DNA from: Humisphaera borealis | GTDB taxonomy: Bacteria > Planctomycetota > Phycisphaerae > Tepidisphaerales > Tepidisphaeraceae | Assembly: GCF_015169395.1 (NCBI RefSeq) | Contig: NZ_CP063458.1 | Location: forward strand, 3,534,001 to 3,598,000 | DNA: 64,000 nucleotides | Direction of reading: 5' to 3' | Shown: piece after piece, positions 1 to 64,000 of the stretch | Layout: each line of letters starts with the position of its first letter | Numbering within the stretch: the stretch's first letter is position 1 | The notes under the pieces: generated by a model | Seen by the model: the letters and a program-made list of their open reading frames with translations, nothing else | The model's database searches: none | What the model was told of the DNA's origin: nothing | Program-made: the position numbers and the translations under genes

Positions 1-436
1 GGTCCTTCAGTTCCGGAACACGGCCGATCAGGTAGTTGGCCATCACCTTCACGTCGTCGCGGGCTTCCGAAAGAACCGCCGACAGGATCAGGCCATCGAG
101 TGCGCCGAACGGATGATTGGCGACGACGACGAAGGGACCTTTCTTGGGGATGCGGGCGAGGTCTTCCTTCGCGATGCGCAGCTTGACGTTGAGCGCTGCC
201 AGGATGCGCCCGATGAACTCGCGATACCCCCTGCCGCCGGGCGCAACCGGGCCCTGGGCGACGGCGCCGTCGTAGAGCGCGTTGATCTGGTCGAGGCCGA
301 ACGCCTTCTCCAGCGACGCAATGGACCGATGGCCCAGGGCTTTGCCGAGGAACCTGTCCTTGGGCAGGTCGAGCCTCAGCAGGCGGTCGGGACGAGGAAA
401 AGACGGTCGTCGAGCGGCGGTCGTAGCTCGTGGCAT
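1..436 (-). CDS. Lysophospholipid acyltransferase family protein (partial, 3' end outside window)
   Basis: The N-terminal part of a minus-strand gene runs off the left edge of the window. It reads in frame from an ATG at 436 (MPRATTAARR...). The key motif is ANHPFGALDGLIL, the NHPFG/DG form of the HX4D acyltransferase box found in putative-hemolysin/lyso-lipid acyltransferases, which acylate lysophospholipids or lyso-ornithine lipids at the inner membrane. About 100 residues of helical sequence precede the motif, as is usual in that family. An earlier in-frame start cannot be excluded. The function is a family-level inference because the second half is missing. Confidence 0.75.
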   Translation of the reverse strand, partial: MPRATTAARRPSFPRPDRLLRLDLPKDRFLGKALGHRSIASLEKAFGLDQINALYDGAVAQGPVAPGGRGYREFIGRILAALNVKLRIAKEDLARIPKKGPFVVVANHPFGALDGLILSAVLSEARDDVKVMANYLIGRVPELKD

Positions 437-598
437 GGTGTCAGCGTAGATGCCTCGCGATAGCCTTCGGTTACGTGAATGTAAAACATGGGTTAGTGCC
501 GATTTTGGTCGGCGCTTGCGGGCATGGCTGCCTTGTCGTCCTGAGGATGACAATTTCCTGATGCCTTTTGTGCGGTGAACGGTTAAGACTCGCAGCCG

Positions 599-2104
599 AT
601 GCAAACACCGGACGATGCCAATCCCACCGATCCGACCGACGGGCCGGGCCCGATTTCGCGGGCTTTCGCGGCTTATGACCGCGTTCCGCTTTACCTCCGC
701 ATCGTGGTCGGGCTTGTGCTCGGCGTGGTGATCGGAACGATCCTGAATCTGGCCGGCGCGGCTGATGCCCCGCCGGCGACCGCGCAACCCGCCACCCAGC
801 CGACTACCTTGCCGGCAACCCAGCCGGCGGCAAACGCCGAGGCCGTCGCGACCTCCCTCCCAGCAACCCAAGTTTCGCCCCAGCCTCAAACAGCGTCGGC
901 TGCCACCCAGCCGTCCACTAGGCCGGCGGTCGCACCGCCGAGCCGACCGGTGGCCGCGGTAGTTGCCGGCGGCATGGATCTGTTCGCCAAGTACGTCATT
1001 CAGTTTCTGGCAGCCCTGGCACCGCCCCTGATTCTGCTGGCCATCGTCCGCGCACTGCTGACCGCCAAGGTCGAGGGACGCCAGGGTGCCTACATGGTGT
1101 TCCTGCTCTTCGTCAACACGTTGGTGGCGATCTGCGTCGGTTTGTTGGTCGCGAACGTCATCCGGCCCGGCCATTTCGCCCATGGCAGCGGAACGGCCCC
1201 GCCGAAAGGCGTCGGCGATGTCGACATCGTCAAGCAACTGCTCGAAAACATCCCGGTCAGCCTGCTCGAGCCGCTGGTCAGCGGCCGCGTGATCGGCGTG
1301 GTCATCGTCGCGCTCACGTTCGGCATGGCCGCACGGAAGCTCAAGGACCGTCGACGGGAGATGGTCGAAGACCTGATCGAAGCTGGGTTCGACACCATCA
1401 TCGTTGTGCTGCACTGGGTGATCTGGCTGGTGCCACTGGCGGTGCTGTGCAAGGTCGGGGCGATCCTGGGAACCAAGGGCTACAAGCCCTTCGTCGCCTT
1501 GGGCGTCTTCGTCATCGCCGTCCTGGTGGCGCTGGCGCTGCAGGCGACCTGGTACCTCGGGCGGATCAAGTGGAAGACCTGGATCCATCCGACGTTCCTC
1601 CTTCAGCAGACAAGAGACGCACTGGTCATGGCGTTCAGCACCGGCAGCTCGACCGCGACCATGCCAGTCACCTACGAGCGGCTGCGCAACGGCGTCGGCC
1701 TGCGGGAGCGCTCGGCCAGCCTGGGTGCGCTCGTCGGCAGTAACTTCAACAACGACGGCACCGCACTTTACGAGGCGATGGCGGCGCTCTTCGTCGCGCA
1801 GATGCTGGGGATCGAGTTGTCCTTCGGACAACAGATTCTCGTCGTGCTGACTAGTGTCATCGCGTCGGTCGGGGCGGCCGGCATTCCCGAGGCCGGGCTG
1901 GTCACCATGACACTGGTGTTCACCGCCGTCGACCTCCCGACCACCTATATCCCATTCCTGCTGCCGGTGGACTGGTTCCTGGACCGCTGCCGGACGGCGA
2001 TCAATGTCATGGGCGATATGAACGTCGCCTGCCTGCTCGACGGCAAGGAAAAGGAAACGCCCGAGGAAGCCCAAGCCGCGGCACAGACGGCACCTGCGAC
2101 CTAG
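599..2104 (+). CDS. Dicarboxylate/amino acid:cation symporter (DctA/GltP family)
   Basis: A 501-residue multi-span inner-membrane protein of the sodium:dicarboxylate symporter (SDF) family, which imports C4-dicarboxylates or acidic amino acids with Na+ or H+. Family signatures are the re-entrant-loop serine stretch AFSTGSSTATMPVT, the motif NFNNDGTALYEA near the substrate/cation site, and the late segment ASVGAAGIPEAGLVTM. The oddity is a linker of about 65 residues (about 54-120), rich in Pro, Ala, Thr and Gln with repeated ATQP units, between the first and second membrane segments. That makes the protein longer than the usual roughly 420-440 residues. The gene stands alone. The substrate cannot be told from sequence. 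Confidence 0.88.
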   Translation: MQTPDDANPTDPTDGPGPISRAFAAYDRVPLYLRIVVGLVLGVVIGTILNLAGAADAPPATAQPATQPTTLPATQPAANAEAVATSLPATQVSPQPQTASAATQPSTRPAVAPPSRPVAAVVAGGMDLFAKYVIQFLAALAPPLILLAIVRALLTAKVEGRQGAYMVFLLFVNTLVAICVGLLVANVIRPGHFAHGSGTAPPKGVGDVDIVKQLLENIPVSLLEPLVSGRVIGVVIVALTFGMAARKLKDRRREMVEDLIEAGFDTIIVVLHWVIWLVPLAVLCKVGAILGTKGYKPFVALGVFVIAVLVALALQATWYLGRIKWKTWIHPTFLLQQTRDALVMAFSTGSSTATMPVTYERLRNGVGLRERSASLGALVGSNFNNDGTALYEAMAALFVAQMLGIELSFGQQILVVLTSVIASVGAAGIPEAGLVTMTLVFTAVDLPTTYIPFLLPVDWFLDRCRTAINVMGDMNVACLLDGKEKETPEEAQAAAQTAPAT

Positions 2105-2231
2105 GTAAAGCGCATCGCTACGCCGCCGACCAGGTCTTTCATAAGCCGTGAAACAGGGCCGACGGCAGTCCGATTCGCTTGAACCCGCTTCCCTGCTTCA
2201 TAGACTTCTGAAACAATCACCCCAAACCCCG

Positions 2232-3653
2232 ATGTCCAAGCTCTCCTTCAATATCGACGACGTCATTTCCGGCAAGGCCCGCCTGACCGATGCGCAGGCG
2301 CTCGAGCTGCATTCCAACGCCAGCCTGCACGACCTGGGCCAGTGGGCCCACGCCGTCACGCTGCGGCTGCACCCCGAGGACTACCGCACCTACGTTATCG
2401 ATCGCAACATCAACTACACCAACGTCTGCACGGCCAAGTGCACGTTCTGCGCGTTCCGCCGGGATCACGAAGATTCCGACGCCTACACGCTGACCTACGA
2501 CACCATCGGCGAAAAAATTAAGGAACTCGTCGCGATCGGCGGCACGCAGATCCTGATGCAAGGCGGCATGAACGACCGCCTGCCGATCGAGTGGTATGAA
2601 GACCTGCTGCGGTACATCAAGAGCACGTTCCCAACCGTTCACATCCACGCCTTCAGCCCGCCGGAGTTCGTGGAGTTCGAGCGGTTCTTCAACATGGACG
2701 TCCGGGACATCATCCGCCGACTGCACAAGGCCGGCCTTGATACGATCCCCGGCGGCGGCGGCGAGATCTTCGCGCCCCGCGTCCGCAAGCGCATCGGCAT
2801 TGGCAAGGCCAGCGGCGATGATTGGCTCCGCGTCATGCGCGTTGCGCACGAGGAAGGGCTGAACACCTCGGCGACGATGCTGATCGGCCACATCGAGTTC
2901 GTCCGCGAACGGATCGAACACATGGCAGCAATCCGCGACATGCAGGACTACGCCCGCGCGCTATCGGGTCACGGCGAACTGTCCGGGGTTGTCCGACGTT
3001 GCATCAGCCGGTGGCCCGGCATCTTCGAACGGTCGGCGTTCAAGCCGGCAGAGGTGGCGTCCGCGCCCGGCTCCTACACCGCCTTCATCCACTGGCCCTT
3101 CCAGCGCGAAAACACGCCGCTCGGCCGCGCCAAGGAATGGGATCCCGACACCTACGGCCCGTTCGACGACAGCACCAACGAAGACATCCTCCGCGGCCGC
3201 GTCGTCCGGATGGCCGGTGCCGACGAATACCTGCGCATGCTCGCGATCGCACGGCTCTACTTCGACAACGTCCCGTCGCTGCAAAGCAGTTGGGTGACGA
3301 TGGGCCCGAAGGTCGGCCAACTGGCGATGATGTTCGGCGCCAATGACATGGGCAGCATCATGATGGAAGAGAACGTCGTCAGCGCCGCCGGCACGACCTA
3401 CAGCCTGGCCGAGCGTGACATCTGCCGCCTGATCCGCGACGCCGGCTGGGTGCCGTCGCAGCGCGACCAGTACTACAACATCCTCAAGCGTCACGACGGC
3501 GCCGACGCCCCCGACCTTCAGCCCCTGGCCCAGCCGCCGATGCGGAACGTGAAGCAGATCGACAAGCAGTTCATCGGCGCCGCGCCGGGGATTGACGACG
3601 GGGCGGATAGCAGCGTACGAGTCCAATTGCCGCTGCTTGGCGACGCCCGGTAA
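2232..3653 (+). CDS. mqnC: Cyclic dehypoxanthinyl futalosine synthase, radical SAM (MqnC)
   Basis: A radical SAM enzyme of the futalosine menaquinone pathway that cyclises dehypoxanthinyl futalosine. The 4Fe-4S motif is C66-x3-C70-x2-C73 (NVCTAKCTFCAF). MqnC-type blocks follow: GGTQILMQGGMND, WYEDLLRYIK, HIHAFSPPE, GLDTIPGGGGEIF and TSATMLIGHIE. The ATG at 2232 gives MSKLSFNIDD; the frame is open back to 2148, but the extra 28 residues are not family-like. At 473 residues it is longer than usual. An insertion at about residues 240-280 (ALSGHGELSG...KPAEVASAPG) sits just before the conserved TAFIHWPFQRENT, and the C-terminus is extended. MqnE is the closest alternative, but the QGG-N and PGGG-EI motifs favour MqnC. 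Confidence 0.88.
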   Translation: MSKLSFNIDDVISGKARLTDAQALELHSNASLHDLGQWAHAVTLRLHPEDYRTYVIDRNINYTNVCTAKCTFCAFRRDHEDSDAYTLTYDTIGEKIKELVAIGGTQILMQGGMNDRLPIEWYEDLLRYIKSTFPTVHIHAFSPPEFVEFERFFNMDVRDIIRRLHKAGLDTIPGGGGEIFAPRVRKRIGIGKASGDDWLRVMRVAHEEGLNTSATMLIGHIEFVRERIEHMAAIRDMQDYARALSGHGELSGVVRRCISRWPGIFERSAFKPAEVASAPGSYTAFIHWPFQRENTPLGRAKEWDPDTYGPFDDSTNEDILRGRVVRMAGADEYLRMLAIARLYFDNVPSLQSSWVTMGPKVGQLAMMFGANDMGSIMMEENVVSAAGTTYSLAERDICRLIRDAGWVPSQRDQYYNILKRHDGADAPDLQPLAQPPMRNVKQIDKQFIGAAPGIDDGADSSVRVQLPLLGDAR

Positions 3654-3716
3654 CGTTCGGTTGCAGGCGGCACGAAGCTCAACGGAGTCAGGCACTTTTA
3701 CGTTTGGCCGATTCTC

Positions 3717-4361
3717 ATGCCTGCCGGCCGAAGGAACTTTCTCAAGCGGCTCGCGCGAGCGACAGTCGCCGCCGCCACGGTCGCCTCGTTACTCGCCTGC
3801 ATTGGGTTCTGTGCCTGGTGGCATCGCAGTAATTCCATTTCAGACGTCTTCCGCATTCGCTACATTGAACCCGGGCGGGACCTTCGCTTCTTCGCCCAGT
3901 CGCGCAACGGCCGGCTCTACTGTGCGCGGATCGACACGCGATACGACCCTCCAAGAACTGCAGTTCCGCCAGAGTCGCATCAGCTCGATGGCTGGAGCCA
4001 CCACTGGTCGCTGACCACCCAGTCGACCCTCGAGTTAGAAGCGATCGGCCGGCAAGCTCTCACGCCATGGGAGGCGGCGATCGACCTGCACTTCTTCGCC
4101 GAGGAAACTCAGAACCAACCGTCCGAGGCACCCTCGACGACTCGCCGGCATTCGCTGCGCGTGCCCTTCAACTTTCTCGTCGCCATCACTGGTCTGCTGC
4201 CCTTGATCGCCACCTGGCGGTGGACCCAACGGGCTCGCAAACATTCGGCGGCGCGGCGAACAGGCCATTGCACGCAGTGCGGCTACGACCTCCGCGCCAC
4301 CCGCGACCGCTGCCCGGAGTGCGGCGCGGTCGTCCGTGCAGGCTCCGTAACGCCGACGTAA
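3717..4361 (+). CDS. Hypothetical membrane protein with C-terminal zinc ribbon
   Basis: A 214-residue protein with one hydrophobic segment near the N-terminus (about 14-33), an extracytoplasmic-looking middle domain, a second hydrophobic segment (about 148-165), a basic stretch and a C-terminal four-cysteine zinc ribbon, CTQCGYDLRAT-x4-CPECG. That ribbon form is common at the ends of otherwise unrelated small membrane proteins in Phycisphaerae-type planctomycetes. The middle domain is not recognised. It begins 63 bp after mqnC on the same strand, so co-transcription is possible, but no functional link can be claimed. Confidence 0.7.
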   Translation: MPAGRRNFLKRLARATVAAATVASLLACIGFCAWWHRSNSISDVFRIRYIEPGRDLRFFAQSRNGRLYCARIDTRYDPPRTAVPPESHQLDGWSHHWSLTTQSTLELEAIGRQALTPWEAAIDLHFFAEETQNQPSEAPSTTRRHSLRVPFNFLVAITGLLPLIATWRWTQRARKHSAARRTGHCTQCGYDLRATRDRCPECGAVVRAGSVTPT

Positions 4362-4382
4362 GACGCCCAACTCTCAATTGTC

Positions 4383-5459
4383 CTACTTTTCAATCCGCAG
4401 CACCCGCCCGTTGTAGCTGTCGCTGATGTACAGCGTCCCGTCCGGCGACTGGTAGATGCCGTGGGGGCGCTTCAGTTCCGCCTGCTTCGGGTCGCCGCCT
4501 ACGCCGGCCGTGCCAGCCTTGCCGGTGCCGGCGACGCGCTCGATCTTCTGCGTCTTGACGTCATACCGGCGGATCAGGTGGTTCTCGGCGTCGGCGATCA
4601 GCACGTTGCCGTCGGCTTCCACCCAGATGTGCTTCGGGCCGTTCATCTCTGCCGCCAGCGCCGGGCCGCCGTCGCCGCCGCTGCCTTTCTTGCCGCTGCC
4701 GGCGACGGTTTTGATCTTGCCGTCCGGCGTGACGACACGCAGCGCGTTGACGCCACGCTCCAGGATGTACAGGTTGCCGGCGGCGTCCATCGCGGCGGCG
4801 CGGGGGTCGGCAAGGGGCGATGCGGCGGCATCGGCCCCGTCGGCGGGCGCGCCCCGCTGCCCGTTGCCGGCGGCGAGGGTGACCTTGCCCGTCTTCATGT
4901 CGATCACCCGAACCTGCTTGTGATCGAGATCGGCCAGCACCAGGTGCTCGCACTGCGGATCGAACTGCACGCAGTACAGCCCGCCAAAAGTCGCCGCCGA
5001 CGCCAGCCCGCCGTTGCCGCTGGTGCCCTTGGTCCCGGTGCCTGCGAAGGTGGACATGATGCCGGTCTTGGCGTCGATCTTGCGGACGGTGTAGTTGCCG
5101 GTGTCACCGATGTAGACGTCGCCGGTCTTCTTATCGATTGCGAGGGAGTGGGGGACGTTGAGCTGCGCCGCCGTCGCCGGGCCGCCGTCTCCCTTGTTCC
5201 CCTTGGTCCCGTCCCCGGCAACGGCTGTGATCACGCCGGCGGTGTCGATCTTCCACAGCCGGTTGCTGTATTCGACCACCCAGAGGTTGCCGGCTGGGTC
5301 GAACTGGGCGCCGAAAACCTGTCCCAGCTTGGCATCGGTTGCTTTCGACCCGCTGCCGCCGGTGCCGCCACCGGCAACGACGACCACTTTCTCGGCCGAC
5401 ACGACCGCAGTCAGGCAGGCGACAGCGATCAACGCAAAGAGTGGAATCGGGCGGTGCAT
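4383..5459 (-). CDS. Secreted NHL-repeat beta-propeller protein
   Basis: About 358 residues with a signal peptide (MHRPIPLFALIAVACLTAVVSA) followed by repeated NHL-type blades. Typical units are NLWVVEYSNRLWKID, DVYIGDTGNYTVRKID, NVLIADAENHLIRRYD and TLYISDSYNGRVLRIEK, alternating with glycine-rich GAGTGxxGxxGDGGPA loops. The pattern suggests a six-bladed propeller that binds a ligand or partner outside the cytoplasm. An in-frame ATG four codons upstream (5471) gives MEPPM; the second Met is chosen because it directly precedes the signal peptide. The partner and any enzyme activity are unknown. Confidence 0.8.
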   Translation of the reverse strand: MHRPIPLFALIAVACLTAVVSAEKVVVVAGGGTGGSGSKATDAKLGQVFGAQFDPAGNLWVVEYSNRLWKIDTAGVITAVAGDGTKGNKGDGGPATAAQLNVPHSLAIDKKTGDVYIGDTGNYTVRKIDAKTGIMSTFAGTGTKGTSGNGGLASAATFGGLYCVQFDPQCEHLVLADLDHKQVRVIDMKTGKVTLAAGNGQRGAPADGADAAASPLADPRAAAMDAAGNLYILERGVNALRVVTPDGKIKTVAGSGKKGSGGDGGPALAAEMNGPKHIWVEADGNVLIADAENHLIRRYDVKTQKIERVAGTGKAGTAGVGGDPKQAELKRPHGIYQSPDGTLYISDSYNGRVLRIEK

Positions 5460-5621
5460 GGGTGGCTCCAATCTGAACAGGCGACCATGATTCGCGCCCG
5501 ACCTTGCATCTCCCCAAAAGGGGTCGAACGGCTCGCGAACGTACTACTCAGGTTAACATCGCCCGATGAGGCGCGATGAGATTTCTTCCCCTTCCGGCCA
5601 ACATTCGTCGGTGGCCCGGGG

Positions 5622-5627
5622 TATAAT
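5622..5627 (+). promoter_or_regulatory. Candidate -10 box upstream of tatA
   Basis: A perfect TATAAT lies 126 bp before the tatA start in the divergent gap between the NHL-repeat gene and tatA. No convincing -35 hexamer is seen 16-18 bp upstream, so this is a weak call. Confidence 0.3.
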
Positions 5628-5752
5628 GGGCGTAACTTCCGTCTGTCCGAACCGCTAGCCGAGACTGAGATCGCGGGATTGGACGCCATCACCTGCCGTG
5701 TTTGCGGCGGCGATGTCGTTGGTCCTCAGCGATTTTTCCCAGGAGTCCGGCC

Positions 5753-6010
5753 ATGCTGTTCGCTTCCTCCCCCGCCGTTCTGGTTCCCTCCGCTTCCGTT
5801 TACACGCTCGCGTTCTCGTTGCCCAACGGCTACGAGTGGATCGTCATCGGCCTGATCGCGCTGCTCATTTTCGGCAAGCGGCTGCCGGGCGCGGCCCGCG
5901 GTATGGGCCAGGCGTTCCGCGAGTTTAAGGCCGGCATGAACGGATTGAACCTCAGCCATACCGACACCCCCGACGACAAGGCGATCGCCGTCCGCGACAC
6001 GCCCAAGTGA
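5753..6010 (+). CDS. tatA: Sec-independent protein translocase subunit TatA/E
   Basis: An 85-residue single-span protein. A hydrophobic helix (WIVIGLIALLIFG) is followed by the FGKRLPGAARGMGQAFREFK amphipathic helix that defines TatA/TatB/TatE, then a short polar tail. TatA multimers form the pore that exports folded twin-arginine proteins. The start at 5753 is set by AGGAG at 5741-5745; the frame is open upstream to 5702 but lacks a ribosome site. The N-terminus is longer than in E. coli TatA by about 20 residues. tatC follows 134 bp downstream on the same strand. No TatB-like third gene is seen, consistent with a minimal TatA-TatC system. Confidence 0.9.
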   Translation: MLFASSPAVLVPSASVYTLAFSLPNGYEWIVIGLIALLIFGKRLPGAARGMGQAFREFKAGMNGLNLSHTDTPDDKAIAVRDTPK

Positions 6011-6144
6011 ACGATTCGTCCCGCGTTCCCCGTTTTGCGAAACAACGCTGGCCGGGCTGTCGCTACCCGGCGAACCCTGCCCGGCGTTGACATCCGCCGA
6101 GCGTTGCGTATCTCTCCCTGTCGGTCCGACTTACAAGGCACGCC

Positions 6145-7143
6145 ATGGCTGTCGCCACCCAACAACTTGCGGATAAGAACGCGGCGAAAGCCAAGATCAA
6201 TCCCGACGACTACCGCATGACGCTCGGCGAGCACCTGGAAGAGCTGCGCGTGCGGCTGTTCCTGGCGCTGGGGGGATACATCATCCTGCTGATCGCGGCG
6301 TTCTTCTTCGGCGATACGGTCGTCAGCTACTTCTGCCTGCCGGTGGTCCGCGCGCTGGGCGAGAACAACATCAATACCCAGCTCATCGTCGACGAAGCCG
6401 GCGAAGGGTTCATGGTGTTCATCCAGATCAGCATGATCAGCGCGGCCGCTGTCGGTGCCCCCTGGATTGCCTATCAGATCTGGCAGTTCGTCGCCGCGGG
6501 CCTCTACCCGCACGAGCGCAAGTACGTCACCAAGTTTCTGCCGCTGAGCATCGCATTGCTGATCGCCGGCATGCTGTTCGTCTACTTCCTAATCCTGCCC
6601 TGGACGTTGTCATTCCTCGTCGGCTTTAACAACAATTTTCAGATCCCCGGCAGTTTTGTCGACGCAGAAACGCCCCCGGCTTTCGTCGACAGCAGCAGCA
6701 ATCCGATCAAGTTCCCCAGCTTTCAGGGCAACCCCAAATCGGCAGCCAACGGCGATGTCTGGTACGACGCCAAGCTCAAACGGCTGAAAGTCTACGTGGA
6801 CAGCCAGGTGCGAACGATCTCCGTCAACGGCAATAACCTGTTGGCGACCGAGATCAAGCTGTCGAGCTACATCGACCTGGTGATGTCGTCGCTGCTGATC
6901 TTCGGGATCTCGTTCCAGTTGCCGCTGGTCGTGCTCGCGGTCGCCCGCATTGGCGTGGTGCCGCTGGAGACGCTCAAGGCGATCCGGCAGTACGTCTACT
7001 TCACCCTCGCGATCGCCGCGGCGGTGATCACCCCCGGCGGCGACATCCCGTCCATGCTCGGGCTCACCGTGCCCCTGATCCTGCTCTACGAGCTGGGCAT
7101 CTGGCTGGCAAGCATGAAGCCCAAGACGATCCAGCCGGCGTAG
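6145..7143 (+). CDS. tatC: Sec-independent protein translocase subunit TatC
   Basis: A 332-residue inner-membrane receptor for twin-arginine signal peptides. TatC hallmarks are MTLGEHLEELRVRL near the N-terminus (the conserved HLEELR), APWIAYQIWQFVAAGLYPHERKYV, and the C-terminal block FGISFQLPLVV...AVITPGGDIPSM. Family members usually have about 250 residues. The excess is a hydrophilic insertion at about residues 165-238, in the extracytoplasmic loop before ELKLSSYIDLV-type sequence (here IKLSSYIDLV). It follows tatA and probably shares its transcript. Confidence 0.95.
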   Translation: MAVATQQLADKNAAKAKINPDDYRMTLGEHLEELRVRLFLALGGYIILLIAAFFFGDTVVSYFCLPVVRALGENNINTQLIVDEAGEGFMVFIQISMISAAAVGAPWIAYQIWQFVAAGLYPHERKYVTKFLPLSIALLIAGMLFVYFLILPWTLSFLVGFNNNFQIPGSFVDAETPPAFVDSSSNPIKFPSFQGNPKSAANGDVWYDAKLKRLKVYVDSQVRTISVNGNNLLATEIKLSSYIDLVMSSLLIFGISFQLPLVVLAVARIGVVPLETLKAIRQYVYFTLAIAAAVITPGGDIPSMLGLTVPLILLYELGIWLASMKPKTIQPA

Positions 7144-7191
7144 CGGTTTCGGCCGACAGGCTCGGCAGCCAAGCCGACGAGAACACAAAGG

Positions 7192-7265
7192 CGCGAAGGC
7201 ACGAAGGAGACGCGAAGGCCAAGTCTGAGTTGAGGTCTTTCTTCGCGTTTCTTCGTGCCTTCGCG
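7192..7265. repeat. Intergenic inverted repeat, GCACGAAGG family
   Basis: The left arm at 7192-7217 (CGCGAAGGCACGAAGGAGAC then GCGAAG) pairs with the right arm at 7241-7265 apart from a one-base bulge and a mismatch. It occupies the 322-bp gap between tatC and ppa. The GGCACGAAGG core recurs in the repeat at 57545-57644. The rest of the gap holds only a candidate ppa promoter. Confidence 0.75.
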
Positions 7266-7399
7266 ACTTCGCGTTCTCTTCGTCTTCGCAGCAGCTCGGC
7301 CACGCCGATGCCTACGACCGGCTTATCGGGCCGTGCCTGCTCTCGTTCGTGGCCCTTAACACCTCGCAACTTCGTTTCATCGTCTTTCTGTACCGCAAG

Positions 7400-7428
7400 T
7401 TGCGGTCCCTCCCCTTGCTGCCGATACT
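7400..7428 (+). promoter_or_regulatory. Candidate sigma-70-type promoter for ppa
   Basis: TTGCGG (7400-7405), a 17-bp spacer, then GATACT (7423-7428), about 38 bp before the ppa start. The match to the consensus is partial (3/6 and 4/6). Confidence 0.4.
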
Positions 7429-7465
7429 AAGATGGACAAGTAGGGCAGTTTAGAGAGACTCCGCA

Positions 7466-8008
7466 ATGATTCATCCCTGGCACGACGTCAACCCCGGCGA
7501 GGACATCCCGCAGGCGTTTAACACGATTATTGAGATCCCGTTCGGGTCCAGCGTGAAGTACGAGCTGGACAAGAACTCGGGTCTCATCAAGCTCGATCGC
7601 GTCCTGTATTCCGCGGTCTATTACCCTGCGAACTACGGTTTCGTGCCGCAGACGCTCGCCGAGGACGATGACCCGCTCGACGTGCTGGTGCTCTGCCAGG
7701 AGACGGTGGTTCCGCTGACACTCGTCAAAGCCCGGACGATCGGGCTGATGACGATGATCGACGCGGGGAAGAAGGACCACAAGATCATCGCCGTCGCCGC
7801 GGATGACCCCGAATACGCCGGCTTCACCGAGGCCGTCGAGATGCCACCGCACAAGCTGACGATGCTTCGGCGGTTCTTCCAGGACTACAAGCAACTGGAA
7901 GGCAAGGCGGTCGAGGTGGACGAGATCCAGCCCGCCAAGGCGGCGTATCCGATCATCGAAGACTCCCTCGCCCGCTACAGCCGGCAGCGGCGGCGCGGGT
8001 TTAAATGA
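7466..8008 (+). CDS. ppa: Inorganic pyrophosphatase (family I)
   Basis: A 180-residue soluble enzyme that hydrolyses pyrophosphate to phosphate. Family I features are EIPFGSSVKYELDKNSG (substrate Lys and Glu), YPANYGFVPQTLAEDDDPLDVLVL (the D-x-D-x-x-D-like metal site within DDDPLD) and AGKKDHKIIAV. The length is normal. It is preceded by a long intergenic hairpin and a candidate promoter, so it is probably transcribed separately from tatC. Confidence 0.96.
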   Translation: MIHPWHDVNPGEDIPQAFNTIIEIPFGSSVKYELDKNSGLIKLDRVLYSAVYYPANYGFVPQTLAEDDDPLDVLVLCQETVVPLTLVKARTIGLMTMIDAGKKDHKIIAVAADDPEYAGFTEAVEMPPHKLTMLRRFFQDYKQLEGKAVEVDEIQPAKAAYPIIEDSLARYSRQRRRGFK

Positions 8009-8069
8009 TCTCGGGCGAAGCCTGAGTTTCTTCAGCGGCGTTTCCACACCCTTCTGCAAGCACACGTTT

Positions 8070-8157
8070 TGGTGCCACGGGTCGGCGGTACTCCGCAGAC
8101 CCGTGCGCGAGTTGACCTGCACACGGGTCTCCGGAGTACCGGCGACCCGTGGCACCA
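8070..8157. repeat. Intergenic inverted repeat, GGTGCCACGGGTCGGC family (copy 1)
   Basis: 36-bp arms at 8070-8105 and 8122-8157 are complementary at 34 of 36 positions, with a 16-nt spacer. The left arm begins TGGTGCCACGGGTCGG. A near-identical element lies at 32505-32594 and a diverged relative at 30870-30967. It sits 61 bp after the ppa stop. Confidence 0.85.
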
Positions 8158-8185
8158 TGCCCGTACCCACTTCGAGTCCGACGCC

Positions 8186-8209
8186 CACGGGCAAGAATAC
8201 TTGCCCATG
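8186..8209. repeat. Short hairpin, CACGGGCAAG/CTTGCCCATG family
   Basis: CACGGGCAAG (8186-8195), a 4-nt AATA loop and CTTGCCCATG (8200-8209). It sits 28 bp downstream of the larger inverted repeat. Related hairpins with CG-extended stems lie at 18323-18350 and 26635-26662. Confidence 0.7.
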
Positions 8210-8262
8210 CCACACCGACGACTCACCGATCCGCACCGGACCGCGCTACAATCGGTCCGCCC

Positions 8263-9153
8263 ATGCGTCTGTTCGTCACCGCCGACCTGCACTTCAACCA
8301 CCGCCATTCCAAGCCGTTGGCCGTTGAGGTCATCGCGCGGATGAACGCCGAGGCCGCGCCAGGCGACGCCGTCCTGATCGTCGGGGACACGGCGGCCGGG
8401 GACGGCGACGACTTGGAACAGTGCCTGTCTCTGTTCAGCTTCACCGGACCGAAGCTGGTCGTCGCCGGCAATCACGAACTCTGGACGCGCGGGCCGGACA
8501 GCCATCGATTGTTTACCGACGAGCTGCCTGCCCGCGTGCGATCGCTCGGCTGGCACTGGCTCGAAGAATCGCCGGTCGTCCTCGGCAACGGCGTCGCGGT
8601 CGCCGGCTCCGTCGGCTGGTACGACTACGGCTTTGCCCTGCCGCACCTGGGCATTCCCCGGCGGTTTTACGAACAGAAGATCTCTCCGGCCGCCGCCACT
8701 CGCTTCACCGAATACGCCTATCTGCTGGAGAGGACCGACGACATCTCCCCGGCCGGCATGGAAGTCGCCGCCCGGTGGAATGACGGCCGGCATGTAAAGC
8801 TGCACCGCACCGACGAACAGTTCCTGGCCGAGCGGATGGCGGCGCTGAATCGCGACCTGACGGCGCTGGGCGCTGACCCGACCGTCACCCGCGTCATCGT
8901 TGGCGTTCATCACGTGCCGCTGGCCGAGCTCATGCCGCCCAAGCCGCCGGAGCATGTCGTCACCGGAAAGGCGTTCGCCGGCGCGTTCCTGGGAAGCCCG
9001 GCGATGGGTGCGATGCTGCGGCGGCATGCGAAGGACTCGCGGGTCTTCTGCGGCCACAGCCATTTCCCGGCGCGGGCGCGGGTGGATCACTTTGAAGCGG
9101 TGAATATCGGGAGCGGGTATCGGATGAAGATGTTTGAGGTGGTGGAGGTGTAG
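8263..9153 (+). CDS. Metallophosphoesterase
   Basis: A 296-residue calcineurin-like phosphoesterase with the metal motifs in order: TADLHFN (D-x-H), IVGDTAAGDGDD (GD), VAGNHELW (GNHE), VGVHHVPL (the late H) and FCGHSHFPA (GHSH). ATG 8263 is chosen because MRLFVTADLHFN puts the first motif at the N-terminus, as is usual; the frame is open upstream through the repeat region. The substrate (nucleotide, phosphodiester or phosphoprotein) cannot be told. It is convergent with the amidotransferase gene. Confidence 0.85.
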   Translation: MRLFVTADLHFNHRHSKPLAVEVIARMNAEAAPGDAVLIVGDTAAGDGDDLEQCLSLFSFTGPKLVVAGNHELWTRGPDSHRLFTDELPARVRSLGWHWLEESPVVLGNGVAVAGSVGWYDYGFALPHLGIPRRFYEQKISPAAATRFTEYAYLLERTDDISPAGMEVAARWNDGRHVKLHRTDEQFLAERMAALNRDLTALGADPTVTRVIVGVHHVPLAELMPPKPPEHVVTGKAFAGAFLGSPAMGAMLRRHAKDSRVFCGHSHFPARARVDHFEAVNIGSGYRMKMFEVVEV

Positions 9154-9163
9154 CGGCCCGATG

Positions 9164-9233
9164 AGCGGTCACACGGCAGGTGCACGCTTCGCATTGTGAA
9201 TCGATCGAAGAGTGCACCTGCGGTGCGACCGCT
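9164..9233. repeat. Inverted repeat between convergent genes
   Basis: 22-bp arms at 9164-9185 and 9212-9233 match at 20 of 22 positions; the core is GCAGGTGCAC/GTGCACCTGC. It nearly fills the 102-bp gap between two convergent genes and could act as a bidirectional terminator. Confidence 0.75.
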
Positions 9234-9255
9234 AACCGGGGAACATCGGTTCCAC

Positions 9256-9825
9256 TCACTTCTTCAAAAAGTTCGCCAGCAGTCGCTCGCCTTTTTCCGT
9301 CAGGAAGCTTTCGGGGTGGTACTGCACGCCTTCCAGCGGCCAGGTCTTGTGCCGCACGCCCATGATCTCGTTGTCGGCGGTCCAGGCGCTGATCTCGTAC
9401 TCGGGCGGGAGCGTTCCCTGGCGGATGATCAGGCTGTGATACCGCGTCGCGGTGAAGGGATTGGGCATGCCTTCGTACAAGGTCCGGCCGTCGTGATGGA
9501 TGAGGTCGGTCTTACCGTGCATAAGCTTGGCCGCCCGCTCGACGATCGCTCCGGCCATGAAACCGATGCACTGGTGCCCCAGGCAAACGCCGAGCACCGG
9601 CAGCTTCGGTCCGAAGTGGACGATCATCTGGTTGGAAACGCCACCCTCTTTGGGCGTGCAAGGCCCGGGCGAGATGACGACGTGCGTCGGCTTGAGGTCT
9701 TCGACCTGGTCGACGGTGACCTTGTCGTTGCGGAAGACGCGAATCTCCAGCCCGGGCGACACCTCGCCCAGCTTTTGGACCAGGTTATAGGTGAACGAAT
9801 CGTAGTTATCGATGAGGACGATCAT
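9256..9825 (-). CDS. trpG: Anthranilate/aminodeoxychorismate synthase glutaminase subunit
   Basis: A 189-residue class I glutamine amidotransferase. It begins IVLIDNYDSFTYNLVQ, the hallmark of TrpG/PabA. It carries the oxyanion region ISPGPCTPKEGG, the nucleophile elbow GVCLGHQCIG (catalytic Cys) and the His-Glu dyad in GVQYHPES. It supplies ammonia to the chorismate-binding subunit for tryptophan or folate synthesis. No trpE/pabB lies next to it in the window, and many bacteria use one protein for both roles, so trpG versus pabA cannot be resolved. Confidence 0.93.
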   Translation of the reverse strand: MIVLIDNYDSFTYNLVQKLGEVSPGLEIRVFRNDKVTVDQVEDLKPTHVVISPGPCTPKEGGVSNQMIVHFGPKLPVLGVCLGHQCIGFMAGAIVERAAKLMHGKTDLIHHDGRTLYEGMPNPFTATRYHSLIIRQGTLPPEYEISAWTADNEIMGVRHKTWPLEGVQYHPESFLTEKGERLLANFLKK

Positions 9826-9910
9826 TGCGGTGGGGGATCATATGCGACGGACCGGGAATCTGCGCGTCGGCCGCGACGCTGCCTCGGGGCAGGGCCCGGC
9901 AGAAGAATTA

Positions 9911-10080
9911 CCGCGGAGGCACCGAGACACGAAGGGGTGCCAGGCGACCCAGGCTGCCCGCGAGATAAGAGGCCTGGTGCTTCAGAGAGTCGATTGTCCT
10001 TGAGTTCGCCCTGGCCATCGCCACCCCAGTTGAAGCGCAGAGGATCCAAGCCACCCTCCGTGTCTCCGTGGTGATGCCTC
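9911..10080. repeat. Weak inverted repeat in divergent gap
   Basis: The core CACCGAGACACGAAGGGG (from 9920) pairs imperfectly (about 15 of 18) with a segment at 10053-10070. It lies between the divergent trpG and M50 protease genes, and the 310-bp gap holds nothing else I can support. Confidence 0.45.
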
Positions 10081-10135
10081 TTTCGGCTGGCTCTCATTGC
10101 TTGCCCGGGAACCAACCTGACTCTACGCTTCGGGT

Positions 10136-10858
10136 ATGCCGCATGTGCTCGCCGCCGGGCCGGATTTCCAGAACCCGCTCTTTCTGGCCGTCCTGGTCGG
10201 ATGGCTCATGACCGTGGTCCTGCACGAGTTCGGCCATGGAATTGTCGCACACTGGGGCGGGGACTACACGATCGGCGAACGCGGGGGCCTGACCCTCAAT
10301 CCGCTCCAATACATCCACCCCGTTTTCAGCATCGTGATGCCGGCGATCTTCCTGATGATGGGCGGCGTCCCGCTCCCGGGCGGGGCGACCTATATTCGAA
10401 CCGACCTACTGCGCAGCAAACGATGGGAAACCGCTGTTGCGCTCGCCGGGCCGGCCATGAACCTGCTCATCTTTGCCGCGGGCGCGATCGCGCTGCATCC
10501 GAAGGTGGGCTGGGTGCCCGAGAGCGGCATGTTCTCTGAATGGTCGCCCGCCCAGCAGGTGGTGGCGTCGATCACCTTCCTGCAGATTTATGCCGTACTG
10601 TTGAGCCTCCTCCCCGTACCGCCGCTCGACGGGTTTCACGCGATCAGTCCTTATCTGTCGAAGGACGTGCAGGAGCGGTTTGCCGTGCCGGCGTACAACT
10701 ACATCTCGTTGACCATCCTCTTTATGGTGCTGGGGACCGACCCCGTCCGCGAACGCTTCGCGTTGGTGATCTACCGGATCTTCAAGGCAGTCGGGTACGA
10801 CCCCTTCGCCTACGACAACATTCGCATGTCGATCAACCGGACGCTCTTCGGCGGCTGA
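10136..10858 (+). CDS. M50-family site-2-type zinc metalloprotease
   Basis: A 240-residue multi-span membrane protein. HEFGH (in VVLHEFGHGIVAHW) supplies the two zinc histidines and the catalytic Glu. ALAGPAMN and LLPVPPLDGFH (the NPDG-like third zinc-ligand motif with Asp) follow, as in rhomboid-independent site-2 proteases. No PDZ domain is seen, so it belongs to the minimal class. It would cleave membrane substrates within the bilayer; the target is unknown. It is divergent from trpG. Confidence 0.88.
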   Translation: MPHVLAAGPDFQNPLFLAVLVGWLMTVVLHEFGHGIVAHWGGDYTIGERGGLTLNPLQYIHPVFSIVMPAIFLMMGGVPLPGGATYIRTDLLRSKRWETAVALAGPAMNLLIFAAGAIALHPKVGWVPESGMFSEWSPAQQVVASITFLQIYAVLLSLLPVPPLDGFHAISPYLSKDVQERFAVPAYNYISLTILFMVLGTDPVRERFALVIYRIFKAVGYDPFAYDNIRMSINRTLFGG

Positions 10859-10882
10859 TCCACGATAATCCGTTAAAAACAC

Positions 10883-10906
10883 CAGGCGTCACTTTCGTGA
10901 CGCCTG
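10883..10906. terminator. Perfect hairpin after the M50 protease gene
   Basis: A 10-bp perfect stem, CAGGCGTCAC/GTGACGCCTG, with a TTTC loop starts 24 bp after the stop. There is no U-tract on the plus strand. On the minus strand the stem is followed by TGTTTTTAAC, so as an intrinsic terminator it would work better leftward. Confidence 0.55.
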
Positions 10907-11349
10907 ATGCGGGCTATGGGTTCCGGCCCGAGTTCGGGGAGGGGTGGGCCGGAAGTTGCGGGCTTCGTTAATGCCGAAGGATAGGACCCCTCCCAATCAG
11001 CGGTCTACCGTGACTTCGAATTTATCCTGCGACGCCCCCGCGACCCAATATGTCCGAATGGGGCAAAGGACGTCAACCGGACTGAACGCCGAGAGGCCAG
11101 GGAGGCCGCCCATAGGCAATAGAACGCTTGGCCGGTCGGCGTCCTTGCGTTAATCACTTGTGTTTCCGGGAGCACGCACCGAGGGACAGGGGCATTCGCC
11201 ACCAACGCCCCGCCAACTTCGCACTGGCCGGACGACCCGGAATTCGGCTACGATGGGGGGCAAGAGTCGTGGATGCGAAACAGGGCGGAAGACTCGCCGT
11301 ACAATAGGCGGTACGGTCGGCGGCAGGTCGAGCAGGAGGTGAAGGCGTT
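10907..11349. other. 443-bp gap without a supported gene
   Basis: It contains a 9-bp stem (TTCCGGCCC at 10921-10929 with GGGCCGGAA at 10946-10954). Short open frames here lack ribosome sites and protein-like composition. The promoter of the downstream HMA-domain gene should lie in its right half, where GCTACGATGG resembles a -10 region. Confidence 0.4.
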
Positions 11350-11601
11350 ATGTCTACCGATGTCAGTAAGGACCAACTCGTCCTGATCGCCATCCAGGGC
11401 ATGCATTGCCACAAGTGTGAGATTGCGATCACCAAGGCACTTTCGGCGATCCCGGGGGTGTTCGAAGTGGAGGTGGATTTCAACTCCGGGCAGGCCTCGG
11501 TGTTGTTTGATGCCTCGCGCGTCCAGGTCAGCCATCTCGTTGCGGCGGTGAACGACACCGGCTACCAGACCACCGGCTTTACCCAACGGGAAGCCGTGTA
11601 G
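11350..11601 (+). CDS. Heavy-metal-associated (HMA) domain protein, CopZ-like
   Basis: An 83-residue single-domain metal chaperone of the ferredoxin-like fold (beta-alpha-beta-beta-alpha-beta). The metal loop is GMHCHKCEIA: the standard CxxC with His at both flanking positions (MHCHKC), where MxCxxC usually has Thr or Ser. GGAGG at 11335-11339 sets the start. Known relatives carry Cu(I) or Zn(II)/Cd(II) to P-type ATPases, but no ATPase is nearby. Its stop lies 2 bp from the convergent ThuA-like gene. Confidence 0.85.
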   Translation: MSTDVSKDQLVLIAIQGMHCHKCEIAITKALSAIPGVFEVEVDFNSGQASVLFDASRVQVSHLVAAVNDTGYQTTGFTQREAV

Positions 11602-11603
11602 AT

Positions 11604-12341
11604 TCAGGCGCCATTCACCCACCCCATGTCGTGCCTGCCGAACCGCTGAATGACGCGTCCACGCAGCGCCGCCCAGTGGCAGGCGTTTCGGATCACGCGC
11701 AGAACCCCTTCGTGGTGATAGCTCGGGTAGGTCTCGTGTCCCGGGCGGAAGTAAACGACTCGTCCGGCCCCGCGCGTCCACGTCATCAGGCTGCGGAAAA
11801 CCTCCCCGCCGCTGAATGAACTGATCATGACCGTCTGCTCGGGCTCGGGAATGTCGAAGAACTCGCCGTACATCTCCTCAGCGGGCAGGACGATGTGATC
11901 GTCGATCCCATCTACCAGCGGGTGGCCCGGCCGGGTGACCCAGAGGATCTCCCGGTCGTCGGCTTCACGCCATTTCAGATCGCAGCCGGTGCCCATCAGC
12001 TTCTTGAACGGCTTTGAAAAGTGCGCCGAGTGCAGGAAGACCGCGCCCATGCCGCGATGCACTTCGCCCGCCACCAGGTCGACGACCGGATCGGCGACTT
12101 CACCATGGGCCATGTGGCCCCACCAGATCAGCAAGTCGGTATTGGCCAGGCGCTCGGGGGAGAGGCCATGACCCGGTTCATCGAGGGTTGCGGTTTCGAC
12201 GACGAGCGAGGCATCGGTCGCGAGGTATCGCGCGATGGCGTTGTGCATGCCGTCGGGGTAGATCGCCGCGACGGCAGGGTTGACCTTCTCATGACGATAC
12301 TCGTGCCAGATCAGCACGCGGATGGGGTTTGAATCGCTCAT
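11604..12341 (-). CDS. ThuA-like (trehalose utilisation) glutamine-amidotransferase-fold protein
   Basis: A 245-residue protein starting [19 protein letters not shown]. Features are [29 protein letters not shown], the metal/acid region [44 protein letters not shown] and the C-terminal HWA helix, all typical of the ThuA family often found with sugar-related genes. The exact reaction is unknown for most of the family. ATG 12341 is used because the 19 codons before it are not family-like. It ends 2 bp from the HMA gene, so the two transcripts must overlap. Confidence 0.8.
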
Positions 12342-12360
12342 GGTGTGCGAGAGGGAGGCC

Positions 12361-12449
12361 CGAAGGCAAGAGGCACAAAGTCGCTCAGGGAAACACAAAA
12401 CGCCGTGCGTCGTGCCTTGCCCGAATCTACGTGCCTGAGAGCCTTCGTG
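12361..12449. repeat. Degenerate inverted repeat, GAAGGC family
   Basis: CGAAGGCAAGAGGCACAAAG (12361-12380) is imperfectly complementary to the segment at 12427-12449 (CTACGTGCCTGAGAGCCTTC...). It sits between the ThuA-like gene start and the end of the PilB-like gene. Confidence 0.4.
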
Positions 12450-12468
12450 TCTACGCCCATTCCTTCGA

Positions 12469-14271
<1,803 letters not shown>

Positions 14272-14362
14272 GCCGGCCGGTTGTCCCGGCGGGCGAAGGA
14301 CCGGGCCACTGCCGGGCGGACGGAGGCCGGCCGGGGCGGCGCCGGGAGGCCGAAGCGCGGGA

Positions 14363-14770
14363 TTAACGCCTGGCGCGCCGGCGGGACGAAGCTGCCGGAT
14401 TCACGCCCGGCGTACCGGCTGCGGGCTGAGCGCCAGCAGGTCGCAGCGTCGCCGGGGCGCCGGCGACGGGAATGCCGCCGTTGGCCGGGGGAACCACGCC
14501 CGGCGGGCGTACGGCAGGCGCGCTGCCGGGCGGACGAAGGACCGGTGCCGCGCCGGCCGGACGCAATGTCGGGCCGCTGGGCTGACCGAGACGCGGACCG
14601 GCAGGCTGCCCGAGCGCCGGCCCGGCTTGCGGACGGGCGATCGGCGCGACCTTGCCGGCCTCGCCATTGCCGTTGCCGTTCGCCGCCGGCTGACCGGCAA
14701 CAGTGGGCTTGTTCGGCTGCTCAGGGGCTCCGCCGGGCGTCAGTCCTGTGGTCGTATCGGTACGTGACAT
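14363..14770 (-). pseudogene. Frameshifted Pro/Ala/Gly-rich N-terminal segment of the PilB-like gene
   Basis: 135 codons from an ATG at 14770 (MSRTDTTTGLTPGG...) encode a low-complexity run of LRPAG/LRPPG/GxP units ending in TPGVNPA, then an abrupt SSRRRARR and a TAA at 14363. Reading one base over at about 14388-14393 continues the pattern without a break (LRPAGAPGVNPALRPPG) and leads directly into the pilB-like frame, where that frame upstream is closed by a TGA. This is best explained by a one-base insertion (or two-base loss) in one original gene. Alternatives are a sequencing error, a programmed frameshift, or a short separate protein. Confidence 0.7.
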
Positions 14771-14786
14771 CAGTTCGTTCCTTGGT

Positions 14787-14887
14787 AGTACTCAGTACGG
14801 AGTACTAAGTGCCAGTGCATTCTTGGGGTCCACGCCAGTCCGTGCTTCTATCGATCGATCGCTTCCGTACTCCACTTCATACTCAGC
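14787..14887. repeat. Degenerate AGTACT-rich inverted repeat
   Basis: The gap between the PilB-like N-terminal segment and the pilT stop holds AGTACT-CAGTACGG-AGTACT on the left and a partly complementary GTACTCCACTTCATACTCAG on the right. The match is imperfect. Confidence 0.35.
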
Positions 14888-14888
14888 A

Positions 14889-16133
14889 CTACTTCTTGGC
14901 CATCGCCTGCATGCGGGCGCGGTTGGCGGCCATCGCGGCCTGTCGTTCGGCGTCGCTCTGGCCTCCGGGCGGGGCCGGTGGGCCCGGCTTCTTGGCCGCC
15001 GGGGCGCCGCCGTCACCTTCATCTTCCGGCAGCCCGAAGTCGTCCTTGTTCTTCAGGAACACGCCCTGCCGCTCCATCTTGTCGACCATTGCACCGGGGT
15101 TGCGGCTCTTGTCGACCGCCTCTTCGCCGCTGATACGCCCAGCGGTGAAGTGACCCCACAGGTTGTCGTCCAGCAACTGCATGCCGTAACGCTTGCCCGT
15201 CTGGATGTCGGAGTCGATGCGGAATGTCTTGTTTTCGCGGATCAGGTTCTGAATCGACGGCGTCACGTACATAAACTCGTACGCCGCACACCGGCCTTCG
15301 GTATCAACGCGTGGACAGAGCGTCTGGCTCAGCACGGCGATCAGGTTGTTGGCGATCTGCACCCGGATCTGCTCCTGCTGGTCGGACGGGAACGAGTCGA
15401 TGATACGGCTGATGGTGCTCGCGGCGCCGTTGGTGTGCAGCGTACCGAACACCAAGTGGCCCGTTTCGGCCGCCGACACCGCGGCACCGATCGTCACCAC
15501 GTCTCGCATTTCGCCGACCAGGATCACGTCCGGGTCCTGACGCAGGGCACGGCGGATGGCCTCGGCGAAGCTCGGCACGTCCACGCCCACTTCGCGCTGC
15601 ACCACGATCGACTTTTTGTGGTAATGGTAGAACTCGATCGGGTCTTCCATCGTGATGATGTGCCGGTCGAAGTTGATATTGATGTAGTTGATCATCGACG
15701 CCAGCGTCGTCGATTTGCCCGACCCGGTCGGCCCGGTCACCAGGAACAAGCCACGCGGGCGGCGACAGATCTGTTCGGCCATCTTCGGCAGGCCGATCTG
15801 CTCGAACGTGAGCATACTGTTGGGGATCTGCCGGAGCACCATGCTGGCGTTGCCGCGCTGTTTGAAGATCGAAACGCGGAAACGGGCCTTGTCGCCGTAG
15901 GCAAACCCGAAGTCGCCGGAGCCGGTTTCTTCGAACTCCTGCTGGACGCGTTCGGGGGTGATGGACTTCATCAGCGCGACGGTGTCTTCGGCCTCCAGGA
16001 CCTTGGTCTGAAGGTCGCGAAGTCCGCCGTGCAGACGGATGACCGGCGGACGCCCGACGGCCAGGTGCAAGTCGGACGCCTTGGTGCGGACGACGGTTTC
16101 GAGCAGGCGATCGATTTGGATTGTTGATGCCAT
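14889..16133 (-). CDS. pilT: Twitching motility/pilus retraction ATPase PilT
   Basis: A 414-residue hexameric ATPase that depolymerises type IV pili. The N-terminal PAS-like domain begins IQIDRLLETVVRTKASDLHLAVGRPP. The core has Walker A GPTGSGKST (134-142), the Asp box IITMEDPIEF, Walker B DVILVGEMRD, and the His box TGHLVFGTLHTN. It lacks the zinc tetracysteine of PilB, as expected for PilT. The C-terminus (from about 365) is a low-complexity Pro/Gly/Ala/Lys tail. It sits between two PilB-like genes, so extension and retraction motors are encoded together. Confidence 0.93.
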   Translation of the reverse strand: MASTIQIDRLLETVVRTKASDLHLAVGRPPVIRLHGGLRDLQTKVLEAEDTVALMKSITPERVQQEFEETGSGDFGFAYGDKARFRVSIFKQRGNASMVLRQIPNSMLTFEQIGLPKMAEQICRRPRGLFLVTGPTGSGKSTTLASMINYININFDRHIITMEDPIEFYHYHKKSIVVQREVGVDVPSFAEAIRRALRQDPDVILVGEMRDVVTIGAAVSAAETGHLVFGTLHTNGAASTISRIIDSFPSDQQEQIRVQIANNLIAVLSQTLCPRVDTEGRCAAYEFMYVTPSIQNLIRENKTFRIDSDIQTGKRYGMQLLDDNLWGHFTAGRISGEEAVDKSRNPGAMVDKMERQGVFLKNKDDFGLPEDEGDGGAPAAKKPGPPAPPGGQSDAERQAAMAANRARMQAMAKK

Positions 16134-16164
16134 AGAACAAACTCGCGAAAAGTACGTGGTCCGC

Positions 16165-16247
16165 AGGGTCCGCCTTGGCGGACGCAGACGCCACGATGTC
16201 TCGATGTCTCACCCGCGACGCGCTTCGCGTCCGCCGAGGCGGACCCT
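16165..16247. repeat. Inverted repeat, GTAGGGTCCGCC family, touching the pilB-like stop codon
   Basis: 21-bp arms at 16165-16185 and 16227-16247 match at 20 of 21 positions, and each arm is itself nearly palindromic (CCGCCTTGGCGG). The TAG stop of the upstream PilB-like gene (complement of 16246-16248) lies in the outer edge of the right arm. The same family is at 21546-21666. Confidence 0.85.
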
Positions 16248-18018
16248 ACGTCACGATTCCTTCGACCTGCGCCACCTTCACGATTTCCTCGGCCGTCGTG
16301 GTGCCGTTCATCACCTTCAACCGTCCGTCCTGGAGCAGGCTCTTCATGCCGCTGGCCAGGGCGGCTTTGCGGATCTTGTTGGTCGCCGCCCGTTCGAAGG
16401 CGAGGTTTCGAATCTCGCTGTTCATGGACATCATCTCGAACACGCCCAGCCGGCCGCGGAAGCCGATGCTGTTGCAGTTCTCGCAGCCGCGCGGCTTGTA
16501 GAGCGTCTTGTCCTTGCGGTCTTCCGGCTTGATGCCGATCAGCTTCAGCCACATCTCGTCGGGTTCGGAGTCGGGCTGCTTGCACTTGGGGCACAGCACC
16601 CGCACCAGCCGCTGCGCCATAACCGCCTGCAACGCCGAGGCGACCAGGAACGGCTTGACGCCCATGTCGATCAAACGCGTGATCGCGCCCGGTGCGTCGT
16701 TGGTGTGGAGCGTGCTGAACACCAGGTGACCCGTCAACGCCGCCTGGATGGCGACTTCGGCCACCTCCAAGTCTCGAATTTCACCGACCAGAATGATGTT
16801 CGGGGCCTGTCGCAGCATGGCGCGAAGCACCTTGCTGAACGTCAGGCCGATGCTGTCGCGCACCTGGCACTGGTTGATGCCGGTGAAGTTGTATTCCACC
16901 GGGTCTTCGGCGGTAATGATCTTGCGGTCGGGGCGGTTGAGCTCGTTGAGCGCGCCGTACAGCGTCGTCGTCTTGCCGCTACCGGTCGGGCCCGTCACTA
17001 GAAAAATGCCGTTCGGCCGCTTGATGATCTTCTGGAACGCCTTGTTGTCCTCTTCCTCAAAACCCAGGTTCGAGATGCCGATACGCACCGAGTCCGGCCG
17101 AAGAATACGCAGCACGCACGACTCGCCATGAACCGACGGCAGCGTGCTGACACGAAAGTCGATCTGTGCCTTGTCGACCTGCAGTTTGATTCGGCCGTCC
17201 TGCGGAAGGCGTTTCTCGGCGATGTCGATGCCGGCCATGATCTTGATACGGCTGATCATCGCACCCTTCATCTTGATCGGGATGCGGTCGCGAACGACGC
17301 ACTCGCCGTCGATGCGGTAGCGGACCTGCACGCGGTCTTTCATGGGCTCGATATGAATATCGCTCGCCCGGCTGCGGACGGCCTCGGCGATCATCCCTTG
17401 GACGAGCTTGATGATCGGGGCCTGGGCCGCGTCGTCGCCGTCGCCGCCCATCTTGTCCATGTCGATCGACTTATCGATCGACCGGATGGACGAGTCGAGC
17501 GACTTGTCCAGCGACCGGTCGAGCGTCTTGTCCATCGAGCTGAGGTTCTTGTCGACCGTCTGGTCGATCGTCATCTTCGACGTGAGGTTGAACATCTCGT
17601 CGATGACGGCCTTGATGTGGCTGCGCGGCGTCAGGATGGGCTTGATGTTCTTACCCAGCCGCATGCGCAGCACGTCCTGCATCTCCAGGTCGAGCGGGTC
17701 GTGGACGGCCACCCGAAGGACTCGGCCGCCGCCCTCCAGCCCCAGCGGCAGGATGATGTACTTGCGGATCAGGTCTTCGCCGATCAGTTGCGTGGCGTTC
17801 GGCGGGACGTCGCCGCGGGTGACGTCGACGTACTCCAAGTTGTGCTGCATCGCCAGGGCCTTGTAGACCTGGCTCTCGTTGCAGAGCTTGAGCTCGATCA
17901 GCGCCTCGCCCAGGCGAATGCGCTTGACCTTGGCGTGGTCGAGACCTTTCTCGACTTCCTTGTTGGAAATGACGCCCAGTTCGACCAGCGTTTCGCCGAG
18001 CCGTTTGCTCTTAGCCAT
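16246..18018 (-). CDS. GspE/PilB-family ATPase (second copy)
   Basis: A 590-residue extension-type ATPase. The N-terminal MshEN-like half starts MAKSKRLGETLVELGVISNKEVEKGL. A Ser/Asp repeat linker (about 151-190, units like DKTLDRSLDKSLDSS) precedes the catalytic core: Walker A GPTGSGKT (343-350), ITAEDPVEYN, NIILVGEIRD, TGHLVFSTLHTNDAP, and CPKC...CENC zinc cysteines. ATG 18018 is preferred over one 19 codons upstream because MAKSKRLGE aligns with family N-termini. First of three minus-strand motor genes. It may drive a type II secretion system while the other PilB-like protein drives pili, or the reverse. Confidence 0.92.
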   Translation of the reverse strand: MAKSKRLGETLVELGVISNKEVEKGLDHAKVKRIRLGEALIELKLCNESQVYKALAMQHNLEYVDVTRGDVPPNATQLIGEDLIRKYIILPLGLEGGGRVLRVAVHDPLDLEMQDVLRMRLGKNIKPILTPRSHIKAVIDEMFNLTSKMTIDQTVDKNLSSMDKTLDRSLDKSLDSSIRSIDKSIDMDKMGGDGDDAAQAPIIKLVQGMIAEAVRSRASDIHIEPMKDRVQVRYRIDGECVVRDRIPIKMKGAMISRIKIMAGIDIAEKRLPQDGRIKLQVDKAQIDFRVSTLPSVHGESCVLRILRPDSVRIGISNLGFEEEDNKAFQKIIKRPNGIFLVTGPTGSGKTTTLYGALNELNRPDRKIITAEDPVEYNFTGINQCQVRDSIGLTFSKVLRAMLRQAPNIILVGEIRDLEVAEVAIQAALTGHLVFSTLHTNDAPGAITRLIDMGVKPFLVASALQAVMAQRLVRVLCPKCKQPDSEPDEMWLKLIGIKPEDRKDKTLYKPRGCENCNSIGFRGRLGVFEMMSMNSEIRNLAFERAATNKIRKAALASGMKSLLQDGRLKVMNGTTTAEEIVKVAQVEGIVT

Positions 18019-18195
18019 GGTGAAGACTCCGGGTGGAAGCGCGAGCGGAAAACAAAAAGCGATGGAGCGACCCACCGCCCCGGCTCATGGAGTCCGGGCG
18101 ACCGCCGCGAGAACCTCGCCAGTAGATGTAACGTCGCGAAAGACAGCAGGTTCGAAGGAATCGCTCGCAGCCGGTCCGCGCAACTACTGCTGTGT

Positions 18196-18225
18196 AGTTT
18201 ACCTATGGTAGGGCGCTGGGGACAA
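18196..18225 (-). promoter_or_regulatory. Candidate promoter for the pilus/secretion ATPase cluster
   Basis: On the minus strand, TTGTCC (18225-18220), an 18-bp spacer and TAAACT (18201-18196), about 180 bp before the PilB-like start. This is a sigma-70-type match of moderate quality. Confidence 0.35.
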
Positions 18226-18322
18226 GCGGTATATGCGGGGTTAACTTGGGGTTCTTTGGGTTCAGTTCGGCGGGCAAGCCCGCCGGCTACACCTTGCACC
18301 CGCACGGAGTGACTTTGGGTGG

Positions 18323-18350
18323 CATGGGCAAGCGTATTCGCTTGCCCGTG
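18323..18350. repeat. Hairpin, CATGGGCAAGCG/CGCTTGCCCGTG
   Basis: A 12-bp stem with one mismatch around a TATT loop. It is the same family as 8186-8209 and 26635-26662. Confidence 0.7.
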
Positions 18351-18381
18351 GGATTGCCGTCCGACGTTCGCCACGAACGAT

Positions 18382-18885
18382 CTACACCGGCGGCTTCTCG
18401 CCGGGTGGGATTTCCGGCTCTTCGGGGGGTTCGACCAGATCGAGCACCAGCCGGCTCATGAAAAACTGGATCTCCAGCTCCGCCATTGTGCTCGGCAGGG
18501 CGGTTTTCAGGTCGTATTCGTGGGTGTGGTCTTCCACGGTGTCGTCGCCCCGGCGTTCGCCTTCGGTGACGATATGGTGGGCAAAGGTCACTGCGTCTTC
18601 GTGTTCCTGCATGATCAGCAGTTCGCCCCACCGCCAGGCCAGATGCACCCGCATGGACAACTGGTTGCCCCAGGTGCTGACGCGGTGAACGATCCGCGCC
18701 TTGTTCATCATTTGGACCAGGGTATCCACCGCCGGGAAGACGGCGTTGTTCAGGAAGGTGGCGTAGTGCTCGTTGTATTCCTGCTGCTTGGACATCGCCT
18801 CCCGCTCGGCGCGCAGCTTCTCCGGGGCAACATCCTTGAACGGCTCAATGCGGCTGAGCCACCATTTGGTAAACGCTTTGTCCAT
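18382..18885 (-). CDS. Hypothetical protein
   Basis: A 167-residue soluble-looking protein starting MDKAFTKWWLSRIEPF. It has no signal peptide or membrane span. It is mainly helical, with charged stretches (EKLRAEREAMSKQQEYNEHY) and a C-terminal acidic/proline tail (EPPEEPEIPPGEKPP). I do not recognise the family. An in-frame start 22 codons upstream gives a cysteine- and proline-rich leader that looks non-coding. It is 138 bp from lpxK on the same strand, and its role is unknown. Confidence 0.7.
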   Translation of the reverse strand: MDKAFTKWWLSRIEPFKDVAPEKLRAEREAMSKQQEYNEHYATFLNNAVFPAVDTLVQMMNKARIVHRVSTWGNQLSMRVHLAWRWGELLIMQEHEDAVTFAHHIVTEGERRGDDTVEDHTHEYDLKTALPSTMAELEIQFFMSRLVLDLVEPPEEPEIPPGEKPPV

Positions 18886-19023
18886 GGGCAGCAGCGGAGG
18901 GTACGGGCATGCCGCGGAGGGGGCAAGTGAGCGGCGCTCTACACTACACAAGGTTAGCCGAGGTTAGCCGCGACGCGGAGCGGAGCGCCTGCGTTCAGCC
19001 CTCAACGTTGAACCGATCGACCG

Positions 19024-20136
19024 TCAAGTGCATCCGCGTCCAGCACGAGCCATCGCGGCAGCCAGAAGGATACCCGCGCCGTCGCCTTCGAACCGGGCTT
19101 CGACGTCCAGCCGCCAGATCGGGATTTTCGCGTCGGCAACCCCGTCGATCGCTGCCAGTTTCACCCAGTCCTTCTCCGTCGTCACCAGCACTTCGGCCCC
19201 GGCCGATTCTCCACTGGCCTGCAGCATTCGCACGTCATCCGCCGTGTAAGCGTGGTGGTCGGGAAACCGATGCTCGCCCGCGTACTTCCCGGCGAGCGAG
19301 CGGATCTGCCGCTCGAACCCGCCGGGCGAACCCAACCCGCTGAAACACATCGCCGACTTCTCCCGCAGCGCCGATAGCGGCACATCGGCCGGCTGGTCGC
19401 TCGGCGTCCCCGCCGACCGCAGCCCGGTCGGCTCGTGCCGTTCGAAGACGACCTGCACGCCGGCGTTGTGCTGGCGGATTTCGGCGATCGTCGTCGCGCG
19501 GCTTTCGGGCGTCGCCGCGTCGGCGCTGGTCAGGATCACGATTCCGGCCCGCTTCAGGCCGGTAATCGGCTCGCGCAGCAGCCCGCGCGGCAGGACATGG
19601 CCATAACCGAACGGCTCAGGCGCGTGCAGCAGCACGATGTCCAGATCGCGATGCAGCCGCCGGTGCTGAAATCCGTCGTCGAGCAGGAATAGGTCGATCG
19701 CAGGCTCGCGTTCGAGTGCCCGCAGGCCGGCGGCATGGCGGTCGGGGTCGCATTCGATGACGACCCGGCCGGCGGTCGTCGTCCCGCCACCCAGCATCGC
19801 CAGCAACATCCGCTGTTCGTCCCCGAGCGTTCCCGGCTCGGCCTTGTAGCCGCGGGCAAGGATACCGACGTTCAGGCCGCGATCGCGCAACGCCCCGGCG
19901 AGCCAGCGAATGACCGGCGTCTTGCCCGTGCCACCGGTAGTCAGATTGCCGACAGAAATCACCGGTTTCGGCAACTTGCGAGCGCGCGATGCGTCGCGAT
20001 CGAACCGTCGGTTCCGGCGGTTGACCTCAAACCGGTACAGCGGCTCGATGCACGCCAAAGCCGAGCGGCCAAGCGAAGGGAAAAGTCCCTTCGCCTGGCC
20101 GCTCATCAGGCGTTGAATGGAGTGCTCAAAGCTCAT
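19024..20136 (-). CDS. lpxK: Tetraacyldisaccharide 4'-kinase LpxK
   Basis: A 370-residue inner-membrane-associated kinase that adds the 4'-phosphate to the lipid A precursor. Markers are the N-terminal amphipathic/hydrophobic stretch, the Walker A SVGNLTTGGTGKTPV (GGTGKT at 68-73), ILARGYK, and LDDGFQHRRLHRDLDIVLL with the catalytic acidic pair. TTEKDWVKL occurs near the C-terminus. The length is slightly above the family norm. It implies lipopolysaccharide synthesis. Other lpx genes are not in the window. Confidence 0.95.
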   Translation of the reverse strand: MSFEHSIQRLMSGQAKGLFPSLGRSALACIEPLYRFEVNRRNRRFDRDASRARKLPKPVISVGNLTTGGTGKTPVIRWLAGALRDRGLNVGILARGYKAEPGTLGDEQRMLLAMLGGGTTTAGRVVIECDPDRHAAGLRALEREPAIDLFLLDDGFQHRRLHRDLDIVLLHAPEPFGYGHVLPRGLLREPITGLKRAGIVILTSADAATPESRATTIAEIRQHNAGVQVVFERHEPTGLRSAGTPSDQPADVPLSALREKSAMCFSGLGSPGGFERQIRSLAGKYAGEHRFPDHHAYTADDVRMLQASGESAGAEVLVTTEKDWVKLAAIDGVADAKIPIWRLDVEARFEGDGAGILLAAAMARAGRGCT

Positions 20137-20167
20137 CCGACTGCAGTTGGCGATCCGGACTTCTGGG

Positions 20168-21427
20168 TCAGCCGCGCGGCTCTTCTTCCTCCAGCTTACC
20201 CTTGGTATCGCGCCAGAAGATGATGAAGAGCACCAGGCACACCGCCGCGCCGATCGCGGGAACGAGCCAGATCTTGTCCCATTGTTTCACACCGTTGACG
20301 GTGTATTTGTCCACGACGCGGCCGGAGATTTCATTCCCCAGCCACATGCCGACGCCGTAGGTCAGGAAGCTGAACAGGGCCTGTGCCGATCCGCGGATGC
20401 TCGCCGGGGCCTTGTTGTCGGTGTGGATGAAGCCGGCGGCAAGGAAGAAGTCGAAGCAGACGCCGTGAAGTGCCACGCCGACCAGGACCAGGAAGTAAGG
20501 CGATCCGTTGTGGGCGACATTGAAGAACCCGTATCGCAGCACCCACGCACCCATGCCGATCGCGAGCACGGTCTTCATGCCCAGGTATCGCAGGCCGAAA
20601 GGCAGCAGCAGCATGAAGCCGATTTCAGACCACTGGCCGATCGACATCGTGCTGGCGATGTTCTTCACGCCGATGTCGCCGAGGAAGTTGCCGGTGAACG
20701 TGTAGTAGAACGCCAGCGCGATCGTGATGGCGAACGCCAGGCCGAAGAAGATCGCGAAACTCGGGTTACGGAGCAGGCCGAACGCCTTGAGGAACGGGAG
20801 CGCCGATCCGGCCTTGCCTGCGGGCGGCGTATGGGGGAGCAGGAAGCTGAACAGCCCCAGTGCCGCCGAGAAACCGGCCGCCAGCAGCAGCGGCTTATTG
20901 GTGATGTCAGCGCCGGCGCCCATGAACCAGTCGACCGAAGACGAACCGACGATCCACCCGATCGTGCCCAGCACGCGCAGGCTCGGGAAATCGCGGGTGG
21001 CATCGGGGATGTTCGCGAACGCCAGCGAGTTGGAGATCGCCAGCGTCGGGTTGTAGACCAGGGCGTACGCGAACGCGACCCACCAGAACATCGTGTAGTC
21101 GGTCGTCTGTGACAACAGATAGAGCAAGGCCGCGCCGGCGAGGTGGAAGATCGCCATCAGGTACTCGCTGGCCATCACCCGGTCGGCGAGCTGGCCGGCG
21201 ATCATCATGGAGAAAATCGCGCCCAGCGCCATGGTGCCGTAGACCGAGCCGATCTGCGTTCCGCTGAACTTCAGGCCGACTTCCAGGTACCTGCCGAGCA
21301 CGACGAACCAGGCGCCCCAGACGGCGAACTGCAGGAACATCATGACGGAAAGCCGAAGCCGCACGCCCATGTCGAGCGGGGGCTTGGCTTCGGATGACGC
21401 GTAGTTGAGCGTGGCGACAGCGGCCAT
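20168..21427 (-). CDS. MFS permease, nucleoside:H+ symporter-like (NupG/XapB type)
   Basis: A 419-residue, roughly 12-span major facilitator protein starting MAAVATLNYASSEAKPPLD. The first helix (MMFLQFAVWGAWFVVLGRYL) and the ISNSLAFANIPDATRDFPSLRVLGTIGWIVG segment are typical of the nucleoside/H+ symporter branch often found with sugar-catabolic genes in planctomycetes. It carries a C-terminal charged tail (GKLEEEEPRG). The start at 21427 is chosen over one 30 codons upstream. It lies just downstream of the uronate-isomerase-like gene on the same strand, so it may import a sugar for that enzyme; this is inferred from context. Confidence 0.82.
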   Translation of the reverse strand: MAAVATLNYASSEAKPPLDMGVRLRLSVMMFLQFAVWGAWFVVLGRYLEVGLKFSGTQIGSVYGTMALGAIFSMMIAGQLADRVMASEYLMAIFHLAGAALLYLLSQTTDYTMFWWVAFAYALVYNPTLAISNSLAFANIPDATRDFPSLRVLGTIGWIVGSSSVDWFMGAGADITNKPLLLAAGFSAALGLFSFLLPHTPPAGKAGSALPFLKAFGLLRNPSFAIFFGLAFAITIALAFYYTFTGNFLGDIGVKNIASTMSIGQWSEIGFMLLLPFGLRYLGMKTVLAIGMGAWVLRYGFFNVAHNGSPYFLVLVGVALHGVCFDFFLAAGFIHTDNKAPASIRGSAQALFSFLTYGVGMWLGNEISGRVVDKYTVNGVKQWDKIWLVPAIGAAVCLVLFIIFWRDTKGKLEEEEPRG

Positions 21428-21545
21428 GTGGGGTCCTCTGGGGTTTCTTGTTATGCCCGGGGCGTACACCGACGGAGTTGGGCCGGGAGTGTAACGACGT
21501 GCGCCCGTCCGTCGCAAATGCGGTACTTCGTTGTAACCACCGCGG

Positions 21546-21666
21546 CCCGTAGGGTCCGCCTTGGCGGACGTTGCGAGCCGGGCGACATCGACGCGTCCGC
21601 CGAGGCGGAGCCTACGGGACGCTCCAAGCCGGACGACATCGGTGCGTCCGCCGAGGCGGACCTTAC
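21546..21666. repeat. GTAGGGTCCGCC inverted repeat with duplicated right arm
   Basis: The left arm 21546-21570 pairs with 21594-21618 (23 of 25). The right half recurs about 50 bp on, at 21645-21666, with the flank AAGCCGGACGACATCG resembling GAGCCGGGCGACATCG. The last arm contains the TAA stop (complement of 21663-21665) of the amidohydrolase gene. It is related to 16165-16247. Confidence 0.85.
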
Positions 21667-22970
21667 AGGAAGTTCCGGAAGTTCCCCTTCAGATACAGCG
21701 CAACGTCCCGTTCGATGTCGGCCGTCGTCAGTTTCCAGCCGGCGTCGACGGCATCGCGGTACTTTTCAGCGAGCACGCCGGCGATGAGCTTGCGGCTGTG
21801 GTCCCACTTGTAGAGCAACTGGTCGAGCACCCGCGCATCCGAATGCTGCGGGATGAAGCTGGTGCCCAGCAGCTCGACGCGCATCTTGGTGATCTCGGTG
21901 ATCAGGCTCGGGTTGTTCACGAACCACCAGCAGCCGAAGACCATCAGGTTGCCAAACTTGCGGGCGGCGACGGCCAGCGCGTGCTGGTTCTCGCGGGCCA
22001 GCATCGTGACGAAGAATCGGTTTCCGGGGAAGCGGGCGGCGAGCGCCGTTACCGAATCGACGTCCGACGTGCCGACCATGTCGCCGGCATCGCGGAGCGC
22101 CGGGTTCGCGGCCCGGCGGGAGCCGATCATCATCGCGAACGCCAGGCCCCGCTCGGCACACACCGGCAGAATGACCTGTTCCAGGATCGCCTGCCCGGCA
22201 CGGGCCGCTGCGTCGGCAGGGTCGGCGGGATAGCGCCAGCTCGGGGGGAGGCTGAGCGCCAGGTAGATCGCGTTCTGCTTGTCGATCCAGTCGCGCAGGA
22301 ACCGCCGGGCCTCCTCGATCGTCCTGCCGCCGACCTCTTCGCTTACGCCGTAACCCCACGACGCCATCTTTTTCGCAGCGGCCGGCCAGTCGAGCAGCAG
22401 CGGATCGATCCGCAGGACGGCCTGGAACCGCGGATCGGGTTTGATGCCGCGCAGCCAGCGTTCGCGCTCGCCGTCGTCGAAGACCGGGTTGGTCATCGTG
22501 ATCGATTCGACGTTGGCCAGCTCCATCACCTTGTCGATGTAGTCGCCGGGCTTTTGTTCCTTGAACCACTTACGCGCCGAATCGAGTTTGCGGTCGGAGA
22601 CATCCAGGCCGAGCTTGTGCAGCGTGGTCAGCACGCCGCGACAGGCTTCGGAGATTGGCGAGCGCTCGACGAACAGGTGCTTCCAGATGTGGTCAGCCTG
22701 CTCGACCTTGCTCATCTTGAAGAACGTGTCGTACGGCAGCACGGTCGCGGGGACGACGCGGAACACCTCGGCGATCAGGTAGTGATAGGTGACCAGCTCG
22801 TCGAGGCCCCAGAGCAGCAGCCCCGTCGGGTCAACCGGCCCGGCGGCGTTGGGGACCGGCGTGCCGAACGCCGGCGAATACAGGTGGGTGTGCATGTCCA
22901 CCACCGGCTGTTTCTGCACGGCGGCACTGACGACGGCTTCGATCTGATCGCGGTGGAGGGGCTGGCTCAT
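21663..22970 (-). CDS. Uronate (glucuronate) isomerase-like amidohydrolase
   Basis: A 435-residue amidohydrolase-superfamily protein. The metal motif DMHTHLY (about 25-31), a long helical insertion and IPQHSDARVLDQLLYKWDHSR near the C-terminus resemble the UxaC/glucuronate isomerase branch. That branch interconverts hexuronates with ketouronates and is unusually divergent among amidohydrolases. There is no signal peptide, so it is cytoplasmic. Its stop codon lies within a repeat element. It is next to an MFS permease. The substrate assignment is inferred; another amidohydrolase reaction is possible. Confidence 0.7.
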   Translation of the reverse strand: MSQPLHRDQIEAVVSAAVQKQPVVDMHTHLYSPAFGTPVPNAAGPVDPTGLLLWGLDELVTYHYLIAEVFRVVPATVLPYDTFFKMSKVEQADHIWKHLFVERSPISEACRGVLTTLHKLGLDVSDRKLDSARKWFKEQKPGDYIDKVMELANVESITMTNPVFDDGERERWLRGIKPDPRFQAVLRIDPLLLDWPAAAKKMASWGYGVSEEVGGRTIEEARRFLRDWIDKQNAIYLALSLPPSWRYPADPADAAARAGQAILEQVILPVCAERGLAFAMMIGSRRAANPALRDAGDMVGTSDVDSVTALAARFPGNRFFVTMLARENQHALAVAARKFGNLMVFGCWWFVNNPSLITEITKMRVELLGTSFIPQHSDARVLDQLLYKWDHSRKLIAGVLAEKYRDAVDAGWKLTTADIERDVALYLKGNFRNFL

Positions 22971-23089
22971 GGGTCGGTCCCGAAAGAATCACCTGCCCGG
23001 GCGGACATACCCGGCGAACCACAGGTTTTAGCGGAAGGTGGGGAGATGATCCATCCAAACTCACCACGACGAAAGGGATGCCAACTTCT

Positions 23090-23160
23090 GGGAACGCCGA
23101 GCTCCAGCTCGGCAATGGCACCAGCAACATCGAAGAGCCGAGCTGGAGCTCGGCGTTCCC
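23090..23160. repeat. Perfect inverted repeat, GCCGAGCTCCAGCTCGGC family
   Basis: 24-bp arms at 23090-23113 and 23137-23160 are perfectly complementary (GGGAACGCCGAGCTCCAGCT then CGGC). The loop ends ATCGAAGA, which recurs in the related element at 39276-39331. Confidence 0.85.
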
Positions 23161-23189
23161 ACGAGGCGGCCGCGGATTTTCGCCGCTCA

Positions 23190-24845
23190 TCACCCCGGCA
23201 TATGCACGCTCGGGTCGAATCGGCGGTAGGCAAATCCCAGGAGCGGCAGCGCGGCGGCGACTTCCAGGGTTAACACCACCAGCGCGACCGCCGTCGCCGC
23301 GACCAGCGAGTTGCCGGCAAAGACGAACACGACAACGGCAAAAACCGCCGCGATGCCGCCGGCGATGCCCACGCCGACGGCGCGGATCGCCAGCGTGAAG
23401 ATCTGCCGGCCGAGCGCCGAGAAGTCGCCGGGCCCGGCGGCCGCAGGCCGCGTGGGGGCGATCAGGAAAATGATGTTCTCGGCGACGATCATCAGCGCGT
23501 TGAACGGCAGCACCACCACCGCCGCCACCATCAGCGCCGGCCTGGCCGCCGCCCCGGCGGGGTAGTTCCAGGTCACCGCGGTCGTTGCCGCCAGCACCAC
23601 CCATTGGATGATCGTCAGCAGGACGGTCGGCGTCAGCACCTGCCCGAGGCTGATCGCCGAGGGGCTCAGCGGAAGGGTCTTCAGTGTTTCGATGGTGTCC
23701 AGGTCGGCCCGGAAATCGAACCGCAGCACACTGGTAAGAATGACCGAAATCCAGGCCATCGCGGCGAAGACGGGGATCAGGACGGAATTGGGGTCGTTCG
23801 CCCGGGAACTTGCGATCAGGAACGGGCCGATCGCGACCGCGATCACCAGCAGCACCACCAGCAGGCTCCGACTGGCACGGAAGGCGTGCGTCGTCTGCCG
23901 CCAGGCGATCGCGCCGGCCCCGCCCCAGCGGGGATACATTGGCACGCTGCGGCGGGAGGTCGCCGGCGCGACCACCGCCATCGCCCCGCCCGATCGCAGC
24001 CGTCGCATCCGCTCGTGTCGGCGGTCGGTGGCACCGGCGGCGGCTTCGAGGAAGAACGCATCCAGCCGAATGATCACCCACACCAGCGCGGCGTTGATGA
24101 CCACCCCCGCCAGCGTCCAGATTGGCAGGTCGGGCCAGAGGCGCTCGGCGGTGATGATCTCCGTCAGCACGGTGAACGGCGCGAGTAACACCTGCCCGGT
24201 CGGCGTGCGGGCCAGGCGCTGGATGACGACGCGGGGATCGACCAGCAGCAGGTTCCAGCCGTTCTCACCGACGGCGGCGCGCAGCGCGATCAGCAGCATC
24301 AGTCCGATGCACGCCATCGCGAGCAGTCGCCCGCGGGACCGGAACTTGCCGCCCAGCCACTGCCCCACCAGCAGCGCCGCCGTGCTGCCGAACTGCACGA
24401 ACAGCAGCGTCAGGAAACAGCCGAGGTAGCACGCGATCCAGTAGGTGGCGTTACGGTAAATCGCGATGGAGACGATCAATGCGGTGATCGCGGCGACGGC
24501 GGTGCCTTTGAACAGCTTGTACAGCAGCAGTTGCCGCCGGCTGAACGGGCCGGGAAACAGAAAGTCGCTCTCGCCCCCGGTAAACGCGATCGCCTTCTCA
24601 CCCGCCGACGTAAACGTGGTGAGCAGCCCGATGCCGAGCAGGATCAGCGGCATGACGTTGCGGACTTCGGCCGGCTTGGGCTTGGCCACCTGCGCCGACA
24701 GAATCGCCGGCGTTAGCCAGGCGATGAACACCAGCACGCCGAACGCGAAGAAGATCGCCCCCCGCGGCGTTTTGGCCCGGCGAAGGGCCGAACGGAAGAT
24801 CCCGCGGAGCTGAAGGCGGATGAGGTGGCGGAGTGCGGGAGGCAT
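23190..24845 (-). CDS. Putative ABC exporter membrane protein
   Basis: A 551-residue, highly hydrophobic protein with about 12 predicted spans. The layout of cytoplasmic N-terminus (LRHLIRLQLRGIFRSALRR), early spans, FTGGESDFLFPGPFSRRQLLLYKL, and a second half with FRADLDTIETLKTLPLSP resembles the putative ABC-exporter membrane family (ABC-2-like). The GESDFLFPGPFSRRQLLLYK and ETLKTLPLSP segments recall the cytoplasmic coupling motifs of ABC-2 permeases. No ATPase gene is adjacent in the window, so a partner must be encoded elsewhere. The cargo is unknown. Confidence 0.7.
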   Translation of the reverse strand: MPPALRHLIRLQLRGIFRSALRRAKTPRGAIFFAFGVLVFIAWLTPAILSAQVAKPKPAEVRNVMPLILLGIGLLTTFTSAGEKAIAFTGGESDFLFPGPFSRRQLLLYKLFKGTAVAAITALIVSIAIYRNATYWIACYLGCFLTLLFVQFGSTAALLVGQWLGGKFRSRGRLLAMACIGLMLLIALRAAVGENGWNLLLVDPRVVIQRLARTPTGQVLLAPFTVLTEIITAERLWPDLPIWTLAGVVINAALVWVIIRLDAFFLEAAAGATDRRHERMRRLRSGGAMAVVAPATSRRSVPMYPRWGGAGAIAWRQTTHAFRASRSLLVVLLVIAVAIGPFLIASSRANDPNSVLIPVFAAMAWISVILTSVLRFDFRADLDTIETLKTLPLSPSAISLGQVLTPTVLLTIIQWVVLAATTAVTWNYPAGAAARPALMVAAVVVLPFNALMIVAENIIFLIAPTRPAAAGPGDFSALGRQIFTLAIRAVGVGIAGGIAAVFAVVVFVFAGNSLVAATAVALVVLTLEVAAALPLLGFAYRRFDPSVHMPG

Positions 24846-24857
24846 GGGGGAGTACGG

Positions 24858-25064
24858 AATGACGAATGACGAATGACGAAAATCGAATGGCGAATGAAAT
24901 TCGAAATCTCAAATCCCAAATCCCAAATCCCAAATCTGAAATCTGAAATCTGAAATCTGAAATCTGAAATCCGGCATCCGGTCCCACCGGACATCGCGCA
25001 AAGTCTATTCGAGTTTGGGATTTTGGGCTTCATTCGCCATTCGAATTTCGCCATTCGTCATTCC
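24858..25064. repeat. AT-rich inverted repeat with heptamer tandem arrays
   Basis: In the divergent gap before gatA, three AATGACG heptamers (24858-24878) are followed by ten 7-bp units AAATCYS (24904-24973: one AAATCTC, three AAATCCC, five AAATCTG, one AAATCCG). A complementary right arm at 25031-25064 carries CATTCGCCATTCG and CGTCATTCC. It shares AATGACGAATGACG with 55793-55942. Confidence 0.8.
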
Positions 25065-25120
25065 CCCACCCCTCCCGGCCGTTTTACTTTCCCTCCCCTA
25101 TTCCGTACCTTCGCCCGCCC

Positions 25121-26608
25121 ATGGTTTCTGCCCTGCCGTTCGACACGCTTGCCGCCGCCCGGGATGCGCTTCGCCTGCGGAAAATCTCCGCCGTCGAGCT
25201 GACACGCGCCGTGCTCGATCGGATTGACGCACTGGACGGGACGATCCGGGCTTACATCGACGTCGGCGGAGAGCGGTCGGTGTTTGCCGAGCGGGCGCTG
25301 ACGGTGGCAGCCGAGGTCGACGCGGGCACTCGCACCGGCCTGCTCGCCGGGCTGCCGATCGCGATCAAGGACAACCTCTGCACCACCTTCGGCCGAACGA
25401 CCTGCTCGTCGAAGATGCTGGAGAACTTCCACTCCCCCTATGACGCGACGGCGGTGCAGAAGCTCGAAGCGGCCGGGGCGGTGATTGTCGGCAAGACCAA
25501 CCTGGACGAGTTCGCCATGGGCAGCTCGACCGAGAACAGCGCCTTCGGCACCAGCCGTAACCCCTGGGATACCGACTGCGTGCCCGGTGGCAGCTCCGGC
25601 GGCAGCGCCGCGGCGCTGGCGGCGGGATTGTGCCTGGGGTCCATCGGCTCCGACACCGGCGGGTCGATCCGCCAGCCGGCCTCGCTCTGCAGCCTGGTGG
25701 GGCTGAAGCCGACCTACGGCCGCATCAGCCGGTATGGTTTGGTGGCGTTTGCCAGTTCGCTCGACCAGATCGGCCCGTTCGGCTGGACGGTCGCCGACGC
25801 GGCGTTGCTGCTCCAGGCGATGGCCGGCTACGACCGCCGGGACAGCACCTCGGCCCCGGTCGATGTTCCCGATTACCTCGCCGAGCTGGACGTGCCGCTG
25901 AAGGGGTTGCGCATCGGCATCGCCCGCGAGTACGACCACGCCGAGGGTGTCGACCCGCAGGTGAAGTCGGCGGTTGACGAGGCGGTCAAGGTTTACCGCT
26001 CGCTCGGGGCGACGACGGTCGATGTCTCACTGCCGCACACCAAGTACGGCATCGCGGCTTACTACGTCATCGCGCCGTGCGAGGCCTCGAGCAATCTGGC
26101 CCGGTACGACGGCGTGCACTACGGGCACCGCACGAAAGAGCCGGTCACCAACATCTTCGACCTCTACAGCAAGAGCCGGGCGGAAGGCTTCGGGCCGGAG
26201 GTCCAACGCCGCATCATGATCGGCACGTATGCCCTGTCGAAGGGGTATGGCGAGCGGCTGTATCACAACGCGCTGTGCGTGCGGGCGAAGATCAAGCAGG
26301 ACTTTGACGAGGCGTTCCAGAGCTGTGACGTGATCGCCTGCCCCACCAGCCCAGAGCCGGCGTTCAAGGTCGGCCAGAAGAGCGGCGACCCGCTGGCGAT
26401 GTACCTGGCGGACGTGTTCACCGTCACGTGCAACATCGCCGCGATCGCCGGCATCAGCGTGCCGTGTGGGTTCACGACTGATGCTAAACCCCTGCCGATC
26501 GGCTTCCAGTTGCTGGGCCCGGCATTCAGCGAGCCGAAGCTGCTCCGGGCCGCGCGGATGTACGAGGCGGCGACGGAGTGGCACAAGCGGCGGCCGGGCT
26601 CCGTCTAA
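25121..26608 (+). CDS. gatA: Asp-tRNA(Asn)/Glu-tRNA(Gln) amidotransferase subunit A
   Basis: The 495-residue glutaminase subunit of GatCAB, which amidates misacylated Glu-tRNA(Gln) and Asp-tRNA(Asn). The Ser-cisSer-Lys amidase triad is intact: K83 (GLPIAIKDN), S158 (PGGSSGGSAAAL) and S182 (SDTGGSIRQPAS), each offset by exactly four from the S. aureus numbering. GTYALSKGYGERLYHNA and the C-terminal GFQLLGPAFSEPKLLRAA are also typical. gatB and gatC are not in the window. It is convergent with the winged-helix regulator. Confidence 0.96.
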   Translation: MVSALPFDTLAAARDALRLRKISAVELTRAVLDRIDALDGTIRAYIDVGGERSVFAERALTVAAEVDAGTRTGLLAGLPIAIKDNLCTTFGRTTCSSKMLENFHSPYDATAVQKLEAAGAVIVGKTNLDEFAMGSSTENSAFGTSRNPWDTDCVPGGSSGGSAAALAAGLCLGSIGSDTGGSIRQPASLCSLVGLKPTYGRISRYGLVAFASSLDQIGPFGWTVADAALLLQAMAGYDRRDSTSAPVDVPDYLAELDVPLKGLRIGIAREYDHAEGVDPQVKSAVDEAVKVYRSLGATTVDVSLPHTKYGIAAYYVIAPCEASSNLARYDGVHYGHRTKEPVTNIFDLYSKSRAEGFGPEVQRRIMIGTYALSKGYGERLYHNALCVRAKIKQDFDEAFQSCDVIACPTSPEPAFKVGQKSGDPLAMYLADVFTVTCNIAAIAGISVPCGFTTDAKPLPIGFQLLGPAFSEPKLLRAARMYEAATEWHKRRPGSV

Positions 26609-26634
26609 GTGATCACAGATGGCACACGCGACCC

Positions 26635-26662
26635 CACGGGTAAGCGAGTACGCTTGCCCATG
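26635..26662. repeat. Hairpin CACGGGTAAGCG/CGCTTGCCCATG between convergent genes
   Basis: A 12-bp stem with one mismatch and an AGTA loop, 27 bp after the gatA stop. It is the third copy of the family at 8186 and 18323. Confidence 0.7.
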
Positions 26663-26704
26663 CCACCCAGGGGCGAGCAAGCTCAGACGGCGGGCAGCCT
26701 GGGA

Positions 26705-27109
26705 TCAATCCACCCAATCATCTTCACTATGGGAATTGTCCACGCGAATCGGCGCGATTCGCTGGATCGGCTCAGCCTTTCCGGCAACGGCAGACATCAG
26801 CCCATTTACATGTGACTGCAGCGAAGCTTTGCCACTGGGCGTGAGTAAGTAGGTCGTCACCGGCTTGCCGGCGCGGAACTCTTTTTCAATGTCGATGAGG
26901 CCGGCGTCGGCCAGCCGCCTGGCGTGCGAGGCGAGGTTGCCGTCGGTCAGGCGGGTGCGATGGCGGAGGTCTACAAACTCAACGCCGGCAGGGTTGGACG
27001 TCAGCGCCAGCAGGATGCTGAGCCGGCCGGGATTGATGACCAGCGGGTCGAGGGTGGCGACGGGACTTTCGGCGGGCGCGTGCGAGGGCATGTCGGGGTT
27101 ATCGGACAT
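26705..27109 (-). CDS. Winged-helix transcriptional regulator (ArsR/MarR-like)
   Basis: A 134-residue protein starting MSDNPDMPSHAP. The core NPGRLSILLALTSNPAGVEFVDLRHRTRLTDGNLASHARRLADAGLIDIEKEFRAGKPVTTYLLTPSGK is a winged helix with recognition helix DGNLASHARRL and wing KPVTTYLLT, matching the small winged-helix family related to MarR/ArsR. ATG 27109 is chosen because longer in-frame starts run into the divergent toxin promoter. The ligand is unknown. It is divergent from the BrnT/antitoxin pair, sharing a 66-bp control region. Confidence 0.82.
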   Translation of the reverse strand: MSDNPDMPSHAPAESPVATLDPLVINPGRLSILLALTSNPAGVEFVDLRHRTRLTDGNLASHARRLADAGLIDIEKEFRAGKPVTTYLLTPSGKASLQSHVNGLMSAVAGKAEPIQRIAPIRVDNSHSEDDWVD

Positions 27110-27140
27110 CGGGCTGCCTGCGGATGAATCGAAGCTCGAC

Positions 27141-27169
27141 TTGACCCAATTAAGTGGTGTATAAATACA
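27141..27169 (+). promoter_or_regulatory. Candidate brnT promoter with overlapping palindromic operator
   Basis: TTGACC (27141-27146) is followed by an AT-rich TATAAATAC region at 27160. A perfect palindrome, TGTAT-AA-ATACA, covers 27158-27169, directly over the likely -10 box and 6 bp before the toxin start. This fits autorepression by the downstream ribbon-helix-helix antitoxin. The hexamer spacing is shorter than ideal. Confidence 0.4.
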
Positions 27170-27175
27170 TGGGTT

Positions 27176-27421
27176 ATGAAAGGGGCATTCCGCTGGATCG
27201 ACTGGAACGTTGAGCATGCCACCTCCCATGGCTGCACGGTCCGTGAGATTGAGAGGGTCGTGCTTAACAACCCGAATCGCAAGGTCGGTGATGAAAAGCG
27301 GATGACAACGGGGCGCGGCGTCGGCGGAAGGATGGTGCAGGTTGTTTTTCTGCTTGATGACGACCTCACCATATTCGTCATTCACGCGATGCCGCTGACC
27401 ACCCGGCGCCGCAGGAGTTGA
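27176..27421 (+). CDS. brnT: BrnT-family toxin
   Basis: An 81-residue protein of the BrnT/RelE-like ribonuclease toxin type: FRWIDWNVEHATSHGCTVREIERVV corresponds to the FxWDxxKxxxNxxKHGV start of the family, and FVIHAMPLTTRRRRS to its C-terminal A/PxTRRERR block. It would cleave mRNA when unbound. The antitoxin gene starts 4 bp after its stop codon, in the toxin-first order known for BrnT/BrnA. The sequence is divergent, so activity is inferred from family and context. Confidence 0.75.
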   Translation: MKGAFRWIDWNVEHATSHGCTVREIERVVLNNPNRKVGDEKRMTTGRGVGGRMVQVVFLLDDDLTIFVIHAMPLTTRRRRS

Positions 27422-27424
27422 GAC

Positions 27425-27748
27425 ATGGCAAAGAAGACAAAACAGAGTCCCGTCGAGGCATTCCTGTCACTGTCCGATGCGCAGAAGGAACAGGTTTGGG
27501 AGTCGTTCAATCGCGAGATACCCCTCTCCGAAACCCAACCACTGACCGCCGATGAAACAGCACAATGGAAGCAGGTCGTCGCCAAGGCCAGGCGTGGAAG
27601 GGGTCGACCGAAGATTGGCGGCGGGGCGCAGCGCGTTCAGGTCACCGTCGAGCGGAAGCTCCTGGCACGTGCCGACGCGTACGCCGAATCAAAAGGCCTG
27701 TCGCGAGCCCAGTTGATTTCCATGGGGCTCCGAAAGCTCGTCGGATAG
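27425..27748 (+). CDS. Antitoxin with ribbon-helix-helix-like C-terminus
   Basis: A 107-residue partner of the BrnT-like toxin. The C-terminus RVQVTVERKLLARADAYAESKGLSRAQLISMGLRKLVG has the beta-strand plus two-helix pattern of an Arc/MetJ/CopG-type ribbon-helix-helix. The middle stretch KARRGRGRPKIGGG is basic and flexible, resembling an AT-hook. The N-terminal part (SPVEAFLSLSDAQKEQVWESFNREI) is presumably toxin-binding. In BrnA-type antitoxins the dimer both neutralises toxin and represses the operon. It is longer than usual BrnA by its N-terminus. Confidence 0.72.
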   Translation: MAKKTKQSPVEAFLSLSDAQKEQVWESFNREIPLSETQPLTADETAQWKQVVAKARRGRGRPKIGGGAQRVQVTVERKLLARADAYAESKGLSRAQLISMGLRKLVG

Positions 27749-27749
27749 A

Positions 27750-27799
27750 AAAACCGACGACCGCGAGAATCGACATTCATCGTCGGTCTCGCGGTCGTC
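27750..27799 (-). terminator. Intrinsic terminator for the CsbD-like gene
   Basis: A perfect 13-bp stem, GACGACCGCGAGA (27756-27768) with TCTCGCGGTCGTC (27787-27799). On the minus strand it is followed by GGTTTTTTCT. It lies 38 bp beyond the CsbD-like stop and also faces the antitoxin gene from the other side, so it may serve both. Confidence 0.75.
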
Positions 27800-27836
27800 A
27801 GTAAAGCTGTCGCGTCTTCGCGATGCTCGCTGGTTA

Positions 27837-28004
27837 TCAATCTTTGCGGCTGGCCTTGCCGACCGCTTCCTGCACCTTGCCTACTGCCTTCTGGACCTTG
27901 CCTTTGATCTGCTGGCCGGTGTCGCCTTTGATGGCGCCGACCACATCGTTGACCTTGCCCTTGACCTGTTTGGCCTTGCCGGCGGCTTCGTCTTCTCTGC
28001 CCAT
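27837..28004 (-). CDS. CsbD-like small stress protein
   Basis: A 55-residue highly charged protein, MGREDEAAGKAKQVKGKVNDV..., with the repeating KGKVxxxxGxxxGD pattern of the CsbD/YjbJ family of general-stress proteins. A ribosome site (complement of CTCCT at 28011-28015) places the start at 28004. It has its own terminator and is divergent from the DUF1549 protein gene. The molecular role of the family is not established. Confidence 0.85.
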   Translation of the reverse strand: MGREDEAAGKAKQVKGKVNDVVGAIKGDTGQQIKGKVQKAVGKVQEAVGKASRKD

Positions 28005-28139
28005 ATACGACTCCTGAAAGAGTTCGGATGTTCGGAACGACGACAGACAGGAGCGGGAGTGCGAAGTCTGTGCCGGATTCGCAAACACCCGCCGACTGGC
28101 GTCGTAGAATGAGGGGCGTCCCGGCGAAGCAGCACTGTC

Positions 28140-30848
28140 ATGCGGAATCGATGGATCGCAATCTTCTCGTCGCTCGCGGCCGGCCTTTTGTCGGCGCGGG
28201 TCGCGTCGTGGGCGGCCGACAAGCCGGCGTCAACCGCCGCGCCTGCCGTTCGTTATGACGGGCATGTCGGCCAGGACGCCTACGACTGGAAACACTGGTC
28301 GGCGTTCTGGGCGTTTCAGCCTGTTCGACGGCCGGCCGTGCCGCCAATCGCGCCCGATGGCAACACCGTGAAATCGAGCTCATCGTCGCCACGCAATGAG
28401 GTCGACGCCTTCGTCGTGGATCGCCTGCGGTCAAAAGGGCTGACCCTCGCCCCCGAGGCCGACAAGCTGACGCTGCTTCGCCGGGTGACGTTCGACCTGA
28501 TCGGCCTGCCGCCTTCCCCGGAGGAAGTCAGGGCATTTCTGGCCGACCGCTCGGGGGACGCCTACGAGAAGGTCATCGAACGCCTGCTCGCCAGCCCGCA
28601 CTATGGCGAGCGTTGGGGCCGGCACTGGCTCGATGTCGCCCGCTACACGCCCGGCCGCGTGAGCTTCCCCGCGATCAAGCACACTGCCGGCGATTCGCAC
28701 TACCGCGACTACGTGGTTCGGGCCTTCAATAACGATAAACCTTACGACCGGTTTATTACCGAGCAGCTCGCCGGCGACCTCCTGACGCCCCCCGCCGACC
28801 GGCAGGCTCATATCGATCAGATCGTCGCGCCGGCGTTTCTCTCCATCGGGTCGTGGTTCGAGATGGAGACCGACCCCAACCGGCTTCGGCTGGAGATGGT
28901 CGACGAGATGATCAACACGACGACCCGCGCCTTCATGGGTATCTCGGTCGCGTGTGCCCGCTGCCACGACCACAAGTTCGATCCGATCCCCATCCAGGAC
29001 TACTACGCGCTCGGTGGGATCTTCCGCAGCACGCGCGTCGTCGGCGAGTTTAGCGACAACTGGCGCGACGGCCGAACCCGCCAACTTCGCCCGCTGGCGC
29101 TGCCCGATCAGGTGTCGGCGAACGATGCCCTGCGCAAAGCGATCGAACGGTTGGAGGGCGAGCGGTGGTCGCTGCTCGAGCAGCGGCATCGACAGAAGCT
29201 GGCCGACTGGAAAGCGGTTGAGCCCGCTTACCGCGATGCCGCGAACATCGTTTTAGACAAATCAAAGCCATTGGTATTCCACCACGAGGCCGAAGATTTC
29301 GACGGCCAGGACAACCTGCGGATCGCCCAGCTCCAGCGCGACGGCAAAGGTGTCGAGGTCATCGAAACCCAGACCGCGACGGCGCAGTGGGTGAAATACA
29401 AGGTGGAGGTCGCCGAGGCGGCGAAGTACCGGCTGGAAGTCCTGCACAGCACCGACGACCGCACGCCGATCGACGTCGTCGTCAACGGCGAATCAGCCCG
29501 CAACGACGCCCTGGCAGTCCCCACCGGCGGGGCGGGCTTGGCTTACCAGCGGTGGGATGTCGCCGCGACGATCGACCTGCACGCCGGGCTGAACTTCCTA
29601 AGGTTGATGGCCAAAGGGGGCAACTTCCCGCGGATCGATCGGCTGCGCTACGTGAAGATCGATCCGGCGATCGAAGCCGGGATCCAAAGCGTCGCCAAAG
29701 AACAGAAGCTCGTAGCGCGCCTGCTCGAACAGTTCGTCTACTGGCCGAGCGAACCCTGGCCGACCACGGCGGGCATTGAAGCGTACCTGGACGACAAAGA
29801 CGTGGCGGCGATCGCGGCGATCGATCGACAGGTGGTCGAGCGGTCGGGGCAGATCAAGCCCTATCCGCTGGCCGTCGCGGTGACCGATCAGCCGTCGCCG
29901 GTCGATCTGCCGGTGTACCTGCGCGGGCAGACGTATCGAGAGAGTGCATACCTTGTGCCGCGCGGCGTGCCGAGATTTCTGGACCACGCCCTGCCCCGCC
30001 CCGAGATCGCCGCCGGGCAGAGCGGGCGGCTGGAGCTGGCACACTGGCTGACCGACCCGCGCCACCCGCTGACGTCGCGGGTGATGGTCAATCGCATCTG
30101 GGCGTGGCACTTCGGCAAAGGGCTGGTCGATTCGCCGAGCGACTTCGGATCGCGCGGATCGACGCCAACCCATCCCGAGCTGCTCGACTGGCTCGCGGCG
30201 ACATTCATGGAAAAGGGCTGGAGCATCAAGCAGATGCACCGGCTGATCCTGTTGAGTGCGACCTATCGGCAGTCTTCGCAATCGCAGGCGACGGATCAGG
30301 TCGATCCCGACAACAAGCTGCTGTCGCACTTCCCCCGGCGTCGGCTCGAAGCCGAGGCGCTGTACGACACGATGCTGGCCAGCATCAATACGCTGGTCCG
30401 CCAGCCGTCGGGCCAGCCGTTGGAGTTTGCAAAAAGCAGCAACCGTGCGATGTACACGCTGACGACGAGCCGGTCGCCGCCGGGGCTGGGGGTTGATGTG
30501 CGGAAGATGCTGACGCTGTTCGACGTCGAGATGGAAGGTCAGCCGATCGGTAGTCGTCCGACGTCGGCGACGCCGGCACAGAGTCTGTTCTGGCTCAACA
30601 GCCCTCTGGTGAAGTACTTCGCCGACCGCTTCGCCGAGCGGCTGCTGAAGATGGACAAGTTGACCGACGCGAAGCGAGTGGAGATGGCGTACAGCCTGGC
30701 GATCGGCCGTCCGCCGGACAAGGCGATCGCCGGGCCATTGCTGGCGTTTGTGCAGCAGGCCGAGGCCGACGGCAACACTCGGCAGGAGGCGTGGTCGCGG
30801 CTGTGTCAGGCGCTCTATGCTTCGACGGAGTTTCGGTATGTGAATTAG
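28140..30848 (+). CDS. DUF1549/DUF1553 planctomycete secreted protein with CBM-like insert
   Basis: A 902-residue exported protein (signal peptide in the first about 25 residues). DUF1549/PSCyt2 covers about 85-290: NEVDAFVVDRLRSKGL, LLRRVTFDLIGLPPSPEEV, PHYGERWGRHWLDVARY, CARCHDHKFDPI (a CxxCH haem-like motif). A middle segment (about 375-510; FHHEAEDFDGQDN...LRYVKI) resembles a carbohydrate-binding CBM6-like domain. DUF1553/PSD1 covers about 620-895: WLTDPRHPLTSRVMVNRIWAWHFGKGLV, FGSRGSTPTHPELLDWLA. The paired DUF1501 gene follows. The family is abundant in planctomycetes and of unproven function, with polysaccharide or sulfated-glycan processing often proposed. Confidence 0.92.
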   Translation: MRNRWIAIFSSLAAGLLSARVASWAADKPASTAAPAVRYDGHVGQDAYDWKHWSAFWAFQPVRRPAVPPIAPDGNTVKSSSSSPRNEVDAFVVDRLRSKGLTLAPEADKLTLLRRVTFDLIGLPPSPEEVRAFLADRSGDAYEKVIERLLASPHYGERWGRHWLDVARYTPGRVSFPAIKHTAGDSHYRDYVVRAFNNDKPYDRFITEQLAGDLLTPPADRQAHIDQIVAPAFLSIGSWFEMETDPNRLRLEMVDEMINTTTRAFMGISVACARCHDHKFDPIPIQDYYALGGIFRSTRVVGEFSDNWRDGRTRQLRPLALPDQVSANDALRKAIERLEGERWSLLEQRHRQKLADWKAVEPAYRDAANIVLDKSKPLVFHHEAEDFDGQDNLRIAQLQRDGKGVEVIETQTATAQWVKYKVEVAEAAKYRLEVLHSTDDRTPIDVVVNGESARNDALAVPTGGAGLAYQRWDVAATIDLHAGLNFLRLMAKGGNFPRIDRLRYVKIDPAIEAGIQSVAKEQKLVARLLEQFVYWPSEPWPTTAGIEAYLDDKDVAAIAAIDRQVVERSGQIKPYPLAVAVTDQPSPVDLPVYLRGQTYRESAYLVPRGVPRFLDHALPRPEIAAGQSGRLELAHWLTDPRHPLTSRVMVNRIWAWHFGKGLVDSPSDFGSRGSTPTHPELLDWLAATFMEKGWSIKQMHRLILLSATYRQSSQSQATDQVDPDNKLLSHFPRRRLEAEALYDTMLASINTLVRQPSGQPLEFAKSSNRAMYTLTTSRSPPGLGVDVRKMLTLFDVEMEGQPIGSRPTSATPAQSLFWLNSPLVKYFADRFAERLLKMDKLTDAKRVEMAYSLAIGRPPDKAIAGPLLAFVQQAEADGNTRQEAWSRLCQALYASTEFRYVN

Positions 30849-30869
30849 CATCTGCCGCAATAGCCAACG

Positions 30870-30967
30870 CCGGGTGCCATGGGCTGTCGTACTCGTCTGC
30901 CCGTGGCGGTGTTCAGGCAGTGACGCGTTGCCACGGGCAGCGGAGTACCGCAGCCCATGGCACCCGG
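30870..30967. repeat. Inverted repeat, GGTGCCA(C/T)GGG family (diverged copy)
   Basis: 38-bp arms at 30870-30907 and 30930-30967 match at 34 of 38 positions. The outer ends (GGGTGCCATGGGCTG) and the central GAGTACC tract relate it to the copies at 8070 and 32505. It lies between the two paired planctomycete genes. Confidence 0.8.
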
Positions 30968-31015
30968 AGCCACAGTTTTGAGACGGAAACCTGGCGGCCG
31001 TGCCCGCCCTACAAG

Positions 31016-32479
31016 ATGACTTACTTCCGTAACAACCTCTCCCGTCGCGATCTACTCCGCCGCAGCACGCTCGGCTTCGGCGGGCTGGCGGCGCTCGACC
31101 TGTTGTCGCGGTCATCACTCGGTGAGTCATCACCGGGCGGGTCGTCGTTCGGCGCGTCGCCATTGGCGCCCAAGGCAGCGCACTTTCCGGCGCGGGCCAA
31201 GCGCGTCATCTACATCTTCCTCGACGGCGGGCTCTCGCAGATCGATTCCTACGACTACAAGTCGCGCCTTCAAACCGACGACGGCAAGCCTCTGCCGGCG
31301 AGCATCGCCAAGCCGAAGTTCTCGTTCGCCCCGACCGGCGCGCTGCTCCGCAGCCCGTTCGACTGGAAGCAGCAAGGCAACAGCGGGGCCTGGGCGAGCG
31401 ACCTGTTCCCGGCGATCAACAAGCAGATCGACAACCTGTGCTTCATCAAGTCGCTCCACCACGACAACGAAGACCACATCACCGCCAAGAAGATGATCTT
31501 CACCGGCTCCGGGCGCGAGGTGCGGCCCAACGCCGGCTCGTGGGCGGCGTACGGGCTGGGCACCGAGAACCAAAGCCTGCCGGCGTTCATTGAGATCATG
31601 CCCGGCGTGCCCAAGCCGTCGTCGCCAGCGTTCTTGCCGAGCACCTACGGCCCGACCGCGATCGGCCGAACCACCGCCGACAGCCGCGACCGCACCTGGG
31701 ACAACCTGGCCGTGGTCCGCGGGGCCAACCTCGATCGAAAGGTGCGACAGCTCGACCTGATTCGCGCGCTCAATGCCAATCACGCCGACCGCACCGGGGT
31801 CGATCACGCGATCGAATCCGAGATTCAGAACATGGAGCTGGCGTTCCGGATGCAGACCGCCGCGCCGGACCTGCTGTCGCTCAACGGCGAATCGGACGAC
31901 ACGCGCAAGCTGTACGGCATCGGCGAGCCAGTGACCGACGACTTCGGTCGTGCCTGCATCCTCGCCCGCCGGTTTGCCGAGCAGGGCGTGCGGTGGATTA
32001 CCGTCAACCATTCGACGATGGCGTTCGGCAATCTGTGGGACCAGCACAAAGACCTCTATCACGGCCACAAGAAGAACGCCGAGGCGGTCGATGTGCCCAT
32101 CGCCGGGTTGCTGCAGGATCTGCGGCAGCGCGGCATGCTCGATGACACGCTGGTGATGTGCGGCAGCGAGTTCGGGCGAACGCCCGTCTTCGAATACCAG
32201 GACGGCGGCGACGGCCGCCTGCGCAACGGCCGCGATCACAACCCCCACGGCTTTACGATGTGGTTCGCCGGCGCCGGCGTCAAACCCGGCTACAGCCACG
32301 GCGCGACCGACGACTACGGGTTCTACGCGGTGCAGGACAAGGTCCACGTTCACGACCTGCACGCGACGGTCCTGCACCTGATGGGCATCGATCACGAACG
32401 GCTGACGTACCGCTATGGCGGGAGGGACTTCCGGCTGACCGACGTCAGCGGCGAGGTGGTTCGGCAGATCCTGGCGTGA
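31016..32479 (+). CDS. DUF1501 domain protein with twin-arginine signal
   Basis: A 487-residue exported protein. The N-terminus MTYFRNNLSRRDLLRRSTLGFGG carries the Tat motif SRRDLL before a hydrophobic stretch. DUF1501 features are AKRVIYIFLDGGLSQID (alkaline-phosphatase-superfamily metal Asp), KQIDNLCFIKSLHHDNEDH, GSWAAYGLGTENQSLPAFI, FGRTP and HNPHGFTMWFAGAGVKPG. ATG 31016 is preferred; the frame is open far upstream through the repeat. This family is almost always encoded beside DUF1549/1553 proteins, as here. It is a likely client of TatA/TatC encoded at 5.7-7.1 kb. Confidence 0.92.
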   Translation: MTYFRNNLSRRDLLRRSTLGFGGLAALDLLSRSSLGESSPGGSSFGASPLAPKAAHFPARAKRVIYIFLDGGLSQIDSYDYKSRLQTDDGKPLPASIAKPKFSFAPTGALLRSPFDWKQQGNSGAWASDLFPAINKQIDNLCFIKSLHHDNEDHITAKKMIFTGSGREVRPNAGSWAAYGLGTENQSLPAFIEIMPGVPKPSSPAFLPSTYGPTAIGRTTADSRDRTWDNLAVVRGANLDRKVRQLDLIRALNANHADRTGVDHAIESEIQNMELAFRMQTAAPDLLSLNGESDDTRKLYGIGEPVTDDFGRACILARRFAEQGVRWITVNHSTMAFGNLWDQHKDLYHGHKKNAEAVDVPIAGLLQDLRQRGMLDDTLVMCGSEFGRTPVFEYQDGGDGRLRNGRDHNPHGFTMWFAGAGVKPGYSHGATDDYGFYAVQDKVHVHDLHATVLHLMGIDHERLTYRYGGRDFRLTDVSGEVVRQILA

Positions 32480-32504
32480 GACGCGACGTCGCGAACAACA
32501 GCTT

Positions 32505-32594
32505 TGGTGCCACGGGTCGGCGGTACTCCGCAGACCCGTGCACGAGTTGGGCCGTCAGCACGGGTCTCCGGAGTACCGGCGACCCGTGGCACCA
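32505..32594. repeat. Inverted repeat, GGTGCCACGGGTCGGC family (copy 2), convergent gap
   Basis: 36-bp arms at 32505-32540 and 32559-32594. The arms are the same sequence as in the 8070-8157 copy; only the spacer differs (18 versus 16 nt). It lies between the DUF1501 gene and the convergent ligase gene. Confidence 0.88.
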
Positions 32595-32606
32595 GATTGG
32601 TAACGT

Positions 32607-34928
32607 TTACCGTCGTCCGCGGAGCTTCATGATCTTCTGGTTGATGTCGGCGACCTGTGCTTCGGAGAGCCGCTTCTTCTCTTCCTTCGTCAGCCGGTCG
32701 TTCAGTTCGAGCACCTTTTCCAACTGCTCGGCGGCCTCGCGGGGGAGGGTGAGCTTCTCCAGCACGTCGGCGTAGCGGATGCGGTTCTCGCGGTTGTTCG
32801 GGTCGAGCTTGATCGCGGCGGCGTAGTCGTCGGCGGCGAGCTTGTCGGCGGCAGGCCTGAGCGTGCGAGCCAACTCCGCACGGGCGACGCGGTAGCCGGC
32901 GTCGAGCGGGCTGGCCGCAATCGCCAGGTCGAGCATCGCCTTGCTGCGAGCCGGGTCGCCGGCCCAACGCCAGGCCGTCGCGGCGCGGTACGCGTAGTCG
33001 CCGTTGGCGATGGAATTCTGGAACGCCGACTCATACCCCTTGGCGGCGACGGCGGGGACGTTTTTGCGGAACGAGGCATCGGCCTCGGCGGCGACACTTT
33101 CGCTGGAAACGACGGGGATCACCAGCGCGACCGCCCCGATGAGCCAGGCCGCGCTGCCGATGGCTAGTGCGATGCGTGCGGCGCGCCGGCCCTGGTTGCG
33201 AGCGGGCGCCTGATCCGCGAGCGAGGGTTCTCGTACGAGCGACGTTTCGCGTCCCAGCGCCGCCCCGAGGAGCAGCGCCATCATGAACATCGGCCCGAAC
33301 TCGAACATCGCGAAGTCGATCAGGTTGTGGACGAAGAACATGCCGACGCCCACGACGAGCCCGACGCGGATCAGCGCCGCCGGATCGGCATCCAGCCGCA
33401 GTGCCGATTCCCGGCCTTCGCGGACGATCGTCAGCCAGGCAAACGAAGCGACCACCAGCGCCGCCAGCAGGTAACCGCATACGCGGAATCCTTCGAACAG
33501 AGCGTAGCCGCTGTCTTGCGAAAGGTCGGTCGCGGCAAAGAAGTTCAGGACGAATCCGAACGCGATCGCGGCCGCCGCTCCGGCAAACCGGTCGAGCGGG
33601 AGAGTCGCCGGACCAGGGGCGATCGCCCGCGACGATGCCGGCGCGTTGGTGTCGTCGCGCTCTTCGCTGATGGCGCCGGCGGGCCGGCTGAGGCTCCACC
33701 AGATGAGCGCCATCCACCCGGCGGCCAGGATCGCGCCGACGGTTCCCAGTTCGGTCGCGAAACGAACGAAGAAGTTGTGAGGGTCTTTAATCTCCTCGGT
33801 CGCCTCCGGCAGCCGGACGCCCAGGTAGTGCGCCCCGAAGTTCTCCCAGCCCACGCCCAGCAGCGGATGCAGTTTCCAGACTTCGAACGAGCCCACCCAG
33901 TACCGCCAGCGGAAGTTCAGACTGTCGTGGAAGAGCGTGCCGCGGGACGCACCGTAGCCGACCACGAATGCAGTGACGCCGAGGACCGCCAGCACGCCGA
34001 GCAAGTACAGGAGTGTCGCCCGGCGGCGGAGCGCGCTGCCCAGCGCGATCGTCAACGCCAGCAGCACAACGCCGAGTACCGCGGTGAGATAGCCCGTGCG
34101 GCTCTGCGTCAGTGGCAGCACGGCAGCGGTGACGAGCAGGACCAGCAGCATCGCGCCGGCCGAGATCAGCCGGCCGTTACGGACGAGCTGCGCCGCCGTG
34201 CCGAGCGTGACCAGGCCGAGCAGCACGAGCATCGCCGCGTAGGTGTTTGGCGAGGCGCTGAAGCCCATCAGTTCGCCGCGAAGGACCTTGTTCTCGAACT
34301 GGATGTATTCGAAGGTGCCGGGCTGGATGTTGCGCGAGGCCAGGATCTGATCGCGGTTCTTGTCCCACTCTTCCTTGAGCGCCGGGCGCTCGACGAACTG
34401 AAACCAGAGGCCGTGGATCAGAAGCACCGCGAGCATGCCCGCGGCAAAGCCGGCGACGACACGCGTATGAGCGGGCGTGCGGCAAATCTGCGCCACCGCC
34501 CAGAGCACCCCAGCCGCTGACAGCAGGTGCACGCTGGAGATGATCGCCGCGAACCGGTCGCTCGCCCAGGCGGTGCTGGCCACGGCCCAGGCGGCGAGGG
34601 CGACGAACGCCACTGCCGACCAGGCGGCGCGGAGCGTGAACGAAGGGTCTACCCATCGCCGCAGCAGCACCAGCAGCGGGCAAAGACCGGCGAGCAGGTC
34701 GAGCAGCAGCCCGCTCGAAGGTCCGGGGCCGGCGGGGACGGCCGGTGCGTTCGGGTAGACCTGCACGACCGACCGGATCGATTCGGTCATCATCAGCCGC
34801 GCCGCGACAACGGCGATCGCCAGTCCCAGCGCCACGCGGGTGAGCCAGACAGCCGTGGGCGCGGCGTGAATCGGCCCGGCTTGCGAGCCGGGCGAGGCGT
34901 AGTCATGGGTGCGGGATCGTTTGCTCAT
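32607..34928 (-). CDS. O-antigen ligase-like membrane protein with C-terminal TPR
   Basis: A 773-residue protein. About 12 hydrophobic segments include the Wzy_C/O-antigen-ligase block (about 280-430) with TQSRTGYLTA and the extracytoplasmic HPLLGVGWENFGAHYLG...DPHNFF. Further spans follow, then a soluble C-terminus (about 620-770) with TPR-like helices (NGDYAYRAATAWRWAGDPARSK..., AAIKLDPNNRENRIRYADVLEKL). It would transfer or polymerise surface glycan on the outer face of the inner membrane. ATG 34928 overlaps the stop of the upstream WecA-like gene (ATGA), indicating translational coupling. Confidence 0.85.
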   Translation of the reverse strand: MSKRSRTHDYASPGSQAGPIHAAPTAVWLTRVALGLAIAVVAARLMMTESIRSVVQVYPNAPAVPAGPGPSSGLLLDLLAGLCPLLVLLRRWVDPSFTLRAAWSAVAFVALAAWAVASTAWASDRFAAIISSVHLLSAAGVLWAVAQICRTPAHTRVVAGFAAGMLAVLLIHGLWFQFVERPALKEEWDKNRDQILASRNIQPGTFEYIQFENKVLRGELMGFSASPNTYAAMLVLLGLVTLGTAAQLVRNGRLISAGAMLLVLLVTAAVLPLTQSRTGYLTAVLGVVLLALTIALGSALRRRATLLYLLGVLAVLGVTAFVVGYGASRGTLFHDSLNFRWRYWVGSFEVWKLHPLLGVGWENFGAHYLGVRLPEATEEIKDPHNFFVRFATELGTVGAILAAGWMALIWWSLSRPAGAISEERDDTNAPASSRAIAPGPATLPLDRFAGAAAAIAFGFVLNFFAATDLSQDSGYALFEGFRVCGYLLAALVVASFAWLTIVREGRESALRLDADPAALIRVGLVVGVGMFFVHNLIDFAMFEFGPMFMMALLLGAALGRETSLVREPSLADQAPARNQGRRAARIALAIGSAAWLIGAVALVIPVVSSESVAAEADASFRKNVPAVAAKGYESAFQNSIANGDYAYRAATAWRWAGDPARSKAMLDLAIAASPLDAGYRVARAELARTLRPAADKLAADDYAAAIKLDPNNRENRIRYADVLEKLTLPREAAEQLEKVLELNDRLTKEEKKRLSEAQVADINQKIMKLRGRR

Positions 34929-36055
34929 GCGTCTTCCCGTGGCAGCGGGTGCTGCTCCAGCAGCATCACCACCCCGAGGATCAGGAAAGTCTGTGCGAAG
35001 ACGAGGAACGCCGCCAGTGGCGATGTCACGTGCGGGAGGATGATTGCCGCCACGCTCGTGGTCGCCGTCAAAAGCCAGATGCACAGGACAGCCGTCCGCT
35101 TGCTCATCCCGCGCCGCACCAGTCGATGGCTGAAGTGATTGGTATCGCCGACGAACGGACTCTTGCCCGCCCGCAGCCGAATCAGGCTCACCACCACCAG
35201 GTCGTAGAGTGGCACCGCCAGCACGATGACCGGCGCAAAGACAGCGTACCAGCCGGCGCCAAAGTCCTGGTTGGCAGGAAGGTAGGTGGTCCGCACCGTC
35301 AGCACGCCCAGGACAAATCCGACGACCAGGCTCCCGCTGTCGCCCATGAAGATACTGGCCGGCGGAAAGTTAAAGCAGAGAAACCCGATCAGCGCGCCAA
35401 GCAGCAAGGCCAGCGCCGCTGCGACGAACCATTGCCCGATCGAGAGTGCGGTGATGAGAAACGAGGTGGTGCAGACCGCGGCGATCCCCGCCGACAGGCC
35501 GTCCATGTTGTCCAGGAAATTGAAGGCGTTGGTGATGGCGGTAATCCAGAGGACCGACACGCCGATCGCGAGGACGCCGTTCGCGCCCAGACGGTCGTCA
35601 AACGCCGTCAGCGACCAGAACTGTTTGAACGGGATGACCACCGCGGCGGCAGCGGCGAGCTGGACGACGAGCTTGAGGTAAGGGCCCAGCGCCTTGCGGT
35701 CGTCGATCAGTCCCATGACGTGCAGAAGGGTCATCGCGCCCAGGAGCGACAACGTCGGCGCGGTGGCCAGGTTGCGCGCCCCGCCGATGTACGCCGTCCA
35801 GAGTTCCGGCGGGATGCCGAGCATCGGCGAAGCCGGGTCGAGCAGACGAACGCCAATAAGAACGCCGAGCATGGGCCCCGCGAAAGCGAGGTAAATCGCC
35901 ACCCCGCCGCCCAGCGGGGTGGGAGCCTTATGAACTTTCCGGTGGCCGGGCTTATCGACGAAGTTGAGCTTCGGCGCGATGCGCTTCATCGCGCCGGTAA
36001 CCAGCAACGCGATCGAGAAACTGAGCAGTCCGAGGATAAGCGCGGCGAACACCAT
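34925..36055 (-). CDS. WecA/TagO-like polyprenyl-phosphate sugar-1-phosphate transferase
   Basis: A 376-residue, about 11-span member of the MraY/WecA family, which starts glycan chains by moving HexNAc-1-phosphate from a UDP-sugar to undecaprenyl phosphate. Motifs: DKPGHRKVHKAPTPLGGG, MGLIDDRKALGP (Mg-binding DD), NAFNFLDNMDGLSAG, FMGDSGSLVVGF and NHFSHRLVRRGMSKR (the WecA-branch HxxH-like loop, unlike MraY). Its TGA overlaps the start of the ligase-like gene. Together they suggest an O-antigen or exopolysaccharide initiation/polymerisation pair. Confidence 0.92.
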   Translation of the reverse strand: MVFAALILGLLSFSIALLVTGAMKRIAPKLNFVDKPGHRKVHKAPTPLGGGVAIYLAFAGPMLGVLIGVRLLDPASPMLGIPPELWTAYIGGARNLATAPTLSLLGAMTLLHVMGLIDDRKALGPYLKLVVQLAAAAAVVIPFKQFWSLTAFDDRLGANGVLAIGVSVLWITAITNAFNFLDNMDGLSAGIAAVCTTSFLITALSIGQWFVAAALALLLGALIGFLCFNFPPASIFMGDSGSLVVGFVLGVLTVRTTYLPANQDFGAGWYAVFAPVIVLAVPLYDLVVVSLIRLRAGKSPFVGDTNHFSHRLVRRGMSKRTAVLCIWLLTATTSVAAIILPHVTSPLAAFLVFAQTFLILGVVMLLEQHPLPREDA

Positions 36056-36261
36056 GGGTTGCGGGGATTGTGGCGAAAATTAGCCGGATCGCGAGTGACC
36101 CCGGGGGATCGAAGTCGCGATCCCCGTCCCCAACCGTGATGCGGCGGCGGATTGTGGGAAACCAATCGCCGGCGATGACGTCTGACTACGGATAATGAAT
36201 GTTGTCACGCGCGAGTGAACCGATTCCAATACTTGCTCACTCACGCGGAAGGAGCTCACCC

Positions 36262-37848
36262 ATGATGATGATGAATTTCGGGATGGTTTTCCTGATGACG
36301 ATGCTGATGGGCGGCGTCAGCGATGTGCTGGACGTGATCCCGTCCGACGAATACTGGCGGATCAAGAACGTCCAGGTCTCCGAAGCATCGCTGCTGGAGG
36401 AACTGGCCCCGCCGCCGGCGGCGGGCGATATCTCGAAACTGGTCGATGATCTGGGCGAGGGCGATGCGAAGGTTCGCGATGCCGCCGCCGCGAAGATCCG
36501 CGCCATGGGTGCGGGTGTCATTCCGCAGCTTCAGAAGGCGACCGAGGCGGACAATCCCGAGACCGCCGCCCGGGCGCGAAAGCTGATCGCCGACATCCAG
36601 AACGGCGGCAAAGCCCAGCAGGTGCGAAAGCTGATGGCGATCCGCACCGCCGGCGAGAAGAAGTTGAAGGGGCTGCTCCCCCGGCTGACGGAACTGACGC
36701 AAAGCAAGGAGATGTTCATCGCCGACTACGCCGCGGCGGCCGTCGCGGCGATCGAAGGCAAGCCATACACCCGCTCTGCCGTCGCGAACGGGGACAGCGC
36801 CTGGAAGATGCCGGCCGACGTGCGGGCCGTCATGCACCTGTCGATTCGCGGCCAACGCGTCGCAACGATGGACGACCTCAAGAACCTTCCCAACTTTAAC
36901 ATGATGTTCGGCAACCAGAAGAAGGACCCCGAACAGGTGAAGCAGGCGCTCGACCAGATGATGCGGAAGATCGTCGAGATCGCCGACCAGGCCGGCAACA
37001 TCCGCATCGAAGGCGTGACAATGGGCCTGAGCGGCGACATTGGCAATAAGGTCGGCTATGTGGTGCTCATGATCGACGGACAGTACGACCGCGTCGCGGT
37101 CGCCAATCTGCTTGCGTCGCTGTCCGGCGGAAAGGGGCGGGCGGTCGGCGGAATTGACGTCATCGACCTGGAGCGCGAGTTCTCGCTCATGTTCCCCAGC
37201 GATCGGCAGCTGGTGCTGGTCGGCGGACCGAACGAAGCCCCCAAGCCACTGGAGGCGATCGCCGACGCGTTCAAGGGAAACCAGTCGCCATTGAAGCAGT
37301 CGCCGGAAATGGTCAAGTTGCTGGCGACGGTCGACATGAAGCAACCGGTCTGGGGTGCGATGCACGTCACCAACACCTACCGGCAGGCACCCCTTTTTGC
37401 CGGGCTCGATACGCTGACACTCTCCGGGACCAATGAAGCCAACGTGATGAAGTTCCGCTTCGACGCCAGCGGCAACGAGGCCGGCGTTCGCGAAGCCGTC
37501 GGCATGGTCAATAACGGCATCGGTCAGATGAAAGGGATGTTCCAGCAGCTGAAGCAGATGCCCGCCGAAGAAATGGGCGGCATGAAGGAGTTGATGGAGA
37601 CGGGCGTCAAGTTGGTAGAGAGCCTCAAGGTCAATATCGATGCGACGGATGCGAAGAAGGCGTCGATGTCGGGCGAGCTCGATGCGCCACCGCAGTCATT
37701 GATGGCAACGACCTTCGGCATTTTCTTCAGCGCCCGCCAAGTGGGCGGACCTCAGGAGCAGGTCGCGCCTCCCGTTGTGGAGCGCGCCGAGGCCGAAGCC
37801 CCGCGACCCGTGCCGCCGGCACCGGTGCCGGCACCCGCACCGAGGTGA
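36262..37848 (+). CDS. Hypothetical protein with HEAT-like N-terminal region
   Basis: A 528-residue protein. AAGGAG (36249-36254) supports the ATG at 36262 in a run of Met codons. A hydrophobic N-terminus (MMMMNFGMVFLMTMLMGG) could be a signal or anchor. Residues about 55-125 resemble HEAT/armadillo helices (ISKLVDDLGEGDAKVRDAAAAKIRAMG). The central part has two alpha-beta repeats that resemble each other loosely (VRAVMHLSIRG..., WGAMHVTNTYR...). A Pro/Ala tail ends the protein. I do not recognise a family; it may be an extracytoplasmic scaffold. It is divergent from the WecA-like gene. Confidence 0.72.
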   Translation: MMMMNFGMVFLMTMLMGGVSDVLDVIPSDEYWRIKNVQVSEASLLEELAPPPAAGDISKLVDDLGEGDAKVRDAAAAKIRAMGAGVIPQLQKATEADNPETAARARKLIADIQNGGKAQQVRKLMAIRTAGEKKLKGLLPRLTELTQSKEMFIADYAAAAVAAIEGKPYTRSAVANGDSAWKMPADVRAVMHLSIRGQRVATMDDLKNLPNFNMMFGNQKKDPEQVKQALDQMMRKIVEIADQAGNIRIEGVTMGLSGDIGNKVGYVVLMIDGQYDRVAVANLLASLSGGKGRAVGGIDVIDLEREFSLMFPSDRQLVLVGGPNEAPKPLEAIADAFKGNQSPLKQSPEMVKLLATVDMKQPVWGAMHVTNTYRQAPLFAGLDTLTLSGTNEANVMKFRFDASGNEAGVREAVGMVNNGIGQMKGMFQQLKQMPAEEMGGMKELMETGVKLVESLKVNIDATDAKKASMSGELDAPPQSLMATTFGIFFSARQVGGPQEQVAPPVVERAEAEAPRPVPPAPVPAPAPR

Positions 37849-37902
37849 GAGCGTCGCCCGGCCGCACATTCCTTGAAGCGAAGCTGGACCCGATCTCAGG
37901 TC

Positions 37903-37989
37903 GGTGTAGCGGCCGTGTTGTGGTGCGGGCTTCAGCCTGCAACCGAATGTGCACGCTGAAGCCCGCACCACAAATGCGCCCCCTACACC
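37903..37989. repeat. Nested inverted repeat between convergent genes
   Basis: A perfect 19-bp inner arm pair, TTGTGGTGCGGGCTTCAGC (37918-37936) with 37955-37973, sits inside an outer pair GGTGTAG/CTACACC (37903-37909, 37983-37989). It lies in the convergent gap between the HEAT-like and carboxypeptidase genes. Confidence 0.8.
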
Positions 37990-38004
37990 CTCGTGAGGAC
38001 CACG

Positions 38005-39231
38005 TTAGTCCTTCTTGTCCAGGTACGCCGCGATCGCCGCGCCGAGCTGACCGCCGACGGTTTTGTAGCCTTGAATGTTGCTGTTGGGCGTGTTCCAGCT
38101 CGTCTCAAGCGTCAGGGCGACGACGCCGGGGTGGGTGTTGGCACCGACCCAGTTTTTGCTGATCGCCCGCCAGTTTTTGTCATACGCCGGGCCCGACGGC
38201 CGGGTCTTCGGATCCAGGGCCATCGGCCCGGTGATCTGCTTCACTGACTCGGCCACGAACCGATTCAGGTTGGCTTTGCCGAGATCGCTGAGCTGATCCT
38301 GCTCGCTGACGAAAAAGAACGGTTTAAGGTCGTTGGCGGCAGGGTTGTGCAGATCAACGAACAGGTCGAAGGTGCCGGCCTTGTCGAGCGTGCGGATGAT
38401 CGCCTGCGCCGCGGCGACGGCGGGGAAGACCGGCTTGTCGGTCCAGTCGCGGTTGTGATCGTGGGGGTCCTGGTTCTTGCCGCCGGCACCGATCGCGACA
38501 TTGTCGATGTCCATGATGGGGACGAAATAGACGATCGTTCGCTTCCGCAACGCGACGGCGGCCGGGGCATCGGAGACCAGGAAATCCGCAAAGCCTCGCC
38601 CCACCCAGCTGCCGCCCGATTCCCACGCATGCTGCCTGGCACAAACGAACAGGCCGCGTGATCTTGCCCCATCAGTGGACGCCGGCGGCGTCAACCGCAC
38701 GGCGGGTGTGCTACGGCCTTCGTTGCTTTTGCACAGCTCGAACACCTCGGCCTTCACGCCGTCGCGCCCGTCGACCTTCGATGCGATCTCCTTCACCAGT
38801 GCGGCGGCGTCGTCGGGCGTGAACGGCGGCCCCCACGCGAACAGCGCCTCGGGCGCGTCAATCTTCTGGCGATACGTGATGTTCGTTTTGGTCCGTTCCC
38901 CCTTGCCGGTTTGCAGCCAGCTCTTCCCGCCGTCGATGCTGTACGCCGCGTGGTCCGGTGTTGCCCAGGGCGGCGGACCGACGGTCAGGGTGATTGTTTC
39001 GCCGGGCGCGATTCCCGCGACTTTCACGAACCACCAGCAGCTCCATCCCCGCCCCTTGTGGGGGGTCGGCTCCAGGCGGATCGCTCGTGTCGCCCGGTCG
39101 ATCTCCTGCACCCTGCCTGAGCCGCTGGGAAAGTCGATCGAGATGGACAGATCGGCGGCGAGAGCGTGAGTCGGACCGCCGAGAAGGGCCGCGAAGACGA
39201 TCATCCACGACGCTCTGACAAACGTTTTCAT
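38005..39231 (-). CDS. Secreted M14-family zinc carboxypeptidase-like protein
   Basis: A 408-residue protein with a signal peptide (MKTFVRASWMIVFAALLGGPTHALA). An N-terminal beta-rich domain (about 25-140) precedes an M14-like domain: RGLFVCARQHAWESGGSWVGRGF (HxxE zinc pair, here H and E in ARQHAWESG), IMDIDNVAIGAGGKNQDPHDHNRDW, VDLHNPAAND (third zinc His) and TLETSWNTPN (late catalytic Glu). The layout is that of cytosolic-carboxypeptidase-like bacterial M14 enzymes. It may trim peptides or peptidoglycan stems outside the cell. ATG 39231 precedes the signal peptide. Confidence 0.85.
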   Translation of the reverse strand: MKTFVRASWMIVFAALLGGPTHALAADLSISIDFPSGSGRVQEIDRATRAIRLEPTPHKGRGWSCWWFVKVAGIAPGETITLTVGPPPWATPDHAAYSIDGGKSWLQTGKGERTKTNITYRQKIDAPEALFAWGPPFTPDDAAALVKEIASKVDGRDGVKAEVFELCKSNEGRSTPAVRLTPPASTDGARSRGLFVCARQHAWESGGSWVGRGFADFLVSDAPAAVALRKRTIVYFVPIMDIDNVAIGAGGKNQDPHDHNRDWTDKPVFPAVAAAQAIIRTLDKAGTFDLFVDLHNPAANDLKPFFFVSEQDQLSDLGKANLNRFVAESVKQITGPMALDPKTRPSGPAYDKNWRAISKNWVGANTHPGVVALTLETSWNTPNSNIQGYKTVGGQLGAAIAAYLDKKD

Positions 39232-39275
39232 AATCAGCCCTCGCCGCAAAATAGCCGATCGTGATTCTCGCCCTC

Positions 39276-39331
39276 GGACCGCCGAGCGCTTGCTCGGCAT
39301 GTCGAAGAGCCGAGCAGGCGCTCGGCGGTCC
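39276..39331. repeat. Inverted repeat, GCCGAGCGCTTGCTCGGC family
   Basis: 23-bp arms at 39276-39298 and 39309-39331 match at 22 of 23 positions. The loop ends TCGAAGA and runs into GCCGAGC exactly as in the 23090-23160 element, pointing to one superfamily with different stem cores. Confidence 0.8.
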
Positions 39332-39366
39332 CAGGCTCCGAACGGGCGCGAATCGAGGACGCCCGG

Positions 39367-40035
39367 TTAACCCGCGTTCTGCATTCGGGCCCGATGCGGC
39401 TCGATCAATTGCGTCCGCACGAGGTGCTCCACATCGTGAACGCCTTCGACTGCGACAAAGCCGATCACCTTCCTGTTTGATGTCCGATGCCCCTCGGAAT
39501 CGAACGACTCGGAGTAGCCTTCACGGAAGATCAGGTCGCCGGCGCCGTTACCGCGTTCGATTCGGGTCATCGCCGTCAGGTCGCCGGGACCGAAACTGCG
39601 GATTTCGACGCCGCCCCACGCGCGGCCCTGGCAGACGATTGCCCGGCGATCGGTAACGGCGTAGATGCTCCGCCGGGCCGCCCGCCGCATCCAGATTGGC
39701 GAGGTGACCAAGCCCATTCCGACGGCGAAAAAGGGCAAACCGAACAGCGGAAAACAGCTGAAGATACGGCCGATCCCGAACCCTTCGTGGACCGGTCCGT
39801 GATCCGAAAACCAGAGCATGCCCGCCGCCCCGCCGATCCAGAACAGTGAAAAGCCGGTGAACACCAGCCCGAAGAGCATCATCGGCCAGGCCGAACGCGC
39901 GTAGAGTGCCGGAATCGGCTGCGCCGCCCAGAGCAGGCGTTCGCCCGTCTGCAACTCGGCGTTGATCCGGTTGCGCACGTCGGGGTCGAGCACCGGCATC
40001 ATCGGTGACCGTGGCGAGATCGGGGACATGCTCAT
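39367..40035 (-). CDS. Hypothetical membrane protein with bacterial PH-like domain
   Basis: A 222-residue protein. An N-terminal cytoplasmic stretch (RNRINAELQTGERLLWAAQP) is followed by two hydrophobic segments (about 50-75 and 90-115). A soluble domain beginning IYAVTDRRAIVCQGRAWGGVEIRSFGPGDL is typical of membrane-linked bacterial PH domains (the YxxTDxRxI signature). Two close Met codons at the N-terminus leave the exact start open. Function unknown. It is downstream of rpsD but separated from it by a strong terminator. Confidence 0.78.
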   Translation of the reverse strand: MSMSPISPRSPMMPVLDPDVRNRINAELQTGERLLWAAQPIPALYARSAWPMMLFGLVFTGFSLFWIGGAAGMLWFSDHGPVHEGFGIGRIFSCFPLFGLPFFAVGMGLVTSPIWMRRAARRSIYAVTDRRAIVCQGRAWGGVEIRSFGPGDLTAMTRIERGNGAGDLIFREGYSESFDSEGHRTSNRKVIGFVAVEGVHDVEHLVRTQLIEPHRARMQNAG

Positions 40036-40054
40036 GGCAGCAGTTTACAAAAGG

Positions 40055-40090
40055 AAACGAGCCCGTGGATGAGAATCCACGGGCCCGTTT
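40055..40090 (-). terminator. Intrinsic terminator of rpsD
   Basis: A 16-bp stem with one mismatch (40055-40070 with 40075-40090) and a GAGA loop (plus-strand). On the minus strand it is followed by TTTCCTTTTG. It starts 50 bp after the rpsD stop. Confidence 0.85.
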
Positions 40091-40139
40091 GGAATGCTGT
40101 TTGCGCTCGCCGCATTGCGGCGGGTTCCTGCACACCCGA

Positions 40140-40736
40140 TCAGCGGTAGAATTCGATGATCAGGTTCATGTTCACTTCGAACGGCACGTCTTCGGCCGTC
40201 GGCAGGGCATTGATCTTGCCGGTGAGCTGGCCGGGGTTCCAGTCGAGCCAGTTGGGGATCTGGTGGCCAACGACCTGTTCCATCGTCTCGCGGATGACCT
40301 TGTGGGTGCTTTCGCGGAAGGTGATGGTGTCGCCGGGCTTCACGAATGCGCTGGGGATGTCGCACTTGTGGCCGTTGATCAGCACGTGGCCATGGGCAAC
40401 GAGCTGGCGGGTCTGCCAGATGGTGCGGCCGACGCCGAGGCGGCGGCAGACGTTGTCGAGACGGGTCTCGAGCAACTGCATCATCGTGTTACCGGTGTTA
40501 CCCTTGCTCTTCTTGGCGATCGAGAAGAACCGGCGGAACTGCTTTTCGAGCATGCCGTAGTGGAAGCGGAGCTTCTGCTTCTCGACCAGGCGAACGCCGT
40601 ATTCCGTGCTGCGACGGCCGCGGTAGCCGTGCATGCCCGGAAGGGTGAGTTCGCGGCCTGTGTGCTTGGGGATGTCGGCAATGGGAACGCCGACGCGACG
40701 GGAGAGACGGACCTTCGGTCCAGTGTAACGGCCCAT
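40140..40736 (-). CDS. rpsD: 30S ribosomal protein S4
   Basis: A 198-residue primary 16S rRNA-binding protein. It begins MGRYTGPKVRLSRRVGVPI, with REKQKLRFHYGMLEKQFRRFF-type sequence (here VEKQKLRFHYG) and the S4 RNA-binding domain LETRLDNVCRRLGVGRTIWQTRQLVAHGHVLINGHKCDIPS. The N-terminal zinc-finger cysteines of some S4 proteins are absent (zinc-independent form). It is monocistronic here, away from the rpoA/rpsK cluster, with its own terminator. Confidence 0.97.
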   Translation of the reverse strand: MGRYTGPKVRLSRRVGVPIADIPKHTGRELTLPGMHGYRGRRSTEYGVRLVEKQKLRFHYGMLEKQFRRFFSIAKKSKGNTGNTMMQLLETRLDNVCRRLGVGRTIWQTRQLVAHGHVLINGHKCDIPSAFVKPGDTITFRESTHKVIRETMEQVVGHQIPNWLDWNPGQLTGKINALPTAEDVPFEVNMNLIIEFYR

Positions 40737-40954
40737 GGGGCTTTCGACTTTCTACCGGCGCAAAGGAGCACCGGCTCAGGACAGGCGCTGCGGCCGTATT
40801 CGTTGGCGGAATGCCGACGGCCGTCTGACGCGCTCTTCCTGGCGGGCATGGTCTTGAGGCATGCACGCCGGGGTTCGCCGAGGACGCTTTTGGCGACCTT
40901 TGGCGGGCCGAGCAGTATATCTGGGAGAGGCTATCTAGCAAGGCAGAACGGGCA

Positions 40955-41064
40955 TTGATTGAAAAACGCAAAACGTGCAATGAAAAATGCAAAACGGGAA
41001 TGAGGCGCGGATCGCTTCATCACAGTTTGCGTTTTTCATTCCATGTTTTGCGTTTTTCGTTCAA
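40955..41064. repeat. AT-rich inverted repeat, ACGCAAAAC/AAAAATGCAAAAC family (copy 1)
   Basis: About 49-bp arms (40955-41003 and 41016-41064) match at roughly 41 positions. The left arm shares AACGCAAAAC..GCAAT.AAAAATGC with the element at 48157-48245. It is much more AT-rich than the surroundings. It accounts for most of the 347-bp gap between rpsD and the oxidoreductase gene; the rest presumably holds the rpsD promoter. Confidence 0.8.
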
Positions 41065-41083
41065 TTCCCACGCATCCTAAGAC

Positions 41084-42109
41084 TTACACCCCCTGCGGCA
41101 TTCCCGTCTCGATACTCTTCTTCTCGGCCTCCACGATCTTCAATCCCGCCACCGCGTCTTCGGCAGTGACGACGGTGGGCTTGGTGCCGTTGCGGACACA
41201 TTCCAGGAAGTACGTCAGCTCGCCGGCATAGCCGTCGCGGCCGGTTGTTTCGATCGTCTCGGCCTTGCCGTCCTTGAACAGTTGCAGGGTCGGCTTGCGG
41301 CCGATGTCGAAATCGGCCGTCGCCTTTTCGAAATTTACCAGGTACTGCATCCGGAAGCCGAAGCCGTCGGTCTGCGTCCAGCCACCCTCGGCGGCGATGA
41401 TCGCCCCTGCCGCAGGGCCGGTTTCGTAGCGGTACTGCGCGGCGACATGGTCCAGCTCGCCCGTCGGGCCGGTGTAGCCGTTGGCATAGACCGTGGTCGG
41501 CGTACCGAACAGGCTGTAGATGAAATCCACGTCGTGGATGTGCAGGTCGACAATCCCGCCGCCGGACAGCTTGCCGTTGCGGAACCAACCCTGGGGCACG
41601 ACACCGAGCCGACGGAAAACCGCGCTCTTCACCTTGCCATAGGTTTCGTTCTTGATCGTATCGCGCAGCCAGATCCATTCGGCCCAGAACCGCATGCACA
41701 TCGCGGGCATGAACAGCCCCTTGGCGCCCGCGGCGGCGTCGGCAATCTGCCGGGCTTCGGCGCTGGTCAGCGCCATCGGCTTCTCGCAGACGACATGCTT
41801 CCCGGCGTTCAATGCCGCCGTGACGATGTCCACATGCGCCGGCGTGGGCAGGCAGACGTCAACCACCTGCAGGTTCGGGTTGGCCAGGAAATCGGCGACG
41901 CTGGTGTACCCCTTGATGCGGTCCATCGGCAGCCGCTGGGTACCGGCGCCGGCGATGTTGCCCCACCCGCCGGACAGATCCCCCGCGGCCCGCCGGGGAT
42001 CGCTGTCGCAGACCGCCATGACCTTTGCTTCGGGGATCTTGGCGTAGGTGTCGTAGTGCATGCGGCCCATGAAGCCGAGACCGATGATGCCGATGTTGGT
42101 GATGTTCAT
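41084..42109 (-). CDS. Gfo/Idh/MocA family NAD(P)-dependent oxidoreductase
   Basis: A 341-residue two-domain enzyme. The N-terminal Rossmann fold has IGIIGLGFMGRMHYDTYAKI (GxGxxG) and the family's EKP signature (HVVCEKPMALTSAEA), in which Lys assists hydride transfer. The C-terminal alpha/beta domain has GGGIVDLHIHDVDFIYSLFG (the GGGxxxDxGxHxxD-like catalytic stretch). It oxidises or reduces sugars or cyclitols; the substrate is unknown. It is divergent from cstA, with a 191-bp shared control region. Confidence 0.88.
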   Translation of the reverse strand: MNITNIGIIGLGFMGRMHYDTYAKIPEAKVMAVCDSDPRRAAGDLSGGWGNIAGAGTQRLPMDRIKGYTSVADFLANPNLQVVDVCLPTPAHVDIVTAALNAGKHVVCEKPMALTSAEARQIADAAAGAKGLFMPAMCMRFWAEWIWLRDTIKNETYGKVKSAVFRRLGVVPQGWFRNGKLSGGGIVDLHIHDVDFIYSLFGTPTTVYANGYTGPTGELDHVAAQYRYETGPAAGAIIAAEGGWTQTDGFGFRMQYLVNFEKATADFDIGRKPTLQLFKDGKAETIETTGRDGYAGELTYFLECVRNGTKPTVVTAEDAVAGLKIVEAEKKSIETGMPQGV

Positions 42110-42300
42110 TGGATTGCGTCGTTCGGGAACCAGTCGTTGAAGATGTCCGTAGGCGTTTTCGCTGTGGTCTGCGAGAATCTAATGATAACCGACATTCAAT
42201 GCACGCCGACAGGCGATCCCGGTATTGTTATGATGCCCGTCCCCAGTCCCGGTGCACTGCGGCGGAAACTTGAACAGATAGCGGCCCTCGGAGACCCCAG

Positions 42301-44448
42301 ATGACGGCAATGCCGGTCCTGCTCGTGATTCTCAGCCTCATGGCGATCGCTTATCGCTACTACAGCGCGTTCCTGGCGGCGAAGGTCGCCGCGCTGGACG
42401 ACAGCCGGGTTACGCCCGCCGAGCGGTTTAACGACGGGCAGAACTTCCATCCGACCAACAAGTGGGTGCTGTTCGGCCATCATTTTGCCGCCATCAGCGG
42501 CGCGGGGCCGCTCATCGGCCCGGTGCTGGCCGCCCAGTTCGGCTATATGCCGGGGCTGGTCTGGATTGTGGTCGGTGTGTGCCTGGCGGGCGCGGCGCAG
42601 GACTTCATGGTCCTTGCGATGAGCACCCGGCGTAACGGCCGCAGCCTCGCACAGATCGCTTACACCGACCTCGGCAAGGTCGCCGGGACGGCAGCCACGG
42701 CGGCGATCCTGTTCATCCTCATTATCGCGCTCGGCGGCCTGGGCAAAGTAGTCGTCAAGGCGCTGGGCGGCGAAGAAGTGAAGTACGGCGGCAGCACGCT
42801 CATCCTGCCTGCGGCGACAGTGCTGGATAACGCAGGCGAAACAGACGGCCAGTACTCGTACATGGTGCCGGCCGGTTCGAGCCTCAAATGGTCGGGCGGC
42901 ACGATGGTCGTCAAGGAAAAGTATGTGATCGCCAGCGCAAAACCGCTGGCCGTCGCCGCCGATCAGTCGGTGTTGTTGCCCGCTGATGCCGTCCGCAAAG
43001 TGCCCGGCTCGGCATGGGGCACCTTCACGATCGCTGCGACCATCCCCATCGCGCTTTTCGTCGGCCTTTACATGTACAAGCTGCGGCCGGGCCGGGTGGT
43101 TGAGGCGTCGCTCATCGGCGGCGCGATGACCATCGGCGCCACCGTCGCCGGCCACTGGGTCGCCAATCATGAGATCGGCCAGTACTTCAACCTCAGTGCG
43201 TCTGGCGTGACCTGGTCGATGGCGATCTACGGCTTCGTCGCCGCGGTGCTGCCGGTCTGGGTGCTGCTCGCCCCGCGCGATTACCTTTCGAGCTTTCTGA
43301 AGATCGGCACGATCGCACTGCTGGTCGTCGGCGTGCTCGTGGCCAACCCCAAGCTCGAAGCACCCGCGTTAAACCACACGTTCCTCAGCGGCGGGCCGAT
43401 CGTGAAGGGCACGATCTTCCCCTTCCTGTTCATCACGATCATGTGCGGGGCGATCAGCGGCTTCCACGCCCTGGTTTCCAGCGGCACCACGCCGAAGATG
43501 GTGCAGAAGGAAAGCCAGACGCGGATGATCGGCTACGGCGCGATGCTGATCGAGGGCCTGGTCGCCGTCATCGCACTGATCGCCGCCGCTTCGCTGTCGT
43601 CGAGCGACTACTACGCGATGAACACCGAGCTGTCGGAAGTGCCCAAGTACCACGACCGCATTCTGCAGGTGGGCGGCGCGCACGGCGTAGAAGAGATCGG
43701 CCGGTACGAAGAGCTGACGCAGGAGGCACTCCGCGGCCGCACAGGCGGCGCTGTGACGCTGGCTGTCGGCATGGCTCATATTTTCGAGCAGGCCACAAAG
43801 GCCTTCGGCACAGCAAGCCAGCACGTGCTCGACGACTTGTGGAAGTACTGGTTCCACTTCGCGATCATGTTCGAGGCGTTGTTCATATTGACGACGATCG
43901 ACGCCGGCACACGCATCGGCAGGTTCCTCGTCCAGGAAGCGCTCGGCAAGGTCAGTCCGAAACTCGGACTGTCCGGCGGCTGGCTGTCGGGGTTCCTCGC
44001 GACGGGCCTGGTGGTCTGCGGCTGGGCCTGGTTCCTGCAGTCGGACAGCTTCTCGGTCATCTGGAAAATGTTCGGCATCGCCAATCAGGTGCTGGCGGTG
44101 ATCGCGCTCAGCGTGATTACTGCCTGGCTCGCGAACGAAGGGCGGGTCAAGTACATCTGGGTCAGCGTGATCCCCATGTTGGTCATCATCATCACCACGA
44201 CCTCGTCCGGCGCGGTCATGCTGAGCCAGTTGTTCACCGGCATTCACACGCAGATCAACAACCCGCCGGCCGATGACCGGGTCAAGCTGATCCTGACCTA
44301 TTCGTTCCAGGCACTTTTGATTCTTGCGATGCTCGGGTGCGCCGCGACCGTGGTGATCAGCAGCCTGCGGCGCGTCATGCGAGTCCGGGCCGGTGAAAAG
44401 TTCGTCATCGAGGTTCCCGGCGACACACCGGCCGGTGTGGCACACTGA
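42301..44448 (+). CDS. cstA: Carbon starvation protein CstA family peptide/pyruvate transporter
   Basis: A 715-residue protein with about 16 spans. Signatures are RFNDGQNFHPTNKWVLFGHHFAAISGAGPLIGPVLAAQFG at the N-terminus, PRDYLSSFLK, IMCGAISGFHALVSSGTTPK and FMFEALFILTTIDAGTRIGRF-like sequence near the end. CstA proteins import peptides or pyruvate during carbon limitation. A hydrophilic insertion at about residues 158-237 separates early spans and is not in the classical protein. No obvious CRP-type site was identified upstream. Confidence 0.93.
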   Translation: MTAMPVLLVILSLMAIAYRYYSAFLAAKVAALDDSRVTPAERFNDGQNFHPTNKWVLFGHHFAAISGAGPLIGPVLAAQFGYMPGLVWIVVGVCLAGAAQDFMVLAMSTRRNGRSLAQIAYTDLGKVAGTAATAAILFILIIALGGLGKVVVKALGGEEVKYGGSTLILPAATVLDNAGETDGQYSYMVPAGSSLKWSGGTMVVKEKYVIASAKPLAVAADQSVLLPADAVRKVPGSAWGTFTIAATIPIALFVGLYMYKLRPGRVVEASLIGGAMTIGATVAGHWVANHEIGQYFNLSASGVTWSMAIYGFVAAVLPVWVLLAPRDYLSSFLKIGTIALLVVGVLVANPKLEAPALNHTFLSGGPIVKGTIFPFLFITIMCGAISGFHALVSSGTTPKMVQKESQTRMIGYGAMLIEGLVAVIALIAAASLSSSDYYAMNTELSEVPKYHDRILQVGGAHGVEEIGRYEELTQEALRGRTGGAVTLAVGMAHIFEQATKAFGTASQHVLDDLWKYWFHFAIMFEALFILTTIDAGTRIGRFLVQEALGKVSPKLGLSGGWLSGFLATGLVVCGWAWFLQSDSFSVIWKMFGIANQVLAVIALSVITAWLANEGRVKYIWVSVIPMLVIIITTTSSGAVMLSQLFTGIHTQINNPPADDRVKLILTYSFQALLILAMLGCAATVVISSLRRVMRVRAGEKFVIEVPGDTPAGVAH

Positions 44449-44722
44449 TACGTTCGCGAAGTCTGATTCCGAGCGTGAGAGATGCCAGAAACGGAAGTTC
44501 CCCTGTAGCCGCTCCCGCGCGAAGATGGCGAGGCGTTCGGTAGTAACTTCCGCCGCATGGCATCCGGACGGAGGCTCCGGACAACGACATGGAAACGCGA
44601 GCTCTGGGACTGATCTTGTCTCCGTGAACTCCCTTGTTCTGCGTTGAACGCCCTGTTCTCCGTGGCGAATCACTCGGGCTCGCTTCGTAAGCAATCCGTC
44701 AGTCCCGACCAGTCGGTTCTCA

Positions 44723-47700
44723 ATGCAAAAGCTTGCCGAGATCTGCATCAAACGCCCCGTCTTCGCCTCGATGCTTATCCTGGCGCTGGTCGTGGTCGGT
44801 GCGACTGCCTACTACAAGCTGGGTGTTGATCGCCTGCCGAGCATCGATCTGCCCACCGTTTACGTTCGCACAACCCTGCCCGGTGCGGGCCCGGAGGAAG
44901 TCGAGACGCAAGTCTCGGAAATCATCGAGGAAGCGGTCAACACCGTCGAAGGCATCGAGGAACTGCGATCGATTTCGAGCACCGGCTCGTCCGTCGTCAT
45001 CATTCGATTCGACCTCAGCCGCGACATTGACGTTGCCGCCCAGGACGTCCGCGATCGCGTGGCGGCGGTGCTTCGGCGGCTTCCCAACGACGTTGACCCG
45101 CCCACCGTCGCCAAGAGCGACGCCGACTCCGACCCTTCGATCACCATCGCCGTCTCGTCCGACCGGGCCCTGCGGGAACTGACCGAGTTCGCCGAGACCA
45201 CCGTCAAGGAGCAGCTCGAACGGTCGATCGGCGTCGGCGAGGTGCGGGTGGTCGGCGGCGCCCGGCGGACGGTCAACGTCTGGCTCGACGCCGACAAGCT
45301 CGTCTCCTACCAGCTGCCGGTGACGGCCGTCCGCGACGCGATCGCCCGGCAGAACGCCGACGTGCCCGGCGGACAGGTCACCGGCAAGAGCCGCGAACTG
45401 ACCCTCCGCACCATGGGCCGGCTCAGCACCGCCGAAGAGTTCAACGACATCGCCATCGAAACCCGCAACGGCCAGCCCATTCGCGTGCGTGACATCGGCA
45501 GGGCCGAAGACGGCTCGGCGGAGCAGCGGTCGGCGAGCAGGCTCAACGGCAAACCCACCGTCACCCTCGAAGTCCGCCGCCAGAGCGGCGCCAACACCGT
45601 ACGAGTCATCGAAGGCGTCAAGGCGAAGCTCGCCGAGATTCAGCCGCAGTTGCCGCAGGACGTGAGGCTCGAAGTTCTTCAGGACCAGAGCCGCTACATC
45701 TACAACGCGCTGCACGAAATCAACGTGCACCTGGTGCTCGGCAGCATCCTGGCGTGCCTGGTGGTGCTGGCGTTCATGCGGTCCTGGCGGAGCACGATCA
45801 TCGCCGGCGTCGCGATCCCGACCAGCGTGGTCGCGACCTTCGGCATGATGTGGGCGCTGAATTTCACGCTGAACAGCGTGACCATGCTGGCGCTGGTGCT
45901 GATGGTGGGCATCGTCATCGATGACGCGATCGTAGTCTTGGAAAACATCTTCCGCTTCGTCGAAGAAAAGAAGATGAACTCCTTCGAGGCCGCCCGCGCC
46001 GCCACCGCCGAAATCGGCCTGGCCGTGCTGGCGACCACGCTGAGCCTGGTGGTCATCTTCATCCCCGTGTCGTTCATGAGCAGCGTGTCCGGACGGTTCC
46101 TCTACCAGTTCGGCATCACCGCTGCCGTCGCGGTCATGGTGAGCCTGCTGGTCAGCTTCACGCTCACGCCGATGATGAGCGCCCGGCTGCTCCGCGGCGA
46201 GGCGAAGAAGCACGCGAAACGGTCGGGAGGAACGGTCGCGGACGCGAACGCAGCCCCCAACGGAGAGTCGTCCAACGGCAACGGTCACGCCGGTAATGGT
46301 CACGCAGACGCCACGGTCGTCGATCCCCAAGCTCTCTCTGCCGCCGATGCGCACACGTCCCGCAGTCGCGGCGGTTTCTACGGCTACATCGACCGCTCCT
46401 ACACCTGGATGCTCGAGTTCGCGATGCGTCACCGCATCGCGGTCACCGTTGTCGCGATCCTGGTCATTCTCTCGTCGGTCCCGCTCTACCAGGCCGTCCG
46501 GCTCGAATACACGCCGGGCAATGTGGATGAAGGGGAATTTGCCGTCTCCGTGACCGGCCCCCAGAGCACCAGCTGGGCCGCCACCAACGCGGCGATCCAG
46601 GCGATCGAAGAAGAGGTGCGGCAGGTGCGTGGCGTGCAGCTGGTGCTGGGGTCGTCGGGCGGCGGCTTCACGGGGGGCGTCAATACCGGCAACATCTACG
46701 TCCGCATGGTCCCCCACGAGCAGCGCGTCTGGTCCATCACACGCATGCTCAAAGGGTTTCTCCACGGCGATTTCACCGGCAGCTTCAAGGACAACTACTC
46801 GCAGCGCGACGTGATCGCCGACGTCCGCAAGCGCGTCGCCAAATTCAAGGACGTGCGCGTCGCCGTGCGGGCCTACAGCCCGTTCAACACCGGCGGCGGG
46901 CGGTACGAGATCGACTTCGTGTTCAAAGGCCCCGAGTTACAGGAACTCGCCCGCTACACCGACCTGCTCCGCCAGCAATCAGACAAACTGGGGATTGTCG
47001 ATGCCGACACCACGCTCAAGCTCGATGCTCCCGAACTTCGCGTCAAGATCGACCGCGCCAAGGCCGCCGACCTCGGCATCGACGCGGCCGATATCGGTAC
47101 GGCGCTGCGGCTGATGGTGGGCGGCGAGACGGAAGTCTCCCGCTACCGCGACCCCAAGGCCGGCGAAGACTACCTCGTGCAGCTTCGACTCACCGAAGCC
47201 GACCGCAGCGACCCGACGATGCTCGACCAGCTCTACCTGCCCCGCCGCGCGGCCGGTACCGGCGGCGCGCCGGCGGTGGGGTCGCCCGGACAATCCGGTT
47301 CGTCCAACCCCGCGCGGCTCGTCCGGCTGAGCAACATCGCTTCGCTTTCCGAAGAGATCACCGCCGGCCGAATCGATCGCACCGACCGCGCGCGGTCGGC
47401 GAATCTTCGCGCCTCTGTCGGGCCCGGATACGCACTGGGCGACCGGCTGGCAGCGATCCAGGAAGCCGCCGACGAACTGCGGCAGCCGCCGGTGAATATG
47501 TCCGCCGCCTACACGACAACCATCGCCGGGCGGGGCGCTGAGTTACAGACGACCTTCACCGAGTTCCTGATCGCGTTCAGCCTGTCGATCGTGTTCATGT
47601 ACATGATCCTGGCGAGCCAGTTCGAGAGTGTGCTGCACCCGTTCACCATTCTGCTGTCGTTGCCGCTGAGCGTGCCTTTCGCCCTGTTCAGCCTCTGGGC

Positions 47701-48127
47701 GACCGGCGGCACGCTGAACCTGTATTCGGCGCTGGGCATCCTGGTGCTGTTCGGCGTGGTGAAGAAGAACTCGATCCTGCAGATCGATCACATGAACCAG
47801 CTCCGCGAACGCGGCGTCGAGCGCCATACCGCGATCATCCAGGCCAACCGCGACCGTCTGCGGCCGATCCTGATGACCACGCTGGCGCTGGTCGCCGGCA
47901 TGCTGCCCCTGGCCCTCGGCACCGGCCCCGGCGCCGAAGAACGCCAGGCGGTGGCGGTGGTGGTCATCGGCGGGCAGACGCTGTCGCTGCTGCTGACACT
48001 GCTCGTCACGCCGGTCGCTTACAGCTTGTTTGACGATTTCGGAAGCTGGGTCCGGCGGCGGAGAAGATCAACAGAAGTGGACGATCTCGCCCCGGCGATT
48101 GAAGGTGGGACGAGAATACCGGCGTGA
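44723..48127 (+). CDS. RND-family efflux permease (AcrB/MexB-like)
   Basis: A 1134-residue inner-membrane proton-driven transporter in the HAE family. MQKLAEICIKRPVFASMLILALVVVGATAYYKL, the PSIDLPTVYVRTTLPGAGPEEVE porter start, TM4 VLMVGIVIDDAIVVLENI (the DD proton relay), the second-half ILVLFGVVKKNSILQIDHMNQLR and GTGPGAEERQ are diagnostic. A 55-60-residue Asn/Gly/Ala-rich insertion (about 492-550) lies in the cytoplasmic linker between the two halves. No membrane-fusion or outer-membrane partner gene is adjacent, so it is an orphan permease here. Drug versus other substrate is open. Confidence 0.93.
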   Translation: MQKLAEICIKRPVFASMLILALVVVGATAYYKLGVDRLPSIDLPTVYVRTTLPGAGPEEVETQVSEIIEEAVNTVEGIEELRSISSTGSSVVIIRFDLSRDIDVAAQDVRDRVAAVLRRLPNDVDPPTVAKSDADSDPSITIAVSSDRALRELTEFAETTVKEQLERSIGVGEVRVVGGARRTVNVWLDADKLVSYQLPVTAVRDAIARQNADVPGGQVTGKSRELTLRTMGRLSTAEEFNDIAIETRNGQPIRVRDIGRAEDGSAEQRSASRLNGKPTVTLEVRRQSGANTVRVIEGVKAKLAEIQPQLPQDVRLEVLQDQSRYIYNALHEINVHLVLGSILACLVVLAFMRSWRSTIIAGVAIPTSVVATFGMMWALNFTLNSVTMLALVLMVGIVIDDAIVVLENIFRFVEEKKMNSFEAARAATAEIGLAVLATTLSLVVIFIPVSFMSSVSGRFLYQFGITAAVAVMVSLLVSFTLTPMMSARLLRGEAKKHAKRSGGTVADANAAPNGESSNGNGHAGNGHADATVVDPQALSAADAHTSRSRGGFYGYIDRSYTWMLEFAMRHRIAVTVVAILVILSSVPLYQAVRLEYTPGNVDEGEFAVSVTGPQSTSWAATNAAIQAIEEEVRQVRGVQLVLGSSGGGFTGGVNTGNIYVRMVPHEQRVWSITRMLKGFLHGDFTGSFKDNYSQRDVIADVRKRVAKFKDVRVAVRAYSPFNTGGGRYEIDFVFKGPELQELARYTDLLRQQSDKLGIVDADTTLKLDAPELRVKIDRAKAADLGIDAADIGTALRLMVGGETEVSRYRDPKAGEDYLVQLRLTEADRSDPTMLDQLYLPRRAAGTGGAPAVGSPGQSGSSNPARLVRLSNIASLSEEITAGRIDRTDRARSANLRASVGPGYALGDRLAAIQEAADELRQPPVNMSAAYTTTIAGRGAELQTTFTEFLIAFSLSIVFMYMILASQFESVLHPFTILLSLPLSVPFALFSLWATGGTLNLYSALGILVLFGVVKKNSILQIDHMNQLRERGVERHTAIIQANRDRLRPILMTTLALVAGMLPLALGTGPGAEERQAVAVVVIGGQTLSLLLTLLVTPVAYSLFDDFGSWVRRRRRSTEVDDLAPAIEGGTRIPA

Positions 48128-48156
48128 GGCTTTACAACACTCCGCGGGGACGAAGC

Positions 48157-48245
48157 GAATGCAAAACGCAAAACAGGCAATTAAAAATGCAAAACGGTGC
48201 GAGTCCGTTTTGCATATTTCATTGCCTGTTTTGCATTTTGCATTC
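48157..48245. repeat. AT-rich inverted repeat, ACGCAAAAC/AAAAATGCAAAAC family (copy 2), convergent gap
   Basis: 41-bp arms at 48157-48197 and 48205-48245 match at 38 of 41 positions, with a 7-nt TGCGAGT loop. It lies between the convergent RND and TPR-like genes. Confidence 0.88.
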
Positions 48246-48262
48246 CGACGGATGTACGCGCC

Positions 48263-48772
48263 CTAACACTCCCCCGCCGCATTGGAGGAGAGAACAATTC
48301 GGGACTTAAGTGTCGGATAAGTCGTCATCCAATCGCTGATTGTGCGACGATTCTCTGATTTTGCCTTGGGTGGCAGAAGCGAAAACTGATGTACCGCTTC
48401 ATCAACACAGTCTCGCTCAAGTAAGAACTTGATTAGGTTAATGCGGTGCTCAGCAAGTTCAGGCGACCGACTGACTGCGCTGCCGAGCAATCGCTGGGCT
48501 TCAACGTGTCGGCCTAATCGATCCAACACGCACCCCAACAGGCTTTCGAAATGCGCTAGCCACGCATTCCTTCGATCGAAAACCCCGACGGTAGAAGACG
48601 GAACGAGACGCTCCTTTGATTCAGAAATGAGTTCTCGAACTACAGGCTCGGCGGCCAGGGTGTCAGCGCCGCGAGAATCAACGTATAGAACGAGATCGAG
48701 ATACCACTCCCAAATCGCAAAGGCGACCGCGTCTGAGTCGCCGTGGAATGCTGGACGTTCGGGTAATTGCAT
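48263..48772 (-). CDS. Hypothetical helical repeat (TPR-like) protein
   Basis: A 169-residue protein starting MQLPERPAFHGDSDAVAFAIW. The middle segment (LAHFESLLGCVLDRLGRHVEAQRLLGSAVSRSPELAEHRINLIKFLLERDCVDEAVHQFSLLPP) reads as two TPR-like helical hairpins. It has no signal peptide. Base composition is visibly less GC-rich than its neighbours and it sits beside two repeat elements, so recent acquisition is possible. The family is not recognised. Confidence 0.6.
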   Translation of the reverse strand: MQLPERPAFHGDSDAVAFAIWEWYLDLVLYVDSRGADTLAAEPVVRELISESKERLVPSSTVGVFDRRNAWLAHFESLLGCVLDRLGRHVEAQRLLGSAVSRSPELAEHRINLIKFLLERDCVDEAVHQFSLLPPKAKSENRRTISDWMTTYPTLKSRIVLSSNAAGEC

Positions 48773-48793
48773 ACCATAGCGTCGAGGCTTTGC

Positions 48794-49528
48794 TCACCCG
48801 CCGCTCGTCCGCCGGGGCACGCCCAGCTTGTTGCCACCACCGGCACCGCCGCCGGAGGACTGACCTTTGGCGCCGGGTCCGCCGCCGGCGAAGGGCAGGC
48901 CGCCCTTCTTGGTGTTGCTGGAGAACCCGAGCATTTTGTTGAGACCCGCCGTCGGCTGGGCCAGGTTCTGCTTCAGGTTCTTGAACGACGTGCTTTCGAC
49001 CTTCGCTTCGGGCTTGGCGGCATCGCCGGCGGGCTTGGGTTGCCCCGCGGAGGCGGTCGGGGTGAGGTTCAGTCCGCCGAGCAGGTCGCGATTGGCCACC
49101 AGGTTCGCCGCGGCGCGGGCGGCGAGATTGGTGTCGATCCCCGGGAACGCCGGCTTCGAACCGGCTGGAGCCGCCGGCTTTTGCGCGGGAGCTGCCGCCT
49201 TGGCCGCTTTGGGAGCTGCCTTGGGCGTAGCGGCGGCGGCGGGCTTGGCAGCCGGCTTTGCGGCAGGTGCCTCAGCGGGCTTGGCGGCCGGGGCGGGAGC
49301 CGCAGCGGGTGCAGTCGCCGCCTTTACTTCTCCCGCGGGTGCCTCGGCCTTGGGGGCGGATTTAGCCTTGGAAGCCTTCTTTGCCTTGCCTTCGGGGGCG
49401 GCGGCTTCGACCGGCGTTGCCGCGGGTGTCGCAGCCGGTGCCGCAGCGTCGGTCTTCTTCGCGGTCGCCTTGGCCGGCTTGGGGTCCGTCGGTTCGCTCG
49501 CGTTGTCCTGTTTCTTCGCTTTCGCCAT
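48794..49528 (-). CDS. Ala/Lys/Pro-rich histone-H1-like protein
   Basis: A 244-residue low-complexity protein. Residues 1-125 are Ala/Lys/Pro repeats (AKPAEAPAAKPAAKPAAAAT...) similar to bacterial histone-H1-like nucleoid proteins. Residues about 125-210 form a less repetitive block (FPGIDTNLAARAAANLVANRDLLGG; FKNLKQNLAQPTAGLNKMLGFSSNTKKGG), ending in a Gly-rich tail GGGPGAKGQSSGGGAGGGNK. The purine-rich AAGGAAGGTAG before ATG is a good ribosome site. A DNA- or RNA-binding role is inferred from composition only. The C-terminal block may be the conserved functional part. Confidence 0.7.
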   Translation of the reverse strand: MAKAKKQDNASEPTDPKPAKATAKKTDAAAPAATPAATPVEAAAPEGKAKKASKAKSAPKAEAPAGEVKAATAPAAAPAPAAKPAEAPAAKPAAKPAAAATPKAAPKAAKAAAPAQKPAAPAGSKPAFPGIDTNLAARAAANLVANRDLLGGLNLTPTASAGQPKPAGDAAKPEAKVESTSFKNLKQNLAQPTAGLNKMLGFSSNTKKGGLPFAGGGPGAKGQSSGGGAGGGNKLGVPRRTSGG

Positions 49529-50089
49529 GCGTTGCTACCTTCCTTAGGGCCGGGGATTGTAAGGACGGATACCGCCTGTGGGAAGGTGGGAAGTCGCGAC
49601 CGACGACATCCTGCGGAAACATGCACCTTCGGTGCAACCCGCCTGGCGCGGCAGGGTAACTCGACTACCACGTCGGTCGAGCAAAGACAGAGGAACCACA
49701 GATGCACACAGATCTTCACAGATGCAATGCGTCGGAGTTGAAAGAACTAAAACGGGCTGACACTGGCCTGCCGCAGCAAAAAGACGAGGTTGTCTGTCCT
49801 GATCATCTGTGCAGATCTGTGTGCATCTGTGGCTCCTCTGTCTTTGCTCGACCGACGTGGTAGTCGAATTACCCTCCGTGTCTCCGCGCCTCCGTGGTGC
49901 TCTCCCCTTCAGCTGCCCGGAAATAGTTGCACCCGGTGTGCCCGCGAATCGGCCGCCCGCCCTACCACGCCTGACCGCCGGTCCGTATGATGCTCCGCTC
50001 GAATCGCCCGGCGGACACTGGATACGCTGCCGGGACCGGATTCTTCGTCACGTTGCGGGCCGCTGTAGCCCGCCAACCGAGGCCCACCG
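49529..50089. other. 561-bp divergent gap dominated by a long inverted repeat
   Basis: Between the histone-like gene and the GH113-like gene. It contains the 69-bp-arm inverted repeat (49656-49872) and, just to its right, a single CCTCCGTGTCTCCGCGCCTCCG tract resembling one arm of the element at 9911-10080. Open frames within it are artefacts of the repeat. Confidence 0.6.
49656..49872. repeat. Very long inverted repeat with CACAGATGCACACAGATC arms
   Basis: 69-bp arms at 49656-49724 and 49804-49872 are complementary at 66 of 69 positions, separated by 79 bp. Each arm joins an outer CGACTACCACGTCGGTCGAG unit, then CAAAGACAGAGG, then an inner AT-richer CCACAGATGCACACAGATC unit. Confidence 0.9.
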
Positions 50090-51178
50090 ATGTGGAAAGC
50101 TGTCATCACAACCGCCGTCGTCCTGTATGCGGCGGTGATGGGTTGCGTGCTGATGCCCGGCGGCACGAACCGCCCGGCGCCGACCGCCGACCCCGTGGAT
50201 GCCGCGCCCCCGCTCCGCGCCAAGCTCACCGGCCTGCCGCTGCGTGGCATCGCCACGTCGATGGTTCATCCGGAGAACCTGCCGGCGTATTTCAAGGTGG
50301 TCGATGAGGTCGTTGCCACCGGGGCCGACACGATCGAGATTGTCGTCGCCGGCCGGCAGGAGAACGGCAGCAGCACGCAGATTTTCGTCGACCAGCGTTA
50401 CACCGCCAGCAAGGAACAGCTCCTGGAGCTTTTCGCATACGCCAAGAAGAAGAACCTTCGGGTCATGCTGATGCCGATCGTGCTGCTGACCAACCCGCGC
50501 GGCAACGAATGGCGTGGCACGATCAAGCCCGATCTCTGGGCCGACTGGTTCGACAACTACCGCGCGTTCATCGGCCATTACGCCGACGTCGCCGCCGCCG
50601 GCAAGGTGGATGTGCTGGTCGTCGGATCGGAGCTGGTCAGTACCGAGGTGCACGCCGCCGAGTGGAAGAAGACCATCAGCATGGTCCGCGAGAAGTTCCC
50701 GGCCGGCATGCTGACCTATTCCTCCAACTGGGACCACTACGCCAACATCCCCTTCTGGGAGCAGCTCGATTTCATCGCCATGAACAGCTACTGGGCCCTG
50801 GGCAAGGACAACCAGGTGACGGTGCCCGAGATCATGGTGAAGTGGAAGGAAATCCAGAAGGAACTGATCAACTTCAGCAACAAGAAGGGCAAGCCGATCG
50901 TGTTCAGCGAGGTCGGCTGGTGCAGCATCAGCAACGCCGCCGACGAACCCTGGGACTACACCAAGACCAGCCTTCAGCCCGACTGGGAACTGCAGCGCAA
51001 GCTCTACGAAGCGTTCTTCAGAAGCTGGTACGGCAATCCGAATCTCGGCGGCTTCATGATCTGGGAATGGCACCCCTACCCGGTGACCGAAGTCGATAAA
51101 ACCTACATCCCCAAGGGCAAGCCGGCCTACAACATCCTCAAAGAGTGGATGAGCAAAGGGCCGTGGGATGTGAAATGA
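50090..51178 (+). CDS. GH113-like (beta-mannanase/xylanase-type) glycoside hydrolase, probable lipoprotein
   Basis: A 362-residue TIM-barrel hydrolase. The N-terminus ends in AAVMGC, a possible lipobox. The barrel starts LRGIATSMVHPENL. DVLVVGSEL (E181, acid/base candidate) and KPIVFSEVGWCS (E274, nucleophile candidate) match the two catalytic glutamates of clan GH-A GH113 enzymes. WDHYANIPFWEQLDFIAMNSYW and GFMIWEWHPY line the active cleft. The substrate is unproven; GH113 members cut beta-mannans. It is preceded by a long inverted repeat. Confidence 0.78.
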   Translation: MWKAVITTAVVLYAAVMGCVLMPGGTNRPAPTADPVDAAPPLRAKLTGLPLRGIATSMVHPENLPAYFKVVDEVVATGADTIEIVVAGRQENGSSTQIFVDQRYTASKEQLLELFAYAKKKNLRVMLMPIVLLTNPRGNEWRGTIKPDLWADWFDNYRAFIGHYADVAAAGKVDVLVVGSELVSTEVHAAEWKKTISMVREKFPAGMLTYSSNWDHYANIPFWEQLDFIAMNSYWALGKDNQVTVPEIMVKWKEIQKELINFSNKKGKPIVFSEVGWCSISNAADEPWDYTKTSLQPDWELQRKLYEAFFRSWYGNPNLGGFMIWEWHPYPVTEVDKTYIPKGKPAYNILKEWMSKGPWDVK

Positions 51179-51330
51179 GCGGCGAGCGCCGCTTCGTGAT
51201 TGATGAATAGAGCGTAACGAAGGACTCAACGGACCAACGACGACATCGTGGGACAAGCGCAGAGATCGGACTTCGGCCAGGTTGCCGTTACGTTCTACGC
51301 TCTACGTTCTACGGCTCGTCATCGACGCAC

Positions 51331-53235
51331 ATGGACTACATCGCCACCCGCTATCGTTCCCACACCTGCGGACAGCTCCGCGCTTCTGACATCGGCCAGA
51401 CCGTGAAACTGGCCGGCTGGGTTCACAATTACCGCGATCACGGCAACCTGGTGCTGATCGACCTGCGCGACCGCGACGGCCTAACCCAAGTCGTGTTCGA
51501 CATCGACGAGTGCGGACCAGCGTTCCACGAGGAGGCACGCAAGCTTCGCAGCGAATGGGTCATCAGCGTCGAAGGGACCGTCGGCGACCGTGGCGTGGAC
51601 GACAAGGGAAAGAGCCGTGAGAACCCCAAGCTCGCAACCGGCAAGGTTGAACTGCGCGTCAAGTCGCTGGCCGTCCTCAGCCAGTCGCCGACGCCGCCGT
51701 TCCTGCCCGACGAGCACGAGACCGTCCACGAAGAACGCCGGCTGCAGTACCGCTTCCTCGACCTTCGCCGGGCGGAGATGCAGGAGACCCTGCGCGTCCG
51801 CTACCGCGTGACAAAGATCATGCGCGATTACCTCGGCGATCTGGGGTTCTGGGAAATCGAAACGCCGTTCCTGACGCGCAGCACACCGGAAGGCGCTCGC
51901 GATTTCATCGTGCCGTCGCGGAACCAGGTCGGCAGCTTCTACGCGCTGCCGCAGTCGCCGCAGCTCTTCAAGCAGTTGTTGATGGTCGGCGGGTGCGACA
52001 AGTACATGCAGATCGTCCGGTGTTTCCGCGACGAAGACCCCCGCGCCGACCGTCAGGCCGAGTTCACCCAGCTCGACGTGGAGATGTCGTTCATCGACCG
52101 CGAAGACATCATCAAGGTGATGGAAGGCTTGGTCCGCAAGATCTGGAAGGACATCCTCGGCAAGGAAGTCCCCAACCCCATCCCGCACATCGACTACGAC
52201 GAGGCGATGACCAAGTACGGCTCCGACCGCCCCGACCTGCGGTACGGCATGCAACTGCATGACATCACCGACCTGGCCCACACCACCGAGTTTGCGGTCT
52301 TCAAGAACGCCCCGATGGTCAAGTGCATCGTCGTGCCCGGCGGCGCGAAGATGACCCGCAAGGAGACCGATGCCCTGGCCGAGTGGAGCAAGGGCTACGG
52401 CGGCAAGGGCGTCGCGGTCACCAAGGTGATCAACCTGCAGCAGGCGGTAACCGACAAGATCATCCCCACCGTCGCCGAGGCCGAGAAGACAGGTGTTTTT
52501 GCCGCCGGTAGCGACTCGCACCTCTACACCGGCGTCGCCAAGTTCGTCGCGTCGATCGCCGAGGAGGTTGTCAGCCGTATTGGCGCCAAGCACGGCGACC
52601 TGCTCTGTTTCGTCGCCGACAAACCGAAGGTGGTCTACAAGGTGCTCGGCGAGCTTCGGCTGAAGATGGCCAAGGACATGAAGATGCCCGCCAGCACCGA
52701 GTTCGCCTGGTGCTGGGTCGTCAACTTCCCGGCGCTGGAATACAGCGAGGAAGACGGCCGCTTCGTCGCGACGCATCACCCGTTCACGGCCCCGCTCGAC
52801 GAGGACGTTGCGAAGATGACGAGCACCGACCGCGCCACGATCGAAGGCATCAAGGCCAAGGCGTATGACCTGGTCGTCAACGGCTCGGAAGTGGGCGGCG
52901 GATCGATCCGTATCCACCGGATGGACGTGCAGCAGGCGCTGTTCTCGCTGCTGGGCATCGACGCCGAGGCCCAGAAAGCAAAGTTCGGCTTCCTGCTCGA
53001 TGCGCTGCAGTTCGGAGCCCCGCCGCACGGCGGTATCGCGCTGGGCCTGGACCGGCTGGTGATGATCCTGCGGAACATCCACAACATCCGCGACGTCATC
53101 GCATTCCCCAAGACCCAGAGCGGCGCAGACCTGATGTGCGGCGCACCGGCGGCGATCGACGACCGGCAGTTGCGCGACGCCCACATCCGCGTCGTACTTC
53201 CGCCGGCAACGGCTCCGGCCACGCCAAAGGCGTAA
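51331..53235 (+). CDS. aspS: Aspartyl-tRNA synthetase, probably non-discriminating (Asp/Asn)
   Basis: A 634-residue class IIb synthetase of the long bacterial type. An OB-fold anticodon domain (1-110) precedes the catalytic core: motif 1 YRFLDLRRAEMQETLRVRYRVTKIM, motif 2 FRDEDPRADRQAEFTQLDVE, an inserted GAD domain, and motif 3 GIALGLDRLVMIL. The anticodon loop has RDHG (His37), the residue linked in other bacteria to relaxed Asp/Asn recognition; discriminating enzymes such as E. coli have Leu there. With gatA in the window this fits indirect Asn-tRNA synthesis. A short Pro/Ala tail ends the protein. Confidence 0.96.
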   Translation: MDYIATRYRSHTCGQLRASDIGQTVKLAGWVHNYRDHGNLVLIDLRDRDGLTQVVFDIDECGPAFHEEARKLRSEWVISVEGTVGDRGVDDKGKSRENPKLATGKVELRVKSLAVLSQSPTPPFLPDEHETVHEERRLQYRFLDLRRAEMQETLRVRYRVTKIMRDYLGDLGFWEIETPFLTRSTPEGARDFIVPSRNQVGSFYALPQSPQLFKQLLMVGGCDKYMQIVRCFRDEDPRADRQAEFTQLDVEMSFIDREDIIKVMEGLVRKIWKDILGKEVPNPIPHIDYDEAMTKYGSDRPDLRYGMQLHDITDLAHTTEFAVFKNAPMVKCIVVPGGAKMTRKETDALAEWSKGYGGKGVAVTKVINLQQAVTDKIIPTVAEAEKTGVFAAGSDSHLYTGVAKFVASIAEEVVSRIGAKHGDLLCFVADKPKVVYKVLGELRLKMAKDMKMPASTEFAWCWVVNFPALEYSEEDGRFVATHHPFTAPLDEDVAKMTSTDRATIEGIKAKAYDLVVNGSEVGGGSIRIHRMDVQQALFSLLGIDAEAQKAKFGFLLDALQFGAPPHGGIALGLDRLVMILRNIHNIRDVIAFPKTQSGADLMCGAPAAIDDRQLRDAHIRVVLPPATAPATPKA

Positions 53236-53246
53236 GTACCGAGGTG

Positions 53247-53283
53247 GACATGGGAGGGATTCAATTACAATCCCTCCCATGTC
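53247..53283 (+). promoter_or_regulatory. Perfect hairpin enclosing the start codon of the second Gfo/Idh/MocA gene
   Basis: GACATGGGAGGGATT (53247-53261) pairs perfectly over 15 bp with AATCCCTCCCATGTC (53269-53283) around a CAATTAC loop. The ATG at 53279-53281 is in the right arm and GGGAGGG, the only good ribosome-site-like tract nearby, is in the left arm. The structure would sequester the start. There is no U-tract after it, so it is not a typical terminator for aspS. Confidence 0.65.
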
Positions 53284-54337
53284 TACCCTGCGCATAGGCG
53301 TCATCGGGGCCGGCGGGATCGCGGCCAAAATGCACTTCCCGGAACTGGCCGACCTCCGCGACCGCGCGAAGGTCACGCTCATTTCCGGTCGCAACGAGAA
53401 ACGCCTGGCGATCATCAAGGATCGCTTTGACATCCCCCGACATACGACCCGCTACGAAGACGTGATCGCCGACGACAGCATCGACGCCGTCATCGTCGCC
53501 ACGCCACACCCGCAGCACGTGAAGTGGGGCATCGCGGCGCTGGAAGCGGGCAAGCACGTTTACATGCAGAAGCCGCTGTCCGGCGAGATGGCCGAGGCCG
53601 ATGCCTTCGTCGCCGCGTGCGACCGACACCCCGATCGCATCGTCTACTGCCTGCCGCACTTCGACGACACGGTGTTGTCGGTTCGGGCGGCGCTCCGCCG
53701 TGGCGATCTGGGCAAGCCGACGGGCATGCGGGCCCGCACCAGCCATGGCGGCCCGGAAGTGTATTACCGCGAAGTCGCCACGTTCTTCGGCGAGCCCGAA
53801 TCGACCGACCTCTGGTTCTTCGACGAGAAAAAGGCCGGCGTGGGCGCGCTGTTCGACATGGGCGTCTACGCGACGAGCTACACGATCGCGATCCTGGGCA
53901 CGATCAAACGCGTGACGGCCGTCACCGCGACGATCGACAAGCCGACCACGCTGGAAGACACCGCCACGCTCATTCTGCAGGCCGAGAATGGCGCCCTGGC
54001 GACGGCCGAGACAAGCTGGTGCGATCCCGGCCGAACCTGGGCGTTCAGCGTTCATGGGAGCAAGGCAAAGGTGACTTTCGGCGCGAACGACCCGGCCAAG
54101 CTCCACACGCCGACGGCCCTGGATCGCGATAACGCCCCGATCGACATCACCGATCTGCCGATGCGGGTGCAGGTCGGCAATTCCCACCGCCACTGGCTCG
54201 ACTGCATCGCAACCGGCGTTCAGCCGCCGGTATCCAACGCCCGGACGGCAAGACACGTCACCGAGGTGTTGCTGGCGGGCCTGAAGTCCGGCAAGGAAGG
54301 CAAGCCGGTGGACGTGCGGTCGACGATGGAGGGGTAG
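53279..54337 (+). CDS. Gfo/Idh/MocA family oxidoreductase (second)
   Basis: A 352-residue NAD(P)-dependent enzyme: LRIGVIGAGGIAAKMHFPEL (Rossmann), GKHVYMQKPLSGEMAEADA (QKP variant of the EKP signature) and KKAGVGALFDMGVYATSYTIAILG for the catalytic region. The start is fixed by the Rossmann strand directly after MST. It is close to aspS (44 bp) but has a start-codon hairpin. The substrate is unknown and differs from the enzyme at 41084-42109, with which similarity is only family-level. Confidence 0.88.
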   Translation: MSTLRIGVIGAGGIAAKMHFPELADLRDRAKVTLISGRNEKRLAIIKDRFDIPRHTTRYEDVIADDSIDAVIVATPHPQHVKWGIAALEAGKHVYMQKPLSGEMAEADAFVAACDRHPDRIVYCLPHFDDTVLSVRAALRRGDLGKPTGMRARTSHGGPEVYYREVATFFGEPESTDLWFFDEKKAGVGALFDMGVYATSYTIAILGTIKRVTAVTATIDKPTTLEDTATLILQAENGALATAETSWCDPGRTWAFSVHGSKAKVTFGANDPAKLHTPTALDRDNAPIDITDLPMRVQVGNSHRHWLDCIATGVQPPVSNARTARHVTEVLLAGLKSGKEGKPVDVRSTMEG

Positions 54338-54380
54338 TCAGACGTCAGACGCGCAGCACCACGCGTCGCGGAACGCGCCA

Positions 54381-54485
54381 TCAGTGACACGGGCTTCCAG
54401 CCCGTGCGTGCGATGTCGGAGTCGGTAGACGTTCATTTTCTTGATTACAACGCATCCCGCACGGGCTGGAAGCCCGTGTCACTGA
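54381..54485. repeat. Perfect 28-bp inverted repeat, GGGCTTCCAGCCCGTG family
   Basis: Arms at 54381-54408 and 54458-54485 are complementary at all 28 positions; each arm contains its own ACGGGCTTCCAGCCCGT mini-palindrome. The 49-nt spacer is AT-rich. It occupies much of the 344-bp gap between the oxidoreductase and prfA; the rest probably holds the prfA promoter. Confidence 0.85.
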
Positions 54486-54681
54486 CGGCGCCTTTACCGA
54501 CAAGCCTTCCTCATCATCGATCAGATGACACGCGCTATCCACCTCGCTAAGATCATGCCAGCATGAAGCCCCGCACCGCCATTCACGCCCCCCATTAGCG
54601 GCCTTGCCCGCCCGCCGTTTCGCTCGCCATGTCGTGGCGTGTGCCTGTTTCGCTGTCTCCCGTTTCTCCGAGCCGATTGCC

Positions 54682-55788
54682 ATGAATGACGTCTCCGCCG
54701 AGCCCACGACCCTCTTGCGCAAGCTGCGTGAAACCGCCGACCGCTACGAGCAGATCGTCGACACCCTGAACGACCCCGCCACCTTCTCCAATTCGCAGAA
54801 GCTGGTCGCGCTCACGCGCGAGAAGGGAAGCCTGGAAGGCGTCGTCGGGCGGTATCGCGATTACCTGAAAGTGCGCGACGAAGTCGCCAGCCTGAAAGAG
54901 ATGTCCGCCGGCGGTGACGCCGAGATGGCCGAGCTCGCCGCCGCCGAACTGCCCGATGCCCAGGCGAAAGTCAGCCAGATGCTCGAAGCCCTCAAGGACG
55001 AGTTCGTCGCCGCTGAAGACAAGGCGGTCGATTCGTTCTTCCTGGAAATCCGGGCCGGCACCGGCGGCGACGAAGCGGCACTCTTCGCCGGCGACCTCTT
55101 CGAGATGTATCGCAAGTATTCCGAGCAGCACCGCTGGCGGTTTGACGTGTCGGACTTCTCGACCTCCGAGCGCGGCGGGTTCAAGGAAGTGGTCGTCAAC
55201 ATCAAGGGCAACGGCGCTTACCGCCATCTTCGTTTCGAGGCCGGCGGGCACCGCGTGCAGCGCGTCCCCGAAACCGAAACCGCCGGGCGGATCCACACCA
55301 GCCTCGCCACCGTCGCCGTCCTGCCGGAACTGCCGGATGTGAAGATCGACATCAACCCGAAGGACGTCGAAGAAGGCGGCTGTCGCGGCGGCGGGCCCGG
55401 CGGGCAGAACGTGAACAAGGTCGAAACCGGCTGGCGGCTGCTCCACAAGCCCAGCGGCCTGCAGTTCAAGATGACCGAGCACAAGAGCCAGGGGCAGAAT
55501 AAGGAACGTGCCTGGGCCCTGCTCCGCGCCACGCTGTATGAAATGGAACGCAGCAAGCAGCACCAGCACCTCACCGCCAGCCGAAAGGCGATGATGGGTT
55601 CCGGCGACCGGAGCCAGCGCATCCGCACGTACAATTTCCCCCAGAACCGCTGCACCGATCACCGCCTCGGCGGCGAAGGCGCGGGCGAGAAGAACTTCAA
55701 CCTGACGGCGGTCGTCGCCGGCGACATGGACCCGGTCATCATGGCGCTGTGGGAACTGGACAAGCAGCAGCGGTTGGAGGAGCTGTGA
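54682..55788 (+). CDS. prfA: Peptide chain release factor 1
   Basis: A 368-residue class I release factor. The GGQ motif (240-242) is in GGGPGGQNVNKVE. The stop-codon tripeptide position reads RVPETETAGRIHTS, so the PxT element is P196-E197-T198 (most RF1 have PAT or PVT). GRIHTS and the N-terminal helices identify RF1 over RF2 (which has SPF). It catalyses peptide release at UAA/UAG. ATG 54682 is chosen; the frame is open 26 codons further. It is followed by a long inverted repeat. Confidence 0.9.
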   Translation: MNDVSAEPTTLLRKLRETADRYEQIVDTLNDPATFSNSQKLVALTREKGSLEGVVGRYRDYLKVRDEVASLKEMSAGGDAEMAELAAAELPDAQAKVSQMLEALKDEFVAAEDKAVDSFFLEIRAGTGGDEAALFAGDLFEMYRKYSEQHRWRFDVSDFSTSERGGFKEVVVNIKGNGAYRHLRFEAGGHRVQRVPETETAGRIHTSLATVAVLPELPDVKIDINPKDVEEGGCRGGGPGGQNVNKVETGWRLLHKPSGLQFKMTEHKSQGQNKERAWALLRATLYEMERSKQHQHLTASRKAMMGSGDRSQRIRTYNFPQNRCTDHRLGGEGAGEKNFNLTAVVAGDMDPVIMALWELDKQQRLEEL

Positions 55789-55792
55789 TGGT

Positions 55793-55942
55793 GGGAATGA
55801 CGAATGACGAAAACTCGAATGGCGAATGAATGATCAATGACCAGGCTCGAATGCCACGAGGTGCAACTTCCTCCCCCATTTCGTTCGAGCTTGAACTTTG
55901 ATCATTCACTCGTCATTCGAGTTTTCGTCATTCGTCATTCCC
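55793..55942. repeat. AATGACGAATGACGAA-family inverted repeat after prfA
   Basis: 45-bp arms at 55793-55837 and 55898-55942 match at 43 of 45 positions. It starts 5 bp after the prfA stop. The outer arm sequence is shared with 24858-25064. Confidence 0.9.
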
Positions 55943-55991
55943 CATAGACTTCCTTGACCCGTCTCGAATCCCGTCCCATCCTTCCCTCCCT

Positions 55992-56375
55992 ATGAACCCC
56001 TTCCGCAGCGCATTCCTCGTCCTCTTCGGCGGCCTGCTGATCGTCCTGGCGGTTCGGCGGATGCGGGCTTACCGCCTGCGTGAACGCTATGCACTGGTCT
56101 TTGCCGTACTTGCGCTGCCGTTCCTCGGCCTGGCCGTCTGGCCTGACGGCCTGGCCTGGATCGCCGAACGGCTCAACATCCAATACAACACGCTCGCACT
56201 GCTGGGGGTGAGCTGCTTCCTGATGCTCGCGGTCTTCGAACTGCTCAGCATTGTCAGCGTCCAGGACCAGAAAATCACCGCTTTGTCGCAGCTTGTTGGT
56301 ATCCTGATGGAGAAGCAGAAGCTCGTGGAGAAGGAACATCGTCCGGGGGCGGATAAGAGCGAGCCGCCGGCGTAG
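55992..56375 (+). CDS. DUF2304-type small membrane protein
   Basis: A 127-residue protein with three hydrophobic segments (about 5-22, 34-53, 67-88). The RMRAYRLRERYALVFAVLALPFLGLAVWP stretch (RxxxLRERYALVW-like) and a C-terminal cytoplasmic helix (QDQKITALSQLVGILMEKQKL) match the DUF2304 family, often found beside glycosyltransferases of polyprenyl-sugar pathways. No such partner is next to it here. It begins 50 bp after a long inverted repeat. Confidence 0.75.
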   Translation: MNPFRSAFLVLFGGLLIVLAVRRMRAYRLRERYALVFAVLALPFLGLAVWPDGLAWIAERLNIQYNTLALLGVSCFLMLAVFELLSIVSVQDQKITALSQLVGILMEKQKLVEKEHRPGADKSEPPA

Positions 56376-56398
56376 CGGAAACACCAAGCGAGGGAATC

Positions 56399-57544
56399 AT
56401 GTCGTGTGCCTGGCGGAACATCGTGGCATCGCTGTTGGTGCTGGCGGGCTCGACGATCGTACTGGCCGAGCCGCTCGACCAGGCCCGCCGTCGGGCCGAT
56501 GCCGCGCGGCGGGACTACGCCGTCGCCGACAACAACCTTCGCAACATCACCGGCAACCTCACGCAGGCGCAGCGTAAGGTCGGCGATCTGGAGCGGCGCA
56601 AGAGCACGCTGCCGCGAGAGATCTCCGACGCCACCGACCGCGCCCGCAAGCTCAACACTGACGCCGACACCGCCGAGCGCAAGCTGCCGACCATCAAGGC
56701 CGATGTCAGCAAGGCCGAGGCCGAGCACACACAGCAGTTGGCGGCGGCGAACGCGTCGAAGGCGACGATGACCAAATCCGCCGCCGACGTCGACAAGGCC
56801 AAGGCCGACGCGACGGCGGCGTTTCAGGCGACGCCGGCCTGGACGGCGCTGGAGGCCGCGGTCGCCAAGGCCGAGTCGGCCGTCGCCGCCGCCAGCGAAG
56901 CCGTGCTGGCCTCGCTGGCGAACAAGCCGGACTTCAAGGCACTGGCCAATGCCGCGACCACCGCCGAGGCGAACGTCAAATCGCTCCGCGAGTCCGGCCG
57001 AACGGACAGTGTTCCGGCGGCGAGCAAGACCTGGATCGATTCAAAGAATGCCGTCGAGCAGGCCAAGACCAAGGCGCTCGACAGCGATTCGGCGACCGCC
57101 GACGCCCGCCGAAAACTCGCGGCCGCCCGGCAGGATCAGGCTGTCGCCAAGGCCAAGTTCGATGCCGACCTCGTCAAGCTCCCCGAGGTGTCGGCCGCGA
57201 TCGCCGATCTGGCGGCCAAGAAGAAGGCGTACGACGGCGACCTGGCACAGGCGGCCGCGGCCGAACGGCAGGCCAATGCCGCCCGGCAGACGCTGGCGAG
57301 CACGACGCGGTCGATCACCACGATGAAGGAGCAGGCCCGCGCCGCCGACAACGACGCCGACCTCCTTCGCCGCGAGCAGCAAGACCTGACATCGCAGGTG
57401 GCGCAGGCCGAGCGGCAACTACGAGGACTCGAGCAGGATGAACGCCAGGCCCGCACCCAGCTTTCCAATGCCCAGCGCAACCTGAACGACGCGATCGCCC
57501 GCGAACGGCAGGCGCAGATTGATGATCAGCGGAAGAAGAAATGA
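56399..57544 (+). CDS. Secreted coiled-coil protein
   Basis: A 381-residue protein with a signal peptide (MSCAWRNIVASLLVLAGSTIVLA), then almost entirely Ala/Arg/Asp/Glu-rich heptad sequence (LDQARRRADAARRDYAVADNNLRN..., QAERQLRGLEQDERQARTQLSNAQRNLN). Predicted periplasmic coiled coil, with no enzymatic motifs. It may be structural or tethering. The gap after its stop is filled by an inverted repeat and the next gene is convergent. Confidence 0.75.
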   Translation: MSCAWRNIVASLLVLAGSTIVLAEPLDQARRRADAARRDYAVADNNLRNITGNLTQAQRKVGDLERRKSTLPREISDATDRARKLNTDADTAERKLPTIKADVSKAEAEHTQQLAAANASKATMTKSAADVDKAKADATAAFQATPAWTALEAAVAKAESAVAAASEAVLASLANKPDFKALANAATTAEANVKSLRESGRTDSVPAASKTWIDSKNAVEQAKTKALDSDSATADARRKLAAARQDQAVAKAKFDADLVKLPEVSAAIADLAAKKKAYDGDLAQAAAAERQANAARQTLASTTRSITTMKEQARAADNDADLLRREQQDLTSQVAQAERQLRGLEQDERQARTQLSNAQRNLNDAIARERQAQIDDQRKKK

Positions 57545-57644
57545 GGAGGAAGGCACGAAGGCAATGAGGCACGCAGGCACGAAGGAAAGAGATGACATCC
57601 ACCGCTTCGTGCCTGCGTGCCTCAATGCCTTCGTGCCTTCCTCC
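57545..57644. repeat. 40-bp-arm inverted repeat filling a convergent gap exactly
   Basis: Arms at 57545-57584 and 57605-57644 match at 39 of 40 positions. The left arm starts on the base after the coiled-coil gene's TGA (57542-57544), and the right arm ends one base before the stop of the SDR gene (57646). GGCACGAAGGC repeats within the arms. It is the same family as 7192-7265. Confidence 0.92.
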
Positions 57645-57645
57645 G

Positions 57646-58398
57646 TCACTGCGCCAAAAAACCACCATCCACCGGCAGCGTCACCCCATGAATCATGTCC
57701 GCCGCGTCGCTGAGCAGGTACGCGACGGCATTGGCGACGTGGATCGGCTTGGCGAATCGGCCGAGCGGAATCTTGGCGAGCATCGGGCCGCTCTTCTTCG
57801 GATCGCCCCACGCCATCTCGCCCATCGGTGTGAGCGTTACCGTCGGGTTGACTGCGTTCACGCGAATCTGGTGGGGTCCGAGCTCCAGCGCCATTACCTT
57901 CGTCAGCATGTCGAGCCCGCCTTTGCTGGCGCAATAAGCCGCGTGGTCGGCCAGCGCGGCCATTGATGCCTGGCTCGACAGGTTCACCACCGCGCCCGGC
58001 GATTTGCGGGCGATCCAGTCCTTCGCGATCACCTGCGTGATGAGCATGACCGCCCGCACATTGACCGCCATCGTGCGGTCGAATGCGTCGGCGGTCGTGT
58101 CGAGGAACGACTGCGGAATGGAGATGCCGGCATTGTTCACCAGGCAGTCGATCCGGCCGGCAAGCTTTAGTGCCTGCTCCGCCGCCGAGACCGCCTGCTG
58201 CGCCTCGGCGAGATCGGCGACGATCGTCTTGCAGGGGATCTCGGCGGCGAGCGACTGAAGGTCGGCCGCCGTCCGGCTGACGGCGAAGACTTCGGCCCCG
58301 CACGCCGACAGCAGTTTGCAGATCTCCCGGCCGATCCCTTTGCCGGCACCGGTGACGAGAACTTTCTTACCTTCAAGGCGGATGTGCAGCGCGTTCAT
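57646..58398 (-). CDS. L-xylulose reductase-like SDR (DCXR family)
   Basis: A 250-residue short-chain dehydrogenase. NADP-binding motif TGAGKGIG (17-24), VNNAGI, catalytic Ser142 (NLSSQ), Tyr155 and Lys159 (YCASK). The C-terminal half reads VMALELGPHQIRVNAVNPT, then MGEMAWGDPKK and KIPLGRFAKP, extremely close to animal DCXR, which reduces L-xylulose to xylitol. The length is identical to DCXR class enzymes. It is last in a minus-strand cluster with a xylitol/sorbitol-dehydrogenase-like gene. Confidence 0.88.
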   Translation of the reverse strand: MNALHIRLEGKKVLVTGAGKGIGREICKLLSACGAEVFAVSRTAADLQSLAAEIPCKTIVADLAEAQQAVSAAEQALKLAGRIDCLVNNAGISIPQSFLDTTADAFDRTMAVNVRAVMLITQVIAKDWIARKSPGAVVNLSSQASMAALADHAAYCASKGGLDMLTKVMALELGPHQIRVNAVNPTVTLTPMGEMAWGDPKKSGPMLAKIPLGRFAKPIHVANAVAYLLSDAADMIHGVTLPVDGGFLAQ

Positions 58399-58474
58399 GG
58401 TGCAAAAATGCTAACGCGTGATCCGCGCCGGGGATAGACTCCGGGCATGACCACCGGCTGCCTCACGCCGATCC

Positions 58475-58831
58475 TTAACGAGCCCGATCTGCCGGCCGGC
58501 TCGACACCGAATGCACTTCCCATTGCCCGGGATGCTCGGTGCTGCCGCCCATGACGATATCAAACCGTTTCGTACCCCGCAGGTAGGTCCAGGTTTCGTA
58601 CCGCGAACCGGTTTGCACGGTCGGCGGAGACAGCCCCGCCGGCGTCGCCCCGGCGACGGCAAGCTTCTTCTCGTCGGGCTTGCCCAATTCCCGCTGAACG
58701 ACCGACTTCGGCGTGCCCGCTTTGACGCTGCCGATCTTGGCATCAAAGTTGGCGTCGCCGCTCCCGCTGGCGCAGCCACCGGCGAGCAGCAGCGACGACG
58801 TCAGCACAAGGGCCTTGAGGGTACGGATCAT
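58475..58831 (-). CDS. Small lipoprotein, BamE/SmpA-like fold
   Basis: A 118-residue protein with lipoprotein signal MIRTLKALVLTSSLLLAGGC. The mature part has KIGSVKAGTPKSVVQRELGKPDEKK and later YETWTYLRGTKRFDIVMG, the pattern of BamE/SmpA/OmlA-type domains (VxxGxTxxxVxxxLGxPD). An outer-membrane location is inferred. Start 58831 is chosen by the lipobox; an upstream in-frame Met (58864) would spoil the signal. It lies between sugar-oxidoreductase genes, 76-85 bp from each. Confidence 0.75.
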   Translation of the reverse strand: MIRTLKALVLTSSLLLAGGCASGSGDANFDAKIGSVKAGTPKSVVQRELGKPDEKKLAVAGATPAGLSPPTVQTGSRYETWTYLRGTKRFDIVMGGSTEHPGQWEVHSVSSRPADRAR

Positions 58832-58916
58832 CCAGAGTCCTTTCGATGTCACTCTACGAAACATCGGACGGCTGTGCGGGGAACGCGCGGAGTTATCAGA
58901 CGCAGAGGGCCCCGCA

Positions 58917-59855
58917 TCATCCGACTGCCCTATTCGCGCTCAGTTCGAGCCAGCGCAGGATGCTCGGCAGGGAACGCATGCATCCCTTATAGGCGACGAC
59001 CTCCGGTGGCCACTCGGCCACCGCGGCGGCGAGCGCGGCAACGACTTCGGGGCGATCGGCCAGGTCCGACAATGGCCGGATATGCGTGCGAATGCCGAAC
59101 AAGACCGCGCCGCTGGCCGGCAGCCGGCGCAGCGTCTGCCGTTCGACGCGCAGCCACACTTTCGTGGGCACCTCGGAGACGGGCAATTCCCCCTCGGGCC
59201 ACATCGGCGGTGCGTCGGGGCGGAACAGATTCGGGCCATCGTGAAGACTCCAGTTCACGCGCCAAACCGGACGATCGACCGTCAGGCGGTCGAGAAACTG
59301 GTCGGTTTGCAGACCGATATGCGCATCGTAGAGGGGGACGGGGCCGTGGATTGCCGACACCGACATTCCGATCTTCTCTGACACGCACCACCGCGAGGGA
59401 AAACAAACGCACCCGGCCGATAGTTTCAAACCCTGCGGCGTCTCATCGAGCACACACCAATCCTCCTGGACCAGTCTGGCCGCAAGTTCCAATGGATGCA
59501 TGCCGGACATGAGGGTTGCATCAGGCAGCGGCCATCGCTCGCCGGTAATCCGATTGACGATCTGCCCGTTTTCGGTCGCGTACCATTTCGGAAGATAGCG
59601 AATCAGATGCTGACAGAGCAGTTCAACCGCTTCGTGCGACGATGCCCAAGCTCTTTCGGTCGCCACGAAAACCGCCGACCGATGATCGGCCAGCAGCGAC
59701 CTTTTCAATGCCAGCTCGGACGGGGCCGCGCGATCGAGCTCGATCCATTCCGAGTCACGCAGCCCTTTCATGCCCAGCGTCTGGCGAAAGGTGCCGGATC
59801 GGAAGGGAAGATACTCAGGCGGATCGGGGAGATTGTCAGGCTGCGGCAGGGCCAT
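58917..59855 (-). CDS. DUF3445 haem-dependent oxidative N-demethylase-like protein
   Basis: A 312-residue protein with family blocks SRWCVSEKIGMSVSAIHGPVPLYD (FPSxWxxxEKxG...IHxPVPxY), a WRVNWSLHD segment and WLRVERQTLRRLPASGAVLFGIRTH. The family includes the haem-containing dimethylamine-type N-demethylases known from fungi and bacteria. The middle N-terminal segment LPKWYATE also fits. Usually a lone cytosolic gene, it is here in the middle of a putative pentose operon. The substrate is unknown. Confidence 0.78.
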   Translation of the reverse strand: MALPQPDNLPDPPEYLPFRSGTFRQTLGMKGLRDSEWIELDRAAPSELALKRSLLADHRSAVFVATERAWASSHEAVELLCQHLIRYLPKWYATENGQIVNRITGERWPLPDATLMSGMHPLELAARLVQEDWCVLDETPQGLKLSAGCVCFPSRWCVSEKIGMSVSAIHGPVPLYDAHIGLQTDQFLDRLTVDRPVWRVNWSLHDGPNLFRPDAPPMWPEGELPVSEVPTKVWLRVERQTLRRLPASGAVLFGIRTHIRPLSDLADRPEVVAALAAAVAEWPPEVVAYKGCMRSLPSILRWLELSANRAVG

Positions 59856-59931
59856 GATGCGAACGCAAGTCGATACCGACCCCGGCTGCGGCGGGGCCCG
59901 GGGCTCCCCGGCGTACTCGACTCCTTCGTCC

Positions 59932-60966
59932 TCAATCCAGCACGATCTGCGCCTTCACGCTCGTCGCCGGCATTTTGACGGCGAAGTCGAACGCCTTGAC
60001 CGAATCGCTGAAATCGAATGTGTCGGTGATCAATGGTTTGACGTCGATCTTGCCTGCGCCCATCAACGCCAGGGCCCTGGGGTAAACGTGGGCATAGCGG
60101 AAGACGTGCTCGACGCGGGCTTCCTTGATCTGGGCGGCGACCACGTCGTACGCGACGGGCTCGATTGGCATACCCACCATCACCACGCATCCGCCGGGCC
60201 GGAGCGTATCGAACACGCCGGCTGCGGCCTTGGGGTTGCCGCTGCACTCGAAAACAATGTCGGCACCCCAGCCTTCGGTCAGGCGGTCGACCACCGATTT
60301 TGCCGATTCTTTGGCAACATTGACCGCGGTCACCGGGCCGAGCGTCGCGGCGAGGTCGAGCTTGGGCTGCTGCACATCGGTGATAACCACCCGGCTCACA
60401 CCGCCGGCCAGAGCGGCTAGCGCCGTCACCATACCGATCGGCCCCGCGCCCATGACGACCGCGACATCGCCGGGCTTGATGATCGCTTTGCTCGCAGCGT
60501 GCATACCGACGGCGAGGGGCTCGACCATCGCGGCCTCGGCAAAGCTCACGTTGTCCGGCACCTTGAACGTGAACGCCGCCGGATGAACCACGCTCGGCCG
60601 AAGGCAGCCATGGACCGGCGGGGTGGCCCAGAATCGCACGGCGGGGTCGAGGTTGTAGATGCCCAATCGGGTGGCGCGGGAGTTGGGGTCGGGGATACCG
60701 GGTTCCATGCAGACGCGGTCGCCGGGCTTGAGGTTCGTCACCGCCGACCCGATTTCGGTGACCGTGCCGGAAGCCTCGTGGCCGAGAATCATCGGCGCAT
60801 TGACGACAAACGGCCCGATCCGGCCGTGCGTGTAGTAGTGGACGTCGGACCCGCAGATACCCACGGTATGGATACGGATCCGGACGTCATGCGGCCCCAT
60901 GGGCTCGTCAACGGGCAGCTCGCGGATCTGGATGTGGTGGGTTTTTTCAAGAACTAGTGCGTTCAT
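59932..60966 (-). CDS. Zinc-dependent polyol (xylitol/sorbitol) dehydrogenase-like MDR
   Basis: A 344-residue medium-chain dehydrogenase. Catalytic-zinc ligands C38 ([10 protein letters not shown]), H63-E64 (LGHEASG) and E149 ([10 protein letters not shown]). Rossmann motif VMGAGPIGM. The motifs [27 protein letters not shown] and FWATPPVHG are those of sorbitol/xylitol dehydrogenases. The structural-zinc lobe (about 91-110) has no Cys. ATG 60966 is used; upstream codons are repeat-derived. First gene of a four-gene minus-strand cluster ending in the DCXR-like enzyme, so xylitol to D-xylulose is the likely step. Confidence 0.88.
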
Positions 60967-61369
60967 GGCGTCCTCTTTGGAGTAGGCAGTACGCAGTAAG
61001 CAGTACGCAGGAAGCGGAGAAAGGCAAGGGTTTGCCGCGAGTACACTGTGCCCGAGGCCTCGGCTACGAGCATACGCCAATCGCTACCTGCTGCGTACTA
61101 CCTGCTGGCTGTCGCCGATCGCCTACCGCCTTCTCCCGATTCCTAATGATTTCGTGGCCGGGTCGTCATATACTCCGGGAGCTGTCGAGCGGCGCCGCGG
61201 AGGGGCGTTTCCCGCGGTTTGCGGGTGCCTCTGAGTTCTCCCGCTCCCGTCATTATTGGTGTCGAAAGTGTTCGGCGTGTGGCCCGGGCCCCCATCGGGG
61301 GTCAGGGACAGTGGTCGCGCCGCCTTGTCGTTCGATCCGTCCCGGTTCGTTTTGCGAAGGTAGAGCCCG
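60967..61369. other. 403-bp divergent gap with GCAGTACGCAG repeats
   Basis: Two direct copies of GCAGTACGCAG (60986-60996, 61000-61010) and a partly complementary segment near 61089-61107 (CTGCTGCGTACTACCTGCTG). It lies between the polyol dehydrogenase and the large secreted-protein gene; both promoters should lie here. No coding signal is seen. Confidence 0.5.
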
Positions 61370-64000
61370 ATGAGTGCAAGCCAGAAACCAGTCGTCCTGA
61401 CCATGGGTGGTGGGTCGCTCAAGCTGGCGGTCGCCGCCGCTTTGACGGTGGCGTCGCTGACGACCGGCGTGCTGGGCCAGGCCCGCACGCCCGCCGCGCC
61501 GCCGGCGGTGGGTGCCCCGGCCACGCCCGCCGGTGCCCAGGGACTCGATGCCCTCAGCGAAGAAACGGTCATGAACGAACTGGCCGGGCGGGGCATCAAC
61601 TCGCTGCTCACCCGGCTGTTCGATGAAAAGAAAGTTCCGCAGGCCGACCGCGATGCCTTCAAGGCGCTCCAGGCGCTGCGCGAACTCGGCGCCGCCCCGG
61701 CGATGGGCAACGCCCGCCGAATCTACCTGCTGCGCCAAAGCGTAGACGGGCTCGACAAGCTGGTGCCGAAACTCAACGACCTCAACGTCCTGAACAACTA
61801 CGCGGCGACGCTGATCGCCAAGGGCATTGAGCCCGACGTCGATACGCTCGACTACTGGGGCGACAACTCGTCCACCCAGGCCCGCATCCGCCCGGCCGCC
61901 CGTGTCGCCGTGCAGATGCTGAAGAAGGTCAGCGAGACGGCGTTTGCCCAGGCCAAGGCACTGGAAAACCAGATCAAGAGCCCGAACGATCCGAAGATCG
62001 ACCTCTGGGAAAAGCTCGAAGCCCAGGCCAACCAGGCGAAGTACGTCGGCGCGCTCTCGGCTTACTACGAAGTGGTGTCGATCGACGCCTCGGGCAACAA
62101 CAAGGCCGCGTGGGACGAGCGCAAGAAGATCGCCGACGAAGCGATCAAGTTCCTGACGGACTTCGACACGCCCGACAGTGGCGTCGGGCCGATGGTGAAG
62201 ATGCGCATCGCCAAGCTGCAGATGGGCAAGGGGGATTACGACGCGGCGCTGAAGAACTTTCAGTTGATCATCGACAAGAAGATGATCGCCGACAAAAAGA
62301 CCGTCGACATGGCGCCGGCACCGAGCGAGTTCCAGCAGAATGACGCAAGGTATTTCTCGGCAGTCGCACGGGTGCTGGCCAAGAAGCCGGCCGACGCCGA
62401 GAAAGCCGCGAACGATCTGGAGGCATGGCAGAAGTCCACGCTAATTCCCAGCATCGATGGCGGCGCTCGCGAAGGTGCCCAGAAAATGGTGGGCGCGCAG
62501 ATGACGATGCTGCGGTACCGCATCGCGTCGGCCAAGGCCGAGGCCGCCCCCGCCGGGCCGGCGCGCGACAAGCTCAATCAGGCCGCCGACACGATCCTGA
62601 CCAAGCTCGGCGACGACTTCCCGCAGTTCCAGACACTGATCACCGAACTGCTCGTCACCCGCCTGCCCGAAAACGCCGACCTGAAGGCACAGGGCGCTCC
62701 GGTGCTGCAGGCGCTGATCACCCGCGGCGACGGCGAGCGCAACAAGCCCGAGGGCACGCCTTACGACAAGAAGGTGCTGCTTCGCGGCTTGGAAGCCGCC
62801 CGCGTGATGGCCGACAAGAAGCCCGGCCCCGGCGGCGCAAACCCCGAGGCGATCGAAACCGCCAAGCTGCTGATCCCGCTGTTCCAGCAGAAGGAAGGCC
62901 AGGCGGTTGAGGCGGCCAACGGCTTCCTCGACTACGGCACCGACAAGCTCTACGCGGGCAAGCCCAATGCCGCGGCGGCGGTCGATCAGGCGGCGTATAT
63001 CGCCTTCACCCAGTACCAGAAGGCACCGCAGGACCCGGCTGTCCGCAAGCTGTACGAGCGGGCCCTGGATGTCGCCGCCAACCCGCCCTTCAACCGCAAG
63101 GAAGCCTTCTACCCCTACGCCAACTGGCTGCGCGTCATGGGCAGCCCGGACAAGGCGATCTCGTTCTATCGCAAGATTCCCAAGGGGGACAAGCTGGAGT
63201 TCAACGCGCGGTACTACGAGATGGTCTGCACCAAGATGCTGCTTGACCAGACCAAGGACGCCGCCCTGCGCAGCCAGCGGATGCGGGACCTATCGACGAT
63301 GATCAACCAGATCATCCCGCTGGCGCAGGCCGCGATCACCAGTGCCGCCAGTCCGGAACTCGCCGCGACCTTCAAATTCCGCATGATGTACGCCACGTCC
63401 GAAGGTGCCGAGCTGGCGCTGCAGCAGAAGCAGCCGAAGCAGGCGATCGCGCTGCTGCAGGGTTTCGAAGAGAAGATCAAAGGCGTCGCCAACGAAGAGG
63501 CGCTGAAGAACAAGGCGATGTTCATTCGGGCCAACGCCCTGATCAACGACGGCCAGATCGACCAGGCCATCGCGCAGGTGCAGCAGCTGGCCGGCCGGCC
63601 GGAGACGGCCGAGTTCGCGATCGGCATGGTGGGCGAAATCCTCACGCGCCTGACCGCCAGTTTCGACACCGCCAAAGGCGCCGGCGACAAAGACCAGATG
63701 GCCAAGGACGCCGCCAACAAGGCCAAGCTCACCGGCTTCCTGGTCCCCTGGGCGGCGAATCACAAAGATCCCAAGATCAAAGCCAAGGTCCCCGAGTTCA
63801 CGCTGTACGACGCCAACACCAAGCGCGAGGCCGGCCAGCTCCTGCCCGACGGGCCGGAAAAGAACAAGGTGAACGACGAAGCCCTCGCCGTCTACAAAAA
63901 GCTCAAGGAGCTGCCGGCGATGAAGGACAACTCGTCGGTCGACTTCGGCATCGCGACCTGCGAATACGAAAAGAAGAACTACGAAGGCGCATCGAGCGCA
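61370..64000 (+). CDS. Large secreted protein with helical (TPR-like) repeats (partial, 3' end outside window)
   Basis: 877 codons are open from an ATG at 61370 to the right edge; GAAGG (61356-61360) is its ribosome site. The N-terminus has a long signal (SLKLAVAAALTVASLTTGVLGQA). The mature part is helical and Ala/Lys/Asp-rich, with TPR-like pairs (KYVGALSAYYEVVSIDASGNN; YDAALKNFQLIIDKKM; KQAIALLQGFEEKI; QIDQAIAQVQQLAGRPE). The sequence is GC-rich with typical codon use. No catalytic motif is seen. It may be a cell-surface scaffold or tracking protein; the C-terminus is missing. Confidence 0.8.
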   Translation, partial: MSASQKPVVLTMGGGSLKLAVAAALTVASLTTGVLGQARTPAAPPAVGAPATPAGAQGLDALSEETVMNELAGRGINSLLTRLFDEKKVPQADRDAFKALQALRELGAAPAMGNARRIYLLRQSVDGLDKLVPKLNDLNVLNNYAATLIAKGIEPDVDTLDYWGDNSSTQARIRPAARVAVQMLKKVSETAFAQAKALENQIKSPNDPKIDLWEKLEAQANQAKYVGALSAYYEVVSIDASGNNKAAWDERKKIADEAIKFLTDFDTPDSGVGPMVKMRIAKLQMGKGDYDAALKNFQLIIDKKMIADKKTVDMAPAPSEFQQNDARYFSAVARVLAKKPADAEKAANDLEAWQKSTLIPSIDGGAREGAQKMVGAQMTMLRYRIASAKAEAAPAGPARDKLNQAADTILTKLGDDFPQFQTLITELLVTRLPENADLKAQGAPVLQALITRGDGERNKPEGTPYDKKVLLRGLEAARVMADKKPGPGGANPEAIETAKLLIPLFQQKEGQAVEAANGFLDYGTDKLYAGKPNAAAAVDQAAYIAFTQYQKAPQDPAVRKLYERALDVAANPPFNRKEAFYPYANWLRVMGSPDKAISFYRKIPKGDKLEFNARYYEMVCTKMLLDQTKDAALRSQRMRDLSTMINQIIPLAQAAITSAASPELAATFKFRMMYATSEGAELALQQKQPKQAIALLQGFEEKIKGVANEEALKNKAMFIRANALINDGQIDQAIAQVQQLAGRPETAEFAIGMVGEILTRLTASFDTAKGAGDKDQMAKDAANKAKLTGFLVPWAANHKDPKIKAKVPEFTLYDANTKREAGQLLPDGPEKNKVNDEALAVYKKLKELPAMKDNSSVDFGIATCEYEKKNYEGASSA

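Follow-up and report, generated by a model that had tools for sequence, protein, structure and literature searches.

The window analyzed here, a stretch of 64,000 nt from Humisphaera borealis (contig NZ_CP063458.1), carries three pilus-type ATPase genes in line on one strand between 12469 and 18075, which by coordinate are PilB-type, PilT and PilB-type. The gene under study is the first of these, together with the short open reading frame (ORF) directly upstream of it (Table 1). Its product combines a T2SSE domain containing Walker A (PF00437, 463 bits) with an N-terminal MshEN domain (PF05157, 53.3 bits), both above the Pfam gathering scores, which is the make-up of a PilB/GspE-type ATPase. 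The models for the type IV-A pilus assembly ATPase PilB (TIGR02538) and the type II secretion ATPase GspE (TIGR02533) match it end to end and nearly end to end, respectively, with 622.3 bits against a cut-off of 675.65 and 609.8 bits against 630.25. Since both scores lie below the equivalog cut-offs, we refer to the protein as PilB/GspE-type and not as PilB proper. It thus shares domain order, Walker A and a near-full model match with the MshEN-containing ATPases described by these profiles (TIGR02538, TIGR02533, PF05157 plus PF00437), but differs from them in its scores and in a long Pro/Ala/Gly linker ahead of MshEN, as also found in its family relatives.

Table 1. Features of the PilB/GspE-type ATPase locus (window coordinates).
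Feature	Position	Strand	Basis
PilB/GspE-type ATPase, MshEN + T2SSE, single open frame; earliest GTG 14271, earliest ATG 14202	12469..14271	-	
Remaining linker with LRPxG motifs, ATPase frame	14203..14391	-	motif positions
37-nt tandem repeat across the step, 2.2 copies, 80% matches	14339..14419	-	tandem-repeat search
Frame-step interval	14366..14400	-	stops of both frames; about 14394-14391 by repeat homology
Upstream ORF, start MSRTDT..., Pro/Ala/Gly/Arg-rich linker with LRPxG motifs	14363..14770	-	ORF and motifs; G001 start
PilT-family ATPase, next gene upstream	14889..16133	-	above NCBIfam cut-off
Second PilB-type ATPase, same gene row	16246..18075	-	profile matches

The PilT stop is separated from the start at 14770 by 118 nt, compared with 18-202 nt in relatives of the same family, and the PilB-type gene also follows a PilT gene in each of the 20 of these relatives whose 5′ end is complete. 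On the plus strand, a 733-codon open frame (12607-14808) lies antisense across the entire ATPase gene; it probably just mirrors GC-rich codon usage.

A one-base frame step within a tandem repeat

According to the ORF listing, the upstream ORF encodes 135 aa on the minus strand, from an ATG at 14770 to a TAA at 14365-14363. The ATPase frame, which ends at a stop at 12469, lies one base out of register with this ORF and is limited upstream by a TGA at 14403-14401. The two stop codons therefore confine the frame step to the interval 14400-14366, which repeat homology reduces to about 14394-14391; the step amounts to +1 relative to the first (14770) frame. Of the [LVAT]RP[AP][GS] motifs in the 600 nt downstream of 14770 (minus strand), those at 14566, 14539, 14512 and 14446 are confined to the first frame and those at 14391, 14355, 14325, 14298 and 14256 to the ATPase frame, and the third frame contains none, so that these LRPxG motifs switch frame exactly at the step. 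The sequence-only reading of this DNA had described LRPxG repeats running from 14770 and continuing in the ATPase frame. The continuation, beginning at 14391, was borne out, as were the two stops that close the frames; the repeats of the first frame exist too, but 14770 is the start codon and motifs appear only from 14566 onward.

Codon-usage scoring across the junction gave a weak signal in this GC-rich, low-complexity linker, with the third frame scoring best between about 14440 and 14320. The frame assignment therefore rests on repeats and homology and not on codon scores. In an analysis of base-composition periodicity, GC between 14391 and 14203 was lowest at the third codon position of the ATPase frame (0.70 versus 0.92 and 0.81), as expected for a Pro/Ala/Gly-rich frame; upstream of 14391 the periodicity is ambiguous (0.81, 0.73 and 0.73). 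The frame step is real in the deposited sequence.

The tandem arrays between 14150 and 14800 have periods of 37, 24 and 6 nt only, and no homopolymer or short-unit tract is present at the frame step. The 6-nt array (14663-14685) lies away from it, and any whole-unit change there would keep the frame. When the two 37-nt copies flanking the step were compared codon by codon by eye, each in its proper frame, their differences were mostly synonymous, which argues that the duplication is old, that it was translated on both sides, and that the step came later.

The linker in related genomes

For comparison with the genome of the window, a single contig of 7,189,892 bases, we used 25 other genomes of the family, one of them from the same genus. 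An ortholog with at least 71% identity is present in 23 of them, while G007 and G024 contain only matches of 42-47%. In three of the 23 orthologs (G001, G002 and G023) the contig ends in or beside the linker, leaving 20 with a complete 5′ end. Linker and motor form a single unbroken frame in every one of these 20. The two-frame pattern in our linker is more than chance, since the relatives have an N-terminus of this kind that shares one frame with the ATPase.

The linkers of these 20 relatives comprise 11-185 aa, of which 64-94% are Pro, Ala, Gly, Ser or Thr; an uninterrupted frame would give our gene an extension of about 190 aa, among the longest in the family. Linkers of only 11-25 aa (L017, L018, L029, L030 and L031) show that a long one is dispensable. 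With the ATG of each relative chosen mechanically, as the earliest in-frame ATG close to or beyond the PilT stop, the proteins mostly begin with MSR or MSQ, and SD-like pairing is -3.0 or better in all 20. The ATG at 14770 agrees with this pattern: it starts an MSRTDT sequence (compare MSRTDTQT in G011) and follows an SD-like AAGGA with a duplex energy of -5.4 (family mean -6.1).

The closest comparison is offered by the same-genus genome G001. On its contig C298, which ends 44 residues into the linker, the coding sequence begins MSRTDTTTGLIPDGAPEQ and retains the start MSRTDTTTGL. Over the first 19 codons, comparison with our gene gives 9 identical codons, 7 synonymous changes and 3 nonsynonymous ones. 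With synonymous differences prevailing, the frame opened at 14770 is genuinely coding. Taken with the start features and the repeats, this suggests that the upstream ORF is ancestrally the N-terminus of the ATPase. The G001 contigs stop short of the step region, so that the one-off status of the step rests on the other genera. C298 ends within the linker and contig C543 of the same genome starts within the ATPase (L131, L132), as if the linker had broken the assembly.

Between genera, the linker is, judging from our searches, too diverged for base-by-base comparison. A protein search with the linker in 26 family genomes, our own included, returned only weak matches besides the gene itself, one of them the true N-terminus in G001 (first 26 residues), and a DNA search gave no match at a corresponding place. 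Across the genera of the family (L009-L031), the length of the linker (14203-14770 in the window) spans 11 to 185 aa, with the motor remaining at least 71% identical. In more distant Phycisphaerae of other families, the extension measures 0-41 aa in nearly all loci, with L105 (91 aa) and L099 (unresolved) as exceptions; loci L038-L055 largely duplicate the same family genomes and were counted once only. Apparent inserts of 0.9 kb in some relatives' matches were considered as inteins and rejected, as the three examined (L058, L062 and L079) are ATPases that measure 575-577 aa from the core start and have no insert; the overlong matches are probably due to the upstream PilT being joined in. An apparent in-gene frame switch in L149 was likewise discarded, its translations looking like an ordinary two-gene boundary.

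Origin of the frame step

We consider it very probable that the locus reflects one recent one-base insertion or deletion, which fell in the tolerant linker of a gene that was ancestrally in one frame. The ancestral gene would have started at the ATG at 14770 and encoded, in one frame, a variable Pro/Ala/Gly-rich linker of about 190 aa followed by the MshEN-T2SSE pilus motor. A single one-base length change within the GC-rich 37-nt repeat would then have left the initial two thirds of the linker and the motor in different frames. The sequence-only reading had proposed one extra base in a GC-rich repeat, and this explanation holds, given a one-base step inside the 37-nt repeat and unbroken frames in all 20 relatives. 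The event would be recent, as the linker is in good condition on both sides of the step and the motor is free of decay: in single-deviant alignment columns of 21 sequences, the ATPase core shows no sign of decay, with 4 unique deviations compared with 0-6 in the other 20 sequences. Decay, which had also been listed as an outcome, thus finds no support for the ATPase itself. In its one-base step, intact flanking frames and lack of conservation, the locus resembles ordinary frameshifted genes and the residual indels of long-read bacterial assemblies, and we regard the frame step in the linker as an ordinary event. It differs from the latter in its position, since long-read errors arise most often in homopolymers and the step lies outside one.

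Whether the change is a mutation or an error is about evenly balanced. A residual sequencing or assembly error in the GC-rich tandem repeat of this closed genome, behind which the true gene is continuous and the normal long protein would be made in the cell, has in our estimate only just less than an even chance. The site is GC-rich and repetitive, with two similar 37-nt copies, and short-read polishing is reported to be unreliable in repeats (PMC8812927). The three orthologs cut at the linker suggest a stretch that is hard to assemble, although these genomes are fragmented MAGs. An intact motor core and the lack of a strong internal start fit a continuous gene as well.

Against an error stand the position of the step outside a homopolymer and the quality of the remaining assembly. 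A codon-model screen for frame switches, covering 360 kb of this genome, found 58 frame changes on the same strand. In 55 of these, the second gene has an ATG close to the stop of its predecessor, and the other three are separate genes with gaps of 30-103 nt and GTG or TTG starts, as at ordinary gene boundaries; no clear in-gene frame switch was detected elsewhere in these 360 kb. Single-base deletions planted as controls were seen as a frame switch in 39 of 42 cases and flagged, that is, also seen without a nearby ATG, in 21 of 42. The step studied here was itself not flagged, its linker codons scoring poorly. The screen could therefore miss about half of such steps and is blind in low-complexity linkers, but in ordinary genes the assembly appears to be clean.

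A real recent indel in the strain, possibly acquired in culture, is a serious candidate, to which we assign somewhat less than an even chance. The GC-rich repeat is prone to slippage, the assembly looks clean elsewhere, and the linker is dispensable or tolerant, so that a downstream start still gives a complete motor domain. Translation from 14770 would then yield only the 135-aa linker peptide, and the motor would be either missing or produced in small amounts from the weak internal starts, GTG 14271 or ATG 14202. SD-like pairing at these starts (-4.0 and -3.2, respectively) is weaker than at the family starts (mean -6.1, n = 20), which speaks against this possibility, though the weakest family start reaches only -3.0. 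Relaxed selection is not seen either, as expected for a very recent event.

Reversible switching of the motor, by slippage or by repeat recombination in the linker, had been put forward as a phase-variable outcome and seems very unlikely. Words of 10-14 nt are common to the repeats of both frames, spaced by 214-280 nt, all 1 mod 3, so that a deletion between the repeats would rejoin the start and motor frames. However, these words are short, the step lacks the hypermutable simple tract of phase-variable genes, a second state was not seen, and the relatives keep one frame. Nor did any title among the literature matches listed for PilB with phase variation and frameshift describe such a case. 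We see only a very slim chance that the linker is a contingency region, in which recombination or slippage between LRPxG repeats toggles between a long-linker and an out-of-frame motor; if so, this would explain the wide differences in linker length between genera. A programmed ribosomal frameshift giving two products, as also suggested from the sequence, is the least probable origin: both frames are open to a stop near the step, which is +1 relative to the first frame, but the step is absent in all 20 relatives, we recognize no slippery heptamer or prfB-like site there, and folding of the surrounding strand, computed with DNA parameters, is no stronger than that of shuffled sequences (z 0.19).

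Under the favored reading, a single recent indel in an ancestrally continuous gene, the locus calls for caution in annotation, as automated procedures will split the gene or shorten the motor. For the family, a linker ranging from 11 to 185 aa on one motor ATPase is a modest evolutionary curiosity.

Follow-up and report, generated by a model that had tools for sequence, protein, structure and literature searches.

The hairpin at positions 53243-53287 of the window (the whole stretch of 64,000 nucleotides analysed) is probably the 3'-end stem-loop of an aspS gene, overlapping both the leaderless promoter and the start codon of the next gene, an oxidoreductase of the Gfo/Idh/MocA family, and closing the AUG of the latter only in RNA that reads through from aspS. 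The hairpin, its position, the genome-wide enrichment of a leaderless -10 element and the opposite predicted pairing of the AUG in the two RNAs are computed results.

Structure of the hairpin and its flanking genes

Fifteen uninterrupted Watson-Crick pairs join 53247-53261 with 53269-53283 around a 7-nt loop, exactly where the sequence-only reading of this DNA had placed a perfect stem, and past a single G-U pair (G53246-U53284) the stem extends to 19 pairs over 53243-53287. On the forward strand, the left arm, GGTGGACATGGGAGGGATT (53243-53261), starts 7 nt past the aspS stop codon and includes the tract GGGAGGG at 53252-53258; the loop, as given by sequence and fold, is CAATTAC (53262-53268); and the right arm, AATCCCTCCCATGTCTACC (53269-53287), holds the ATG of the oxidoreductase gene (53279), which the same reading had rightly put there and which is paired with 53249-53251. 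The fold z-score of the hairpin is -7.0, with none of 200 dinucleotide shuffles folding equally well, and the 19-bp stem is the single dominant one within a fold of -73.4 kcal/mol. As a chance control, 400 kb of first-order Markov sequence yielded no stem of at least 13 pairs. A simple hexamer method predicted 1,153 gene starts in 1.66 Mb of the genome; of these, the start at 53279 carries the longest stem lying over any start, with 19 pairs, followed by 15 and then 12, and its fold from -45 to +20 ranks as the second most stable of the predicted gene starts sampled. The hairpin is thereby confirmed as real and far beyond chance.

The upstream gene (51331-53235, forward strand, stop codon 53233-53235) encodes an aspS-type class II aminoacyl-tRNA synthetase with the Pfam domains tRNA-synt_2, tRNA_anti-codon and GAD, and an 84% identical copy is present in a same-genus genome. 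The downstream gene (53279-54337), codirectional after a gap of 43 bp, was correctly recognised from the letters as a Gfo/Idh/MocA oxidoreductase, as is borne out by Pfam PF01408, PF22725 and PF02894. Because its N-terminus, MSTLRIGVIGAGGIAAKMHFPE, aligns with those of the orthologs L064-L068, the same-genus counterpart (L064) reading MPQKLRIGIIGAGGIAAKMHFPE, and because no alternative start codon fits, the ATG at 53279 is, judged by this alignment, the correct start.

Long hairpins at the 3' ends of genes

Stems of at least 13 pairs number 93 in 1.66 Mb, 86 of them intergenic, and the 85 assignable ones are distributed over codirectional (48), convergent (35) and divergent regions (2), although divergent regions make up 31% of the intergenic bases. 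Their median distance past a stop codon is 34 nt, with 65 of 83 at 60 nt or less. The long hairpins of this genome are thus overwhelmingly 3'-end hairpins, and the one at 53243-53287, a GC-rich stem beginning 7 nt after a stop codon, as in intrinsic terminators, is by its position the 3'-end hairpin of aspS. The stem is followed by CTGCGC in place of a U-tract, the scan for terminator patterns called none at the hairpin, and only two T residues fall within the last four stem bases and the next six, a count of two or fewer being the low tail of the genome's 3' hairpins (13 of 68). Since the hairpin is so U-poor, true intrinsic termination is uncertain. Among the 3' long hairpins in 1.66 Mb, it alone covers a genuine start codon; a second candidate, at genome positions 5655916-5655954, was rejected, its start being mis-called and the real gene beginning downstream with a Shine-Dalgarno motif of its own.

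Other long palindromes were also observed in the window. A second long hairpin at 20063-20104, with 19-nt arms that are 95% complementary and a 4-nt loop, lies within the N-terminal codons of a reverse-strand gene (20136-19024) that looks by eye like lpxK; it starts right at an internal ATG that is in frame (20106-20104), some 63 nt beyond the stop of a transporter-like gene lying upstream in the same direction. Possibly the start of the lpxK-like gene is set wrongly; another possibility is that its coding start is overlapped by a 3' hairpin. A long palindrome at 37918-37973 (TTGTGGTGCGGGCTTCAGCCTGCA...) is dispersed, at least three further copies, nearly identical and all of them intergenic, being present elsewhere in the sampled genome. 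Another dispersed family has a copy at 39276-39331 (GGACCGCCGAGCGCTTGCTCGGC...) and is found again at genome positions 3749038 and 5802517. An intergenic inverted repeat at 48157-48245 has 41-nt arms, 93% complementary, a 7-nt loop and repeated GCAAAACG units.

A probable leaderless promoter inside the hairpin

A probable -10 element, the hexamer TACAAT at 53266-53271 (forward strand), is shared between the loop and the right arm; exactly 7 nt separate its end from the ATG. In the 7.19-Mb genome, TACAAT-N7-ATG was counted 26 times and the reversed pattern, used as a control, twice, and for TACAAT-N0-30-ATG the counts are 209 and 80; the spacing of 7 alone thus contributes an eighth of all matches with spacings of 0 to 30. 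In 125 of the 1,153 genes (10.8%) a TAnnnT ends 6-10 nt ahead of the start, compared with 2.2-3.1% in farther windows, and a Shine-Dalgarno motif accompanies 0.8% of these TAnnnT-type genes versus 28%, a contrast partly forced by the two motifs occupying the same positions. By these motif counts, a leaderless gene class is clearly present in the genome. The oxidoreductase gene has its features, namely TAnnnT at a gap of 7 and no Shine-Dalgarno motif 5-9 nt before the ATG, and its transcription is likely to start on the A of the ATG or no more than about 1-2 nt from it. The alternative that the sequence-only reading had offered, a leaderless transcript with its beginning inside the stem, is therefore well supported by the position of TACAAT and the strong genomic enrichment of its spacing.

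A possible -35 hexamer, TGGACA (53245-53250, forward strand, five of six positions), can be read from the sequence at a suboptimal 15-bp spacer from the -10 element; the -35-like hexamers of other leaderless-type genes in the genome stand at 15-18 bp, mostly 16-17. Because the spacer of this best -35 is only 15 bp, a sigma-70 scan with spacings of 16-18 called no promoter at the locus, and the promoter of the oxidoreductase may be weak.

The placement of the -10 element inside the dyad, whose centre (53265) is some 14 bp ahead of the predicted transcription start, as is typical for a repressor, also suggests a DNA operator, with the 45-bp palindrome binding a repressor that covers the leaderless promoter. 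However, usual operator half-sites are shorter than these nearly perfect 19-bp arms, the element has no second copy in the genome, the best match beyond itself being of 14 nt, and the long palindromes of this genome sit 3' of genes and not in divergent regulatory regions; the operator is accordingly improbable. For the right-arm sequence TACAATCCCTCCCATG, no other genomic match with fewer than two mismatches was found, and the operator of a regulon was discarded on this ground; a dispersed repeat or mobile hairpin was likewise discarded, since the element occurs only once in the genome.

In RNA starting at 53279, the A and U of the AUG have predicted probabilities of being unpaired of 0.98 and 0.96, and the G is predicted to pair weakly with the downstream coding sequence, whereas in read-through RNA from aspS the predicted value for the AUG is about 0.001. 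A transcript beginning at or beside the ATG lacks the left arm, so the hairpin cannot form in it; with the AUG predicted to be open in this RNA and closed in that of aspS, the oxidoreductase's own mRNA would escape any action of the hairpin.

Ribosome-site spacing and translational control

Shine-Dalgarno-like motifs (GGAG, GAGG, AGGA) peak 5-9 nt before the gene starts of this genome. The tract GGGAGGG does lie in the left arm, where the sequence-only reading had located it as the ribosome site of the ATG, but it ends 20 nt upstream of that codon and is therefore not its ribosome site; the sequence immediately preceding the ATG is CCCTCCC. A translational switch in a leader, by which a protein, a small RNA or temperature would free a sealed ribosome site and AUG, as that reading had proposed, accounts for the AUG being fully paired wherever the RNA carries both arms. 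Beyond the G-tract's faulty spacing, which leaves the ATG without a suitably placed Shine-Dalgarno motif, it is opposed by the stem itself, which runs for 19 bp with neither internal loops nor alternative pairing, features that thermosensors and riboswitches use. The Rfam search returned no family above its gathering score and the fold no alternative or metastable pairing; the matches under that score (plant microRNA precursors and Mcr7) were dismissed as generic matches to long hairpins. The stem is, moreover, missing from the same-genus ortholog, and a stem not conserved in relatives was an outcome that the reading itself had named as refuting it. Such a switch is very unlikely.

It is still harder to credit translational coupling, in which ribosomes finishing aspS would open the stem and start again at the AUG beyond it. 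The base of the stem, 7 nt past the stop codon, is within reach of a terminating ribosome, but the partners of the AUG (53249-53251) are 14-16 nt past the stop, at or beyond the leading edge of the ribosome, and the AUG stands 44 nt from the aspS stop, with no Shine-Dalgarno motif.

Conservation and copies of the element

In the same-genus ortholog, which is 76% identical, TTGACA-N17-CACAAG-N6-ATG stands directly ahead of the start and no long stem was found there; a stem was likewise not found at the more distant orthologs L065-L068, few relatives in all being compared. Promoter-like spacing thus appears to be kept in the same-genus ortholog and the hairpin not, the comparison within the genus comprising one other genome, with a different gene order. 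What follows aspS in that genome is not the hairpin but a long inverted repeat of GTCATCCTGAGCGCAGCGAAGGACC type (L092, 2350-2580). A scan independent of gene calls over 2.46 Mb for hairpins of at least 12 pairs with TAnnnT-N6-10-start in the right arm found, besides 53243-53287, one GU-rich case with a short GTG open reading frame, and no comparable second case.

The absence of the stem from the same-genus ortholog and its uniqueness in the 2.46 Mb scanned would also be expected of a neutral palindrome, made by a recent template switch that copied the promoter and start region in reverse upstream and left a functionless hairpin; as promoter and coding sequence both constrain the right arm, it is the left one that could be the copy. 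This origin is unlikely, though somewhat easier to entertain than an operator, as the hairpin is placed just past a stop codon like the other long hairpins of the genome, which track genes rather than pointing to a random intergenic origin.

Proposed arrangement and its meaning

In the arrangement that we favour, the stem-loop would act at the 3' end of the aspS transcript as a terminator or RNA-end stabiliser, and RNA polymerase directed by TACAAT would start the oxidoreductase mRNA at about 53279, with no left arm and with the AUG open. Both arms would be present only in RNA reading through from aspS, where the hairpin would end or cap the transcript and, in RNA continuing past it, hold the AUG closed, so that synthesis of the oxidoreductase would depend on its own promoter and would not follow incidentally from transcription of aspS. 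What we infer here is the activity of the promoter, the 3'-end function and the insulation of translation. More speculatively, a single 45-bp element may serve at once as the aspS 3'-end hairpin, a leaderless core promoter and a start-codon lock in read-through RNA, that is, a compact insulator at the levels of RNA end and translation that targets the start codon and not a Shine-Dalgarno site.

If this is true, leaderless genes of a planctomycete can be packed directly behind another gene and stay untranslated from read-through RNA. It would also be a warning that a start codon within a hairpin need not mean a riboswitch, and that one has to know first where transcription starts. The presence of a leaderless-type -10 element at about a tenth of the sampled starts is useful for annotating gene starts in this group.

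Comparison with known systems

In the B. subtilis sigG gene, a hairpin of at least 20 pairs arises only when transcription of the upstream operon reads through and is proposed to block translation of that RNA, and RNA from the gene's own promoter cannot form it (PMC5942855). At the level of sequence the same two features are seen here, with the AUG predicted to be paired in upstream RNA and the own promoter's RNA unable to fold the hairpin, which would likewise form only on read-through. Unlike sigG, which has a leader and a ribosome-binding site, the oxidoreductase gene apparently starts without a leader, and what is predicted to be closed is the AUG; the hairpin also sits where the 3'-end hairpin of an upstream gene usually does.

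The I-TevI, I-TevII, I-TevIII and segB genes of phage T4 and mobE of phage Aeh1 likewise give own-promoter transcripts too short for the inhibitory fold that upstream transcripts adopt (PMC2988022), and share with the present locus a promoter so placed that its own RNA lacks the folding sequence and the upstream RNA has it. The phage cases, however, control the time of expression through access to a ribosome site, whereas the oxidoreductase is a chromosomal metabolic gene with no known timing and apparently no leader.

Intrinsic terminators or 3'-end stem-loops without U-tracts lie within 80 nt of a stop codon, and a section heading of PMC8355165 states that the U-tract is not strictly required; the aspS hairpin resembles them in lying less than 80 nt past its stop, and differs in overlapping the promoter and start codon of the next gene and in being U-poor even for this genome. 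The leaderless (TA-led) genes of bacteria carry TANNNT about 10-12 bp upstream of the start and no Shine-Dalgarno motif (PMC3160421); the oxidoreductase gene resembles them in both respects and differs in having its signal within an inverted repeat that is nearly perfect.
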